In this document: positions 1 to 54,772 of the stretch, in pieces
How positions within the stretch are numbered: position 1 is the first letter of the stretch
Layout of the letters: every line of letters starts with the position of its first letter
Source: an uncultured Opitutia bacterium
Lineage (GTDB): Bacteria; Verrucomicrobiota; Verrucomicrobiia; Opitutales; Opitutaceae
Length of the DNA: 54,772 nucleotides
Direction: 5' to 3'
Assembly (NCBI GenBank): GCA_903827245.1
Contig: CAIKHO010000070.1
Coordinates: 1-54,772, forward strand
The notes under the pieces: model-generated
The model's input: the letters and a program-made list of their open reading frames with translations, nothing else
Databases searched by the model: none
What the model was told of the DNA's origin: nothing
Translations under genes and position numbers: made by a program

Positions 1-27
1 ACCGTTGAGTAAGCACTCTTCGAGCCG

Positions 28-1533
28 ATGAACATCCACCCGACCCGCGAGGCGTTCCTGCGCCTCGCCGCGCAAGGCAACGTCATACCCGTCTACACCG
101 ACCTGATGGCGGACTTCGAGACCCCCGTCTCGGCCTACGCCAAGCTCAAGGCCTCGGGTCCGTCCTACCTGCTCGAGTCGGTCGAGGGCGGCGAAAACCT
201 CTCCCGCTACAGCTTCATCGGCTGCCGGCCCCGCAAGATTTTCGCCTGCGGGCCGCAGACGACCGAGATCCGCGTCCCCGGCCAGCCCACGCGGACCATC
301 CCCACCCCCCCGGACCCGCTGACGCTCATCGAGGACGAGATGCGGGGCTTCAAGCCCGTCGAACTGCCCGGCATGCCCCGTTTCACCGGTGGCGCGGTCG
401 GTTTCATCGGATATGAATACGTGACCCGGATCGAGCCGACGGTGCCGGCGGCCCCGAAGGATGTGCTCGGCCTGCCCCTGCTCTATTTCATGCTGTCGGA
501 CTCGCTGCTGATCTTCGACCGCGCGAAGCAGACCCTCCGGCTTTCCGTTAACGCCCACGTGGGACCGGCCGCTTCGACGAACTCGGGGCAGGCTGCAGGC
601 GAAGCCTATGACGCCGCCGTCGTCGAATTGCAGGCGCTCTATGCGATGCTCCGTCAGCCACGCGAGCTCGCGCCGGCCCCGCTGGTCGAGCCCGGCAAGC
701 TCGCCGTGCCGGCCGGTAATTTCACCCAGCCCCAGTTCGAGCAGACCGTCGAGGCCTGCAAGGAATACATCAAGGCGGGCGACATCATCCAGGTGGTGCC
801 TTCACAGCGGTTTTCCCGGCCGTTTGCCCGCTCGCCCCTCGATCTCTACCGGGCGCTGCGCACGGTCAACCCGTCGCCTTACATGTTCATCCTCGAGACC
901 GGTGACTACGCCATCGTCGGCGCGTCACCCGAGGTCCACGTCCGCCTCACCGACGGCCGCGTGGAAATCCGCCCGATCGCCGGCACCCGCAAGCGCGGCG
1001 CGACCGCGACGGAGGATGCCGCCCTGGAAAAGGAGCTCCTGGCCGATGCCAAGGAGCGCGCCGAGCATCTCATGCTGGTCGACCTCGCCCGCAACGACAT
1101 CGGCCGCGTCTGCCAGTTCGGCTCGATCAAGGTGCCCGAGTACATGGTCGTGGAGCGCTACTCCCACGTCATGCACATTGTGTCGCAGGTCGAGGGCACC
1201 ATCGCCCCGGACAAGTCCGCCTATGACCTCATGCGCGCCACCTTCCCCGCCGGCACCGTCAGCGGCGCTCCCAAGATCCGCGCCATGCAGATCATCGCCG
1301 GCCAGGAGCCGTCACAGCGTGGCTTCTACGCCGGTGCCCTCGGTTATTTCGGCTACGACGGCAATCTCGACTCCTGCATCATGCTGCGCACGTCGCTCTT
1401 GAAGGACGGCCAGATCCATATTCAGGCCGGAGCCGGCATCGTGGCCGACTCCGACCCCGCCTCCGAGTATCAGGAGACCATCAGCAAGGCGTCCGCCCTG
1501 CTCAAGGCCGTCTCCATGGCCGAGCAGTTCTGA
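28..1533 (+). CDS. trpE: Anthranilate synthase component I
   Basis: Converts chorismate to anthranilate, the first committed step of tryptophan synthesis, using ammonia from a TrpG glutaminase. The 501-residue protein has the usual length. The N-terminal domain shows LLESVEGGENLSRYSFIG, part of the tryptophan feedback site in this family. The C-terminal chorismate-binding domain shows PSPYMFILETGDYAIVGASP, PIAGTRKRG, LVDLARNDIGRV and TFPAGTVSGAPKIRAM in the expected order. The start is the first ATG and fits the family N-terminus. No trpG or other trp gene follows within the window, so the glutaminase subunit must be encoded elsewhere or upstream. The gene is followed by a repeat-bearing gap before the sigma factor gene. 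Confidence 0.97.
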   Translation: MNIHPTREAFLRLAAQGNVIPVYTDLMADFETPVSAYAKLKASGPSYLLESVEGGENLSRYSFIGCRPRKIFACGPQTTEIRVPGQPTRTIPTPPDPLTLIEDEMRGFKPVELPGMPRFTGGAVGFIGYEYVTRIEPTVPAAPKDVLGLPLLYFMLSDSLLIFDRAKQTLRLSVNAHVGPAASTNSGQAAGEAYDAAVVELQALYAMLRQPRELAPAPLVEPGKLAVPAGNFTQPQFEQTVEACKEYIKAGDIIQVVPSQRFSRPFARSPLDLYRALRTVNPSPYMFILETGDYAIVGASPEVHVRLTDGRVEIRPIAGTRKRGATATEDAALEKELLADAKERAEHLMLVDLARNDIGRVCQFGSIKVPEYMVVERYSHVMHIVSQVEGTIAPDKSAYDLMRATFPAGTVSGAPKIRAMQIIAGQEPSQRGFYAGALGYFGYDGNLDSCIMLRTSLLKDGQIHIQAGAGIVADSDPASEYQETISKASALLKAVSMAEQF

Positions 1534-1884
1534 GCTGAAAAGATACGCAGCAGGTGTAGCGGGTTGATCCCAACCCGCTGGATGGGAGCGGCTTCGCCGC
1601 GATGCGTTGCGGCCGGCCCATTCCACTTTTTGCTCCGGCGTCGGGAAAAGCGCCGCGCGCACTCCCTGTGCGGTATGAATGGGCAGACGGAGCCATCATT
1701 ATCGTCTCTTTGCGTCACGGTGGCGGGCCCCTCTCGCTCTTTTGTGCCATTATTGCACGTCCCCCTGAGGTGAATTTTCGCAACCTCCTCTGGGACTCGT
1801 TCGTAGTATTCATGGAACGTTTTAGGCTCCCACCGTTCGGAATAAAACACGGCTACCAACGTTCCCATAACTGAAACCACTGCT
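1534..1884. other. Intergenic gap between trpE and the sigma gene
   Basis: About 350 bases. The first third carries an interspersed palindrome (family F, 1551-1612). The rest has lower GC than the neighbouring genes. On the minus strand, roughly 1870 down to 1730, an open frame encodes a hydrophobic stretch (LLLILACIAVVSVMGTLVAV) followed by a charged segment, which resembles a small membrane protein. It runs into the sigma gene start and lacks a clear start codon, so it is not called as a gene. No convincing promoter for the sigma gene could be fixed by eye. Confidence 0.5.
1551..1612. repeat. Interspersed palindrome, family F copy 1
   Basis: The run with GCGGGTTGATCCCAACCCGC, then GGATGGGAGCGGCTTCGCCGC, closely matches a second copy at 20938-21014. 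This copy seems to have lost its right arm. Its position 18 bases after the trpE stop fits an intergenic REP-like element. Confidence 0.7.
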
Positions 1885-2970
1885 ATGCACGCCAAAATCA
1901 AGAGCAACCGGGTGTTTGCCGAGGCCGACGACACCGAAGCAACTTCCAGCGCGGCCACGACCGAGCTGGCTCCCGCGCCCATGGACGCGCCACCTTCCTT
2001 TCTCGAGAAGCCCGACCGGGCTCCGGCCGAGCCCATCGCACACGGCGAGCGCAGTAATCTGCAGCTTTATCTCCAGGAGATCGGCAAGACCGCCCTCCTG
2101 ACCATCGAGGAGGAGGTCGTCCTCGCCCGCCGCATCCGCCGCGGCGACAAGGCCGCCCGCGATCACATGATCTCCGCCAACCTGCGGCTGGTCGTGAAGA
2201 TCGCGATGGATTACAAGGACTTCGGCCTGCCGCTGCTCGACCTCATCAGCGAGGGCAATATCGGCCTGATCAAGGCCGTGGAGCGCTTCGATCCGCGCAA
2301 GGGCGGCAAGCTCTCCACCTATGCCGCCTGGTGGATCAAGCAGTCGATCAAGCGCGCCCTCGCCAACCAGTCCAAGACCATCCGCCTGCCCGTCCACCTC
2401 GTGGACAAGATCTCCAAGATGCGGCGGACCGCCATGGCCCTCACCGAGCAACTCGGCCGTGAGCCCACGGACGAGGAGTTGGCCATCGAGTTGCAGGTGC
2501 CCACCAGCAAGATCGCCCACCTCAAGTCCGTGAGCGTGCGCCCGACGTCGCTCGATGCGCCCATCGGCGAGGACGGCGACTCGTCCACCTTCGGCGAGAT
2601 CGTCGGCGACGAAAATGCTGTCAGCCCCTACGAGAGCCTCAGCGAGCGCAATCTCAACGACGACCTCGGCTCGATGGTCAACTCCCTCGACAAGCGCGAG
2701 GCCGAGATCATCAAGCTCCGCTTCGGCCTCGAGGGCCGCGAGGAACTCACGCTCGAGGAGGTCGGCAAGCGTTTCCACGTCACCCGTGAGCGCATCCGCC
2801 AGCTCGAGTACCTCGCCCTGTCGAAGATGAGGAAGGCCCTTGCCAAGAATGAGGCCCAGCTGACCCGCGACGAAATCGACGAGGGCGACCGCGTGCGCCA
2901 GCGCATGGAGGTCATCCGCGAGTTCATCGAGAACAAGTCACGGAAGCCGGCCAAGGTCGGGAAGAACTGA
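1885..2970 (+). CDS. Sigma-70 family RNA polymerase sigma factor (RpoD/RpoS type, no region 1.1)
   Basis: Directs RNA polymerase to promoters. The 361-residue protein begins with a variable Ala/Pro/Glu-rich tail, then region 1.2 (LQLYLQEIGKTALLTIEEE). Region 2 follows with NLRLVVKIAMDYKDFGLPLL and KLSTYAAWWIKQSIKRAL, then region 3, and region 4 ends with LTLEEVGKRFHVTRERIRQL. It lacks the long acidic region 1.1 and the non-conserved insert of a primary RpoD, so it may be a group 2 (RpoS-like) factor or a short primary sigma; sequence alone does not decide. ATG 1885 is used; an in-frame ATG at 1981 would remove only the variable tail and is possible. A strong terminator follows. Confidence 0.93.
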   Translation: MHAKIKSNRVFAEADDTEATSSAATTELAPAPMDAPPSFLEKPDRAPAEPIAHGERSNLQLYLQEIGKTALLTIEEEVVLARRIRRGDKAARDHMISANLRLVVKIAMDYKDFGLPLLDLISEGNIGLIKAVERFDPRKGGKLSTYAAWWIKQSIKRALANQSKTIRLPVHLVDKISKMRRTAMALTEQLGREPTDEELAIELQVPTSKIAHLKSVSVRPTSLDAPIGEDGDSSTFGEIVGDENAVSPYESLSERNLNDDLGSMVNSLDKREAEIIKLRFGLEGREELTLEEVGKRFHVTRERIRQLEYLALSKMRKALAKNEAQLTRDEIDEGDRVRQRMEVIREFIENKSRKPAKVGKN

Positions 2971-2989
2971 CTTCGCAAGCACTCACGCA

Positions 2990-3016
2990 GGGCCGGTCTC
3001 CGACCGGCCCTTTTTT
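2990..3016 (+). terminator. Rho-independent terminator after the sigma gene
   Basis: A perfect hairpin with arms GGGCCGGTC and GACCGGCCC and a 3-base loop is followed by six T residues, 20 bases after the sigma stop codon. Confidence 0.93.
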
Positions 3017-3102
3017 GTGTCCGCAACCGGGATCCCGGGTTGGTCGCTGGCGCTCCGCCGCTTCAGAAACAGGCCCGGGTAAATCGGCCGGTACGTCAAC
3101 CA

Positions 3103-3195
3103 ACACACCCCGCCCTGTCGGGCACCCCTCTTCTTAGAGGGGATCCAATCTGTTCCCCTCTATTAAGAGGGGTGGCGCTACGCGCCGGGGTGTGT
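3103..3195. repeat. Interspersed palindrome, family B copy 1 (uninterrupted)
   Basis: Outer arms ACACACCCCG and CGGGGTGTGT enclose inner arms CACCCCTCTTCTTAGAGGGG and CCCCTCTATTAAGAGGGGTG. It touches the pheA stop codon (3195-3197) and lies between two convergent genes. A second copy at 23534-23768 has the same arms but is split by another element. It could act as a bidirectional transcription stop; that is an inference. Confidence 0.85.
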
Positions 3196-4274
3196 CAGCT
3201 CGCCGCCGGATAACTCCCGAGCCACTTCACCATCGGGCAGAATTGCTTCAGCTCCACCAGGGCCGCCTTCATTGTCGCATCCTCGTAGTGGCCGGTGACG
3301 TCGATGAAGAAGTAATAGTCCCACGGGCGCTTCTTGCTCGGGCGCGACTCGATCTTGGAGAGGTTGATGCCGCGCTCGGCGAGCGGCATCAGCATCTTCA
3401 GCAGCGAGCCGGAATGGGCCGCGGCCTCGTCGCCGAGCGAGATCAGGAAACTGGTCATGTCGCGCCCGTTGCCGGCCGGGCCGGAGGGTTTCCGGCCGAT
3501 CACGAAAAACCGCGTGGTGTTGTCCGCCTTGTCCTGGATGTTTTTCTCGACGACCGGCACCCCGTAGAATTGGGCCGCGAGTTCGCCCGCAATCGCCGCC
3601 GCCCCCGGCTCCGCCTTGGCGATCTGCACCGCCCGCGAGGTGCTGGGTGCATCGATCAGTTGCGCGTGCGGCAGGTGACGCTGCAGCCAGTTGCGGCACT
3701 GCGCCAGCGCCTGGTCCTTGGAATAAACCTTCGTGATCTTGTCCAGCGGCGTGGCCGAGATCAGCGCATGCGCGATCTCCAGGTGAATCTGCGCCACAAT
3801 CTTGAGGTCACTCTCGACAAAGCTGTCGAGCGCCTCGCGCACCGAGCCCTCCGTAGAGTTTTCGATCGGGATCACGGCGTAGTCGACCTCGCCTTTTTCC
3901 ACTGCCGTGAAGATGTCGCTCACCGTCGTCAGCGCCTCGTAGTGCACGCTCGCCCCGAATTTCTTCATCGCGGCCGCGTGCGTGTTGCTCGCCTCGGGCC
4001 CCAGATAGGCGATCGACAGCGGCTTCTCCAGCGCGATGGCGGCCGACATGATCTCGCGGTAGATGGCGTGCAGCGCCTCCTGCTTGATCGGTCCCTGGTT
4101 GAGCTCCGTCACCTTGCGCAGGACTGCGTCCTCCCGCTCGGCCACGTAGATCTGCCCGCCCGCGCTGCGCTTGAGCTTGCCGATCTCCGCCGCGAGGGCG
4201 AGTCGCTCGTTCAGCAGCTCCACGATCCGGCGGTCCAGCCCGTCGATCTTTTCGCGTATCGGCCCGAGGTCCAT
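3195..4274 (-). CDS. pheA: Bifunctional chorismate mutase / prephenate dehydratase
   Basis: Converts chorismate to prephenate and then to phenylpyruvate for phenylalanine synthesis. The 359 residues fit the P-protein: an AroQ chorismate mutase domain (residues 1 to about 85, starting IREKIDGLDRRIVELLNER), a prephenate dehydratase domain (about 87-265, with IAYLGPEASNTHAA, IPIENSTEGSV and DNTTRFFVIG), and a C-terminal ACT domain with the ESRP motif that binds phenylalanine for feedback control. It starts 4 bases after the scpB stop, so the two genes are almost surely co-transcribed and translationally coupled. It converges with the sigma factor gene across palindrome B1. Confidence 0.97.
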   Translation of the reverse strand: MDLGPIREKIDGLDRRIVELLNERLALAAEIGKLKRSAGGQIYVAEREDAVLRKVTELNQGPIKQEALHAIYREIMSAAIALEKPLSIAYLGPEASNTHAAAMKKFGASVHYEALTTVSDIFTAVEKGEVDYAVIPIENSTEGSVREALDSFVESDLKIVAQIHLEIAHALISATPLDKITKVYSKDQALAQCRNWLQRHLPHAQLIDAPSTSRAVQIAKAEPGAAAIAGELAAQFYGVPVVEKNIQDKADNTTRFFVIGRKPSGPAGNGRDMTSFLISLGDEAAAHSGSLLKMLMPLAERGINLSKIESRPSKKRPWDYYFFIDVTGHYEDATMKAALVELKQFCPMVKWLGSYPAAS

Positions 4275-4278
4275 GGGA

Positions 4279-5142
4279 TCAGGTGGTCGGCGTGCCGTCG
4301 GCGGGCGCGGCTGTTTCCGCTGGGGCGGCCTCGAGCGACATTTGCTCGTCGCCGGGCAGGCCCATCTCGGCGTCGCCCAGCTTGGTCGGGTTCATCGCAT
4401 TCTGCAGCCAGTCGTCGAGCTGGCGCGTGGACAGCACGTCCGAGGCCGGCAGCTCGTCCACCGACTTGATGCCAATGAACTCAAGGAAGTGGTCGGTCGT
4501 CGCATATTGCAGCGGCCGCCCCGGCAGGTCGGCCCGGCCGGTGATGTAGATCAGCTCGCGCTCGATCAGCTTGTTGATGCCCGCCTCGGCCGACACCCCG
4601 CGGATCGCCTCGATCTCGCCCCGGGTGACCGGCTGCCGGTAGGCCACCACCGCCAGGGTCTCCAGCGACGAGGGCGAAAGCTTCAAGGGCGGCGGCTCCG
4701 ACCGCAGGATGCGCACCCAGCGCGCGAAACGGGGATCCGTGACGAGCCGGTAGCCGCTCGCGCCGTCGATCAGCAGCAGGCCTTGGTCCGCCTGACGCAG
4801 CTCGACCGCGATCTCATCCATCACCTCGCGAATCTGCGTGGCCGTGACCAGTGAAGGCACCTCGCTGTAAAGCTCCGGATCCGCCGGCGGCTCCGCCACC
4901 AACTCCGCCGCCTCTTCCACGGGCGACCCCGTGGCCGATGCAGCCTCCGAAACTTCACTCGCCCCCCGACCCTCGCCCTCGCCACTCGGCGCAGCCGCCC
5001 CCTCGCCACCCGGCGCAGCCGCGAGCGGCAGCTGGTCTGCATCATGAAAACGCGTGAAAGCGGCCTGGATATCCTTGATCGCCAGCGGCTGGTTGGAGGA
5101 GAAGAGCAGCGCCCGGAGCACTCGTTTTAGGTTGAAAGCCAT
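4279..5142 (-). CDS. scpB: Segregation and condensation protein B
   Basis: ScpB is the winged-helix (kleite) partner that binds the ScpA kleisin in the SMC condensin complex and helps compact and segregate chromosomes. The core motifs are seen: LRALLFSSNQPLAIKDIQAA at the start, then LETLAVVAYRQPVTRGEIEA and LIERELIYITGRADLPGRP typical of the second winged helix. At 287 residues it is longer than usual (about 180-220). The extra length is an Ala/Gly/Glu-rich linker at about residues 42-90 inside the first winged-helix region, and a low-complexity acidic tail. scpA is not adjacent; pheA follows after 4 bases. The linker may make the N-terminal domain looser than in the usual protein. Confidence 0.95.
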   Translation of the reverse strand: MAFNLKRVLRALLFSSNQPLAIKDIQAAFTRFHDADQLPLAAAPGGEGAAAPSGEGEGRGASEVSEAASATGSPVEEAAELVAEPPADPELYSEVPSLVTATQIREVMDEIAVELRQADQGLLLIDGASGYRLVTDPRFARWVRILRSEPPPLKLSPSSLETLAVVAYRQPVTRGEIEAIRGVSAEAGINKLIERELIYITGRADLPGRPLQYATTDHFLEFIGIKSVDELPASDVLSTRQLDDWLQNAMNPTKLGDAEMGLPGDEQMSLEAAPAETAAPADGTPTT

Positions 5143-5231
5143 GCGGTAAAAGCGGGGTCAGTGAATGCGTTGCGTCCAAGCCGAAGCAAACACTAAAACG
5201 CCTCCGGCCAGACGGTAAGATTCGGGGATGA

Positions 5232-5375
5232 TTTCGCGCAGAGGTGCGGTGGCGCAGAGCGAGCCAGCTGAAGAGAAATAGGCCTGGCGATTTCTGGATT
5301 GGACGATCCATCAAGGCCCCCGAATCCCAAGGCATTTACGTCCTCGCTCTGCGCCCCTGCGCCTCTGCGCGAAAC
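5232..5375. repeat. Interspersed palindrome, family I copy (long loop)
   Basis: Left arm TTTCGCGCAGAGGTGCGG continuing GGCGCAGAGCG pairs with the right arm CGCTCTGCGCCCCTGCGCC continuing TCTGCGCGAAA, across about 80 bases. It fills most of the gap between the divergent scpB and ilvD genes (5143-5470), so promoters for both must lie in or beside it. No other gene is seen in that gap. Confidence 0.75.
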
Positions 5376-5470
5376 CTGTTCGGGCTTTCTCATCGCCCAC
5401 TGTACCGCCCGCCCCGAAAGCACGCTTGCCCGCCACCGGCCCCTTTGGTCTGCTGCGCCTTTCTTTCCTC

Positions 5471-7171
5471 ATGAGCACCAAACCCGATCCCCTTCGCCCC
5501 CACTCTTCCATCCTCACCGATGGCCCCGCCCGCGCCGGTGCGCGCTCCATGCTGCGGCCCGTCGGCTTCTCCGACGCCGATTTCAAGAAGCCCATCGTCG
5601 GCATCGCCTCCCTCTGGTCCATGGTCACGCCGTGCAACATGCACCTCGACAAGCTCGCCCTTGAAGCCGAGGCGGGCGCCAACGCCGCCGGCGGCAAGGC
5701 CATCGTCTTCGGCACCATCACCATTTCCGACGGCATCAGCATGGGCACGCTCGGCATGCGTTACTCGCTCGTCTCCCGCGAGGTCATCGCCGACTCCATC
5801 GAGACCGTCTCCGCCTGCGAGGGCTTCGACGCCGTCGTCACCGTCGGCGCCTGCGACAAGAACATGCCCGGCTGCCTCATGGCCCTCGCCCGTCTCAATC
5901 GCCCCGGCGTCTTCGTCTACGGCGGCACCATTCTCCCCGGCATCCACCCCGGCTCCCACAAGGAATGCGACATCGTCTCCGTCTACGAAGCCATCGGCCA
6001 GCACGCCGCCGGCAAGATCGACGACTCCGGACTCACCCAGATCGAAAAGGCCGGCGTCCCTGGCCCCGGCTCCTGCGGCGGCATGTACACCGCCAACACC
6101 ATGGCCTCCGCCATCGAGGCCCTCGGCATGTCGCTCCCGAATTCCTCCGCCCAGATCGCCATTGGCGAGGAGAAGAAGGCCGACTGCCGCAACGCCGGCG
6201 CCGCCGCCGTCGCCCTGCTCAAGGCCGGCATCAAGCCGCGCGACATCATGACGAAAAAGGCGTTCGAGAACGCCATCACTGTCGCCATCGCCCTCGGCGG
6301 CTCGACCAACTGCGTCCTTCACCTCCTCGCGATGGCCCACTCCGCCAATGTGAAGCTCTCGATCGACGACTTCACCCGCGTCGGCAAACGCGTGCCCGTC
6401 CTTGCCGACCTCAAGCCTTCCGGCAAATACGGCATGGTCCACCTCACGCGCATCGGCGGCCTGCCGCCGCTCATGAAGGTGTTGCTCGACCAGGGTCTGC
6501 TCCATGGCGACTGCATCACCGTCACCGGCAAGACCGTCGCCGAGAATCTCCGCGACGTTAAGCCCTACCCGACCGACCAGGACGTCGTCCGCCCGTTCAA
6601 CAATCCGATCAAGAAGGACAGCCACCTCCGCATTCTCTACGGCAACCTCGCCCCGACCGGCGCGGTCGCGAAGATCTCCGGCAAGGAAGGCCTCACCTTC
6701 ACCGGCACGGCGATCGTCTTCGAGGACGAGTTCAAGGCGCTCGACGCCATCCTCGCCGGCAAGGTGAAGGCCGGCCACGTCGTAGTCATTCGCAACTCCG
6801 GCCCCAAGGGCGGCCCCGGCATGCCCGAGATGCTCGCGCCGACCAGCGCCATCATGGGCCGCGGCCTCGGCGCCTCGGTCGCGCTGATCACCGACGGCCG
6901 TTTCTCCGGCGGCACGCACGGCTTCGTCGTCGGCCACGTCACCCCCGAGGCCTTCGTCGGCGGCCCGATCGCGCTCCTGAAGAACGGCGACACCATCACG
7001 ATCGACGCCGTGAAGAACGAACTCCGCACGGACGTCCCCGCCAAGGAACTCGCCGCCCGCCGCAAGAAGTGGAAGCAGAAGAAGCCCGTGGAAACCCGCG
7101 GCGTCCTCGCCAAATACGCGAGCCACGTGACGAGTGCATCCGAGGGCGCGGTGACGGATAAGAATCTCTAG
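5471..7171 (+). CDS. ilvD: Dihydroxy-acid dehydratase
   Basis: Dehydrates 2,3-dihydroxy-isovalerate and 2,3-dihydroxy-3-methylvalerate, the penultimate step of valine and isoleucine synthesis; an iron-sulfur enzyme. The 566-residue protein carries the three cysteine sites of the IlvD/Edd family: [25 protein letters not shown] and [14 protein letters not shown]. The C-terminal signature is [19 protein letters not shown]. The frame is open from 5426, but ATG 5471 gives the normal N-terminus ([20 protein letters not shown]); the upstream 15 codons look non-coding. It stands alone, with no other ilv or leu gene nearby. Confidence 0.97.
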
Positions 7172-7313
7172 GGCGGATCTCGACCTAAAGCGGAGAATTA
7201 TCGTTGGGGCGAACTCGCGAGCGTCTCCTCCAGTCGGGGAGCGTGCGCGACGGAGGGCTTGGCATTTTCGACAAGGCCGCAAAGCTAACGGGCTGTCCGC
7301 TCTCATTTCCCCT

Positions 7314-7457
7314 ATGAAACTCGCTGTCGTTCATCTCAGTGATCTCCATCTCAAAACGCCCAACGATCCCGGGATTGAAAAATTGCCCGCAGTCGCAACT
7401 GCAATCCAGAATTCTTTTGTCGGTTACGATATGCAACCTACCCCGGCGGAATGGTAA
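7314..7457 (+). pseudogene. Truncated calcineurin-like metallophosphoesterase (N-terminal stub)
   Basis: The 47-codon frame starts at an ATG and reads MKLAVVHLSDLHLKTPND at its N-terminus. HLSDLH is the first metal-binding motif (D-x-H) of calcineurin-like phosphoesterases, and its place within ten residues of the start is normal for the family. The similarity stops near residue 39 (SFVGYD), then eight unrelated codons lead to a stop. The family usually needs about 250 or more residues and four more motifs, none of which occur downstream in any frame I could read. This is therefore a 3-prime-deleted gene, probably left by the rearrangement that placed the lyase cluster here. Its codon use is more AT-rich than ilvD. 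Confidence 0.72.
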
Positions 7458-7631
7458 CCGACCCCATTGGCCCAGCTTCCGGAACCCAACGAATCGCGCG
7501 CGGGGGAACTCGAAGCAGCTACGCCTTTGAATGTGGTTCCGGCATGCGCAATCCGCTTCCGCCTGCGGTGCGCGACCGCGCCACGGGATTTCGCCTCGCT
7601 CTGACATCTGCCCCATAGACTGTGTCCTCCG

Positions 7632-7733
7632 CGTGAAATTCCGGGTTCCGATCCCGACACGTTGCCTTACTCCGCGGCTCAGCGCCTCTGCGCGAAACCC
7701 GCTTGGAATGATCGATCCCAAACCGTACCACGA
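7632..7733. repeat. Repeat module J copy 1
   Basis: Runs from GTGAAATTCCGGGTTCCG through CCTTACTCCGCGGCT and CTCTGCGCGAAACC to ACCACGAC. A copy at 18252-18353 has the same blocks in the same order and spacing, with roughly three quarters of bases matching by eye. Both copies lie 50-75 bases upstream of a coding start. Confidence 0.75.
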
Positions 7734-7740
7734 CGCGCGG

Positions 7741-7806
7741 TCCAAAATCCCGGTTCACGCGTCTTGCTGGGGAGTAAACGCCCTGCCTCAAGAATTCCGC
7801 CCCGCC
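7741..7806 (+). repeat. Leader block shared by the first two PL4 genes, copy 1
   Basis: Shares TCCRAAATCCCGG, ACGCGTCTTGCTG and CCCCGCCATGC with 10280-10346 at nearly the same distance from the start codon. This shows that the tandem duplication of the lyase genes included the upstream region, which may carry their promoter or ribosome-binding region. Confidence 0.7.
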
Positions 7807-10134
7807 ATGCCGAAAAACATCCCCCTGCTCGCCTCCCGGTCGCACCGCCTGCTCCCACTCATTGCGTTTGCCGCGATGGCCACGGCTCCGCTGCTCCGCG
7901 CCGCCGACTCCGCCCCGGTCGTTGCCAAGCCGGCCTCCTCCGCGGCCGTCACGGTCACCGAGGATGATAATGTCTTCACCCTCGCCAACGGGATCGTCAC
8001 GGCCCGCGTCAACAAGCGCACCGGTGAGCTGCAGGGGCTGGTCTACCAGGGCATCGACACGATGGGCCACGACCAGGGCCACTCCGGGGTCTGGGAGCAG
8101 GACCCCTCTGCGGCAGCGAAGGTCGGCGGCCTGACCCAATCCCTCACCATCGACCCGGCGAAAAACGGCGGCGCGCGCGCCGAGGTTTCCATCAAGGGCG
8201 TCACCGGCGGCAAGGCGGGCCTGACGCCCGGCTCCCCCGGCGGCGCGGCCGGTGGCACCATGAACCTGGACCTGGAAATCCGCTACGCGTTGGGCCGCGG
8301 CGAGAGCGGCGTCTATACCTACGCAATCTTTTCGCATCCCGATTCCTACGGGCCGCTCAACGTGCCGGAGAGCCGCTACGTCGCGTTTCTCAACCAGACC
8401 TTCGACTGGATCTCGGTGGACGCGGACCGCAACATGCTCGAGGCCGCGCCAACCGACTGGGGCACCGGTGTCGTCGTCCATGCCAAGGAACAGCGGATCA
8501 TGAGCAAGGGCGTCTACAAAAACTCCGTCGAGCACAAGTACAGCTACAACGCCGTGCAGTACAAAATCCCCGCCTACGGCTGGTCGAGCACCAAGGACCA
8601 TGTCGGCATCTGGTTCATCAATCCGACCATCGAGTACCTCAGCGGCGGCGCGACGAAGCAGGAGCTGGTCTGCCACTTCGGCGACAACGGCAACCCGGAC
8701 CCCATCATCCTCGATTACTGGCGCGGCACCCACTACGGCGGCGGCGCCACCGCCAGCGTCGCCGCGGGCGAAAGCTGGAACAAGGTCGTCGGTCCGATCT
8801 TCATCTACGTCAACTCGCTGTCCGCCTTTAGGACGCCCACCCCGGCCGACCTCGACACGCTGGCCGCCACGGCAGGCAACCCGACCCTCCCGAAGGCCTG
8901 GAAGGACAACCAGACCGCCTTGTGGCAGGAAGCGCTCCAGCAGGCGAAAAAGGAAACCGCGAAATGGCCCTACGACTGGGTCAATGGCGTGGACTATCCG
9001 CACAAAAATGAGCGGGGAAGCGTGACCGGCCGGCTGGTGCTCAACGACCCGCAGGCCGCCTCGACCAAGCTGCCCCATCTCACCGTGGGCCTCGCCTATC
9101 CGGATTACGTCACGGGCGGCGGCAACGTCGCACCCGCTCCCGCACCCGACGAAGCTCCCTCTCCCAAGGCGGCAGCTCCCGGCGGACCCGGTGGCGCGTC
9201 CCGGGGCGGCCGCGGCCGCGGCGGCTTCGGCGGTCCCCGCACGATCGACTGGGTGCACGACGCCAAGCACTACCAATTCTGGAACGATGGCAGCGAGGAC
9301 GGCAAATTCACCCTCACCAACGTCCGTCCCGGCACCTACACGCTGCATGCGTTTGCCGACGGCGTGCTGGGCGAATTCGCGCAGACCAACATCACCGTCG
9401 TGGCCGGCAAACCGCTCGACCTCGGCCGGCTCGAGTGGAAACCCGTCCGTTACGGGAAACAGGTCTGGGAGATCGGCTACCCGGACCGCACCGGCGGAAA
9501 ATTCTTCAAGGGCGATCGCGAGAACTACTGGCTCTGGGGCTGGGGCCTGCGTTATCCCCTGCTCTTCCCGAACGACATCACTTACACCATCGGCAAAAGC
9601 GACTACCACAAGGACTGGTTCTTCCAGCAGACCCCGCACAGCGAGACTACGGCTTGGCTGAATCCCGACGCGAAGGATCCCGCCAACCAGCGCTTCGGCT
9701 GGGTCAAGGCGGAGTCGCTCACGGAATATCCCCAAACCAACACAACGGGCCCCTGGAAGATTTACGGACGCGGCCGCGCGACCACCTGGACGATCAAGTT
9801 CAACATGGACAAGGCCGCGCAGGGCCAGGCAGCCCTCCGCATCGCGCTGGCCGGCGCCGATGCCAACGGCGGCTTGGCCGTGGCGGTCAACGGCCAGAGC
9901 GTTGGCACGATCCGGCCGGCGTCCACCAACGCCCTCCGCTACAACACCAACAAGGGCGTCTGGCAGGAACTGCCCGTGAAGTTCGACGCCACGCTGCTGA
10001 AGGCGGGTGAAAACGAAATCCAGCTCACGGTCCCCGCCGGGGAGCTCACCTCCGGCGTGGTCTACGATTACCTCCGGCTCGAACTCGACGAGAACCAGAA
10101 GTTCGAAAGCAAGCCCGTCGCGTTCGCCAACTGA
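7807..10134 (+). CDS. Secreted rhamnogalacturonan lyase, polysaccharide lyase family 4 type (paralogue 1)
   Basis: Predicted to cleave the rhamnogalacturonan-I backbone of pectin by beta-elimination outside the cytoplasm. The 775-residue product begins with a signal peptide (Arg/His-rich start, LLPLIAFAAMATAPLLRA, cut near AAD). Then comes the RhgB-like N-terminal domain (NGIVTARVNKRTGELQGLVY), the active-site region VEHKYSYNAVQYKIPAYGW and HVGIWFINPTIEYL, and a GTHYGGG stretch matching the conserved STHYAG block of plant lyases. A fibronectin-like domain (FTLTNVRPGTYTLHAFADG) and a C-terminal CBM-like domain follow. Unlike its two paralogues it has a Pro/Ala then Gly/Arg-rich insert at about residues 437-478. 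ATG 7807 is chosen because it directly precedes the signal peptide. The family call is firm; substrate is inferred. Confidence 0.92.
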   Translation: MPKNIPLLASRSHRLLPLIAFAAMATAPLLRAADSAPVVAKPASSAAVTVTEDDNVFTLANGIVTARVNKRTGELQGLVYQGIDTMGHDQGHSGVWEQDPSAAAKVGGLTQSLTIDPAKNGGARAEVSIKGVTGGKAGLTPGSPGGAAGGTMNLDLEIRYALGRGESGVYTYAIFSHPDSYGPLNVPESRYVAFLNQTFDWISVDADRNMLEAAPTDWGTGVVVHAKEQRIMSKGVYKNSVEHKYSYNAVQYKIPAYGWSSTKDHVGIWFINPTIEYLSGGATKQELVCHFGDNGNPDPIILDYWRGTHYGGGATASVAAGESWNKVVGPIFIYVNSLSAFRTPTPADLDTLAATAGNPTLPKAWKDNQTALWQEALQQAKKETAKWPYDWVNGVDYPHKNERGSVTGRLVLNDPQAASTKLPHLTVGLAYPDYVTGGGNVAPAPAPDEAPSPKAAAPGGPGGASRGGRGRGGFGGPRTIDWVHDAKHYQFWNDGSEDGKFTLTNVRPGTYTLHAFADGVLGEFAQTNITVVAGKPLDLGRLEWKPVRYGKQVWEIGYPDRTGGKFFKGDRENYWLWGWGLRYPLLFPNDITYTIGKSDYHKDWFFQQTPHSETTAWLNPDAKDPANQRFGWVKAESLTEYPQTNTTGPWKIYGRGRATTWTIKFNMDKAAQGQAALRIALAGADANGGLAVAVNGQSVGTIRPASTNALRYNTNKGVWQELPVKFDATLLKAGENEIQLTVPAGELTSGVVYDYLRLELDENQKFESKPVAFAN

Positions 10135-10146
10135 GCATTTCCCCTC

Positions 10147-10177
10147 GTAGGGGCGTTCCTTGCGGACGCCCTCGGGC
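10147..10177. repeat. Interspersed repeat, family D copy 1 (half)
   Basis: GTAGGGGCGTTCCTTGCGG followed by ACGCCCTCGGGC, 12 bases after the first lyase stop. The same text follows the second lyase, so it travelled with the duplicated unit; it also occurs after pgi. Confidence 0.75.
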
Positions 10178-10190
10178 CTCGGAACCCGGA

Positions 10191-10266
10191 ATTTCACACA
10201 GAGGCACGGAGGACACTGAGGTCGATCATCGCGAATCCTCCGTGTCCCCCATGCCTCTGTGTGAAA
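10191..10266. repeat. Interspersed palindrome, family I copy
   Basis: Left arm TTTCACACAGAGGCACGGAG pairs with the right arm CTCCGTGTCCCCCATGCCTC followed by TGTGTGAAA, across a short loop. A near-identical palindrome lies at 18179-18259. Confidence 0.8.
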
Positions 10267-10279
10267 CCACTTCCCGCAG

Positions 10280-10346
10280 TCCGAAATCCCGGATGACGCG
10301 TCTTGCTGCACGGTAGATTCCCGGTCTAAAACGACTCCACCCCGCC
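10280..10346 (+). repeat. Leader block shared by the first two PL4 genes, copy 2
   Basis: Aligned to 7741-7806 through TCCGAAATCCCGG, GACGCGTCTTGCTG and CCACCCCGCCATGC, ending at the second lyase start codon. The third lyase lacks this block. Confidence 0.7.
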
Positions 10347-12524
10347 ATGCTGAAAACCCTCCCCATGCCCGCTTTCCGCCTCCGCCGTCTCGTCGCTTTT
10401 GCAATGATTGCCACGGCTTCATCGCTCCGCGCCGCGGACACTGCCCCGGTCATCGACAAAACCACCTCCAAAGCACCGGTCACCATCACCGACAACGGCC
10501 GCTCGTGGACGCTCGACAACGGCATCGTCAAGGCGACGGTCGACAAGGGCAGCGGCCGCATGAGTTCGCTGGTCTATCACGGCGTCAACACCATCGGCGG
10601 TGGTGGCTATTGGGAGCAGACCCCGCAGAACTATCCCCAATTGACCAACACCATCACGATCGACCCTGCGGCCAACGGCGGTGAGCGCGGCGAGGTGTCG
10701 GTCAAGGGCGTGAGCGGAGGCAAAAGCTTCGACATGGAGTTCCGCTACACGCTGACCCGCGGCACCAGCGGCATCTACGTCTACGGAATCTACACGCACC
10801 CCGCCTCCTACGGCCGCATGGGTGAGGGCGAGAGCCGCTACATCACGAAGCTGAACCACTCGTTCAACTGGCTCTCGGTGGATGCCGACCGGAACCTGCT
10901 CGAATGCACCCCGGAGGACTGGGGCGCCGGCGTTGTCATCCACGCCAAGGAGCAGCGCATCCTCAGCACCGGCTACTACAAGAACACCGTCGAACACAAA
11001 TACAGCTACAACGCGGTCCAGTACAAAATTCCCGCCTACGGCTGGTCGAGCACCAAGGACCACGTCGGCGTCTGGTTCATCAATCCCACCACCGAATACC
11101 TGGCCGGCGGCGCGTCCAAGATCGAGCTGGTCGCCCACTACGACGCCAACGAGAACCCCGACCCCATCATCCTGAATTACTGGTCCGCCGGCCACTACGC
11201 CGGCGGCGCGAGCTGCAACATCCCCGCCGGCGAGGAATGGAACAAGGTCGTCGGCCCGATGCTGGTTTACTGCAACGCGCTCTCCACGGCCAAGGCCGCG
11301 TCGCCCGCCGATCTCGCCACCCTCGAGGCCACCGCTGGCAACCCGACCGTGCCACCCGCCTGGACGGCCAATGCGAACGCGCTCTTCAACGATGCGCTGT
11401 CGCAGGCAAAAACCGAAAAGTCCCGCTGGCCCTACGAGTGGGTCAACGGCGTCGACTACCCGCACAAGAACGAGCGCGCCAATGTCACCGGCCAGCTCGT
11501 GCTAAAGGACCCGCAGGCAGCCTCGACCAAGCTCCCTCACCTCACGGTCGGCCTGGCCCACCCGGATTACCCCGGCGGCAGCCCGCGCGCGGGCAACAAC
11601 GGGGTCGTCACTTGGCCGCACGATGGAAATTACTACCAGTTCTGGAATGATGGCACCGACGACGGCAAGTTCACCCTGACGAACGTGCGCGCCGGCAAAT
11701 ATACGTTGCACGCGTTCGCCGATGGCGTGCTCGGCGAGTTCGCGCAGACCGACATCACCGTCGAGGCCGGCAAGGCCCTCGACCTTGGCAAACTCGATTG
11801 GAAACCTGTGCGCTACGGGAAGCAGGTTTGGGACATCGGCTACCCCGACCGCACCGGCGGCAAGTTCTTCAAGGGCGACGGCGCCAACTACTGGCTCTGG
11901 GGCTGGTGCCTGCGCTACCCGCTGCTCTTCCCGAACGACATCACCTACACTATCGGCAAGAGCGATTACCGGAAGGACTGGTTCTTCCAGCAGACGCCGC
12001 ACAGCGAATCCCTGGCGTGGCTGAATACTGCGGCCAAGGATCCCGCCAACCAGCGCTTCGGCTGGGTCAAGACCGAGTCGGTCGCGCAATACCCGCATAC
12101 CAACGAGGCCGGTCCATGGAAGATCTACGGCAACGGCCGCGCGACCACCTGGACGATCAAGTTCAACCTCGCCAACGCGCCCAAGGGCCAGGCGACCCTG
12201 CGCGTGGCGCTGGCCGGCTCCGATGGCACGTCCGGACTCGCCAATCCCGGCGCACCCGGCGGACTCGCGGTGGGCGTCAACGGCCAGGGCGTCGGCTCCA
12301 TCCACTTCATTTCCACCAATGGCCTGCGTTACAACACCAACACCGGCGTCTGGCGGGAATACCGGCAGGCGTTCGACGCCTCGCAGCTGAAGGCCGGCGA
12401 AAACGAAATCCAGCTCACCGTCCCTGCCGGGGAACTCACCTCCGGCGTGGTGTACGATTACCTGCGGCTTGAACTCGACGAGAACCAAACGTTCGCGGGC
12501 AAGCCCGTCGCCTCGGCCAATTGA
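10347..12524 (+). CDS. Secreted rhamnogalacturonan lyase, polysaccharide lyase family 4 type (paralogue 2)
   Basis: Predicted extracellular pectin rhamnogalacturonan-I lyase, 725 residues. A signal peptide (FRLRRLVAFAMIATASSLRA, cut near AAD) precedes the RhgB-like domain (WTLDNGIVKATVDKGSGRMS). The active-site region reads VEHKYSYNAVQYKIPAYGW, HVGVWFINPTTEYLAGG and SAGHYAGGA; the His of this last block corresponds to the conserved His in the STHYAG block of plant enzymes. A fibronectin-like domain (FTLTNVRAGKYTLHAFADG) and a CBM-like domain ending VVYDYLRLELDENQ follow. It is clearly the closest relative of paralogue 1, sharing its leader block and its 3-prime family D repeat, but lacks the Gly/Arg insert. 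In-frame ATG at 10365 (MPAFRL) is a possible alternative start. Confidence 0.92.
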   Translation: MLKTLPMPAFRLRRLVAFAMIATASSLRAADTAPVIDKTTSKAPVTITDNGRSWTLDNGIVKATVDKGSGRMSSLVYHGVNTIGGGGYWEQTPQNYPQLTNTITIDPAANGGERGEVSVKGVSGGKSFDMEFRYTLTRGTSGIYVYGIYTHPASYGRMGEGESRYITKLNHSFNWLSVDADRNLLECTPEDWGAGVVIHAKEQRILSTGYYKNTVEHKYSYNAVQYKIPAYGWSSTKDHVGVWFINPTTEYLAGGASKIELVAHYDANENPDPIILNYWSAGHYAGGASCNIPAGEEWNKVVGPMLVYCNALSTAKAASPADLATLEATAGNPTVPPAWTANANALFNDALSQAKTEKSRWPYEWVNGVDYPHKNERANVTGQLVLKDPQAASTKLPHLTVGLAHPDYPGGSPRAGNNGVVTWPHDGNYYQFWNDGTDDGKFTLTNVRAGKYTLHAFADGVLGEFAQTDITVEAGKALDLGKLDWKPVRYGKQVWDIGYPDRTGGKFFKGDGANYWLWGWCLRYPLLFPNDITYTIGKSDYRKDWFFQQTPHSESLAWLNTAAKDPANQRFGWVKTESVAQYPHTNEAGPWKIYGNGRATTWTIKFNLANAPKGQATLRVALAGSDGTSGLANPGAPGGLAVGVNGQGVGSIHFISTNGLRYNTNTGVWREYRQAFDASQLKAGENEIQLTVPAGELTSGVVYDYLRLELDENQTFAGKPVASAN

Positions 12525-12535
12525 GCCTTCACCTC

Positions 12536-12587
12536 GTAGGGGCGTTCCTTGCGGACGCCCTCGGGCGGCGACAAGCACCGCCCCTAC
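12536..12587. repeat. Interspersed palindrome, family D copy 2
   Basis: GTAGGGGCGTTCCTTGCGG at the left and GCACCGCCCCTAC at the right form a short imperfect hairpin 11 bases after the second lyase stop. It corresponds to 10147-10177 after the first lyase, with a fuller right arm. Confidence 0.75.
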
Positions 12588-12644
12588 ATTCGACCCATTC
12601 TCACCTTGTTGAAGATTAATTAAAGAGGTGACGAGCGCCTGGGG

Positions 12645-12705
12645 GTAACGCGATGCTTCAGCCCGCGTCTTTTGCCTAGGAGTGCGGGCTGAAGCACCGC
12701 GCTAC
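12645..12705. repeat. Palindrome, family H (single copy here)
   Basis: Arms GTAACGCGATGCTTCAGCCC and GGGCTGAAGCACCGCGCTAC pair with few mismatches across about 20 bases. It lies in the 241-base gap before the third lyase. The sequence style is that of dispersed bacterial repeats, but no second copy occurs in the window. Confidence 0.7.
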
Positions 12706-12765
12706 TCCAGACTTTCGCCGTCTCTTCTTTGGGTAATGCTCCGTAGGTTCCAATCCCTTTTCCCC

Positions 12766-14898
12766 ATGAATACTCCCCTGTCTCTCCGACTGCGCCACCT
12801 CCTCGTGGCTACATTCGCTTCTGTCACTCTCACCCTCCCCGCACTTCGCGCCGCCGATACGGCGCCGACCGTCGCCAAGATCGCCGTCAATGCTCCAGTG
12901 ACCGTCACCGACAGCGCTGACGCCTGGATCCTCGACAATGGCATCGTCAAGGCGACGGTGCAGAAGAAGAACGGCAAGATGACCTCGCTCATCTACCAGG
13001 GCCAGGAGACGCTCACCCGCAATTCCGAGAGCTGGGAGCAACTCGCGACCGGTACCGTCACCCAGGCCATGACCATCGATCCCGCGACCAACGGCGGCGC
13101 ACGCGCCGAGGTCGCCGTGAAGGGCGTGACCGGCCGCATGGACATCGAACTGCGCTACACCCTCGAGCGCGGCGTCAGCGGCTTCTACACCTATGGCATT
13201 TACTCGCACGGCGCCAATTATCCCGCCGCGGGCGAGGGTGAGAGCCGTTTCATCAACCAGCTCACGTCCAACTTCGACTGGCTCTCGGTCGATGCCGACC
13301 GGAACATGCCGATGTGCGCCAACGCGGACACGCGCGCCGGCGTCGTCATTCACGCCAAGGAGCAGCGCATCCTCAGCACCGGCATCTACAAGGACTCGGT
13401 CGAGCACAAATACAGTTACTGCGCCGAGATGTACAAGCTGCCCGCCTACGGCTGGTCCAGCATCAAGGATCATGTCGGCATCTGGTTCATCAATCCCTCC
13501 AACGAGTACCTCGGCGGCGGCCCCACCCGGATCGACCTGGTCTGCCACATGGGCGCCACGATGCTCGATTACTGGACGTCCGGCCACTACGCCGGTGGCG
13601 CTGCCTGCAACATTCCCGCCGGGCAGGTGTGGAACAAGGTCATCGGCCCGATCTTTGTTTACTGCAACGCGCTGCAGACCGCCGTGACGCCCTCCCAGGC
13701 TGAGCTCGACACGCTGGCCGCCACCGCGGGCAACCCGACCATCCCGGCTTCGTGGACGGCCAACGCGAACGCGTTGTTCAACGACGCCCTCGAAAAAGCC
13801 AAGACCGTGAAGACCCAGTGGCCCTACGCCTGGGTGCAAGGCGTCGATTATCCCCAGAAAGACGGACGCGCCACCGTCACGGGCCGGCTCGCACTCAACG
13901 ACCCGCAGGCGGCCTCGACGAAGCTGCCGCATCTGTGGGTTGGCCTGACCCACCCGGATTTCGCCGGCGGAGGCAGCGCCTTCGCGCTGCGCTCGGGCAA
14001 CGGCAAGCTCGTCACCTGGGATCACGACGCGAATTACTACCAGTTCTGGGCCGAGGGCAGCGAGGACGGCCGGTTCTCCCTCGCGAACGTCCGCCCGGGC
14101 ACCTACACGCTGCACGCGTTTGCCGAGGGCGTGCTCGGCGAGTTCGCGCAGACCGACATCACCGTCGAGGCCGGCAAGGCGCTCGACCTCGGCCGGCTCG
14201 AGTGGAAGCCCGTCCGCTACGGCCAACAGGTCTGGGACATCGGCTACCCGGACCGCACCGGCGGAAAATTCTTCAAGGGCGACCGCGCCAACTACTGGCT
14301 CTGGGGCTGGGGCCTGCGTTACCCGCTCCTCTTCCCGAACGATATCACCTACACCATCGGCAAGAGCGACTACCACAAGGACTGGTTCTTCCAGCAGGTG
14401 CCGCACGGCGAGTCCACCGCGTGGATCAACCCTGACGCCAAGGATCCCGCCAACCAGCGCTTCGGCTGGGTGAAAGCCGAATCTCAAGCAACCTACCCGC
14501 AAACCGATCAGAACGGACCGTGGAAGATCTATGGCCATGGTCGTGCGACCACCTGGACCATCAAGTTCAACCGCGACCAGGCCGACAAGGGCCTCGCGAC
14601 CCTGCGTGTCGCGCTGGCCGGTGCCGACGGCGGGGGCGGTCTCACGGTGGGCGTCAACGGCAAGACCGTCGGCACCATCCGCACCGTCGCCACCAACGCC
14701 CTCCGCTACAACACCAACAAGGGCATGTGGCGGGAATACACCCAAGCGTTCGACGCCGCGCTGCTAAAGCCCGGCGAAAACGAAATGACCCTCACCGTCC
14801 CCGCCGGCGACCTCACCACGGGTGTCGTCTACGACTACCTCCGGCTCGAGCTCGACGAAAACGCCAAGCCGCCCGGCACGTCGGTGGCTTTAAGGTAG
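12766..14898 (+). CDS. Secreted rhamnogalacturonan lyase, polysaccharide lyase family 4 type (paralogue 3)
   Basis: Predicted extracellular pectin lyase, 710 residues, third of the tandem set. ATG 12766 gives a signal peptide (LRHLLVATFASVTLTLPALR, cut near AAD); the frame is open further upstream but that part overlaps palindrome H and looks non-coding. The RhgB-like domain reads WILDNGIVKATVQKKNGKMT. The active-site region is VEHKYSYCAEMYKLPAYGW, HVGIWFINPSNEYLGGG and TSGHYAGGA. A fibronectin-like domain (FSLANVRPGTYTLHAFAEG) and a CBM-like domain follow. It lacks eight or so residues before the GHYAGG block that the others have (ENPDPII) and its flanks differ, so it is the older duplicate. 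The three together suggest dosage or different substrate decoration. Confidence 0.92.
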   Translation: MNTPLSLRLRHLLVATFASVTLTLPALRAADTAPTVAKIAVNAPVTVTDSADAWILDNGIVKATVQKKNGKMTSLIYQGQETLTRNSESWEQLATGTVTQAMTIDPATNGGARAEVAVKGVTGRMDIELRYTLERGVSGFYTYGIYSHGANYPAAGEGESRFINQLTSNFDWLSVDADRNMPMCANADTRAGVVIHAKEQRILSTGIYKDSVEHKYSYCAEMYKLPAYGWSSIKDHVGIWFINPSNEYLGGGPTRIDLVCHMGATMLDYWTSGHYAGGAACNIPAGQVWNKVIGPIFVYCNALQTAVTPSQAELDTLAATAGNPTIPASWTANANALFNDALEKAKTVKTQWPYAWVQGVDYPQKDGRATVTGRLALNDPQAASTKLPHLWVGLTHPDFAGGGSAFALRSGNGKLVTWDHDANYYQFWAEGSEDGRFSLANVRPGTYTLHAFAEGVLGEFAQTDITVEAGKALDLGRLEWKPVRYGQQVWDIGYPDRTGGKFFKGDRANYWLWGWGLRYPLLFPNDITYTIGKSDYHKDWFFQQVPHGESTAWINPDAKDPANQRFGWVKAESQATYPQTDQNGPWKIYGHGRATTWTIKFNRDQADKGLATLRVALAGADGGGGLTVGVNGKTVGTIRTVATNALRYNTNKGMWREYTQAFDAALLKPGENEMTLTVPAGDLTTGVVYDYLRLELDENAKPPGTSVALR

Positions 14899-15196
14899 CT
14901 TGAAAGCGCCGCTGCAGGACCGGCTGTGCTCAACGGAATAATGCAATTGATGTCCAGGTCCTGCTTCTCTTCGAAACGCGGGCCTGAGCCTGGAAGGTGG
15001 CCGCCGACCTCCGGGCGGCGGATGGAACCGCAAGCAGGCCAACCGCGCCCGGAGGTCGCGGTCCACCTTATTCCGACGGCATGCCTCCGGCTCTACTCAG
15101 ATCGAGGTTAACCCTCAGCTGTGGCCTCGCGGACGGATTCCCCGAAACTTTATCCGTGCCCATCCGCGCAATCCGTGGTTAAAAATTGATCTCGCC
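14899..15196. other. Gap between the PL4 cluster and pgi
   Basis: About 300 bases with no gene seen. 14998-15068 holds a palindrome with GGTGGCCGCCGACCTCCGGG at the left and CCCGGAGGTCGCGGTCCACC at the right, related in sequence to family E (31857-31920). GTCC and CAGGTCCTGC-type short inverted repeats lie at 14916-14961. Confidence 0.6.
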
Positions 15197-16765
15197 ATGA
15201 CCTGGTCCCGCTTCAAATCCCATTACTACCAGAACCCGTCGCTCGGCCTCGCCGTCGACATCAGCCGGATTCCGTTTCCTGACGGCTACATGGAATCGAT
15301 GGAGCCACGCTTCGCCCAGGCGTTCGCCGACATGGCCGCGCTGGAAAAAGGCGCCATCGCCAACCCCGATGAGAACCGCATGGTCGGCCATTACTGGCTG
15401 CGCGCGCCACAGCTCGCCCCGACCAAGGAGATCGCCGATGAAATCACTTCGACGCTCACCGCCATCAAGGAATTTACCGCCAAGGTCCATCGCGGCGAGA
15501 TCGCCGGCCCCGCCGGCAAGTTCCGCGAGCTCCTGGTGATCGGCATCGGCGGCTCCGCCCTCGGCCCGCAGTTGGTCAGCCACGCCCTCGGGAAGCTCAA
15601 GACCGGGCGCGACAAGATGCGGGTCCATTTCTTCGACAACACCGATCCCGACGGCATTGACTACGTGCTCAAGGAAATCGGCAGCCGGCTGAAACAGACC
15701 TTGGTCGTCGTCATCTCCAAATCCGGCGGCACCGCCGAGACCCGCAACGGCATGCTCGAGGCCGCCGCCGCCTTCAAGGCCGCGGGCCTCGATTATACCA
15801 AGCATTACGTGGCCGTCACCGGTGCCGGCTCGAAGCTCGACCAAACCGCCCAGAAGGAAAACTGGCTCGCCCGTTTCCCGATGTGGGACTGGATCGGCGG
15901 ACGCACCTCCGAGCTCTGCGCCGTCGGGCTGCTGCCCGCCGCCCTGCAGGGCATCAAGATCGACCAGATGCTCGCCGGCGCCGCCGCGATGGACAAGGTC
16001 ACGCGCAAGGCCTCACTCAAGGACAACCCCGCCGCGCTCCTCGCCGCGATGTGGTACTGGTCGACGGACGGCCGCGGGTCCAAGGACATGGTTGTGCTGC
16101 CCTACAAGGACCGGCTGCTCCTCTTCTCCCGTTATCTCCAGCAACTCGTGATGGAGTCGCTCGGCAAGGAACTCGACCTGAAGGGCAACGTCGTCAACCA
16201 GGGCATCGCCGTCTACGGCAACAAGGGCTCGACCGACCAGCACGCCTACGTGCAGCAGCTCCGCGAGGGCGTGAAGAACTTCTTCGTCACGTTCATCGAG
16301 GTGCTCAAGGACCGCAACGGTCCGTCCCTCGAGGTCGATCCCGGCTCCACCGCCGGCGACTACCTGCAGGGCTTCTACCTCGGCACGCGCGACGCCCTGA
16401 GCGAGAAGGACCGCCACTCCATTACCATCACGCTCGCCGAGGTCTCGCCCAAATCGCTCGGGATGCTGATCGCCCTCTACGAGCGCGTGGTCGGCCTCTA
16501 CGCCTCGCTCATTGGCATCAACGCCTACCACCAACCCGGCGTCGAGGCCGGCAAGAAAGCCGCCAACGGCGTCATCGCCCTGAAGCTGAAGCTCACCGCC
16601 GCACTCAAGGCTGCGTCCGGGCAGACGTTCACAGCCGAGGCCCTCGCCCAGCAGGCCGGCGGCGACCCCGAACTGGCCTTCAAGATCCTCGAGCACCTCG
16701 CCGCCAATGGCACCGTGACCAAGACCGCCAAGACCCCTTGGTACGAGTCGACCTACGGGCTCTGA
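15197..16765 (+). CDS. pgi: Glucose-6-phosphate isomerase
   Basis: Interconverts glucose 6-phosphate and fructose 6-phosphate in glycolysis and gluconeogenesis. The 522-residue protein has two SIS folds: the first contains [17 protein letters not shown] and [17 protein letters not shown], the second contains [15 protein letters not shown] and ends with [17 protein letters not shown], which matches the family signature with QPGVEAGK. Length fits the bacterial form with a C-terminal extension ([17 protein letters not shown]). The start ATG gives a normal N-terminus. It stands alone between repeat-rich gaps. Confidence 0.96.
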
Positions 16766-16766
16766 A

Positions 16767-16877
16767 GTAGCGGCGTCCCTTGCGGACGCCCGGTTTGCAA
16801 GCCGGGGAGCAGGGGGTCCGCCCCTCCGGCTGGCTCGGGGCCCTGAGCTTGTCGAACGGGCAAGGAACGCCCCCTAC
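16767..16877. repeat. Interspersed palindrome, family D copy 3
   Basis: Arms GTAGCGGCGTCCCTTGC and GCAAGGAACGCCCCCTAC enclose about 75 bases that include a GAGCTTGTCGAACGGG stretch. It starts one base after the pgi stop codon and could act as its transcript end. Confidence 0.75.
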
Positions 16878-17027
16878 GCTCAAACCTTCCGCCTCTCTAC
16901 TCTCAGCTCTGGACTCTCGACTCCCTCGTCCCACTCAAGCGATGGAACTAAGCCCTCCCGCACCACTCTCAACCCCATGACCAAGGTTCTTGCGCAATCT
17001 CGTTTTAGTCCTATTTATTCCCTCCAC

Positions 17028-17198
17028 ATGAACTCCCTCAAGAAACCCCTCCTGGGACTGCTCCTCGCTCTTTCCGGCCTCCTGCTGGCCGGCTGTGTTG
17101 GTTCGGCGCAGGGTTCCGCCATCCCGTGGAGCCGTCCGGCCTCGTGGGAAAACCAGGTTCCCGGCATGGGCACGGCTCCCGGGCTCGGCGGACGATAA
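17028..17198 (+). CDS. Small lipoprotein of unknown function (56 residues)
   Basis: ATG 17028 opens a 56-residue frame: MNSLKK, a hydrophobic stretch LLGLLLALSGLLLAG, and then a cysteine in the lipobox LLAGC at residue 22. Processing would leave a tail of about 35 residues (GSAQGSAIPWSRPASWENQV and onward) ending Gly-Gly-Arg. Such Trp- and Pro-containing small lipoproteins are outer- or inner-membrane anchored; Cys+1 is Val and Cys+2 Gly, giving no Asp retention signal. A strong terminator follows at 17217, showing that it is a separate transcription unit. The frame is open from 16977, but the upstream codons do not look like a signal peptide. Function is unknown. Confidence 0.85.
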   Translation: MNSLKKPLLGLLLALSGLLLAGCVGSAQGSAIPWSRPASWENQVPGMGTAPGLGGR

Positions 17199-17216
17199 AC
17201 CACCTGCCTCCCTCGC

Positions 17217-17246
17217 AAAAATCCGGCCGCGCGCCGGATTTTTTTG
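17217..17246 (+). terminator. Rho-independent terminator after the small lipoprotein gene
   Basis: Arms AAAATCCGGC and GCCGGATTTT with a CGCGC loop, followed by a T run. It separates the lipoprotein gene from rsmI. Confidence 0.92.
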
Positions 17247-17255
17247 TGACTGCGC

Positions 17256-17978
17256 ATGACTGATCCCGCCGCCAATCCCTCACTCATACCCCAGGCTGGT
17301 CACCTTTACGTGGTGGCCACGCCCATCGGCAATCTCGCGGACCTCACCGAACGCGCCCGGGCCATCCTCGGCGCCGTCGATGTGGTGGCCTGCGAGGACA
17401 CCCGCACGACCGGCGCCATGCTCACCCGCTTCGGCCTCCGCCGGGAACTCCTCGCCTACCACGAGCACAACGAAACCGAGGCTGCCGAACGCCTCGCGGA
17501 AATGCTCGCGGCCGGCAAATCCATCGCCGTCGTGAGCGATGCCGGCACCCCGGGCCTGAGCGATCCCGGCTTCCGCCTCGTGCGGGCCTGCCGTCGCCGC
17601 GGCCTGCCGGTCGTCCCCGTGCCCGGCCCGAGCGCGCTGACCGCCGTCCTCAGCGCGAGCGGCCTGCCGACCAACGGCTTTCTCTTCGTGGGCTTTCTTC
17701 CGCCCAAGTCGGCCGCCCGGATCGGGTTTTTCGAGAAGTACCGCGACTTCGACTATACCCTCGCCCTCTACGAGAGCTGCCACCGCATCGACAAGGCCAT
17801 GGCCGAGATCACCGCCACCCTGGGACCTTCCCGGGTCGTCTGCATCGCCAAGGAGGTCACGAAGCTGCACGAGACGTTCCTCGTTGGCCCCGCCGCCGAC
17901 GTGGAGGCCCGCCTCGCGAAAACGAGCCTGAAGGGCGAGTTCGTCGTCCTGATCGCCCCCAAGGATTTCGAATTGTGA
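17256..17978 (+). CDS. rsmI: 16S rRNA (cytidine-1402-2'-O)-methyltransferase
   Basis: RsmI methylates the 2-prime hydroxyl of C1402 in 16S rRNA at the ribosomal P site, using S-adenosylmethionine. The 240-residue protein shows the family N-terminus HLYVVATPIGNLADLTERA, the CEDTRTTGAML stretch, the conserved AYHEHNETEAAERL, the glycine-rich VVSDAGTPGLSDPGF, and PVPGPSALTAVLSASGLP; these place it in the tetrapyrrole-methylase fold. The C-terminal LKGEFVVLIAP is typical. It is somewhat shorter than E. coli RsmI because the C-terminal extension is missing. The start ATG lies 10 bases after the upstream terminator, so the promoter or RBS must overlap it or the transcript reads through. Confidence 0.96.
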   Translation: MTDPAANPSLIPQAGHLYVVATPIGNLADLTERARAILGAVDVVACEDTRTTGAMLTRFGLRRELLAYHEHNETEAAERLAEMLAAGKSIAVVSDAGTPGLSDPGFRLVRACRRRGLPVVPVPGPSALTAVLSASGLPTNGFLFVGFLPPKSAARIGFFEKYRDFDYTLALYESCHRIDKAMAEITATLGPSRVVCIAKEVTKLHETFLVGPAADVEARLAKTSLKGEFVVLIAPKDFEL

Positions 17979-17987
17979 CATCCAAAC

Positions 17988-18037
17988 GCCAAGCCGGCAG
18001 GGCGGCGACTCCGCCCCTGTCCATCCGTAGGCTTGGC
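17988..18037. repeat. Palindrome after rsmI
   Basis: Outer arms GCCAAGCC and GGCTTGGC enclose inner GGGCGG and CCGCCC arms. It lies ten bases after the rsmI stop codon and may end that transcript, although no T run follows. Confidence 0.6.
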
Positions 18038-18088
18038 TAAGGTGGACACCGCCGGGAACGTCCTTGGTCTCGTGAACTCGTCCCCGGG

Positions 18089-18119
18089 CCCGGCGCAGAG
18101 CGGAGTGGCGCCCTACCGG
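18089..18119. repeat. Short palindrome, family K copy 1
   Basis: CCCGGCGCAGAGCGGAGTGG then CGCCCTACCGG. Matches 19670-19701 directly and 19464-19495 in inverse orientation. Confidence 0.7.
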
Positions 18120-18178
18120 ATCATCGTTACTACAACTCCGATAGGGATATAATTTCGCGCAAAGACGGGGAGAAAAGC

Positions 18179-18259
18179 AATTTCACACAGAGGCACGGAG
18201 GACGCAGAGTAATCAGCCAATGATTTATCTCTGCGCTCTCCGTGCCTCTGTGTGAAATT
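18179..18259. repeat. Interspersed palindrome, family I copy
   Basis: AATTTCACACAGAGGCACGG then AGGACGCAGAG at the left pairs almost perfectly with CTCTGCGCTCTCCGTGCCTC then TGTGTGAAATT at the right. It is the best-preserved copy of this family in the window. Confidence 0.85.
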
Positions 18260-18353
18260 CCGGATTCCGGTTCCAACGTCATGCCTTACTCCGCGGCTTT
18301 GCGTCTCTGCGCGAAACCAGCTCGGCAGGATTGGTCTCAAACTGAACCACGAC
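18252..18353. repeat. Repeat module J copy 2
   Basis: Matches 7632-7733 block by block (GTGAAATTCCGG, GCCTTACTCCGCGGC, CTCTGCGCGAAACC, ACCACGAC). It overlaps the right arm of the adjacent family I palindrome and ends 54 bases before the Ppx start. Confidence 0.75.
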
Positions 18354-18407
18354 CCAAACTCCTGCCGTCTTTCCTTTCGTGTATTTCGTGTATTTCGTGG
18401 CGACATC

Positions 18408-19346
18408 ATGCCTTCCGGACCCGTCGCCGTCATCGATATCGGCAGCAACTCGATCAAGGTGCTCATCGCCGCGCGCGATGAGACCGGCCGGCTCTCCGCC
18501 CTGAAGCTCCGCACGATCGACGCCCGCATCAGCGCCGGGCTCGGCCAGGCCGCGCCGCGGCTCAGCGAGGACGGCATGGTCCGCGGACTCGACGCCATCC
18601 GGGCGCTGCTCGCCGACGCCGCCGAATTTTCTCCCGCCCGCATCGTGCTCGTCGCCACCAGCGCCGTGCGCGACGCCGCCAACGGCCTGGAGTTCCGCGA
18701 GCGGGTGCACGCCGCGACCGGGCACACCGTCAGGCTCCTTTCCGGCGACGAAGAGGCCAATCTCATCGGTCGCGGACTGACCTGTGACCCGGCCCTCGCG
18801 GACCTGCGCGACTTCTACGTCTTCGATCTCGGTGGCGGCAGTCTCGAATGCCTCGCCTTCCGCGACCGCCGCATCGTCCAGGCGACGAGCCTGCAGCTCG
18901 GCTGCGTGCGCCTGATGGAGAAATTCGTGCCCGATCCGCAGCAGCCGGCCACGGCCGCACTCGTCACCGACATCGCCCGGCACGTGCGGGACACCTTCGC
19001 CCGCTCCGGCTTTGCCTTTTCCCTGCCCGCCGGCACCACCGCCATCGGCACCGGCGGCACCCTCACCACCGTGCGGACGATCCTCGCCGCGAAAGCCGGC
19101 CGCACGCTGGACGAAACCGATCCGCTGATCACCGTGGTGCAACTCGCCGAAATGCTCGCCTGGCTGGGACCCATGCCCCTGTCCGCACGCCGGCAGGTCG
19201 CCGGCCTGCCCCCCGCGCGGGCCGACGTCTTTCCCACCGCGCTGGGCACGATGCTCGCCCTGGCCGGAATCGGCGGTGTGAGCACCTTCCGAAATTCGCT
19301 ATACAACCTCCGTTGGGGCCTGGCAGCGGAAGCCATGGACCGATAA
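18408..19346 (+). CDS. Ppx/GppA family phosphatase (exopolyphosphatase-like)
   Basis: Predicted to hydrolyse polyphosphate or the pppGpp 5-prime phosphate. The 312 residues form the two ASKHA-fold subdomains alone: the phosphate-1 loop AVIDIGSNSIKVLIA at the very start, a second glycine-rich loop FDLGGGSLECLAF at about residue 140, and GTGGTLTTV at about 210. The C-terminal HD-like domain of E. coli Ppx is absent, as in short-form actinobacterial and thermophile enzymes. ATG 18408 is chosen because the conserved loop follows directly; the 52 open codons upstream are repeat sequence. The substrate cannot be told from sequence. Confidence 0.9.
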   Translation: MPSGPVAVIDIGSNSIKVLIAARDETGRLSALKLRTIDARISAGLGQAAPRLSEDGMVRGLDAIRALLADAAEFSPARIVLVATSAVRDAANGLEFRERVHAATGHTVRLLSGDEEANLIGRGLTCDPALADLRDFYVFDLGGGSLECLAFRDRRIVQATSLQLGCVRLMEKFVPDPQQPATAALVTDIARHVRDTFARSGFAFSLPAGTTAIGTGGTLTTVRTILAAKAGRTLDETDPLITVVQLAEMLAWLGPMPLSARRQVAGLPPARADVFPTALGTMLALAGIGGVSTFRNSLYNLRWGLAAEAMDR

Positions 19347-19347
19347 T

Positions 19348-19412
19348 AGCAACGTCCCGTTGGTTTCAGACTCATGTCTCGCAGGGTGGCCACCGACCTT
19401 CCGCCGTCGCCA
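19348..19412. repeat. Interspersed repeat, family E copy 1
   Basis: CAACGTCCCGTTGGTTTCAG, then CTCATGTCTCGCAGGGTG and CGACCTTCCGCCGTCGCCA. The same blocks lie at 31857-31920. Both copies are directly downstream of a plus-strand gene. Confidence 0.8.
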
Positions 19413-19463
19413 AGGCTATGGCGGACAAGCCGGGCGGCGGTGTGGCGAATCGCCCTCCGAAAT

Positions 19464-19495
19464 CCGGTAGGGCGCGGACTCCGCTCCGCGCCGGG
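19464..19495. repeat. Short palindrome, family K copy 2
   Basis: CCGGTAGGGCGCGGACTCCG then CTCCGCGCCGGG. It is the inverse of 19670-19701 and the two flank the family C element. A partial copy (CCGGTAGGGCGCGGAC) is at 26288-26303. Confidence 0.75.
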
Positions 19496-19557
19496 CATGG
19501 CTTGACCGTCAATACGAAGCCGCCAGCTCTGGCGTTGGTTGTGTATCCGTCTAAAAA

Positions 19558-19628
19558 TGCAGGAGCGGCTTTATGCCGCGAGGATTGGGCCCGCAGCGCG
19601 AACCATCGCGGCATAAAGCCGCTCCTAC
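19558..19628. repeat. Interspersed palindrome, family C copy 1
   Basis: Arms AGGAGCGGCTTTATGCCGCG and CGCGGCATAAAGCCGCTCCT around a 24-base loop starting GGATTGGGCC. A second copy is at 39509-39578, where the loop is inverted but the outside flanks keep the same orientation. Confidence 0.88.
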
Positions 19629-19669
19629 CTCCAATCACCGGCAAATTGATCCACTACACTGTCGTTGTT

Positions 19670-19701
19670 CCCGGCGCGGAGCGGAATCCGCGCCCTACCG
19701 G
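19670..19701. repeat. Short palindrome, family K copy 3
   Basis: CCCGGCGCGGAGCGGAATCC then GCGCCCTACCGG, inverse of 19464-19495. Confidence 0.75.
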
Positions 19702-19710
19702 TCCAGCGAC

Positions 19711-20745
19711 CTACTCCCTCGATTCATGCACATGAAATGAGGCGGGAGCCCGCGGTTTGGCGAGCTTGGCCGGTTTGGCGGCCAGGCGTTTCACTTTCGC
19801 GGCCACTTTGGCGACCTTGCGCAACTGGGTCATCTGCGCCTCGAAATCCGCCGGGAGCGGCGCGCGGAGGTCGAGTGTCTTGCCCGACGATGGATGGGTG
19901 AAGATCAGGTGCTCGGCGTGCAGCATGACCCGCTTCGGCTCCTTGGGCAGGCGCGGATCGGGTTTCCAGCCATAGATCACGTCGCCGAGGATCACGTGCC
20001 CCAGCGCCTTCATGTGCACGCGGATCTGGTGCGTGCGACCGGTGTGGATCGTGCAGCGGATCAGCGTCGCGATATCGCCAAAGCGTTCGACCACCTCCCA
20101 GTCCGTGTGGGCGTCGCGGCCGCCCTGCTCCTCGTCCACCACCGCCATCTTGTGCCGGTGCTGCTTGTTGCGGCCGATCGCCTTCCGGATGCTCCCGCTC
20201 AGCAGCGCCGGCGCCCCCGCGACGAGCGCGAGATATTCCTTCTGCAGCGTGCGGCCGGCAAACTGCTCGGACAACGCGCGGTGTGCGGCATCCGTCTTGG
20301 CGGCGAGGATGATGCCGGAGGTCTCCCGGTCGAGCCGGTGCACGATGCCCGGGCGTTCCACCCCGCCCACCCCGCTGAGGCTGCCCTTGCAGTGGGCCAG
20401 TAGCGCGTGCACGAGCGTGTCCTCGGCCGTGCCTGCGCCCGGGTGCACGACCATGCCCGCCGGTTTGTTGATCGCGAGCAGGTGACGGTCCTCGAAGAGG
20501 ATCTCGAGCGGGATGTCCACCGCCCGCAGGCCGGCGGGCCGGGTGTCAGGAAAGGTGAACTCGAGCACGTCGCCCTCCGACACGGAGTGATCGCGCGTGA
20601 TCGGCTTGCCGCCCATCCGGACGAGCCCGCTGTCGAAGGAGCGGTGAAAAGCCACCCGGCTGTGATCCCGGAAGGCGATCGCAAGGATCTTGTCAGCGCG
20701 GGCGCGGCGCACGCCCGGCAGGACGGTGTAAGTGGTGGTGGACAT
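19711..20745 (-). CDS. RluA/RluD family 23S rRNA pseudouridine synthase
   Basis: Isomerises uridines in rRNA (RluD acts on 23S positions in helix 69). The 344-residue protein has an S4-like RNA-binding domain (about 10-70), then the catalytic domain with LLAINKPAGMVVHPGAG, the RPGIVHRLDRETSGIIL motif with catalytic Asp139, and IHTGRTHQIRVHMKALGHVILGD-type C-terminal signature (HTGRTHQIRVH). A Lys/Ala/Pro-rich basic tail of about 30 residues is extra and may bind RNA. ATG 20745 (MSTTTYTVLPG) is used; an in-frame start at 20772 would add nine residues lying in a palindrome. Which uridines it modifies is not known. Confidence 0.93.
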   Translation of the reverse strand: MSTTTYTVLPGVRRARADKILAIAFRDHSRVAFHRSFDSGLVRMGGKPITRDHSVSEGDVLEFTFPDTRPAGLRAVDIPLEILFEDRHLLAINKPAGMVVHPGAGTAEDTLVHALLAHCKGSLSGVGGVERPGIVHRLDRETSGIILAAKTDAAHRALSEQFAGRTLQKEYLALVAGAPALLSGSIRKAIGRNKQHRHKMAVVDEEQGGRDAHTDWEVVERFGDIATLIRCTIHTGRTHQIRVHMKALGHVILGDVIYGWKPDPRLPKEPKRVMLHAEHLIFTHPSSGKTLDLRAPLPADFEAQMTQLRKVAKVAAKVKRLAAKPAKLAKPRAPASFHVHESRE

Positions 20746-20808
20746 CAAAAGGCCTGCAGGCAGGCGATCCACGTCTGACCGGGCCGGTCATCGCCTGCAA
20801 GCAGCCTC

Positions 20809-20838
20809 GTAGCAGCCGAGGTAGCGAGACTGGGTTTG
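20809..20838. repeat. Family A half-element
   Basis: GTAGCAGCCGAGGTAGCGAG then ACTGGGTTTG equals one arm of the large family A palindromes (the reverse complement of the right inner arm at 33342-33370). The partner arm is missing. Confidence 0.65.
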
Positions 20839-20937
20839 GATGGAGCCGCGACGTTCCCGTCGCGGAGCGGAGTCCGCGCCCTGCCCTCAGCCGGGACTAT
20901 ACGGCAGGAATTCAGCCGCAAGGACCGCCGATTAAAA

Positions 20938-21014
20938 AGGTGGAGCGAGTTGACCTCAACCCGCTGGATTGAAGCGGCTTCGCCGCAACGTGTTGAGGTC
21001 AACACGTTCCACCC
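20938..21014. repeat. Interspersed palindrome, family F copy 2
   Basis: AGGTGGAGCGAGTTGACCTC at the left pairs with GAGGTCAACACGTTCCACC at the right around AACCCGCTGGATTGAAGCGG and CTTCGCCGC. The first half matches 1551-1612. Confidence 0.8.
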
Positions 21015-21033
21015 TCAAGGGTATCGTTTCGCC

Positions 21034-22023
21034 TCAGGCTTTTTCCAGGCGGTCGATTTCCGCCAGCATTTGCTGCCGGTGCCGGGCCGGCACATCGGCG
21101 ACGAGCCAGCCGTTGCGGGCGAGCTGCGCGAGCTCGGCCCGCGTGAATCCGCGTTGCTCGGCGAGCGCGGCGTACTCCTCGTTGAGCGTGTTGCCGAAGG
21201 AAATGGGGTCGTCGGTGCTGACCGTCACCGTCACGCCGGCGTCGAACAGCTCGCGGATCGGGTGGCGCGCGAGCGTGACCCCGGGCATGAGCTTGTGATT
21301 GCTGAGCGGACAGATATCGAGCGCGACGCCACGACGCTTCAGCTCGGCCACCAGCGCGGGGTCCTCGACGGCGCGCACCCCGTGCTCGATGCGTTGGGGC
21401 TGCAATTCATCCAGGACACGCCGCACGAAGGCCGGCCCTAGGAATTCGCCGGCATGCGCCTTGGTGTATTTCCCGGCCCCGCGCGCGGCGGCCCAGTAGT
21501 CCGCGGTCCATGGCTCGAGCGGCAGATCCTCCGGGCCGTGCAGGTCGATACCCGCGAGGTCCTTCCAGCCCAGCGCCTCTTCCAGCACCGGACGCATCTT
21601 CGGTCCCGCGCCATTGTGGTGGATCCCAAAAAATACGCGCACCTCGAGTCCGGGCGGGACTGCCTCCCGGATGGCTGAGAGCACCTCGCGGCCGTTCACG
21701 CCGACAAACTCGACCGCCCCGGAAGCAAAACTGGTCTCCACGTAGCGGACGTTCTGCGCCACATGACGCGCAAAAATGAGCTTGGCCGCCTCATGGTAAT
21801 GCTCCGCCGAGGTGTACCAGGAGAACGCGAGGTCGAGCAGTTCCCGTTCGAAATGCGCGAAGTCGCGAAACTTGAAGTCACGCGCCCACGAGGCCGGCGG
21901 GCGCACGAACTCCGGCCGCACGCGTTGCAGCAGCTCCAGCGGCAGCGCCCCCTCGATGTGCAGGTGCGTCTCGGTCTTCGGCAGCGCCTGGATGAAGGCG
22001 GGAAGGGAAAGGTCGCGATTCAT
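21034..22023 (-). CDS. add: Adenosine deaminase
   Basis: Deaminates adenosine to inosine in purine salvage. The 329-residue TIM-barrel protein carries all metal and catalytic sites: KTETHLHIEGA (zinc ligands His20 and His22), KAHAGEFLG (zinc His and the catalytic Glu in HAGE), RIEHGVRA, LDICPLSNHKL and VSTDDPISFGNTLNEEY (catalytic Asp pair). The length is normal. The start ATG is five residues from the usual family start. It can use adenosine released by AhcY (44151-45578), though the two are not linked on the chromosome. An adenine deaminase role is possible for this subfamily and cannot be excluded. Confidence 0.93.
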   Translation of the reverse strand: MNRDLSLPAFIQALPKTETHLHIEGALPLELLQRVRPEFVRPPASWARDFKFRDFAHFERELLDLAFSWYTSAEHYHEAAKLIFARHVAQNVRYVETSFASGAVEFVGVNGREVLSAIREAVPPGLEVRVFFGIHHNGAGPKMRPVLEEALGWKDLAGIDLHGPEDLPLEPWTADYWAAARGAGKYTKAHAGEFLGPAFVRRVLDELQPQRIEHGVRAVEDPALVAELKRRGVALDICPLSNHKLMPGVTLARHPIRELFDAGVTVTVSTDDPISFGNTLNEEYAALAEQRGFTRAELAQLARNGWLVADVPARHRQQMLAEIDRLEKA

Positions 22024-22102
22024 CTTTTAGGCACGGAATACATCGCGCGAAGCCCGTCAAAACGATCCAAATTCCTGATCACGGACGGGGAAATTTAAAC
22101 CT

Positions 22103-22198
22103 CCAAGCCGTTTTTACAGGAGGTAACGGAGGCAACGAAGAGCTCCCCGTCCGCTCCTACCCTTCGTTCCCTTTGTTACCTTCTGTAAAACGGCTTGG
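22103..22198. repeat. Large palindrome, family G (single copy here)
   Basis: CCAAGCCGTTTTTACAGGAG then GTAACGGAGGCAACGAAG at the left pairs with CTTCGTTCCCTTTGTTACC then TTCTGTAAAACGGCTTGG at the right. It occupies most of the 221-base gap between the aminopeptidase and add genes. Confidence 0.8.
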
Positions 22199-22244
22199 GC
22201 GTCAGGAGTTTGAATTCCCGATCCACGCCCATCGGTGCAGTCTT

Positions 22245-23366
22245 TTATTTCCTGCCCAACAGGTAATCCGGGTTCAGCTTGTGCAGCGCCTTCGGGAGGA
22301 ACAGGCCGTCCTTGCGGATGAGCTCGCCGTCGAACCAGACCTCGCCGCCGCCGTACTCCGGGCGCTGGATGCAGACCATGTCCCAGTGGACCTGCGACTT
22401 GTTGCCGTTGCCGCAACTCTCGTAGGCTTGGCCGGGCGTGAAATGGAACGAGCCGGCGATCTTCTCGTCGAACAGGATGTCGCGCATCGGCTCGAGGATG
22501 TGCGGGTTGAAGCCCAGCGCGAACTCGCCGATGTAGCGGGCGCCGGCGTCGCTATCGAGGATCTCGTTGAGGCGTTTCGTATTGCTCGAGGTGGCCTCGA
22601 CGATCCGGCCCTTCTTGAAGGCCAGCCGGATGTTGTCGAACGAGGCGCCGAGATAGATGCTGGGCGCGTTGTACTGCACGAAGCCCTCGACGGAGTCCTT
22701 CACCGGGCACGAGAACACCTCGCCGTCCGGGATGTTGCGCAGGCCGCCGCATTCCTGCGCGCCGATGCCCTTGATCGAGAACCGCAGGTCGGTGCCGGGC
22801 CCCTTGAGCTGGACACGATCGGTCCGCTTCATCAGGTCGGCCAGCGCCTTCATCCCGGGTTCCATCCGGGCGTAATCCAGCGTGCACACCCGGAAATAAA
22901 AGTCCTCGAACGCCTCCGTGCTCATCCCGGCCTGCTGGGCCATCGACGGCGTGGGCCAGCGCAGCACGACCCACTTGGTTTTGCCGACCCGGTGGTCGAG
23001 CACCGGCTTCATCAGCCGCGAGACGAGCTGCACCCGCGCCGACGGCACGTCGGAGGCCTCGAAGATGTTGTCGGAACCGCGCAGCGCGATGTAGGCGTCC
23101 ATCTTCTGCATCCGGGCCAGCTCCAGCTCCGCGTGCGGGGCAAACTGCTCCTCCTCGGCGCCGAGGGTGAGTTCGCGGGTGATGCGGGCGCGGTGAATCT
23201 GGACGTACGGGTGCGCCCCCTTGGCCCGGGCGGCCCGGATGAGCGCCACCACCATCGCGTCGGGAATGTCGAACGCGTCGATCAGCACACGCTCGCCCTT
23301 TTGCAGGTCGGCGGAGAAGGCGATGAGACCCTCCGCGAGTTGGGTGAAACGGGGATCGATGATCAT
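22245..23366 (-). CDS. Aminopeptidase, family M29 (thermophilic AmpS/PepS type)
   Basis: A cytoplasmic metallo-aminopeptidase that removes N-terminal residues from peptides. The 373-residue protein shows the family N-terminus ([20 protein letters not shown]), [18 protein letters not shown] (metal-ligand Glu), [26 protein letters not shown] (second ligand Glu and His) and a terminal [16 protein letters not shown] with [10 protein letters not shown], the last ligands. ATG 23366 matches the compact family start; ATG 23381, five codons earlier, is an alternative. It has no signal peptide. It is followed by the family G palindrome and then add. Confidence 0.92.
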
Positions 23367-23533
23367 ATGAAGGGAAAACATAACCGGGGAAAGGACCCGG
23401 CCGGCAAGGGGGAAAACAGCCGGCGGAATTATCCGATGCCTTTCGTTGGTAGTCCCGGCTTCAGCCGGTCGGGTTCCGGAGATTCCGATTAAATTCGGTC
23501 GGGCGTGGAGTGAGCGGAGCCCAACCACGAACC

Positions 23534-23768
23534 ACACACCCCGCCCTGCGGGCACCCCTCTCAAGAGGGGAGCTCAGACCCCGGCCAAGGTTGCCTTAAC
23601 CGGGACGATGCCGTCGCCGGTAGCAGCCGACGGGAGGAGCCTGGTTTGAGGTGAGTCACCAAACCCAGCCTCGTGACCTCGGCTGCTACACCGATCGCTG
23701 CGGTTCAACGGCATCGTTCCGGCTTGGCTCCCCTCTAAAAAGAGGGGTGCCCGCAGGGCGGGGTGTGT
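23534..23768. repeat. Family B palindrome copy 2, split by family A
   Basis: Left arm ACACACCCCGCCCTGCGGGC then ACCCCTCTCAAGAGGGGAG, right arm CTCCCCTCTAAAAAGAGGGG then TGCCCGCAGGGCGGGGTGTG T. In copy 1 (3103-3195) the two arms are only about 20 bases apart; here they are about 155 apart, with family A copy 1 between them. Confidence 0.85.
23599..23724. repeat. Large nested palindrome, family A copy 1
   Basis: Outer arms CCGGGACGATGCCGT and ACGGCATCGTTCCGG. Inner arms GTAGCAGCCGACGGGAGGAG and CTCGTGACCTCGGCTGCTAC around GGTTTGAGGTGAGTCACC. Matches 30493-30600 and 33281-33404. Confidence 0.88.
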
Positions 23769-23795
23769 AATCCGCCCGCTTTGAAATACAGAGTC

Positions 23796-25007
23796 CTACC
23801 CCGCCGGCAGCCGCGCCTCGTTCGGCGCGAAACAGATCCGGCCCACCGCCTCGTCGAAGTTGGCCGCGCCGCGGATGATGTCGATTTCCAGCCGGAGATA
23901 ATAGAGCGGCACCGGCCAGGCGGAGGATTCCGGAATGCGCACGGCGTCCTTTTCCGTCGTGATGAGGCACTCCGCCCCCTCGCGCCGCGCAATCTGCGCC
24001 AGCTCGGCGAGGTCCTCCTCCGTGTAGCGGTAGTGGTCGAGATAACGTTCCCGCACCATGATCAGTGCGCCGAGGTCCCGCAGGAATTTCTCGAAGCTCT
24101 CCGGCGTCGCGATTCCGCTGAACGCCGCCACCTTGCGGCCCTTCAGCCAGGCCAGCGGTTCGCGGGCGCCCGGCGCATCCCCGGCCCGGCCGAAGCGCTG
24201 GAGGTACTGCGGCCGGTGGGCGCATTCGATCACGTCGACCCCGGGATTGTACTGCTGGATCACGGCCTCCAGCTCGGCATCGCGCTGGCCGTTCGACTTG
24301 GTGAGGAAAACGTAGCTCGCCCGCTTCAGGTGCTTGATCGGCTCGCGCAGGATGCCGCGGGGCAGCAGGTGCCCGTTGCCGAAGGGATTGGTCTTGTCCA
24401 CCAGCAGCAGGTTGAGCCGGCCCTTCAGCGGCAGGTATTGGAAGCCGTCGTCGAGCACCAGCGTGTCGCAGCCGAATTTCTTGATCGCGTAGGCGCCGGC
24501 CTTCACCCGGTTCTTGTCCACGAGCACGATGACGCCGGGCAGGTTGCGCGCGAGCATGTAGGGCTCGTCGCCCGCCTGCTCGCTGTCGAGCAGCACGCGC
24601 TCGCCGTCGCTCACGATGCGCGGCGGCGGCTCCTCGGTGTGCGTGAGCGCGAACCACCACTTTTTCCAGAAGGGCTGCGCCTTGCTCTTGTAGCCCCGGC
24701 TGAGGATCGCGACCTTGCGCCCGCGTTCCTGCAGGGCGCGGGCGAACTTTTCCACGACCGGGGTCTTGCCCGTGCCGCCCACGGTCAGGTTGCCCACCAC
24801 GACCACGAGGCAGCCGAGCGGCTGGTCGTGCAGGATGCGGTGCCGGTAGAGCCAGTAACGCGCCTGGGCGATGCCGTTGAAGATCCAGGACAGTGCCTGC
24901 AGGAACGCGCCGTAAACCGTCGACACCGCGTCCTCCCGCCGGCTCAGGATCACGTCGATCGTGTAGAGCTCCAGGGAGTTGAGTTTCTTCTTCAGCCAGG
25001 ACGACAT
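23796..25007 (-). CDS. lpxK: Tetraacyldisaccharide 4'-kinase (lipid A synthesis)
   Basis: Phosphorylates the 4-prime position of the lipid A disaccharide precursor at the inner membrane. The 403-residue protein has an N-terminal membrane-associated helix (residues about 30-55), a P-loop [20 protein letters not shown] (72-83 core), the RGYKSKAQ motif, [40 protein letters not shown], and the C-terminal [10 protein letters not shown]. Its presence shows a lipopolysaccharide-bearing outer membrane. About 60 residues longer than E. coli LpxK because of extra N-terminal and mid-protein segments ([15 protein letters not shown]). The start ATG lies 71 bases from the divergent aminotransferase gene. 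Confidence 0.95.
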
Positions 25008-25078
25008 GTTATACTTGGGAATGAAGGTTGACGCACCGGGCCGCGTAAACTGTTTTCACACGGCTAGGACCCAACACT

Positions 25079-26170
25079 ATGAGCTACAAACTTTTCATCC
25101 CCGGCCCCATCGCCGTCTCGGAAAAAACGCTCCGCGCCATGGCCCAGCCCATGATCGGGCACCGCAGCACGGACTTCGTGGCGCTCTACAATTCCATCCA
25201 GCCCGACCTGCAGGCGCTGATGTACACGAAGGACCCGGTCTACCTCTCGACCAGCAGCGCCTGGGGCGTGATGGAGGGTTCCCTCCGCAACGTGGTCAAA
25301 AAGAAGGTGCTGAACTGCATGAACGGCGCGTTCTCCGACAAGTGGTACGATGTCGCCCTCCGCTGCGGCAAGGCCGCCACCGCCCTGAAGTTCGAATGGG
25401 GCCAGCCCGTCGATCCCGAGGCGGTCCGCCGCGAACTCGCGACCGGCGCCTACGACGCGATCACGCTCATCCACAACGAGACCTCGTGCGGCTGCATGAG
25501 CGACCTGCCCGCCTTGATGGCGGTCATCCGCCAGTTTCCGGATGTCATCGCCATCGTCGACACCGTCAGCTCGTTCAGCGCGATGCCGATCAAGAAGGAC
25601 GAGCTCGGCATCGACGTCCTCGTCACCGGCTCGCAAAAAGCCCTCGCCCTCCCGCCCGGCCTGTCGCTCCTCTCCGTCTCGAAGAAAGCGCTCGACCGTG
25701 CCGCGACGATGGACGCCCGCGGGTACTACTTCGACTTCGTCGAGTTCCAGAAGAACCACGAGAACGGCATGACCCCGAGCACGCCGGTGATCCCGCTGAT
25801 CTACGCGCTCAAGTCGAAGCTCGAGGATATCAAAGCCGAGGGCGTCGAGGCCCGCTATGCCCGTCACCTCCGCCTGAACAAGATGGTGCAGGACTTCATC
25901 TTCTCGAAGGGCTACAAGCTCTTCCCGAAGGAGGGCTACGGCTCGGTCACGCTCAACTGCTTCGCCAACACGCAGAACATCGACCTCGCCGCGCTGAACA
26001 AGACCCTCAAGTCGAAGCACAAGCTCGTGATCGACGGCGGCTACGGCAAGCTCAAGGGCAAGACCTTCCGCATCTCGAACATGGGCGACGAAACCGACGA
26101 GACCATCGCCTCGCTGATCAAATCCCTCGACAGCGCGCTGGCCGAGACGCCAAAGGCCGCCGCGAGCTGA
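25079..26170 (+). CDS. Class V aminotransferase (serine-pyruvate / alanine-glyoxylate type)
   Basis: A pyridoxal-phosphate aminotransferase of the fold type I, class V group. The 363-residue protein begins with the typical YKLFIPGPIAVSEKTLRAM and MIGHRSTDF, then LNCMNGAFSDKWYDVA, IHNETSCGCM, VDTVSSFSAMPI, and the cofactor lysine in LVTGSQKALALPPGLSLLSV. The C-terminal domain ends with RISNMGDETDETI. Members act as serine-glyoxylate, alanine-glyoxylate or serine-pyruvate transaminases, and some replace SerC in serine synthesis. The substrate is not settled here; no serine or glycolate gene is adjacent. It is transcribed divergently from lpxK and ends in a strong terminator. Confidence 0.9.
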   Translation: MSYKLFIPGPIAVSEKTLRAMAQPMIGHRSTDFVALYNSIQPDLQALMYTKDPVYLSTSSAWGVMEGSLRNVVKKKVLNCMNGAFSDKWYDVALRCGKAATALKFEWGQPVDPEAVRRELATGAYDAITLIHNETSCGCMSDLPALMAVIRQFPDVIAIVDTVSSFSAMPIKKDELGIDVLVTGSQKALALPPGLSLLSVSKKALDRAATMDARGYYFDFVEFQKNHENGMTPSTPVIPLIYALKSKLEDIKAEGVEARYARHLRLNKMVQDFIFSKGYKLFPKEGYGSVTLNCFANTQNIDLAALNKTLKSKHKLVIDGGYGKLKGKTFRISNMGDETDETIASLIKSLDSALAETPKAAAS

Positions 26171-26210
26171 GAGCTGGACGAGACGCGCGCCAAGCTGCTC
26201 ATCCTTTCCA

Positions 26211-26238
26211 AGGCCGCCCACCCCGGGCGGCTTTTTTG
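26211..26238 (+). terminator. Rho-independent terminator after the class V aminotransferase
   Basis: GCCGCCC and GGGCGGC arms with an ACCCC loop followed by six T residues. Confidence 0.92.
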
Positions 26239-26413
26239 TGAATTCACCATTGCCGCCTGCGGCGGCGACCCGCGTGGAAAACGCCTGCCGGTAGGGCGCG
26301 GACATGGGAATAAAACCCAACACGAATGCGCCGGTTTGCGCCGGCCTCGCGGGTCTCCGCCGAAAACTATTTCTTGCACTTCATTGCCTCGCCGCCTAAC
26401 GGCTCGAAGCTTA

Positions 26414-29209
26414 ATGAAGTCACTCATCATTGCCGAGAAGCCCTCCGTGGCGGCTGATCTGGCGCGCTCGCTCGGCAAAATCCCCAAGAAGGGCGAGCAC
26501 TACGAGAACGACGAGTACGTCATCTCCTACGCGCTCGGCCACCTCGTGGAACTCGTCATGCCGGAGGACATCGACAAGAAGAAATACGGCTTCTGGCGGC
26601 TCGAGATGCTGCCGATCATCCCGGAAAAATTCCAGCTCAAGCCCATCGAGCAGTCCAAGGAGAGGTTCAATGCGCTGAAAAAACTGCTCGCCCGGAAGGA
26701 CATCGACCAGGTCATCAACGCCTGTGACGCCGGCCGCGAGGGCGAGCTCATCTTCGCCTACCTTTACCAGCTCACCAAGTCCAAGCTGCCGGTGAAGCGC
26801 GCCTGGATGCAGACCATGACGACCGGGGGCATCCAGGACGCCTTCAAGAACCTCCGCGACGGCGAGCGCATGAAGGGGCTCGAGGACGCCGCCCGCTGCC
26901 GCAGCGAGAGCGACTGGCTCATCGGCATCAACGGCACCCGTGCCCTGACCAAGCGCATGTTCGGCTCACGCGCCGGCAACGTCGCCTCCGTCGGCCGCGT
27001 GCAGACCCCCACCCTCGCCATCGTCTACGCCCGCGAGCTCGAGATCCGGAACTTCAAGCCGCGGGACTACTGGCGGGTCACCGCGACGTTCGAGGTCGCG
27101 AAGGGCAGCTACGAGGGCGTCTATCAGCGGGCCAATTTCAAGAAGGCCGAAAACGACGAGCACGACCGCATCGACCGCATCTGGGAGAAGGCCCTGGCCG
27201 AGGCCGTCGTCGCCGCCTGTGCCGGGCAGCCCCTCGCAAAGGTCACCGAGGAAAAGAAGGGCAGCACGCAGGCCGCCCCGCGCCTGTACGACCTGACCAC
27301 GCTCCAGCGCGAGGCGAACAACCGCTTCGGCTTGCCCGCGCGCCGCACGCTCCAGATCGCCCAGGCGCTCTATGAGCGGCACAAGATGATCACCTATCCC
27401 CGCACCGATTCGCGCGCGCTGCCCGAAGATTATGTGCCGACGGTCATCGAGACCATGAAGAACCTCGAGGGCGACCTCGGCGCGCATGCGAAAAAAGCCC
27501 TGGCAGAGGGCTGGGTCCGCCCGAACAAGCGCATCTTCAACAACGCCCAGATCTCGGACCACTTCGCGATCATCCCGACCGCCCACGAGGCGAAGAACCT
27601 CGACGAGATGGAGGCCAAGCTGTTCGACATGATCGCGCGGCGTTTCGTCGCGACGTTCTATCCGGCCGCGGAGTTCGACGTCACCACGCGCACCAGCACG
27701 GTCGCGCCGGCCCACGATTTCAAGACCGAGGGCAAGGTCCTCACCTTTCCCGGCTGGCTCGCCGTCTACGGCAAGAACACCGTCGACGAGGACTCCGCCG
27801 AGTCGAAGGCGCTGCCCGCCCTGACCGCGGCGGACGGTTCGCCGGCCAAGGCGAAGACGGTTGACCCCTTGCTCCACGCCGAGACCACGCGGCCGCCGCC
27901 GCGCTACACGGAAGCCACGCTGCTCTCCGCCATGGAAGGAGCGGGCAAGCTCGTCGACGACGAGGAGCTCGCCGAGGCGATGAAGGAACGCGGCCTCGGC
28001 ACGCCCGCCACGCGCGCCGACACCATCGACGGCCTGATCAACCAGAAGTACATCGACCGCCCGGCGCGCGAACTCGTCCCGACGGCGAAGGCCGAGCAAT
28101 TGATCCAGTTCCTCGGCGCCGTGAAGGCCGACGCCCTCACCCAGCCGGCGATGACCGGCGAATGGGAGTTCAAGCTCCGCCAGATGGAGCACAATAAATT
28201 TCCCCGCGAGAAATTCATGGAGGAGGTCATCGACCAGACCAAGGGTATCATCGAGCGCGTGAAAGGCTTCGAGGAGGATGACTCCATTGCCCGCGTCACC
28301 GACATTCCCTCGCCCACCGACGGCAAGCCGCTGCGCGAGACACTGCGCGGCTACAAATCGCAGGACGGCGAGTTCATGGTCTACAAGGTCATCGGCGGCC
28401 GGAAGATGGAGGAGGCCGAGGTGCGCGAACTCGTGGAGAAACGCTCGCTCGGGCCGCTGGACGGCTTTATCTCGGCGAAAACGCGCAGCCGTTTCTCCGC
28501 CCTGCTCCGCCTCGTGAAGGACGAGGAGAAGGGTAAGTGGGTCGCGCAATACGATTTCGGCGACAAGGTCGACCTCGGCACGGTCGAGCCCTACTGGACC
28601 GACGAGAAGACCGGCGCGGGCCTGTGCGAGGTCGGCTCCAGCCATGTGCTCCGCGAGCGCGACGGCGAGGGCTGGAAGCAAGCTTTCCGCATCGGCCGGC
28701 TGATGTGCCAGAAACCGATCACGCGCGACTACGCGATCCAGCTCATCCGCGACGGCAAGACGGAGCTGATCAAGGGCTTCATCTCGAAGAAAGGGCGGCC
28801 CTTCGACGCCTTCCTGAAACGCGAGGGCGCGAAGTTCTCCTGGGAGTTTCCGCCCCGCGCGCCGAAGCTCGACAAGGACGGCAAGCCCATCCCGCGCAAG
28901 AGCAAGGCGCCGCCCGATCTCTCCAAGGCGGTCGTGATCGGCGAGAGCAAGATGCACGGCGGAGAAGTCCTGCAAACGGCCGACGCCTATTACGTGCGCA
29001 AGCCGGACCAGGACAACCGCATCGTGTTCACCACGAAGCGGGTGATTTGCGCGAAAGAGATCCCGGTCGAGGAAATCCGCCAACTGCTGGAAACCGGTCG
29101 CACCAATCTGATCGAGGGCCTGATGTCCAAGCGCATGACGCCCTTCAGCGCGTTCCTGGTCCTCTCGAAGAACCGGGCCAAGGCGGACTTCGAATTCCCC
29201 CCGCGCTGA
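26414..29209 (+). CDS. topB: DNA topoisomerase III-type enzyme with C-terminal repeats
   Basis: A type IA topoisomerase that passes one DNA strand through another and decatenates or relaxes DNA. The 931-residue protein starts with the Toprim domain (SLIIAEKPSVAADLARSLG), with the metal site INACDAGREGELIFAYLYQL. The active-site tyrosine is Tyr328 in MITYPRTDSRALPEDY. RGLGTPATRADTIDGLI and the P-loop-like segments follow. The long C-terminal region lacks CxxC zinc fingers; it has three copies of a repeat with LIxxGKTxLIxGFxSKKxxPF patterns (for example LIKGFISKKGRPFDAFL and LIEGLMSKRMTPFSAFL). ATG 26414 starts the Toprim domain; the upstream 26 open codons are repeat debris. It may serve as a second topoisomerase besides TopA. 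Confidence 0.94.
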   Translation: MKSLIIAEKPSVAADLARSLGKIPKKGEHYENDEYVISYALGHLVELVMPEDIDKKKYGFWRLEMLPIIPEKFQLKPIEQSKERFNALKKLLARKDIDQVINACDAGREGELIFAYLYQLTKSKLPVKRAWMQTMTTGGIQDAFKNLRDGERMKGLEDAARCRSESDWLIGINGTRALTKRMFGSRAGNVASVGRVQTPTLAIVYARELEIRNFKPRDYWRVTATFEVAKGSYEGVYQRANFKKAENDEHDRIDRIWEKALAEAVVAACAGQPLAKVTEEKKGSTQAAPRLYDLTTLQREANNRFGLPARRTLQIAQALYERHKMITYPRTDSRALPEDYVPTVIETMKNLEGDLGAHAKKALAEGWVRPNKRIFNNAQISDHFAIIPTAHEAKNLDEMEAKLFDMIARRFVATFYPAAEFDVTTRTSTVAPAHDFKTEGKVLTFPGWLAVYGKNTVDEDSAESKALPALTAADGSPAKAKTVDPLLHAETTRPPPRYTEATLLSAMEGAGKLVDDEELAEAMKERGLGTPATRADTIDGLINQKYIDRPARELVPTAKAEQLIQFLGAVKADALTQPAMTGEWEFKLRQMEHNKFPREKFMEEVIDQTKGIIERVKGFEEDDSIARVTDIPSPTDGKPLRETLRGYKSQDGEFMVYKVIGGRKMEEAEVRELVEKRSLGPLDGFISAKTRSRFSALLRLVKDEEKGKWVAQYDFGDKVDLGTVEPYWTDEKTGAGLCEVGSSHVLRERDGEGWKQAFRIGRLMCQKPITRDYAIQLIRDGKTELIKGFISKKGRPFDAFLKREGAKFSWEFPPRAPKLDKDGKPIPRKSKAPPDLSKAVVIGESKMHGGEVLQTADAYYVRKPDQDNRIVFTTKRVICAKEIPVEEIRQLLETGRTNLIEGLMSKRMTPFSAFLVLSKNRAKADFEFPPR

Positions 29210-29227
29210 CTTTCAGCGGGGGATTTT
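29197..29227 (+). terminator. Possible terminator overlapping the topB stop
   Basis: CCCCCGCGCTGA and TCAGCGGGGG form a hairpin that includes the topB stop codon, followed by ATTTT. The T run is short. Confidence 0.5.
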
Positions 29228-29289
29228 CCGGTCGGTGCGGCGGGCGCTAACCGCGTTGCGGGAGTAACTTCCGCCCCACGGGCCGCGTC

Positions 29290-30396
29290 ATGGCTACCAG
29301 CGTGAAATCCACCCGAAACTACCTCATTCTCGTCCTCTCCATCATTGTCATCGGCGGTGGAGCCGTTGCCTGGCAGCAATATCAGGAACTCGTCGCCCTG
29401 CGGGCGGCGGCGCTGAGCGCCGATGATCGAGCCAGCCTGCAAAAGAAATTGTGGGACGCGGAAAAGCGTGCGCGCGAACTTGAAGCTCAGCTCGCGGCGG
29501 CCGACCAGGCCAGCCCGGCGGATGCCATCGTGGCGGCGGCAGCCGACGCGACCACCCCTGCGGGCGGACGCGGCGGTCGTGGCGCCCGGGGCAATATGAC
29601 GCCGGCGCAACAGGCCGCCCTGCAGGCCCTCATGCAAAACCCCCAGGTGCAGAGCTTGCTCGCCCAGCAGCAAAAAGCCGCCCTGACCGCCCGCTATGCC
29701 GCGCTGATCAAGAATCTCAATCTTACTCCCGAACAGGGCGACAAGCTGGTTAGTCTTGTCGCTGACTCGCAGTCGGCCCGGCAGGACGCCATGGCCGCGG
29801 CGCGGGCCGCCGGGATCAATCCGCAGACCGATCCCCAAGGTGTCCAGAAGATGCTGGCCGATGCCCAGGCCCAGTCCGACGCGGCCATGAAGGCGACCCT
29901 CGGCGACACCGCCTTTGCCGCGCTGCAGCAATACAACCAGACGATGCCCCAGCGCAATCTGGTCAGCCAACTGCAACAGCAGCTCACCTTGAGCGCCCCT
30001 CTAACATCCGACCAGTCGGAGCAATTGGTCCAAATCCTTGCCGCCACCGCCCCCCAAGGTGCCGGCGGTGGTGGAGGAGGCCGGGGCTTTGGCGGAGGCG
30101 GTTTCGGCGGCGGTGGCTTCGGAGCCGTGGCCGCGCTCGGTGGCGGTGGTGGCTTTGGTGGAGGCGGCGGTTTTGGCGCCGGTGGCGGTGGTTTCGGCGG
30201 AGCCCAAATCACGCAGGCTGCCATCACCCAGGCCCAGGCCGTGCTCGCACCCGCCCAGGTGCAGGCGCTGCAGCAGCTCCAGCAGGCCCAGCAGGTGCAA
30301 AGGCAGATGCAGCAGATCATGGGCGGTCGCGGCGGCGGCGGTGGCGGCCGTCGCGGTGGTGGTGCCGCGGCAGGTGGCGCGGCCGGCGGCGGTTGA
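29290..30396 (+). CDS. Membrane-anchored Gly/Gln-rich protein, unknown function
   Basis: No family recognised. The 368 residues have a short basic N-terminus, one membrane segment (YLILVLSIIVIGGGAVAW, residues 11-28), and a heptad-like coiled coil (about 35-75). A helical region about 100-240 reads like a Spy/CpxP- or heavy-metal-sensor-like helical bundle (LIKNLNLTPEQGDKLVSLVA, then LGDTAFAALQQYNQTMPQR). A Gly/Phe-rich tract of about 60 residues made of GGGFGG units (258-315) follows, then a Gln-rich helix (QALQQLQQAQQVQRQMQQIM) and a Gly/Arg tail. LTPEQ and LTSDQSEQL recur and are typical of LTXXQ-motif envelope proteins, so an envelope-facing role is plausible. Low-complexity DNA may be unstable in length. 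Confidence 0.85.
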   Translation: MATSVKSTRNYLILVLSIIVIGGGAVAWQQYQELVALRAAALSADDRASLQKKLWDAEKRARELEAQLAAADQASPADAIVAAAADATTPAGGRGGRGARGNMTPAQQAALQALMQNPQVQSLLAQQQKAALTARYAALIKNLNLTPEQGDKLVSLVADSQSARQDAMAAARAAGINPQTDPQGVQKMLADAQAQSDAAMKATLGDTAFAALQQYNQTMPQRNLVSQLQQQLTLSAPLTSDQSEQLVQILAATAPQGAGGGGGGRGFGGGGFGGGGFGAVAALGGGGGFGGGGGFGAGGGGFGGAQITQAAITQAQAVLAPAQVQALQQLQQAQQVQRQMQQIMGGRGGGGGGRRGGGAAAGGAAGGG

Positions 30397-30492
30397 GCTG
30401 CAAGCCCACCTTCGCAACGGCCTCCATGTCTAAGAGCGCACTTTTATGTGCGCCCCGGCGTCAATTCCCAGGAAACAGCCGTTGTTCGTAGT

Positions 30493-30600
30493 CCCGGTAG
30501 CAGCCGACGTGAGGAGGCTGGTTTGAGGTGAGTCACCGAACCAAGCCTCGTTTCCTCGGCTGCTACATCGATCACTGCGGTTCAATTGCATCGCTCCGAC
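30493..30600. repeat. Large nested palindrome, family A copy 2 (left outer arm lost)
   Basis: GTAGCAGCCGACGTGAGGAG then GCTGGTTTGAGGTGAGTCAC at the left pairs with GCCTCGTTTCCTCGGCTGC at the right. The right outer arm TTGCATCGCTCCGAC is present but has no full partner. Confidence 0.85.
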
Positions 30601-30662
30601 TTAGGCCGGGCCCTGCAAGGAGGCGGCCTACAGATCAAAAGATCGCCACTTTGCCCAGCCGG

Positions 30663-30690
30663 CCCAGTGTCAACTATTGGCTGACACTGG
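30663..30690. promoter_or_regulatory. Perfect 9-base inverted repeat upstream of the aldolase gene
   Basis: CCAGTGTCA and TGACACTGG separated by 9 bases (ACTATTGGC), about 150 bases before the start codon. The arms and spacing suit a dimeric repressor or activator site; the protein is unknown. Confidence 0.4.
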
Positions 30691-30766
30691 ACTGGATTGA
30701 GCCCCCCGCATCGCGCAGCCGTGCCGATGCAGCGCAGGGGTCAACTTGCCGGGTCCCAACCCAATT

Positions 30767-30780
30767 GCGGAATATTCCGC
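30767..30780. promoter_or_regulatory. Perfect palindrome at a possible -35 region of the aldolase gene
   Basis: GCGGAATATTCCGC is a perfect 14-base palindrome. It directly precedes TTGTGA (30781-30786), which with CTACGG 17 bases downstream could be a weak promoter. A regulator bound here would overlap the -35 element. Confidence 0.4.
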
Positions 30781-30837
30781 TTGTGACTGCTTTGTGGTGG
30801 GGGCTACGGTGCACTTCCTGCTGAACCCATCACCGCC

Positions 30838-31788
30838 ATGATCGTCACCACCGCCCAGCTCTTCAAACACGCCTATGGCAAGTACGCCGTCGGCGCCTAC
30901 AACATCAACAACGCCGAGCAGGCGATGGGCCTGTTCAAGGGCTGCATCCAGTCGCAGGCCCCGTTCATCATCCAGATTTCCAAGGGTGCGCGCAAATACA
31001 CCGACAAGCGCATGCTCGAGGCCATCATCCGCTCGGCCGCCGAGATCTTCCCCGAGGCCATCTTCGCCGTCCATCTCGACCATGGCGACGAGGAGACCTG
31101 CTACGATTGCATCAACTCGGGCTTTTTCAGCTCCGTGATGATCGACGCCTCGCACGATCCGTTCGACCAGAACGTGGCCATCACCAAGCGGGTCGTCGAT
31201 GCCGCCCACAAAAAGGGGATCTCGGTCGAGGCCGAGCTTGGCATGCTCGGCGGCGTCGAGGAGGACATCAAGGTCGAGGACGGCAACGCGTGCCTGACCG
31301 ACCCCGATGAAGCCAAGGACTTTGTCGCGAAGACCGGCTGCGATTCCCTCGCCTGCGCCATCGGCACCTCCCATGGGGCCTTCAAGTTCAAGGGCCGGCA
31401 GTCGCTCCACTTTGACGTGCTCGAAAAGATCAAGTCCCGCCTCCCCGGCTTTCCGCTCGTCATGCACGGCTCCTCCTCGGTGCCGCAGGACGAGGTCAAG
31501 CGCATCAACGCCGCCGGCGGACAGATCAAGGATTCCATGGGCGTCGATCCCGCCGAATACCTTCCGGCCGCCAAGCTGGGCGTGACCAAGGTGAACATCG
31601 ACACCGACGGCCGCCTCGTCTGGACCCGCGTGCACCGCGAATATTTCCGGGACAAGCCGGGCGACTTCGACTTCCGCCCGCCGGGCAAGATTTTCATCGA
31701 GGAATACGCCAAGTTCATCGCCAGCCGCAATGTCCTCCTCGGCAGCGCCAACCAGCTCACCGACCTCCGGGTCAGCCTCGGCAAGTAA
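30838..31788 (+). CDS. fba: Class II fructose-bisphosphate aldolase
   Basis: Zinc-dependent cleavage of fructose 1,6-bisphosphate to dihydroxyacetone phosphate and glyceraldehyde 3-phosphate, also run in reverse for gluconeogenesis. The 316-residue protein starts with the usual GKYAVGAYNINNAEQAMGLF. The metal and substrate residues are seen in FAVHLDHGDEETCYDC (DHGD, zinc His and Asp), EAELGMLGG, IGTSHGAFKFKG (zinc His), LVMHGSSSVP (zinc His) and KVNIDTDGRL. The sequence is of the longer type A-like form with the RPPGKIFIEEY tail, but the exact type is uncertain. A strong terminator follows. Tagatose-bisphosphate aldolase is a less likely alternative. Confidence 0.94.
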   Translation: MIVTTAQLFKHAYGKYAVGAYNINNAEQAMGLFKGCIQSQAPFIIQISKGARKYTDKRMLEAIIRSAAEIFPEAIFAVHLDHGDEETCYDCINSGFFSSVMIDASHDPFDQNVAITKRVVDAAHKKGISVEAELGMLGGVEEDIKVEDGNACLTDPDEAKDFVAKTGCDSLACAIGTSHGAFKFKGRQSLHFDVLEKIKSRLPGFPLVMHGSSSVPQDEVKRINAAGGQIKDSMGVDPAEYLPAAKLGVTKVNIDTDGRLVWTRVHREYFRDKPGDFDFRPPGKIFIEEYAKFIASRNVLLGSANQLTDLRVSLGK

Positions 31789-31810
31789 TCCCGGCCCATA
31801 CCCTCCTTGA

Positions 31811-31839
31811 AGCGCGGCCTACGGGCCGCGCTTTTTTTT
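31811..31839 (+). terminator. Rho-independent terminator after fba
   Basis: AGCGCGGCC-TACG-GGCCGCGCT hairpin with a stable TACG tetraloop followed by eight T residues. Confidence 0.95.
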
Positions 31840-31856
31840 GGCCAAGGGGCGTTAGA

Positions 31857-31920
31857 CCAACGTCCCATCGGTTTCAGACTTATGTCTCGCAGGGTGATCT
31901 TCGACCTTCCGCCGTCGCCA
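31857..31920. repeat. Interspersed repeat, family E copy 2
   Basis: CAACGTCCCATCGGTTTCAG, TTATGTCTCGCAGGGTG and CGACCTTCCGCCGTCGCCA match 19348-19412. The following 31921-31966 contains the inverse GAAGGTCGGCGG text, so together they form a loose palindrome. Confidence 0.8.
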
Positions 31921-32065
31921 TTCGGAATCCGCCGCCCGAAGGTCGGCGGCCACCTGGGCCTACCGGCATCGAATGCAAAACGTACCCCGACCAACCCTAG
32001 GAACGTTGGCATTAGCCCATTGCGCCGCCGGATCGAATGCACTCACATGAGGCGAACCCCATCCA

Positions 32066-33280
32066 ATGACGATCTGGTCCAAGGCTGGCAGGCTTCAGCT
32101 CACGGCGGCCATCATGGCTGCAATCCTCGGCTGCTGCGCCCTTGCGGGCCGTCCCGCCCGTGCCGCCGACGCGGCCGCGTCGCTTGGAATCGGCGCCACC
32201 TTCGACACCCTGCAGGCCGGCAAGACAACCTATCAGCACGTCGAGGTCCGCTCGATCAGCGCCCGGAACCTGATGATCTCCCATGCGGGTGGCCTGGCGT
32301 CCGTGCGGCTCCGCGACCTGTCCCCGGAGTTGCAGGCTGCCTTTGGCTACAAACCAGAGGCTGAAGCCGCGCTCAACGCCGCGGAGGCCGACGCGGACCA
32401 AAAACGGGCGAAGGAAAATTCGTCAAAACCGGCCCCGGCGTCTTCGCGGCGACCTCCCGGCAGCACCACGTTCGACAGTCTCATGCAGCAGTTCGGCCAG
32501 CCGCCGGAAATTCGCCCGAGCGTCGACCTACGGCCAAAATTCGCCGAACTCGCCCTCAACGTGAAGAACCAGGGCCCCCGGCCCAGTTGCGCGGTTTTTG
32601 CCATCGTGAGCGCACTGGAATACCAGAATGCCGGGCTCACCGGGAAGGCGGAGCGCTTTTCCGAGGAGTATCTCGTCTGGGCCACCTGCAAGACGCTCCA
32701 TCGCGCCGCGCGGACCGTGACCGCGGGCGGTGAGGCGGAGGCCGACAATTCCGAAAATCTTGACGGTGCCGATGAGGGCTTCACGTTGCCCGAGGTGGTG
32801 ACGGCCTTGCGCGCGTATGGCATTCCGCTGCAGGCCAGCATGCCCTACTCCTTCGCCAAGACGATGGCGGCCGAGCCCCCGGCCCCGGTCATCGACGAGG
32901 CGCGGAATCATCGCCGCGTCTCGGTATTCGCCCTCCCCGGGCGCGATCAGGCCACGCACATCGCCAACCTCATTCACTCGCTGAATGCGGGCATCCCGGT
33001 TGCCATCGGGCTGCAGTGGCCTGCCTGGCGGACGATTCGCACCGGTTACCTGAGCGGACAAAAGCCCACCGGGGCCAGCGGTCACGCCGTCACCGTCGTC
33101 GGCTACGAGAACAAGACCGGCGCCATCGCCGACACGGTGTTCATCTTCAAGAACTCATGGGGCGTGAAATGGGGCGCCGGTGGCTATGGCTATGTCACTT
33201 ACGGCTACCTGAACCTCAACCTGGGCGACACGGCGCTGCTGGAAGTCGCCCCGGCCGGGACCGCTACGGCACCACGCTAA
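32066..33280 (+). CDS. Secreted papain-like (C1) cysteine protease with N-terminal SHD1-like domain
   Basis: Predicted exported cysteine protease, 404 residues. An N-terminal signal peptide (LTAAIMAAILGCCALAGRPA) is followed by an SHD1-like module (TYQHVEVRSISARNLMISHA then LRDLSPELQAAFGYKPEAE), common in Verrucomicrobia exported proteins. A Pro/Ser linker leads to the catalytic domain. Papain-type residues are all seen: oxyanion Gln169 and Cys175 in VKNQGPRPSCAVFA, His340 in SGHAVTVVGYEN, and Asn363 in FKNSWGVKWGAGGYGYV. No propeptide of the classic length is seen. Its stop codon is followed at once by family A copy 3. Likely roles are nutrient release or competition; no inhibitor gene is adjacent. 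Confidence 0.92.
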   Translation: MTIWSKAGRLQLTAAIMAAILGCCALAGRPARAADAAASLGIGATFDTLQAGKTTYQHVEVRSISARNLMISHAGGLASVRLRDLSPELQAAFGYKPEAEAALNAAEADADQKRAKENSSKPAPASSRRPPGSTTFDSLMQQFGQPPEIRPSVDLRPKFAELALNVKNQGPRPSCAVFAIVSALEYQNAGLTGKAERFSEEYLVWATCKTLHRAARTVTAGGEAEADNSENLDGADEGFTLPEVVTALRAYGIPLQASMPYSFAKTMAAEPPAPVIDEARNHRRVSVFALPGRDQATHIANLIHSLNAGIPVAIGLQWPAWRTIRTGYLSGQKPTGASGHAVTVVGYENKTGAIADTVFIFKNSWGVKWGAGGYGYVTYGYLNLNLGDTALLEVAPAGTATAPR

Positions 33281-33404
33281 GCCGGAACGATGCAGTCGCG
33301 GTAGCAGCCGACGTGAGGAGGCTGGTTTGAGGTGAGTCAGCAAACCCATCCTCGTTACCTCGGCTGCTACATGGATAGGTGCGGTTCAACTGCATCGTTC
33401 CGGC
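33281..33404. repeat. Large nested palindrome, family A copy 3 (best preserved)
   Basis: Outer arms GCCGGAACGATGCAGT and ACTGCATCGTTCCGGC are a perfect 16-base match. Inner arms GTAGCAGCCGACGTGAGGAG and CTCGTTACCTCGGCTGCTAC surround a central GGTTTGAGGTGAGTCAGC AA region. It begins at the base after the protease stop codon. Confidence 0.92.
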
Positions 33405-33456
33405 TAAGCTGGGATGGCTCCTGCAACGGAATGATCCCGGCAATCTGGCGGCCGGG

Positions 33457-35364
33457 TCACGGATTCGGCACCGTGAACAGCCGGTCATAATCGCGCCAGT
33501 GCGCGTTCATGGTGTCGATCTTGTGCTTGAGCTCCACTGCCACGCCGGGGCCCAGACGCATGATCGTTTCTTCGCCGGACGTCGGCGCCAGGTCGAGGAT
33601 CGGCTCGGGCGTACTCTCCAGCAGGCGCTTGAGGTTCACCATGGTGTCGATTTCCTTGCGCGCGGTTTCCATCAGGTCTGTGCGGTCCCAGCCCGACTGG
33701 ACGCCGAGCACCGGGTTCGGCTCGATCTTGGCCCCGAGGGCCTTCACGCGATCGAGTTGGGCCTGATAAGCCACCATGTTGTCCGCCGACTGCAGGAGAT
33801 AGATGACGGCCTGCAGTCGCTTGGCCGTCAGGTCCCACTGCTTGCGCGCCGCGTCGTCCTTGGCCGCATCGCGGATGCGCTCGACCCGGCTGAGCGCCGT
33901 ATGCATGTCGGGTTGGGTCAATTCGACCGTGCGCTGGAACAGCAGCTTGGCGCCCCACCCTTCATACATGCGCATGGCCTGGATATCCACCAGGTCGGCG
34001 GCCTGTTCCTCGCCCTTGGCCTGGAAAAGAAACCGGCGGTAGTCCTTCTTCTCGTCCGCGGTCAATTGCTCCGGAAACGGCACCATCGGCCGCGTGATCC
34101 AGCGGTTGAGCACATGCCCGAACCGCAGCATGCCGCCGAAGTCCAGGATGCTCAGGTTGCGCTCGGCGTTGTTCAGCGCGGCCCAGGCATCGATCAGGTT
34201 GTCCGCCTGCGCCTCGCCCACCTCGGTCACGGCAAAGGCCCGCAGCGCCGTGACCTTTTCGATGAGCGTGCGCATCGGCACGCCGCGCGTGGCTTTCTGC
34301 AGCCGGTAGTTGAAGTCGAGGGTCGTCTCGTCCCCCAGGTTCATCACGACCCGGGGCGGGGCATCGCCCGCGGGCCGTGCAGCCCCGCCGCCCCCGCCAC
34401 TCAGGGAAGGCACGACCAGGCCGACCACCGGATAAAACGACCGGCCGCCACCCGCGGCCACCGCTCCGCCGGCGAAGGGCCGGCCGTCGGGCCCTTCCCG
34501 GCCCTGGATGGCGAGGCCGCGCGGCAGCAGCCGCACGATCGCCCGCAGCACCTCGGGGGAAAAGGTGGGAATCATCCACTGGCGCGGGGCAATCGGGTTC
34601 ATGTTGATCTCGATCACGTGCCCGACCTCCTTGGCGGCCTGCTGGACATTGATCATGAAGCCCGCGACGCGCTCCTCCATCGGGCGGTCCTTGTAATTGC
34701 TGTTGCCGTTGGGTCCCGGGTAGAGCGAAGGCGCCCAGTCGAAGCCCGAGCCGGCGTCAGTCGTCACCCAGTTGAACAGCTCCACCTCCGGGCAGCGCTT
34801 GAGTAGGAGCTGCATGGACTCGCGGTATAGGCGGAGCGTTTCGGGCTCGTCCGCACTTGGCGCGAAGTGTGGCTTCGTCGAACGATTCGGGTGATCGATG
34901 CGGGGACCGCGCAGTTCGGGATGCGCGGTGAAAAACGCCTCGGGCATCACCGCCGGCTCGTTCGCGTTCCAGACGGCCTTCAGCCCGTATTTCCGGAGAA
35001 TCTCACAGCGCTTTTCGACGATGGCCGAGACCCTGGTCGCATAGTCCATGTTCACGTAGGGCTGGACATCCTTGGGCGGAAAAATCTTCAGCATGCTCGC
35101 GTGGTGCACGAACCACGATGGGTAAGGGTCGGAGTCATCCAGCTCCCAGGTGGCGAGCGGGAGTCCCTCGGTGATCAGGAGGTGGGTCGCCCCCAGCTCC
35201 TTGGAAAGCGCGGCCTTCCGTTCGAACAGGACCAAGTCCGCGGCCTCGCGCCGGGCCGCTTCGTCCGTGACTCCGGCGGCTGCAGCCGGCTGTGCGTGCA
35301 ATAGCGCAGGCGTTCCAAACATCACCAGGCCGGAAAACGCCAACAAGGACTTTATGCTTTTCAT
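33457..35364 (-). CDS. Large secreted protein of unknown function, possibly glycoside-hydrolase-like
   Basis: 635 residues from ATG 35364; upstream open codons are not signal-peptide-like. The signal peptide is MKSIKSLLAFSGLVMFGTPA, cut near LHAQP. The mature N-terminal half resembles an (alpha/beta)8-barrel glycosidase: LGATHLLITEG, YGLKAVWNANEPAVMPEAFF, VELFNWVTTDAGSGFDW, with acidic residues at strand ends. A Gly-rich insert (SLSGGGGGAARPAGDAPPRV, about residues 310-330) splits it, and the C-terminal half is helical and rich in Arg and Asp. I could not name a family. Signal peptide plus barrel suggest extracellular polysaccharide work, which fits the pectin theme of the PL4 cluster, but it is 18 kb away. 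Transcribed after menB on the same strand with a 169-base gap. Confidence 0.82.
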   Translation of the reverse strand: MKSIKSLLAFSGLVMFGTPALLHAQPAAAAGVTDEAARREAADLVLFERKAALSKELGATHLLITEGLPLATWELDDSDPYPSWFVHHASMLKIFPPKDVQPYVNMDYATRVSAIVEKRCEILRKYGLKAVWNANEPAVMPEAFFTAHPELRGPRIDHPNRSTKPHFAPSADEPETLRLYRESMQLLLKRCPEVELFNWVTTDAGSGFDWAPSLYPGPNGNSNYKDRPMEERVAGFMINVQQAAKEVGHVIEINMNPIAPRQWMIPTFSPEVLRAIVRLLPRGLAIQGREGPDGRPFAGGAVAAGGGRSFYPVVGLVVPSLSGGGGGAARPAGDAPPRVVMNLGDETTLDFNYRLQKATRGVPMRTLIEKVTALRAFAVTEVGEAQADNLIDAWAALNNAERNLSILDFGGMLRFGHVLNRWITRPMVPFPEQLTADEKKDYRRFLFQAKGEEQAADLVDIQAMRMYEGWGAKLLFQRTVELTQPDMHTALSRVERIRDAAKDDAARKQWDLTAKRLQAVIYLLQSADNMVAYQAQLDRVKALGAKIEPNPVLGVQSGWDRTDLMETARKEIDTMVNLKRLLESTPEPILDLAPTSGEETIMRLGPGVAVELKHKIDTMNAHWRDYDRLFTVPNP

Positions 35365-35533
35365 GGGGTTAATTTTTATCGCGAAGGAAATGCTGAAGTT
35401 CGCTCGGACCGGCGAACGCAAAAGGGTATTGAGGTTGCAGGCGAATCGGATCCGAGCCGGTAAACGTGCCGTGCTTTTGAAAACCGCAAAGAAAGGCCGG
35501 CGCAAACGACAAAATCCACCTCGGACCGTCCAC

Positions 35534-36370
35534 TCAAGGCAGCCAGGGATACTTCCGAGCGGCGGGCTTTCTTTTCTCCCGCTGGGCCGAATGAAATTCC
35601 TTCGCCTCCTCGCTCATGTAGTAGAGCAGCGTCGCGTTGCCCGCGAGTTCCTGCAGGCCGGACTGGCCGTCGACGTCGGCGTTGAAGGCGCTCTTCAGGC
35701 AGCGGATGGCAAGCGGACTGTGACCGAGGATTTCACCGGCCCATTTCACCCCTTCGGCCTCGAGCTTCGCCACCGGCACCACCGTGTTGACCAGTCCCAT
35801 CTCGAGCGCCTGCTTCGCGTCATATTGGCGGCAAAGGTACCAGATTTCCCGCGCCTTCCGCTGGCCCACGATGCGTGCAAGGTAGCTCGACCCGAATCCT
35901 CCGTCAAAGCTGCCCATCCTCGGACCCACCTGGCCGAAAATCGCGTTGTCGGCCGCGATCGTCAGGTCACACACGACGTGCAGCACGTGACCGCCCCCGA
36001 TGGCATAGCCGGCCACGAGGGCAATGACCACCTTCGGCATGGAGCGAATGAGTTTCTGGAGATCGAGGACGTTGAGCCGGGGCACGCCGTCGTCGCCGAC
36101 ATAGCCGGCCGGGCCGCGCACGCTCTGGTCGCCGCCGGAGCAGAAGGCATACTTCCCGTCCGTGTGCGGCCCGGCGCCGGTCAGCAGCACCACGCCGATC
36201 GATTGGTCCTCCCGTGCGTCCGTGAACGCATCGATCATCTGCGTGACCGTCTGCGGGCGGAAAGCATTGCGCTTCGCGGGGCGGTTGATGGTGACCTTCG
36301 CGATGCCGTCGGCCTTGTGGTAAAGGATGTCCGAGTAGGTCTTCGCAACCTTCCATTTCGGGGCGCTCAT
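35534..36370 (-). CDS. menB: 1,4-dihydroxy-2-naphthoyl-CoA synthase
   Basis: Closes the second ring of menaquinone, converting O-succinylbenzoyl-CoA to 1,4-dihydroxy-2-naphthoyl-CoA. The 278-residue crotonase-fold protein shows the MenB-specific text: [60 protein letters not shown], the [20 protein letters not shown] active-site region and [19 protein letters not shown]. The C-terminal GREKRKP-like tail ([17 protein letters not shown]) is normal. It is the only menB-like gene here; menA lies 2 kb away across kup. The N-terminal [12 protein letters not shown] is close to the usual start. Confidence 0.97.
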
Positions 36371-36470
36371 GTTGGCCGGAACCTAGGCTTTCGGGCCGGG
36401 TTGTCGAGGCGCCGCATATAAACAACGCATAAACGAAGTCAGCCGGTGCGCATTAATCACAGTCGGGATC

Positions 36471-36502
36471 AAGCAGTTTCAAGCTTGGCGGTGAAACTGC
36501 TT
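36471..36502. promoter_or_regulatory. Perfect 11-base inverted repeat just before kup
   Basis: AAGCAGTTTCA (36471-36481) and TGAAACTGCTT (36492-36502) with a 10-base loop. A GGAGAAAG ribosome-binding-like run follows at 36503-36510, ten bases before ATG 36521. In the mRNA this stem would sit beside the ribosome-binding site; in DNA it could be an operator. Confidence 0.5.
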
Positions 36503-36520
36503 GGAGAAAGCGCCCCTTTG

Positions 36521-38446
36521 ATGAAAATCGGGCCCCCAATGAGCACCCACCCGCCGATGAACATCAGCACCGCCGCCAAGGCCGGACTATCGCTCGGCGC
36601 CTTGGGCGTGGTCTTCGGGGACATCGGCACGAGCCCGCTCTACACGATGCGGGAGTGCATGGCCCATCTGCCCGCGGTCGAGCGGGTGGACGGCGTGCTC
36701 GGCGTGCTGTCGCTGATCTTCTGGTCGCTGGTGCTGGTGGTGAGCGTGAAATACATCTGGTTTGTCATGAGCGCCGACAACCACGGCGAGGGCGGTATTT
36801 TCGCCCTGCTCGCGCTGATCCACAGCACCCGGGAGAGCCAGACCTCCGCACCGCACGCCAAGAAGCGCCTCGGGGCTGCAGTGATCATGATTCTCATCGG
36901 CGCGGCGCTGCTTTACGGCGACGGCATCATTACTCCGGCCATTTCCGTGCTGGGCGCCGCCGAGGGCTTCAACGCCATCAGCCCCGCCTTCACCCCGTAT
37001 ATCGTGTGGATCGCCTGCGCGATCCTCGCGGCGCTCTTCTGGTTTCAGCACCGCGGCACAAAGGAGATCGGCGGGATCTTCGGCCCGGTCATGCTGATCT
37101 GGTTCGTCACGCTCGGCGGGCTGGGCCTCTGGTACTTGCTGAAATATCCCTCCGTGTTGCGGGCGCTCAACCCCTCCTACGGCCTCGCCCTGCTCCGGCA
37201 TCCGCCAGGGGTCGTGGCGACCCTGCTCGGGTCAATCGTGCTCGCCATCACCGGCGCCGAGGCGCTTTACGCCGACATGGGACACTTCGGCCGCCGGTTC
37301 ATCGCGGCCGCGTGGTACGGCGTGGCTTTCCCCGGGCTCGTGCTGAACTACTTCGGGCAGGGGGCCTTCATCCTTTCCCATCCCGATTCCAACGAAAATC
37401 CGTTCTTCGCCATGGCGCCCGCGGGCTTCTCCCGGGCCGCGCTCACCGGGCTCTCGATCCTCGCCGCGGTCATCGCCAGCCAGGCCCTGATCTCGGGCGC
37501 CTATTCCCTCACCCGGCAGGCCATCCAGCTCGGGTACTTTCCGCGCCTGAAGATCAACTACACCAACGCGGAGCACTCGGGCCAGATTTACGTGCCCTTC
37601 GTCAACACCCTGCTGGCGATCGGCAGCATCCTCACCGTCGTCCTTTTCGGCTCGAGCGACCACCTCGCCTCGGCCTACGGCATCGCCGTGACCGGCACGA
37701 TGGCCATCACCACCGTCGCGTATTACCTGGTCGCGCGCCACAATCGCGGCTGGCCGGTGTGGATCGCCGGCCCGCTGTGCGCGGGGTTTCTCCTCATCGA
37801 CCTGGCTTTCCTTTTCTCCAACGCCCGCAAGATCACCGACGGCGGCTGGTTCCCGCTCGCCATCGGTGCCGCCGTGCTCGCCGTCATGCACACGTGGAAA
37901 CTGGGCCGCGACGAGATTTTCCAGCGTGTCTACGGCCACAATGTCACGGAGGGGGAACTCACCGAGATCGCGCGCAGCAAGCACATCACGCGGGTGAACG
38001 GCGCCGCGGTGTTCATGGCCGGCTCCCCCCGTGGCACGCCCATTGCCCTGCTGCATCATGTGAAGTCTAACCGCTGCCTGCACAAGACGGTCGTGCTGCT
38101 CAGCATCATCACCGACGAGGTGCCCACGGTGCACTACACGGAGCAGCTCGTGGTCTTCGAGATCGGCGAGGGCATCTGGCGCGCCATCGGACGCTACGGC
38201 TACATGCAGTCACCGGATGTGGGCGTCCTGATGGAACGGATCAAGGCCCACGGCGTGCCGATCAACCCGCAGGGGGCCACCTATTTCTTCAACCGCGAAA
38301 TGATCATGTCCGGCGGCAGCGCCCGCATGTGGGAATGGCAGAAGCACCTCTACAGTTTCCTCAGCCGCAATGCCCGGCCCGCCAAAGACTATTACCAGAT
38401 CACGCCCTCCCAGATCATCGAGATCGGCCTGCCGCTGCAGCTCTAG
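36521..38446 (+). CDS. kup: KUP family potassium uptake protein
   Basis: Inner-membrane K+/H+ symporter for potassium uptake. ATG 36521 gives 641 residues; ATG 36539 is also possible, and the open frame back to 36446 runs through the inverted repeat and is not used. The N-terminus has LGALGVVFGDIGTSPLYTMR, the strongest KUP signature. Next come about 12 membrane segments (for example IMILIGAALLYGDGIITPA, with GDGIITPAISVLGAAEG). LYADMGHFGRRFI and the cytosolic C-terminal domain (about 470-640, with SYFFNRE-like TYFFNREMIMS) follow. GGIFALLALI is at the usual place. The gene sits between menB and menA, converging with menA with a 15-base gap. Confidence 0.96.
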   Translation: MKIGPPMSTHPPMNISTAAKAGLSLGALGVVFGDIGTSPLYTMRECMAHLPAVERVDGVLGVLSLIFWSLVLVVSVKYIWFVMSADNHGEGGIFALLALIHSTRESQTSAPHAKKRLGAAVIMILIGAALLYGDGIITPAISVLGAAEGFNAISPAFTPYIVWIACAILAALFWFQHRGTKEIGGIFGPVMLIWFVTLGGLGLWYLLKYPSVLRALNPSYGLALLRHPPGVVATLLGSIVLAITGAEALYADMGHFGRRFIAAAWYGVAFPGLVLNYFGQGAFILSHPDSNENPFFAMAPAGFSRAALTGLSILAAVIASQALISGAYSLTRQAIQLGYFPRLKINYTNAEHSGQIYVPFVNTLLAIGSILTVVLFGSSDHLASAYGIAVTGTMAITTVAYYLVARHNRGWPVWIAGPLCAGFLLIDLAFLFSNARKITDGGWFPLAIGAAVLAVMHTWKLGRDEIFQRVYGHNVTEGELTEIARSKHITRVNGAAVFMAGSPRGTPIALLHHVKSNRCLHKTVVLLSIITDEVPTVHYTEQLVVFEIGEGIWRAIGRYGYMQSPDVGVLMERIKAHGVPINPQGATYFFNREMIMSGGSARMWEWQKHLYSFLSRNARPAKDYYQITPSQIIEIGLPLQL

Positions 38447-38461
38447 CGCCGCGGGTACCCG

Positions 38462-39343
38462 TCACAGCGCGAGTCCGGCGCCCAGCAGGATCGCGTAGAG
38501 GATGAGCAGCCGGCCGGTGTCGCCCAGCAGGACAATCAGTTCGCCCGGGGTCTGGCCGGACCGCAGGCGCCCGTAGTGACGCCACCCGAGCGGGATGAGC
38601 AGCCCGGGCAACAACACCGCCATCGAAAAGCCCCGGGCCCACAGCAACAGCGGTACGAGGAACGCGACCGCGAGCGAGAGTCCGAATTGCGCTCGCGCAA
38701 AGCCCCGGCCGAAGCGGACGACCAGCGTGCGCTTGCCTGCCGCCTCATCGGTCGCGGCATCCCGGTAATTGTTCACGACGAGAATATTTGCCGCCAGCAG
38801 GCCGATGGGAACGGCGACGGCCAGGGCCGCTCCGCTGAAGTGACCGGCCTGCACGAAGTAGGTCGTACTGACCGCGACGAGTCCGAAAAATATGAACACG
38901 AACAGATCGCCGAGTCCCAGATAGGCGAGCGGCCACGGGCCTCCCGTGTAGGCAATGCCGCTGATGATGCTCGCCACCCCCACGGCGACCAGCCACGGCC
39001 CGCCCCAGTGCACCAAGGTCAGCCCCAGAAAAAATGCCACAGCGAACGTGCCAGCCAGCGCACGTCGCATCACCGCCGGCGCGACCAGCCCGGCCGCCAC
39101 GGCCCGGCGCGGCCCCACCCGGGCGGCCGTGTCCGCTCCCTTCAGGAAGTCGTAGTAGTCATTCGCAAAATTAGTGCCGATCTGCACGAGCAGCGCAAAC
39201 CCCAGGCACAACAGTGCCGCCAAGGGATCAAGTTTCCCGTCATGCCAGGCCAGCGCCGAGCCCACCACCACCGGCGCCACCGCCGCCGGCAGTGTGCGCG
39301 GACGGGCCGCGTCCAGCCAGATCTGGTTTCGCGTCGGCGTCAT
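38462..39343 (-). CDS. menA: 1,4-dihydroxy-2-naphthoate polyprenyltransferase
   Basis: Attaches the polyprenyl tail to dihydroxynaphthoate in the membrane, the penultimate step of menaquinone synthesis. The 293-residue UbiA-fold protein has eight or nine membrane segments. The first prenyl-diphosphate motif is FANDYYDFLKGAD (residues 59-71), the second is NNYRDAATDEAAGKRTL. The N-terminal WLDAARPRTLPAAVAPVVVG is typical of MenA rather than of UbiA. The gene overlaps none of its neighbours: kup ends 15 bases away in the opposite orientation. Together with menB it shows that menaquinone is made, although the other men genes are elsewhere or a futalosine route is absent. Confidence 0.95.
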   Translation of the reverse strand: MTPTRNQIWLDAARPRTLPAAVAPVVVGSALAWHDGKLDPLAALLCLGFALLVQIGTNFANDYYDFLKGADTAARVGPRRAVAAGLVAPAVMRRALAGTFAVAFFLGLTLVHWGGPWLVAVGVASIISGIAYTGGPWPLAYLGLGDLFVFIFFGLVAVSTTYFVQAGHFSGAALAVAVPIGLLAANILVVNNYRDAATDEAAGKRTLVVRFGRGFARAQFGLSLAVAFLVPLLLWARGFSMAVLLPGLLIPLGWRHYGRLRSGQTPGELIVLLGDTGRLLILYAILLGAGLAL

Positions 39344-39508
39344 GTCGCCCCGCGCCGCGTCGGCGGGTGCCCCGTGGACGGAACGACATCCGCAGGTCCG
39401 CGAAAAAAAATGATGACAGCATGCATTCGGGCGAGAGGGACCAAAACAAATGGCCGGTCGGCCTGTGTCAAAGGTTGACCACGGCCGGTCGTGTATCGGT
39501 TTGAAAAC

Positions 39509-39578
39509 GTAGGAGCGGCTTTACGCCGCGATGCCTTGCTCGACAGGCCCAATCCTCGCGGCGTAAAGCCGCTCCTAC
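39509..39578. repeat. Interspersed palindrome, family C copy 2
   Basis: Arms GTAGGAGCGGCTTTACGCCG and CGGCGTAAAGCCGCTCCTAC. The 24-base loop reads inverted relative to copy 1 (19558-19628), while the outside flanks (TGTATC left, CCGGTAAACTGA right) match in the same orientation. Confidence 0.88.
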
Positions 39579-39616
39579 ATCAGATTGCCGGTAAACTGAC
39601 TGCCCCACGGCTAATG

Positions 39617-40399
39617 TCAGAGCTCCTGTACCCGGTAGCTCTCCCCCGGCGGGATTCCGAGCTCGGCCTCCAAGTCGCGAATCCGTGCCAGCACCAAGTC
39701 CGCCGCGGCAGCTTCATCATTGCGGGGCAGGCCGGCATGCAGTGCCACCAGCCACGCCAGCGCCTCCGTCTTGCGCCCTGCGCGCCGCAGCATTTCCGCA
39801 TGCAACCGGGCCGCATAGCGCGGCGCGCCCGGTTGCCCGGCCGCGCGGCGGTATTCCTCCGCGGCAGCCGCAGGATCGTGGAGGCAGTTAATCCGGATAT
39901 TGGCGCGCTCGATGAAGACCGCCGGTGATGCCGGATGAAATTTCAGGGCCGCATCGAGCCACGCCAGGGCCAGATGGGCCTGATCCGACTCAATGCGTCG
40001 CGCCACCCCACCCGCCCCGACCGCGCGGCCGCCAAGCGCGGCCACGCGCCAGGCGGGCATGTCGTAGGCCATCATCCGGGCGCCATTGAGCCAGAACACC
40101 AGCGGCCGGGGATCCAGCGCAGTGACGAGGCGCAGGTTCTGCATCGCGCCCGGCAAGTCGCGTTTTTCCCAGAGCACATTCACGCGCAGCCATAAAAAAT
40201 CCGCCGCCAGGGTGCGAAATCCGCCGAGCAATGCGCCACCACGGACCAGGCCCGCCGCGCCATCCGGAAAATCAACGCGCCACGAGGACTGGCGCAGGCG
40301 TAGCGCCGCACGGGTCGGTGCCACCAGCGCCCGGCCCAGTCCGCCGGCAGTTCCCAGCGCCAGCACGGTGACCGCAACGGTAATGAAGCTAGATTTCAC
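39617..40399 (-). CDS. Membrane-anchored TPR-like protein of unknown function
   Basis: 260 residues, started here at a GTG (40399) that overlaps the end of the upstream permease gene, so translation is probably coupled. The frame is open to 40429 but that part lies within the permease. An N-terminal membrane segment (FITVAVTVLALGTAGGL) is followed by a short linker and a helical region with repeats of about 34 residues: LRLVTALDPRPLVFWLNGAR, LAWLDAALKFHPASPAVFIE and KTEALAWLVALHAGLPRNDE. These have TPR-like spacing. No family named. Last gene of the operon with the ABC ATPase and permease, so it may assist that transporter or the complex it modifies. Confidence 0.83.
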   Translation of the reverse strand: MKSSFITVAVTVLALGTAGGLGRALVAPTRAALRLRQSSWRVDFPDGAAGLVRGGALLGGFRTLAADFLWLRVNVLWEKRDLPGAMQNLRLVTALDPRPLVFWLNGARMMAYDMPAWRVAALGGRAVGAGGVARRIESDQAHLALAWLDAALKFHPASPAVFIERANIRINCLHDPAAAAEEYRRAAGQPGAPRYAARLHAEMLRRAGRKTEALAWLVALHAGLPRNDEAAAADLVLARIRDLEAELGIPPGESYRVQEL

Positions 40400-41225
40400 G
40401 TCGCTTGAAACTGAACACCGCCAGCGCACCCGCCGCCGCGATATAGCACAGGCCGTAGCCCGTCACCCGCCATAACTGCTCCGCCTGGATTCCGTCTTCC
40501 GCCCCGGCCAGGTCGGCGAGATTGAAAACCTGGAAATCCGGAAACAGGAGCGCGATGAGTCCCGCCAGCAGCCGCAGCGGCGTCGTGCCGGTATGGGCAT
40601 AAGCTTCCTGGGCGAGGTATTGCAGGTCGCAGATCAGCAACACGCCAAAGCTGGCCATCACGGCATAAAGGCTGGACCGGACATGGCTCGCGATCATCAG
40701 GGTGAAGGCCGCGAGCACCCCGAAGCGCAGCCCGTACGCAAATCCCGCGGCAAAGATGTCCCCGTAGCGCAGCCGACCACCGTGCTCAAATAGCTCAGGC
40801 CTTTCCTGCATCAGCGTGGACTCGCGGGTATAAAGCACGAATGCGATCACCACGGTCATCACGACGCTGAACAGCGCGGCAACTCCCATCATTCCGATAA
40901 ATTTGCCGGCGAGGAATTCCGTCCGGCTCACGGGCTTCGCGAGCACCGTCACCGCGGACCGGCCGTAGATTTCACTGTAGAACAAGTGCGAGCCGGAGAA
41001 AATCGTCAGGATCGAGCCAAAGAAGACCATCCCGCCAAACCCAAGGTCCGCGATGAACTTCAGCTCGGGCAGGCCGAAGTTAATTCCGCGCAAACCCTGC
41101 ACGCCCACCGCCAGTCCGGCCGCACCCAGCAGGAGGATCTGCGGCAGCCGCTGCCTCATGGCCTCAAGCAGCGTGACCCGGGCGATGAGCCCCGCCCGCC
41201 GGGGACAAAATGAAAAAAAGCTCAT
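40389..41225 (-). CDS. ABC-2 type transporter permease
   Basis: Membrane partner of the ATPase encoded just upstream. 278 residues from ATG 41225, one base after the ATPase stop codon. About six membrane segments are seen: ILLLGAAGLAVGVQGL, GFGGMVFFGSILTIFSGSHL, IGMMGVAALFSVVMTVVIAF, GVLAAFTLMIASHVRSSLYA, and two more toward the C-terminus. IYGRSAVTVLAKPVSRTEFL is the conserved cytoplasmic loop of ABC-2 permeases that take part in export or cell-surface assembly (NosY/CcmB-like). An in-frame start at 41252 would lie inside the ATPase gene. Substrate unknown. Confidence 0.88.
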   Translation of the reverse strand: MSFFSFCPRRAGLIARVTLLEAMRQRLPQILLLGAAGLAVGVQGLRGINFGLPELKFIADLGFGGMVFFGSILTIFSGSHLFYSEIYGRSAVTVLAKPVSRTEFLAGKFIGMMGVAALFSVVMTVVIAFVLYTRESTLMQERPELFEHGGRLRYGDIFAAGFAYGLRFGVLAAFTLMIASHVRSSLYAVMASFGVLLICDLQYLAQEAYAHTGTTPLRLLAGLIALLFPDFQVFNLADLAGAEDGIQAEQLWRVTGYGLCYIAAAGALAVFSFKRREI

Positions 41226-41226
41226 T

Positions 41227-42093
41227 TCAAAAACGCCTCCGCGTTTCGGCAACCGCCGTGTGCCGCCGGAAAATCTCCGCCAGTTTCAGTGCCGGCTGCC
41301 CGACTCCCCGCAGCGTGCTGCCCCGTTGTTCCAGCCACTGCCTTAAATCGCCCAGATGCTCCATGGAGAGTTCATCGACCACCAGCGCCTGGCGGCCGGA
41401 TGCGCCCGCGAGATCGGCGCGGGTTCCTTCCCAGACCAGCCGGCCGTGGTTCAGGATGGCCATGCGGTCGCAAACTTCCTCCATCTGCCCGAGCAGATGC
41501 GAGACCATGACCACCGTCCTGCCCTCGGCCTTGAGCTGCAGGAGCATGGTGCTTATTTCCTCCACGCCGGCCGGATCCATTCCTGCCGCCGGCTCGTCCA
41601 GGATCACCAGCCGCGGGTCGTGCACCAGCGCCTGCGCGAGCCCGGCGCGCTGCAACATGCCCTTCGAGTAGCTTCCCACGCGGCGGTCGGCCGCGTTGGA
41701 CAGACCGAACCGGGCGATGACCTCGTCGACGCGACGCGCCAGCTGGCCGCCGCTCAGTCCGGCCAGCCCGGCATGAAATCCCACGAGTTCGCGCCCGGTG
41801 AGATACCGGTGAAAATACGGCGATTCCGGCAGATATCCAACCGTGCGGCGCGACTCGGCCAGGTCATGGGAGACACCGAAGATCAGGCATTTTCCCGCCG
41901 TCGGCTGGAGCAAATCCAGGATGAGCTTGATCGTGGTGCTTTTGCCGGAACCATTGGGACCAAGCAGACCGAAAATCTGCCCCTGCCCGATGTGCAGCGA
42001 AAGATTGTCGACCGCGCGCAGCCGCGTCCCGCGAAGACCGATGGCAAAATCCTTGGTCAGGCCCTGGATCGAGATGGCCGCTTCCGTGGTCAT
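41227..42093 (-). CDS. ABC transporter ATPase
   Basis: 288 residues. Walker A is GPNGSGKST (45-53) in FGLLGPNGSGKSTTIKLILD. Signature motif YSKGMLQRA (142-150), Walker B LVILDEP (162-168), and the H-loop VMVSHLL are all present. It matches exporters of the ABC-2 type (such as CcmA/NosF/YadG groups). The N-terminal MTTEAAISIQGLTKDFAIG has the usual start. The gene overlaps the acylphosphatase gene by four bases (ATGA) and is followed by its permease one base later, so the four genes are one operon. What it exports is unknown. Confidence 0.93.
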   Translation of the reverse strand: MTTEAAISIQGLTKDFAIGLRGTRLRAVDNLSLHIGQGQIFGLLGPNGSGKSTTIKLILDLLQPTAGKCLIFGVSHDLAESRRTVGYLPESPYFHRYLTGRELVGFHAGLAGLSGGQLARRVDEVIARFGLSNAADRRVGSYSKGMLQRAGLAQALVHDPRLVILDEPAAGMDPAGVEEISTMLLQLKAEGRTVVMVSHLLGQMEEVCDRMAILNHGRLVWEGTRADLAGASGRQALVVDELSMEHLGDLRQWLEQRGSTLRGVGQPALKLAEIFRRHTAVAETRRRF

Positions 42094-42365
42094 CGGATCG
42101 AGAACCCCTGGAACCGGGCTGAACGCCGGGCCGGCTGCCGTTCGAGCTGCCGGACATAGCCGTGCATCCGCTCCTCGATGGCGGCAACAAAGGCCTGCAC
42201 CTCCGCCGTCTCGCCTTCCGCCTCAAGGTGGACGCGGCCGTCGGGCAGGTTGCAGACAAACCCGGCGACGTCGAATTCCTTGGACGCCTGCAGGACCTGG
42301 TAGCGAAAGCCGACCCCCTGCACCCGGCCGCTGAAATAAACCGTCTCGTGATGCACATCCGCCAT
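42090..42365 (-). CDS. Acylphosphatase
   Basis: Small cytosolic enzyme that hydrolyses carboxyl phosphates such as acetyl phosphate. The 91 residues from ATG 42365 cover the full family length. Catalytic Arg21 sits in VYFSGRVQGVGFRYQV and catalytic Asn39 in GFVCNLPDGRVHLEAEG, as in AcyP. A GTG at 42392 would give a nine-residue longer form. First gene of the operon with the ABC transporter, with which it overlaps by four bases. The link between an acylphosphatase and an exporter is not known; co-transcription may be only convenient. Confidence 0.94.
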   Translation of the reverse strand: MADVHHETVYFSGRVQGVGFRYQVLQASKEFDVAGFVCNLPDGRVHLEAEGETAEVQAFVAAIEERMHGYVRQLERQPARRSARFQGFSIR

Positions 42366-42494
42366 GCCGTGGAATGTGACGGTAGCCTTCACCCCGGGAG
42401 CGTTTCAATCCGCAAAATCGGCCGGAGCCACGCCGCCCGCGCCGGATTTTGATTTGCGTTTCACAAGCACCCGCACTCAGTTTCACGCATCGCG

Positions 42495-43199
42495 ATGAAC
42501 GACTTTAACGCCGATGGTCCTGCGGAAAACGAGTGGGAAGAACCGGCCGAGTTGACCTGGAACGAGTTTGATTGGGAACACTACCTGCGCGAGCAGGACG
42601 CGGCGATTGCCCGCTATCTTTCGTTCTATGAAAAGCTCAAGGGACACCCCGAGCGCATCGACGAAACCGCCCACCTGATGGGCTGGGATGAAGGTGACTG
42701 GAGCACGGAGCACGAAGGCGAGACGACCGGTTCGGCTTCGCTGAGCGAAGAGCCGATGCCTGAGGATGAGCCGGTCGATTACGACAATCTCGAGCCTTAC
42801 ACCCTGCACAAGAACCCGGTGTTCATCGCGACCAAGGCGATCTATCTCGGTCTCAGGCGCACGTGGGAGGGTCTGGCGGTCGATCCCGCCAAGGTGCCGC
42901 AACCCGTGGCCCTCGCCTTTCAGTCGGCCCTGCACCGCGGCGAGGAGCAGGCCTGCCTGGCCATCCAGGCGCTGGATCTCGGCGATTACGCGATGGCCGT
43001 GAGCCTGTTCAAGCGCGCCCTTCACGAATTGAATGCGTCGCTGGCGCTGATCGATGGCGCGGGACCGATGCGGCACCCCGCCCTTGCTGCTTTCCGCGAT
43101 GATGCCTGGCCGAGGCTGTTTGACCTGAGGGAAATCTGGCTGCGCATCATCAACGAGTGCCGGGACGAACTCGCCCGGCACATCGACGAGGAGAATTGA
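42495..43199 (+). CDS. Acidic protein of unknown function
   Basis: 234 residues. No family recognised. The protein is strongly acidic: the first 110 residues are rich in Asp, Glu and Trp (ENEWEEPAELTWNEFDWEHY, then MGWDEGDWSTEHEGET). From about 110 the rest is helical (FIATKAIYLGLRRTWEGLA, LALSLFKRALHELNASLALI-like), with two to three amphipathic helices. No signal peptide or membrane segment is seen. It is transcribed divergently from the acylphosphatase operon (about 100 bases apart) and lies just before tRNA-Ser. Could be a DNA- or ribosome-associated acidic factor; that is a guess. Confidence 0.83.
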   Translation: MNDFNADGPAENEWEEPAELTWNEFDWEHYLREQDAAIARYLSFYEKLKGHPERIDETAHLMGWDEGDWSTEHEGETTGSASLSEEPMPEDEPVDYDNLEPYTLHKNPVFIATKAIYLGLRRTWEGLAVDPAKVPQPVALAFQSALHRGEEQACLAIQALDLGDYAMAVSLFKRALHELNASLALIDGAGPMRHPALAAFRDDAWPRLFDLREIWLRIINECRDELARHIDEEN

Positions 43200-43295
43200 A
43201 GCCGGGACGCGGGATCGTGCCCGGCCGCGCGAACACGACGCACAAATCCGCCTTGCACTCGCGAGGCGCGGCGTTTTCCCTGAGCACCTTGTTCC

Positions 43296-43389
43296 GGAGA
43301 GGTGGCTGAGTGGCCTAAAGCGCTGGTTTGCTAAACCGGTGATGGGGTTTAAATCCCATCCGGGGGTTCGAATCCCCCCCTCTCCGCCA
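43296..43389 (+). tRNA. tRNA-Ser (anticodon GCU), CCA encoded
   Basis: Acceptor arms GGAGAGG and CCTCTCC pair perfectly, then G discriminator and encoded CCA (43387-43389). The anticodon arm CTGGT-TTGCTAA-ACCGG places GCT, reading AGC/AGU. The long variable arm (TGATGGGGTTTAAATCCCAT) identifies a type II (serine) tRNA. The T arm is CGGGGGTTCGAATCCCCCC. Confidence 0.95.
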
Positions 43390-44097
43390 AATCGATGTTT
43401 TCCCAACTTGGGACTGCCTTGGCCAAAAGTGGCTTTTCTCCTCTGAAAACGACGATTTTTTCGGACCTAGGAAAACTTCCGGCTTGGACAACGTTTCCCA
43501 TGATTTGACTCGATTTCCCAGATTTTGGGGAAGCCAGTGAGGAAGGTAATCGCATGGAGAGCTTTTCTTCAGACGCTTTTAATCGCTGGCGTGCGGCCCA
43601 AACGCTTGCACCGAAGACCTGCAATGAATTTCTCGGCCATATCTCGGCATTTTTGACCTGGCTCCAAAAGAACGGCCATCTGGCGCATCATCCTTTAAAA
43701 GCCGTTTCTAAGGTGGAAACAAAGGGGTTTGAGCGTTGCGTCGGGCGTGCACTGGCGGAAGACGAGTTGGCTCGGTTGATTCAATCGAGCGGCCCCCGGG
43801 GGTTGGTCTATTTTCTGGCGGCGTACACAGGATTGCGTCGGGGTGAAATCCGTTCGCTTTTTTGGGTGGATCATGCCCTTTACAGGCATGAGCGAACCGC
43901 GCCATCCCGCGAGCAAGTATTGTCCCTCCGAAAGGCCGCAGTTGATCATCCCACCTGCGTCCCGGTCTGCTCAAAAACGTCTCCCTGCGAAGGTTGTCCT
44001 CCATAGGCTTGGCGGAGGAGGACATTTCACTCGCGCCGAGCGATCAGGCTCATCTACCCGTTCATCGCGCGCCGATCGGATTGGATCCTTCGCCTAC
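43390..44097. other. Decayed integrative region next to tRNA-Ser
   Basis: This 700-base stretch between the tRNA and the ahcY terminator is more AT-rich than its surroundings. It carries a truncated tyrosine integrase (43554-44006, homology ending near 43870). Nothing recognisable follows the homology. Confidence 0.65.
43554..44006 (+). pseudogene. Truncated phage-type tyrosine integrase
   Basis: The 150-codon frame begins inside a core-binding (SAM-like) domain: CNEFLGHISAFLTWLQKNGH then HHPLKAVSKVETKG. It then enters the catalytic domain at RALAEDELARLIQ and ends soon after Box I, YFLAAYTGLRRGEIRSLFW, with the first catalytic Arg (about residue 95). Boxes II and III (HxxR and the nucleophile Tyr) are absent; from about residue 107 the text is unrelated. 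An in-frame TGA lies 16 codons before the ATG and the N-terminal arm-binding domain is missing. Its place directly 3-prime of tRNA-Ser is the typical integration site for such elements. This is a remnant. Confidence 0.82.
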
Positions 44098-44129
44098 AAA
44101 AAACCCGCGCCGGATCGGGCGCGGGTTTT
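44098..44129 (-). terminator. Rho-independent terminator after ahcY
   Basis: On the minus strand, ACCCGCGCC and GGCGCGGGT arms flank a short loop, followed by six T residues. It lies about 22 bases after the ahcY stop. Confidence 0.93.
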
Positions 44130-44150
44130 GTTCAAAGGGGCAGCGCGGGC

Positions 44151-45578
44151 TCAGTAGCGGTAATGCTCCGGCTTGTAGGGGCCCCCGACCGGAACGCCGA
44201 GGTATTCCGCCTGGGCCTTGGTCAGCGTGGTGAGCTTCGCCCCGATCTTTTCCAGATGGAGGCGGGCCACCTCTTCGTCGAGATGCTTCGGCAGGCGGTA
44301 GACGCCGACCTTGTAGGTGTCCTTGTTCTTCCAGAGGTCGAGTTGCGCGAGCGTCTGGTTGGTGAAGCTGTTCGACATCACGAAGGAGGGATGACCCGTG
44401 GCACAGCCGAGGTTCACGAGGCGGCCTTCGGCCAGCAGGTAGATGCTGTTGCCCTTGGGGAACGTGTAGAGGTCGTACTGCGGCTTCACGTTGATCCGCT
44501 TGGCGTCGGACTTGTTGAGGAGGTCGACCTGGATCTCGTTGTCGAAGTGCCCGATGTTACAGACGATCGCCTGGTCCTTCATCTGGCGCATGTGCTCCAG
44601 CGTGATGATGTCCTTGTTGCCGGTCGTCGTGACGTAGATGTCGGCGGTTCCGAGCGTGCTCTCGATCGTGTTGACCTCGAAGCCCTCCATGGAGGCTTGA
44701 AGGGCATTGATCGGGTCGATCTCGGTGACAATCACGCGGGCCCCGAAGCCCTTGAGGGAAAATGCGGAGCCCTTGCCCACGTCACCATAGCCGCAGACGC
44801 AGGCCACCTTGCCCGCGATCATCACGTCGGTGGCGCGCTTCAAGCCGTCGGCGAGCGACTCGCGGCAGCCGTAGAGATTGTCGAACTTCGACTTCGTCAC
44901 GGAGTCGTTCACATTGATGGCCGGCACGCGGAGTTTGCCCTTCTCCAGCATTTGGTAGAGCCGGTGCACGCCGGTGGTGGTTTCCTCGGAAACGCCGCGC
45001 CATTCCTTGGCGATCGTCGTCCAGCGGAGCGGGTCCTCCTTGTGGACGCGCTTGAGCGTATCCTTGATCACCTGCTCCTCGTGGGAGCCGGAAGGGGTGT
45101 TCACCCAATCGCTGCCCTCCTCGAGCTCGCAGCCCTTGTGGATCAGCAACGTGACATCGCCGCCATCGTCGACGACGAGCTGCGGTCCCTTGCCCTTGGG
45201 GAAGGAAATGGCCTTCAGCGTGAGATCCCAGTATTCCTCGAGCGTCTCGCCCTTCCAGGCGAACACCGGGACGCCGGACTTGGCGATGGCCGAAGCGGCG
45301 TGGTCCTGCGTCGAGAAGATGTTGCAGGACGCCCAGCGCACGTCGGCGCCCAGCTCCTTCAAGGTCTCGATCAGCACCGCGGTCTGGATCGTCATGTGCA
45401 GCGAGCCGGTGATGCGGACGCCCGCGAGCGGCTTGGCCGGCCCGAATTTTTTGCGGACCGACATGAGGCCGGGCATCTCGTGCTCGGCGATGGAGATTTC
45501 CTTGCGGCCCCATTCGGCGAGGGAAATGTCCTTAACGTGATAGTCCTGGGCGGGAGGAGTCTTGGCGACGGTGCTCAT
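44151..45578 (-). CDS. ahcY: Adenosylhomocysteinase
   Basis: Splits S-adenosylhomocysteine into homocysteine and adenosine, relieving product inhibition of methyltransferases. The 475-residue NAD-dependent enzyme shows [59 protein letters not shown], the Rossmann motif [32 protein letters not shown], and the C-terminal PYKPEHYRY. All are family hallmarks. Length is normal for the long bacterial form. It follows metK by 29 bases on the same strand, so the two form a methyl-cycle operon ending in the terminator at 44098. Confidence 0.98.
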
Positions 45579-45607
45579 AGTTTTTGTTTTGAATTAAAAT
45601 GTCCGGC

Positions 45608-46822
<1,215 letters not shown>

Positions 46823-47109
46823 AGGATAAGCGGGATCACTGATAGGGGTCTGACGCCACCGGGCAAGTCTAATATCAACATATGCGGATTCAATGATGCG
46901 ATTAAAGCAACGCGTCCTGGCAAAAATTGACGGTACGTCAACTCAAGCAACGAAGTTGGCCCAAAATTCCCGCAGGATCGATCAACGACCGATGAAATCA
47001 GGCCGACAAGTGACGCCATGGAAGTAATTTGCACGGCGGCGGCGCGGCGGATGCCGGTCACATTCTGCTGGCCGTGACCGCAAAATTGTTAAGATAATCA
47101 TTCAGCCCC
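46823..47109. other. Intergenic region between metK and the HPt gene
   Basis: 287 bases separating divergent genes. It holds a candidate metK promoter (46866-46893), a TTGACG-TACC-GTCAA palindrome (46927-46941), and a CGGTCAC/GTGACCG inverted repeat (47054-47079) before the HPt gene. No riboswitch is recognised. Confidence 0.55.
46866..46893 (-). promoter_or_regulatory. Candidate metK promoter
   Basis: On the minus strand, TTGAAT and TAGACT are separated by 16 bases. Transcription would begin about 37 bases before the metK ATG. Confidence 0.35.
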
Positions 47110-47472
47110 ATGCCCGACATCCCCGTCATTGATCTTCAGGCGATTGAGAATCTCCGCTCGCTGAATCCCGGCGACAATGACGAGTTTCTCCGGGAAATCG
47201 TGCAGATTTTCCTGGCCGACACACCGCAGCGGATCGCCGAGCTCGAACAAAGCCTGATTGCCGGGGATATCCCGAAGTTTGCCCGTGCGGCGCACAGCGT
47301 CAAAGGCAGCTCGGCCAATCTGGGCGCCATGGCCCTCCGGTCGGTGGCGGAAAAACTGGAGCATCAATCGCGACAGGCCGGATTGGACGGCGCTCCACCC
47401 ATGCTGGGCGAACTCAAGGTTCAGTTTGCCCGGGCCGATCTGGAGCTGAAAAAACTTCTGACGGAGAAATAG
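47110..47472 (+). CDS. Histidine phosphotransfer (HPt) domain protein
   Basis: A stand-alone phosphorelay intermediate. The 120 residues make a single HPt four-helix bundle, with the phosphorylatable His62 in RAAHSVKGSSANLGA, the classic HPt signature (HxxKGxSxxLG). The N-terminal helix (LQAIENLRSLNPGDNDEFLR) and the last helix (LGELKVQFARADLELKKLLT) complete the fold. No kinase or response regulator is next to it; these must be elsewhere. The gene is transcribed from the 287-base region shared with metK and converges with the uracil-DNA glycosylase gene. Confidence 0.95.
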   Translation: MPDIPVIDLQAIENLRSLNPGDNDEFLREIVQIFLADTPQRIAELEQSLIAGDIPKFARAAHSVKGSSANLGAMALRSVAEKLEHQSRQAGLDGAPPMLGELKVQFARADLELKKLLTEK

Positions 47473-47520
47473 CACGCCGGAGACCGGCTGTGCGGTCCGC
47501 ACGGGTCTTGCCGGGCGCCC

Positions 47521-48417
47521 TTATTTTTCCAAAAAATAGCCGCGCTGTTTTTCCGTGATGGGCAACGCCGCCCGTTCCATGACCTTGAGCAGATCCTCCC
47601 AGATCAGACGCTTTGAGCGGTTGGTCGGGTTTCGCAGGATATAGCTCGGGTGATAAGTCACCATGAGAGGTTTGCCGGCAAACTCATGCCAGCGGCCGCG
47701 CACCTCGCCGAGCGCACGAAAGGAGCCGAAACCGAGCAGACCTTGGGCCGCCGTGGCCCCGAGTGCCACGAGCAGCAGGGGATTCACCACCTCGATCTGT
47801 GCCTTCAAATAAGGCAGGCAGTAGGCCATTTCCTGCTCGGTCGGAGGGCGGTTGCCATATTGCACCCCGCCGGAAGATCCGGGTATCTCCGGACGCCAGT
47901 TCATAATGTTCCCGATGTAGACATCGCTCCGCTGCAAACCCATGCCGCCGATCATTCTGGTCAAGAGCTGGCCGGCCGGGCCGACAAAGGGCTCGCCCTG
48001 AATCTCCTCCTCGGCCCCGGGCGCCTCGCCAACGAACATGATCTGGGCATCGATGCTGCCGACCCCGAAGACCACCTGCTTGCCCGCGCGCACGTGGGCG
48101 CGGCACGTCATGTCGCCTAGCACCTGGTCACGCAATGCCGCCCAGCGCGCTGGCTTGTCGCCTGCGGGCAGATGCACGGCGGGTGGCGGAGGAATCGTGG
48201 CATCACCTGCGCGGGGTGCGGCCGCCGGACGCACGGCAGGGGGCGGACTGGCCGCCCCGGCGGATACCGTGGCGGGGGCGGGCCTTGACTCACCCCCGCT
48301 TTTTGCCAGTGCGCGCCGCAGCGCGCCCAAACTCTCGTCCGACACCGTGACAGCTTTAACGCCGGAGGCCTTGAGCCGCTTCAACTCTGCCGCGAGGACA
48401 TTGAGGGCCGTGCGCAT
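47521..48417 (-). CDS. Uracil-DNA glycosylase, family 4-like, with two Fe-S cysteines replaced
   Basis: Removes uracil from DNA for base excision repair. 298 residues from ATG 48417; the longer frame to 48552 runs into ribE. Family motifs are seen: MFVGEAPGAEEEIQGEPFVG, then PAGQLLTRMIGGMGL, and the C-terminal VTYHPSYILRN (HPS). The first ~75 residues are an Ala/Pro-rich linker after a short helix (MRTALNVLAAELKRLKASGV), and would not be needed for catalysis. Of the four cysteines that hold the [4Fe-4S] cluster in classical family 4 enzymes, only one of each pair appears (DMTCRAHV and AYCLPYL); the partners are Asp and Trp. Last gene of the htrA operon, eight bases after ribE. Confidence 0.9.
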   Translation of the reverse strand: MRTALNVLAAELKRLKASGVKAVTVSDESLGALRRALAKSGGESRPAPATVSAGAASPPPAVRPAAAPRAGDATIPPPPAVHLPAGDKPARWAALRDQVLGDMTCRAHVRAGKQVVFGVGSIDAQIMFVGEAPGAEEEIQGEPFVGPAGQLLTRMIGGMGLQRSDVYIGNIMNWRPEIPGSSGGVQYGNRPPTEQEMAYCLPYLKAQIEVVNPLLLVALGATAAQGLLGFGSFRALGEVRGRWHEFAGKPLMVTYHPSYILRNPTNRSKRLIWEDLLKVMERAALPITEKQRGYFLEK

Positions 48418-48425
48418 CGCCAGTG

Positions 48426-49022
48426 TCAGCTGGTGCGGGCCAGCAGCAGTTTCTCCACATGCTTTCCCAGGAGATCGAATTCCAGGTTCACTGCATCCCC
48501 GACCTTCTTTTCCGCGAGATTTGTGACGGCCAGCGTGTGGGGAATTATCCAAACGGCGAAATTCTCACGGGCCACCTCGGCGATGGTCAGCGAGATACCA
48601 TCAACCGCAATGCTACCCTTGTGGACAATATACCGGCCAAATTCCGCCGGGATGCGCACGCGGAGATAGTAATCTTTCCCGCGCGGCTCAAAAGCCTCGA
48701 CGATTCCGGTGGTGTCGATGTGCCCGGTCACAAAATGCCCGCCGACCTTGCCCCCGAAGCGAAGGCTGCGCTCAAGGTTGACCGCCGCGCCCGGGCGCAA
48801 ACCCGCGAAGTTGGTCAGGCGCCGCGTTTCCTCCAGGATGTCAAAGCGCAGTTGACCCTCATCGATCCCCGAGAGCGTCAGGCAGCATCCGTTCACGGCA
48901 ATGCTGTCACCCAATGCCGCTCCTTCCGCCACGATGCGCGCCGAGATGGAGAATCGCCAGCCGGTGGCCAAAGGCTCAAAGGCCGCTATCCTGCCCGTTT
49001 CCTCCACAAGGCCGGTGAACAT
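48426..49022 (-). CDS. ribE: Riboflavin synthase alpha chain
   Basis: Dismutates 6,7-dimethyl-8-ribityllumazine to riboflavin. The 198-residue protein is two tandem lumazine-binding domains: MFTGLVEETGRI, then CCLTLSGIDEGQLRFDILEE, GGHFVTGHIDTTGIV as the second domain start, and GSIAVDGISLTIAEV with IIPHTLAVTNL. Everything is in the normal order and length. Lies between a protease-dead HtrA paralogue (four bases upstream) and the uracil-DNA glycosylase gene (eight bases downstream), so it is transcribed in a mixed operon. No other rib gene is near. Confidence 0.97.
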   Translation of the reverse strand: MFTGLVEETGRIAAFEPLATGWRFSISARIVAEGAALGDSIAVNGCCLTLSGIDEGQLRFDILEETRRLTNFAGLRPGAAVNLERSLRFGGKVGGHFVTGHIDTTGIVEAFEPRGKDYYLRVRIPAEFGRYIVHKGSIAVDGISLTIAEVARENFAVWIIPHTLAVTNLAEKKVGDAVNLEFDLLGKHVEKLLLARTS

Positions 49023-49026
49023 GGCG

Positions 49027-50427
49027 CTATTTCAGCTTAACGCGCAAAACCGCCGTTTCGCCGCCGCGACTGGCCAGGATGACGAATTCCGACCGGTCAC
49101 GGTCGGATTCGATCGCGGCCAGCTTGTTCACCGCGACGTCGAATGTCTTCACCTCCACCCCGTCGATCTCCTTGATCCAGTCGTCCGCGTGGAGGCCGGC
49201 GATGGCCACGGGACTGTTGGGCTTGACGAAGTGCGCCACCACGCCGGTCGACTCTCCGCTCTTCACCCGCAGGGCGACCGCATCGCCATAGACAAATTCC
49301 CGGACGGTCAGCCCGAGCCGGTCGAAATATTTCCGGCCTGCCTCGCGGATCAGCTTGGGCTCATCCCCGAGTTCCACCTTGACCTCGCTGCGCTCGGTGC
49401 CGCGCATGACGGTGACAGCCAGCAGATCGCCCGGCACCCGTTTTGCGAGTTCGCGATCAATGTAACTGACAACGACGCTGCCCGGCTTGAGACGCGGAAG
49501 CGGCCGTCCGTCGAGCGCGACAATGATGTCACGATCCTTCAAGCCGGCCTTCTCGGCCGGACTGCCCTCAAGCACTTCGCTGATGACCACGGCACCCTGC
49601 GAGTCCAGCTTCATGAATTGCGCGACCTCGGGATCAACAGGCTCCAGGCCATAAGCGCCCAACCAGGCCAAAGGACGTCCGCTGACATTTTTCGGGACCC
49701 GTCCGAGGTAAGGCAAAACCTCCTCCGCCAGATGGAACACGCTGCTCTCCTCGACATTCACGAGGATGACCGGCGATCCGCCGCGGTCCGGGCGCGAGAA
49801 CTGGAGGTAACTCTGCCCGAACGAACTCGTCGCCAAGCCGAGCAGCACGCCATCCCGGTTGAAAACCGGCAGTCCGGGCGCCGCAATTTCATGGAGCGCG
49901 ATGGCCGAACGCTGCGGCAACGACTGCAGCAGCCCAATCCTGGCGACCATGATGTAGGGGATGAAATCCTCGTCCTTGTTGCGCAGACCGATGCCCCAGA
50001 CTTCCTCGGCCAGGGCGGGGCCGGGAGCAGAGGCGCCATCCTTGGCGGCAAATGCCGTGATGGGCGTGAGCCCCGGGACCAGCTTCGCGTCGACCCGCAC
50101 GAAATGCCAGCCGGTGAGATTGTCCTGGCCGAGATACCGGCCCGGCACGCTGGCGGTCTCGCCCGCCAGATGCACCTTGAAATCCTTCAGCTGGTCGGGA
50201 GAAACGCGCGGATCCACCGCGGCCGAGGGCAGGATGATCGTGCCGTTGTTGTCGACGACCGTGCCATACGACAGGCCCGGCTGGCGGTCGGTCTCGGTCT
50301 CGACGTAGAACTCAACCGCCACCACGGACTTTACCCGCTCCGCCCAGAGCGCCGGGATATCCGCCGCACCGGGCAGGCGGCCGGCGGCCAGGCTGAGCGT
50401 GAGCAAAAGGCAGGAATAGAATTTCAT
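49027..50427 (-). CDS. HtrA-like periplasmic protein without a catalytic triad (pseudoprotease), two PDZ domains
   Basis: 466 residues with a signal peptide (KFYSCLLLTLSLAAGRLPGA). The N-terminal half aligns with the trypsin-like domain of the HtrA encoded just upstream, but TNAHV is replaced by PSAAV (A70 in place of catalytic His), and no GNSGGP serine site exists; the matching segment is IAAPGLPVFNRDG. Two PDZ domains follow (EPVDPEVAQFMKLDSQGAVV with EKAGLKDRDIIVALDGRPLP, and SPVAIAGLHADDWIKEIDGV). Inference: a regulatory or chaperone partner of the active HtrA. It overlaps htrA by four bases (ATGA) and is followed by ribE. Confidence 0.9.
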   Translation of the reverse strand: MKFYSCLLLTLSLAAGRLPGAADIPALWAERVKSVVAVEFYVETETDRQPGLSYGTVVDNNGTIILPSAAVDPRVSPDQLKDFKVHLAGETASVPGRYLGQDNLTGWHFVRVDAKLVPGLTPITAFAAKDGASAPGPALAEEVWGIGLRNKDEDFIPYIMVARIGLLQSLPQRSAIALHEIAAPGLPVFNRDGVLLGLATSSFGQSYLQFSRPDRGGSPVILVNVEESSVFHLAEEVLPYLGRVPKNVSGRPLAWLGAYGLEPVDPEVAQFMKLDSQGAVVISEVLEGSPAEKAGLKDRDIIVALDGRPLPRLKPGSVVVSYIDRELAKRVPGDLLAVTVMRGTERSEVKVELGDEPKLIREAGRKYFDRLGLTVREFVYGDAVALRVKSGESTGVVAHFVKPNSPVAIAGLHADDWIKEIDGVEVKTFDVAVNKLAAIESDRDRSEFVILASRGGETAVLRVKLK

Positions 50428-51767
50428 GGCTTGAGAATATAGAGCGAAACCCGGCGGGAACGCAGCGCCTCGAGCAACGTCGGCGCGGGCTTCGCCTCAT
50501 ACTCGGCGTAAGCGGCCTTCATGACTACCAGCGATCCGACGGGCTGCTGGTTGATCTTCATGATGACATCGCCGCGAGACAGCCCGGCGACATCGGCCGG
50601 AAATCCCGGCTGCACCCCGATCACCAGCACGCCGGTATCGTCGGAGAGCTGGTTTTCGCGGGCATAGCTGCGCGACACCTTGCGCACGCTGAGGCCCCAT
50701 TTTTCCAGCGCCCATTCCTCGCCGACCCGGCTTTCAAGCTTCTCGGTGACCACGGTGTAGTCGCGCGTGTCGGTCCCGCGCTTTACACTCAATTTCAGCG
50801 CCGAGCCCACCGGCTGGTTTGCAATGAGATTTTGAATCGGCGGCAACTGCTCGGGAAACCGTCCGTCGACCTTCTGGCCGTTGATCGCGAGCAGAATGTC
50901 GCCTCCGCGCAATCCGGCCCGGGCGGCCGGGGATCCGGGATCCACGCTGTTGATCAACACCCCGATATTGAGCGCCAAGGCGTAAAACCCCTCAAGATCG
51001 CGCAGCGGCCCCGGCCTCAGCCCGACGTAGCTGCGCGTGACAGCGCCATTGCGCACCAGGCCTTCGACAATGCGCTGGGCCGTGCTCGATGGGATGGCAA
51101 AGGCGAGATTGTCGGCCCCGATGTAACCGCGGGAGTTAATGCCGACGATTTTGCCGTCCTCGGTCACGAGCGGGCCGCCGGAATTTCCCGGATTGATCGC
51201 GGCGTCGGTCTGCAGCCAGGTGTTGAACGAGCCGGTTTCGTAGCCATCGACCCCGGTAAGGTCCTCAAAGGGACGGCTCGTGTTGGAGATGATGCCGCGC
51301 GTCACGGTGCGCGTCAGTCCGTAGGGCGTGCCGACGGCAAAGACAGTGTCTCCCGCGAGGAGCTTGTCGCTGTTGCCCAGTTCGGCGTGGGTGAACTTCA
51401 GGCCGCGCCGCTGCACCTCATCCAGGTTCAGGCGCAGCAACGCCAGGTCGGTCCAGTGGTCCCAGCCGATCAGCTTCGCGCCCACCACCTCGAGGCTCGC
51501 GAGGGTGATGTTGATTTCAACTGCGCGCGGGCTGGCCACGTGGGCGTTGGTCAGAATCAGGCCGTCGGCGGAAAGAATGACGCCCGATCCAATGCCCGCG
51601 GAGAAACGCCGGCTGCCCTCCTCGAAGGTGACCTCCCGCACGTCGATCCGCACCACGGAATCGAGCAGTTGGTTGAATCCGCGGCTCACGGCCGCCCGGA
51701 GCGGGACCTGAAGGCAGAGCAGTCCGAGTCCAAGCGCGAAGATTGACCGGCTAGATGAAAGGTTCAC
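50424..51767 (-). CDS. HtrA/DegP-type periplasmic serine protease with PDZ domains
   Basis: Periplasmic quality-control protease. The 447-residue protein has a signal peptide (RSIFALGLGLLCLQVPLRAA). The catalytic triad is complete: His76 in GLILTNAHVASPRAVEINI, Asp107 in DHWTDLALLRLN and Ser196 in TDAAINPGNSGGPLVTEDG. Two PDZ domains follow (SPAARAGLRGGDILLAING; then FPADVAGLSRGDVIMKINQQ). No ATG suits the start: GTG 51767 is used, with GTG 51782 (five codons upstream) as alternative. The frame is open to 53246 on the opposite strand of leuS, but that is a shadow. Divergent from leuS with only about 18 bases between starts, and followed by its inactive paralogue. Confidence 0.92.
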   Translation of the reverse strand: MNLSSSRSIFALGLGLLCLQVPLRAAVSRGFNQLLDSVVRIDVREVTFEEGSRRFSAGIGSGVILSADGLILTNAHVASPRAVEINITLASLEVVGAKLIGWDHWTDLALLRLNLDEVQRRGLKFTHAELGNSDKLLAGDTVFAVGTPYGLTRTVTRGIISNTSRPFEDLTGVDGYETGSFNTWLQTDAAINPGNSGGPLVTEDGKIVGINSRGYIGADNLAFAIPSSTAQRIVEGLVRNGAVTRSYVGLRPGPLRDLEGFYALALNIGVLINSVDPGSPAARAGLRGGDILLAINGQKVDGRFPEQLPPIQNLIANQPVGSALKLSVKRGTDTRDYTVVTEKLESRVGEEWALEKWGLSVRKVSRSYARENQLSDDTGVLVIGVQPGFPADVAGLSRGDVIMKINQQPVGSLVVMKAAYAEYEAKPAPTLLEALRSRRVSLYILKP

Positions 51768-51785
51768 AGTGGCGGGTTTCACACG

Positions 51786-54359
51786 ATGGCAACCAAGTGC
51801 AAAGACTACAACTTTCAAGAGATCGAGCCCCACTGGCAATCTTTCTGGGAGGAAAATCATTCGTTCCGGGCGGAAAACGCCTCGGTCAAGCCGAAGTACT
51901 ACGTGCTCGACATGTTTCCTTATCCGTCCGGGGCCGGGCTGCACATCGGACATCCGGAGGGATACACCGCGACGGATATCATTGCCCGCTATAAGCGCGC
52001 CAAGGGATTCAACGTGCTGCACCCCATCGGCTGGGACGCGTTCGGCCTGCCCGCCGAGCAGCACGCGGTAAAGACCGGCACGCACCCCGCGTCGAACACG
52101 CAGAACAACATCGCCACGTTCCGCCGGCAGATCAAGGCGCTCGGGTTTTCGTACGACTGGGAGCGCGAAATCGACACGACCGACCCCAAGTACTACCGGT
52201 GGACGCAGTGGATTTTCCTCCAGCTTTTCAAGCGCGGGCTGGCGTACGTCGATAAGCGCCCCGTCTGGTGGTGCCCCGAGTTGCGCACCGTGCTGGCCAA
52301 CGAGGAGATCGTTGACGGCAAGAGCGAGGTCGGCGGTTTTCCGGTCGAGCGGCGAAACCTGCGCCAATGGGTGCTGCGAATCACCGCCTATGCCGAGCGG
52401 CTGCTGGCCGACCTGAAGGACGTCGACTGGCCCGACTCGACCAAGCGCATGCAGGAGGCATGGATCGGGCGAAGCGAGGGGGCGGAGATCCTGTTCAAGC
52501 TGGAAAACCCGGCGCTCGGTGATCTGAAAATTTTCACCACCCGACCCGATACGCTGTTTGGCTGCACCTACATGGTGCTCGCGCCCGAGCATCCGCTGGT
52601 CGATGCCCTCACCCTGCCGGCGCAACGGGAAGCGGTCACGGCCTACCAAAAAAGGGCCGCGGGCAAGAGCGACCTCGAACGCACGGACCTCGCGAAGGAC
52701 AAGTCCGGCGTATTCACCGGCTCGTATGCAGTCAATCCGGTCAACGGCCAGCGCGTGCCGATCTGGATCGCGGACTACGTGCTCATGGGCTATGGGACCG
52801 GCGCCATCATGGCCGTGCCGGCCCACGACGAGCGCGACCACGAGTTCGCCGTCCGCTACTCGCTCCCGATCATCCAGGTGATCGAGGGTGATGATCTCAT
52901 CGCACCACTGCCCTATATCGGAGACGGCAAGCTGGTCCGTTCCGGCGAATACGATGGTCTCGCTTGGGCTGAGGCGAAACGCCGTATCACCGCGGACCTC
53001 GCTGAGCGCGGCGTCGGCCGGATGACCGTCAACTACAAGCTCCGCGACTGGCTCTTTTCCCGCCAGCGCTACTGGGGTGAACCCTTTCCCATCGTTTGGG
53101 TGAATGAAGCCGACTATCGCCGGGCTGCCGCTACGCGCACCGTGGATCTGCCGGCCGCACCCGTGACATTCACGGAAAACGGAGCCACTCACTACGCATT
53201 GCCCCTGCCCCAAGGTGGGCTGCCCTTGGAATTGCCGGAGGTGCAATCCTACCTGCCCAGTGGCAACGGCGAAAGTCCCCTGGCCAACGAGACCCAGTGG
53301 CTGGAAATCTGGTTCAATTTTGACACCGGCGCAGCCGTGCCGGCCTCACAGTCGTGCCCGGCGGGCCCGGCCTGGATACGCGGGCGACGCGAGACCAACA
53401 CCATGCCGCAATGGGCGGGCTCCTGCTGGTATTACCTTCGGTTCCTTGACCCTAAGAACACCACCGCGATCGCCTCGCCCGAGGCGCTGCGCTATTGGGG
53501 CACGCCCGACCTCTATGTCGGCGGCGCGGAACACGCCGTTTTGCATCTGCTCTACGCGCGGTTCTGGCACAAGGTGCTGTACGATCTTGGCGTCGTGCCG
53601 GGGCATGAACCCTTCGCGAAACTTTTCCATCAGGGCATCATCCTCGGCGAAGACGGCGAAAAAATGTCCAAGAGCCGCGGCAACGTGGTCAGTCCCGATA
53701 CGATCATTGCCTCGCATGGCACCGACACCCTGCGCCTCTACCTGATGTTTCTCGGCCCGCTTGAGGCAACAAAGCCGTGGAGCATGCAGCAAATCGAAGG
53801 CGTGCACCGGTTCCTCCAGAAAGTCTGGCGGCTTTGCCTGACTCCCGAAGGCACGGTCAATCCCCGGGTCATCACCGACGCGATGGAGCCCGCGGATCTG
53901 ACCAAGCTGTTACACCAGACGATCAGGAAGGTCGGCGACGACATCGAGGGGTTGCGGTTCAATACCGCGATCTCGCAGATGATGACCTTCATCAACGAGC
54001 TGCAAAAAGCTCCCGAAATCAGGCGCGGCACCTTGCTTTCCTTCCTGCAATTGCTGGCGCCATTTGCGCCGCATATCGCAGAAGAGCTTTGGTCCCGCCT
54101 CGGGGAATCCGGGTCGATTCAACTCGCTCCGTGGCCGGCATTTGATCCCGCCAAGCTCGCAACCACTGAGATGAAGCTCGTTTTTCAGGTTAATGGCAAA
54201 CACCGGGGCGATCAGCTTGTGCCAACGGGTCTGCCCCAGGATGAGGCCCTGGAACTCGCACGGCACCATCCCAAGGTCGCACCGTATCTCGACGGAAAAA
54301 TAATCAAGCGCGTGGTTTACGTACCGGGGAAAATCATCAACGTTGTCACAGAGCCGTAG
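51786..54359 (+). CDS. leuS: Leucyl-tRNA synthetase
   Basis: Charges tRNA-Leu with leucine. The 857-residue protein shows the class I signature FPYPSGAGLHIGHPEGYTAT (HIGH-type HIGH at GLHIGHPEG), a CP1 editing domain, the GTGAIMAVPAHDERDHEFA region of the editing site, and the KMSKS loop EDGEKMSKSRGNVVSPDTI. The C-terminal anticodon-binding and zinc-free domain are complete, ending LDGKIIKRVVYVPGKIINVV. ATG 51786 gives the normal N-terminus (KCKDYNFQEIEPHWQSFWE). The gene starts within 18 bases of the divergent htrA start, so its promoter must reach into htrA. Confidence 0.98.
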   Translation: MATKCKDYNFQEIEPHWQSFWEENHSFRAENASVKPKYYVLDMFPYPSGAGLHIGHPEGYTATDIIARYKRAKGFNVLHPIGWDAFGLPAEQHAVKTGTHPASNTQNNIATFRRQIKALGFSYDWEREIDTTDPKYYRWTQWIFLQLFKRGLAYVDKRPVWWCPELRTVLANEEIVDGKSEVGGFPVERRNLRQWVLRITAYAERLLADLKDVDWPDSTKRMQEAWIGRSEGAEILFKLENPALGDLKIFTTRPDTLFGCTYMVLAPEHPLVDALTLPAQREAVTAYQKRAAGKSDLERTDLAKDKSGVFTGSYAVNPVNGQRVPIWIADYVLMGYGTGAIMAVPAHDERDHEFAVRYSLPIIQVIEGDDLIAPLPYIGDGKLVRSGEYDGLAWAEAKRRITADLAERGVGRMTVNYKLRDWLFSRQRYWGEPFPIVWVNEADYRRAAATRTVDLPAAPVTFTENGATHYALPLPQGGLPLELPEVQSYLPSGNGESPLANETQWLEIWFNFDTGAAVPASQSCPAGPAWIRGRRETNTMPQWAGSCWYYLRFLDPKNTTAIASPEALRYWGTPDLYVGGAEHAVLHLLYARFWHKVLYDLGVVPGHEPFAKLFHQGIILGEDGEKMSKSRGNVVSPDTIIASHGTDTLRLYLMFLGPLEATKPWSMQQIEGVHRFLQKVWRLCLTPEGTVNPRVITDAMEPADLTKLLHQTIRKVGDDIEGLRFNTAISQMMTFINELQKAPEIRRGTLLSFLQLLAPFAPHIAEELWSRLGESGSIQLAPWPAFDPAKLATTEMKLVFQVNGKHRGDQLVPTGLPQDEALELARHHPKVAPYLDGKIIKRVVYVPGKIINVVTEP

Positions 54360-54375
54360 CCAAAAGCGCTTGCTT

Positions 54376-54397
54376 TTATAGGGTAAAACCCCTATAA
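54376..54397. promoter_or_regulatory. AT-rich inverted repeat downstream of leuS
   Basis: TTATAGGG-TAAAACC-CCTATAA-type palindrome (TATAGGG and CCCTATA) in the 84-base gap before the last gene. It may be a weak leuS terminator or an operator for the next gene. Confidence 0.35.
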
Positions 54398-54443
54398 GTG
54401 CCTTTACTCAAACGCTCCCGAGGCCACCAATATAATTAAAAAC

Positions 54444-54698
54444 ATGAAATCCAATATCTTACACAGGCATCATCCCCTTTTGGGCCTGCCACTGGTTGTT
54501 GCGATGCTGGTTTTGGCCAGTGTGCCGTTTGGGGCTTTTGGAGCTACAGGGAAGAAAAATCCCACCAGCAAGCTTTTCGTTTCTGACGTGGAGGGTTTGG
54601 CCGAGATCGATACCGGGGAAAAAATCGAGGAGCTGGAGAAAAAGTCCGTGCATACTGAGGTGGACCCCGTCCGTTGGACAGCGGATCGGGTAAATTAA
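54444..54698 (+). CDS. Small exported protein of unknown function (84 residues)
   Basis: The frame starts MKSNILHRHHPLL, then a hydrophobic core (LGLPLVVAMLVLASVPFGAF), likely cut after GAFGA, leaving about 50 residues (KLFVSDVEGLAEIDTGEKIE, then LEKKSVHTEVDP and onward). The mature part is polar and helical, with a Lys/Glu-rich middle. A perfect TATAAT at 54431-54436 lies just 8 bases before the ATG, so the promoter would give a nearly leaderless mRNA; alternatively the true promoter is elsewhere. Similar small exported proteins often begin an operon, but the window ends here. Function unknown. Confidence 0.75.
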   Translation: MKSNILHRHHPLLGLPLVVAMLVLASVPFGAFGATGKKNPTSKLFVSDVEGLAEIDTGEKIEELEKKSVHTEVDPVRWTADRVN

Positions 54699-54722
54699 GT
54701 TAGATTTAAGGGAGGGGGTGCA

Positions 54723-54747
54723 GGGGGAGGGGCGAAGCTCCTCCCCC
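54723..54747 (+). terminator. GC-rich hairpin at the window end
   Basis: GGGGGAGG and CCTCCCCC arms around GGCGAAGCT. It has no T run, so it may be a terminator-like or a different element. Confidence 0.3.
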
Positions 54748-54772
54748 GCTCCCCGTTTGAGTTGGTGGGAGG

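Follow-up and report, generated by a model that had tools for sequence, protein, structure and literature searches.

At 23.5 kb in a 54,772-nucleotide contig of an uncultured Opitutia bacterium (the window; contig C70 of a 3.55-Mb genome, G000, that is 97% complete), the two arms of one palindrome, family B, enclose the whole of another, family A. The locus raises the question of whether A entered a B that was already there, whether palindromes of one class seek out those of another, and what moves such palindromes. With a probability of roughly two in three, we read the locus as two stacked mobile elements, and the pair of B-type palindromes that elsewhere flanks a DUF559 gene as forming, together with that gene, a homing-type selfish element.

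Family A within family B

The interval and the copies compared with it comprise the following features (window coordinates):

23534-23768, no strand assigned: family B palindrome with its tails outward (tail-hairpin-spacer-hairpin-tail), interrupted by A
23534-23561, plus strand: left arm of B, 28 nt, from a perfect inverted repeat
23555-23570, plus strand: left inner hairpin of B, CCCCTCTCAAGAGGGG, from the sequence
23595-23599, plus strand: left copy of the target duplication of A, CTTAA
23600-23722, plus strand: family A, a miniature element bearing terminal inverted repeats (TIRs), from an alignment of 40 copies
23620-23689, plus strand: core of A, two inverted GTAG-tagged REP-like hairpins, from the sequence by eye
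23723-23727, plus strand: right copy of the target duplication of A, CTTGG
23730-23747, plus strand: right inner hairpin of B, CCCCTCTAAAAAGAGGGG, from the sequence
23741-23768, plus strand: right arm of B, 28 nt, from a perfect inverted repeat
3103-3195, no strand assigned: B copy without interruption
33282-33403, plus strand: un-nested A copy; the corresponding stretch of the congener G017 is without A

An earlier note on this DNA had described an interrupted B with A between its arms, and this description holds: the arms form a perfect 28-nt inverted repeat with 179 nt between them, A lies within the spacer, and B is uninterrupted at 3103-3195. The B unit runs CCCCTCT..AGAGGGG, then GGC..GCC, then GGGGTGTGT, and has matches at 17 places in the genome, some of them half copies and two of them the arms beside a DUF559 gene. 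Three B copies (L013, L016 and L017) carry a further insert like GTCGGCCGTAGCNTTNGCGAAGGC in the right arm. Folded as a single DNA strand, the A-free B of the congener reaches z = -12 against shuffles. Family A is found at no fewer than 40 places in the genome, the 23.5-kb copy included (40 of 141 first-look candidates were scored). Both the copy number of A and the perfect repeat of B are far beyond chance.

Family A belongs to the miniature elements: a GTAG-REP-like core lies between terminal inverted repeats. The aligned copies have CCGGAACGATGCAGTYG inverted repeats at both ends, abutted on either side by CTNAR, and the target duplication is 5 bp long and of the CTNAG type. Over the 40 copies, the flanking 5-mers match at 136 of 200 positions versus 119.9 with the right ends permuted (p 0.0007), identical 5-mers number 9 versus 2.9 (p 0.001), and the middle base agrees in 23 copies versus 11.5 (p 0.0004). 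CTNA stands on both sides in just 16 of the 40, from which it appears that many copies have decayed. Searching the genome with a pattern of the A ends returned 104 places (56 and 48 by strand), against 2 and 7 for the control. With its short length, TIRs and target duplication, A resembles the MITEs, as does family C (below); a parent transposase for A was not found in this genome, with no clear pair of ends round a transposase among the end-pattern places listed.

The two checks proposed in the earlier note, for duplications at the A/B junction and for a relative with B intact at this site, both gave a positive answer. The duplication is the one described above, significant over the 40 copies, and the relative is G017 (same genus, 98% complete), in which the orthologous gap (G017:C24) contains B and lacks A. 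With A and one 5-mer taken out, the window B is 107 bp long, as is that of G017, and it aligns with the reverse complement of the latter at 99 of 107 positions free of gaps; if the G017 copy is left as it is, the alignment needs gaps and has 88 identities in 112 columns. Hence, B was complete when A entered it, and its orientation has flipped in one of the two lineages; A was inserted at a CTNAG-type site in the spacer of a pre-existing B, with 5 bp duplicated. The orientation of B is opposite between the congeners at this one site (window 23534-23768 versus L115 1434-1540). In a further relative, G061, the orthologous gap has neither A nor B and a different palindrome instead, which makes it unusable as an empty B site. 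REP dimers inside longer palindromes have been reported before, for example the GTAG-REP of Anabaena variabilis (PMC3733652, section 7); A is nested like these, and here the nesting comes with a target duplication and an empty site. That A and B are a single composite element, as their joint occurrence at 23.5 kb might suggest, was rejected and has next to no probability: 39 other listed A places and 16 other B places lie separately, the duplication round A is sharp, and the congener carries B alone.

Family C between K arms and the frequency of nesting

A second nest lies at 19464-19701:

19464-19495, plus strand: left arm of K, GTAG-tagged and REP-like by eye
19529-19537, plus strand: left copy of the target duplication of C, CTGGCGTTG, by eye
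19538-19658, plus strand: family C element with TIR GGTAGTGTATC.. and a GTAG-tagged REP-like core
19659-19667, plus strand: right copy of the target duplication of C, CTGTCGTTG, by eye
19670-19701, minus strand: right arm of K

The inverted K arms flanking C at 19464-19701, likewise described before, are borne out as a 32-nt inverted repeat that is 97% complementary. C is repeated in the genome (40 of 138 candidates were scored), and duplications of 8-9 bp are seen by eye in several of 21 aligned copies (L041, L048 and the window copy); none is visible by eye in L036 and L053. K and C are both missing from G017, so that the congener offers no empty K/C site. Judged from the sequence, the window C was very likely inserted between the K arms. 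The earlier proposal that nesting arises by insertion is accordingly upheld for A in B by the duplication and the relative with an intact B; for C in K it has the 8-9-bp duplication seen by eye, and the empty site was not seen in the congener.

The stronger proposal, that one class of palindrome targets others, finds no support. Only three of the 40 A copies lie inside another inverted repeat (flanks of at least 27 bits), these being the window copy, L007 and the doubtful L095, and among the C copies just one of 23 does. The A flanks fit CTNAG, and the C duplications have no evident common motif. A preference of A for palindromes was rejected on these counts (two clear cases and one doubtful), which make nesting an occasional event. 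The second clear A nest, L007, has A within a TTTCGCGCAGAGG palindrome.

Elsewhere in the window, three tandem repeats of ~2.4 kb (7894-14862), 66-89% alike and present in G017 too, are probably a tandem gene family. The palindrome content of the gaps at 17960-18440, 30300-30790 and 39320-39690 is unlike that of the congener, and the turnover of intergenic palindromes between the two looks fast. Known RNA families in the window at gathering scores amount to one tRNA and nothing else.

DUF559 genes and the palindromes that flank them

DUF559 genes tend to sit near CCCCTC/GAGGGG repeats, and a link with B was expected before the search. The only DUF559 match of the genome (C51:8392-8700) is situated between inverted B arms (C51:8308-8355 and 8756-8797). 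DUF559 matches are found in 17 of 150 genomes of the family: flanking inverted repeats are present at eight of the nine strong ones, the ninth (L069) being close to a contig end, and at none of ten weak ones (flanking repeat at E <= 1e-3), six of which are in frames of more than 1000 aa.

A wider sample, from named genomes, was made up of 80 loci, the best among 533 relatives of a single query, and is biased toward the relatives of that query; 78 loci with both flanks were used for the flank test, with control windows 2.1-2.5 kb away at the same loci. At a threshold of 27 bits, inverted repeats are present at 60 of the 78 loci and in 0 of 55 control windows (61 versus 8 at 24 bits or more), and 45 loci reach 40 bits. 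Eight of the 11 loci outside Pseudomonadota, counted by hand, reach 27 bits. Swapping flanks between loci still gives 91 of 400 at 27 bits, which counts against the homing reading and reflects the likeness of the repeats of different loci. The flanking unit is a hairpin, often followed by a second stem, and then a tail such as GGGTGAGGGG. Hairpins stand on both sides at 58 of 80 loci, a count with no control of its own, and in 117 CCYTC-type hairpin flanks the G tail is gene-side in 90 and outer in 16, by a pattern written after the flanks had been viewed. Ten genomes with DUF559 loci hold 93, 60, 24, 83, 73, 82, 80, 37, 26 and 8 such hairpins and two others (the genomes with the Sphingobium and Legionella loci, where other hairpins occur) hold 0; the reversed pattern gives 0 in all 12. 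The Afipia genome has 26 hairpin places, of which 20 regions were examined and 12 had a recognised tail; at 11 of these 12, by eye, a second tail faces the first across a short spacer, as in the gene-bearing unit without its gene. B-type palindromes are linked with DUF559 over several phyla, and B is similar in build to a type of palindrome found across phyla, a hairpin with a G-rich tail, which flanks DUF559 genes in inverted orientation and has gene-less copies in the same genomes.

The class of the palindrome follows the DUF559 tree beyond what host order gives. Over 70 loci it changes 15 times, versus 31.5 in free shuffles and 20.4 in shuffles within host order, of which 0 of 200 are as low as 15; the sample is lopsided (63 of the 70 labelled loci are from Pseudomonadota) and the resolution of the tree is low, and the pattern could be accounted for by joint inheritance.

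The residues D53, E64, D66 and H70, putative catalytic residues among them, are invariant across 36 DUF559 proteins. Profile searches of the PDB match 3hrl and, at 5.7e-5, 3r3p; further matches had E > 0.1 and were taken as chance. A structural model (pLDDT 89) superimposes on the catalytic domain of I-Bth0305I with a TM score of 0.72 (by target length); the match to Vsr is weaker. The predicted fold and the conserved residues are those of EDxHD/Vsr-type homing endonucleases, a placement in the EDxHD homing family that a paper on Thermosynechococcus also gives for a DUF559 gene.

The strongest sign of mobility, as far as aligned alleles can give one, comes from relatives whose DUF559 unit interrupts a type I restriction R gene without breaking its reading frame (L065, L066 and L068; L070 was left out). 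The R gene of L065 has HSDR_N, helicase domains and two DUF559 stretches, and those of L066 and L068 were assigned by alignment to it. The states of three sites are:

hsdR site 1: L068 full (palindrome and DUF559); L065 and L066 with the palindrome only
hsdR site 2: all three states, with L065 full, L066 bearing the palindrome only and L068 empty
hsdR site 3: L065 full; L066 and L068 both empty

L066 has a full DUF559 unit of its own at another position. Alleles with and without the insertion at one site are thereby seen for the hsdR units of these relatives, not for those of B itself. Palindromes lying in frame within protein genes are known as the Rickettsia palindromic elements; the hsdR units are like these in their in-frame insertion and differ in that some copies carry a nuclease gene.

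In the homing reading, the DUF559 nuclease, related to EDxHD/Vsr enzymes, is predicted to cut DNA that is similar to the palindrome or directly adjoins it. Repair of the break would copy the palindrome into the cut, with or without the DUF559 gene, and loss of the gene would leave bare palindromes such as B. B would then be a gene-less form of a mobile palindrome linked to a homing nuclease, and we infer its spread by DUF559 homing or mobilisation from sequence comparisons. Several observations count against this reading: 18 of the 78 loci have no flanking repeat at 27 bits; the orientation of the unit varies, with tails that face the gene at L064 and at alphaproteobacterial loci and point outward at hsdR and in B; G017 matches the B arms at some ten places and has no DUF559 match; and B lacks a defined target duplication. 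The DUF559 protein shares its fold and conserved residues with EDxHD homing endonucleases such as I-Bth0305I, which the system also resembles in the empty, mini and full states of one hsdR site. I-Bth0305I is listed among group I intron homing endonucleases in PMC3943268; here no intron or intein was noticed, and the carrier of DUF559 is a palindrome with many gene-less copies.

A different mover, a Y1 transposase (RAYT/TIRYT) or another transposase acting on B in trans with DUF559 as a passenger that tends to land there, is unlikely. Like REP/REPIN systems with their RAYTs, the present palindromes are intergenic, of high copy number and in inverted pairs, and their gene is flanked by the same units; that gene, when linked to B, is a nuclease of the EDxHD/Vsr type and not an HUH Y1 transposase. 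Of the 150 family genomes, 135 have Y1 transposases, and both congeners are among these; TIRs bearing a GGGGWSAS motif are reported next to Y1 genes in section 16 of PMC3733652. Many DUF559-linked palindromes have a GGGGTGAG tail that fits this motif, but the GGGGTGTG of B itself does not. Moreover, the 97% complete genome of the window has no Y1_Tnp match, CCYTC-type palindromes were at 0 of 17 usable Y1 loci (from the 30 best of the family), and 60 of 78 DUF559 loci have the flanking inverted palindromes; a RAYT as the mover of B was rejected on the first two of these. The cores of A and C, and K, have by eye the GTAG tag and the hairpins in inverted pairs that mark REPINs, a GTAG class of REPs being described in PMC3733652. 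G000 holds these GTAG-tagged, REP-like families without a Y1_Tnp match and hence without a RAYT gene for them, in a family in which most genomes have Y1.

Slightly less likely again is that the palindromes serve the host, as terminators, in supercoiling or as repair sites, with DUF559 a repair nuclease kept near its substrate. Host roles have been proposed for REPs (PMC3733652), and the Vsr-like DUF559 protein VsrA of Caulobacter is supposed to act in DNA mismatch repair (PMC12907096); some DUF559 members may serve the host, which again counts against homing. The in-frame hsdR insertions, with one site in three states and two in two, and the fast palindrome turnover between congeners nevertheless fit mobile DNA better.

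GxxExxY genes and a possible wider class of selfish palindromes

GxxExxY (PF13366) nuclease genes show a palindrome linkage parallel to that of DUF559. Such genes match in 164 of 288 genomes of the phylum, and the genome of the window has two, L127 (G000:C63) and L128 (G000:C21). The inverted arms of L127 match the CGCAGAGG palindrome family of the window; L128 fails the flank test, with a 10-nt inverted match of 19.3 bits, and by eye has TTACAGGAGG/CCTCCTGTAA words on both sides. In a test of these two together with 30 loci from the phylum, 25 of 32 have flanks of at least 30 bits versus 15 of 300 swapped pairs, and 24 of the 30 loci with full flanks do versus 1 of 30 far windows. The arms flanking GxxExxY/PDDEXK_3 genes hold repeats of a word of 6-7 bases. 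Gene-less palindromes similar in look occur in the window at 5232-5374 and at two further places:

10192-10266, no strand assigned: palindrome with CACAGAGGCACGGAG words, resembling GxxExxY-flanking arms by eye
18179-18259, no strand assigned: second palindrome of this kind, by eye

It is possible, at somewhat less than even odds, that small PD-(D/E)XK-like nucleases spread palindromes by homing as a general selfish class with very many gene-less copies, a class that would span DUF559 with palindromes of the hairpin-plus-G-tail kind and GxxExxY/PDDEXK_3 with triple-word arms of the TTAACCACGAAG type. A search by title and the start of the abstract, with most subscription journals outside it, found no paper on a linkage of DUF559 or GxxExxY with palindromes among those listed, and such work may be in print. 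According to PMC3733652, one large REP class (CGTC) is apparently without a dedicated transposase.

The hsdR sites with their empty, mini and full states are ready substrates for a homing assay. The palindromes that flank nuclease genes suggest a little-noticed class of selfish DNA, and the common presence of a nuclease gene between them provides a testable origin for abundant bacterial palindromic repeats. DUF559 and GxxExxY proteins, so far named by motif only, gain a likely role. If the general reading is true, many "unexplained" intergenic palindromes of bacteria would be remnants of nuclease homing and not of transposases.
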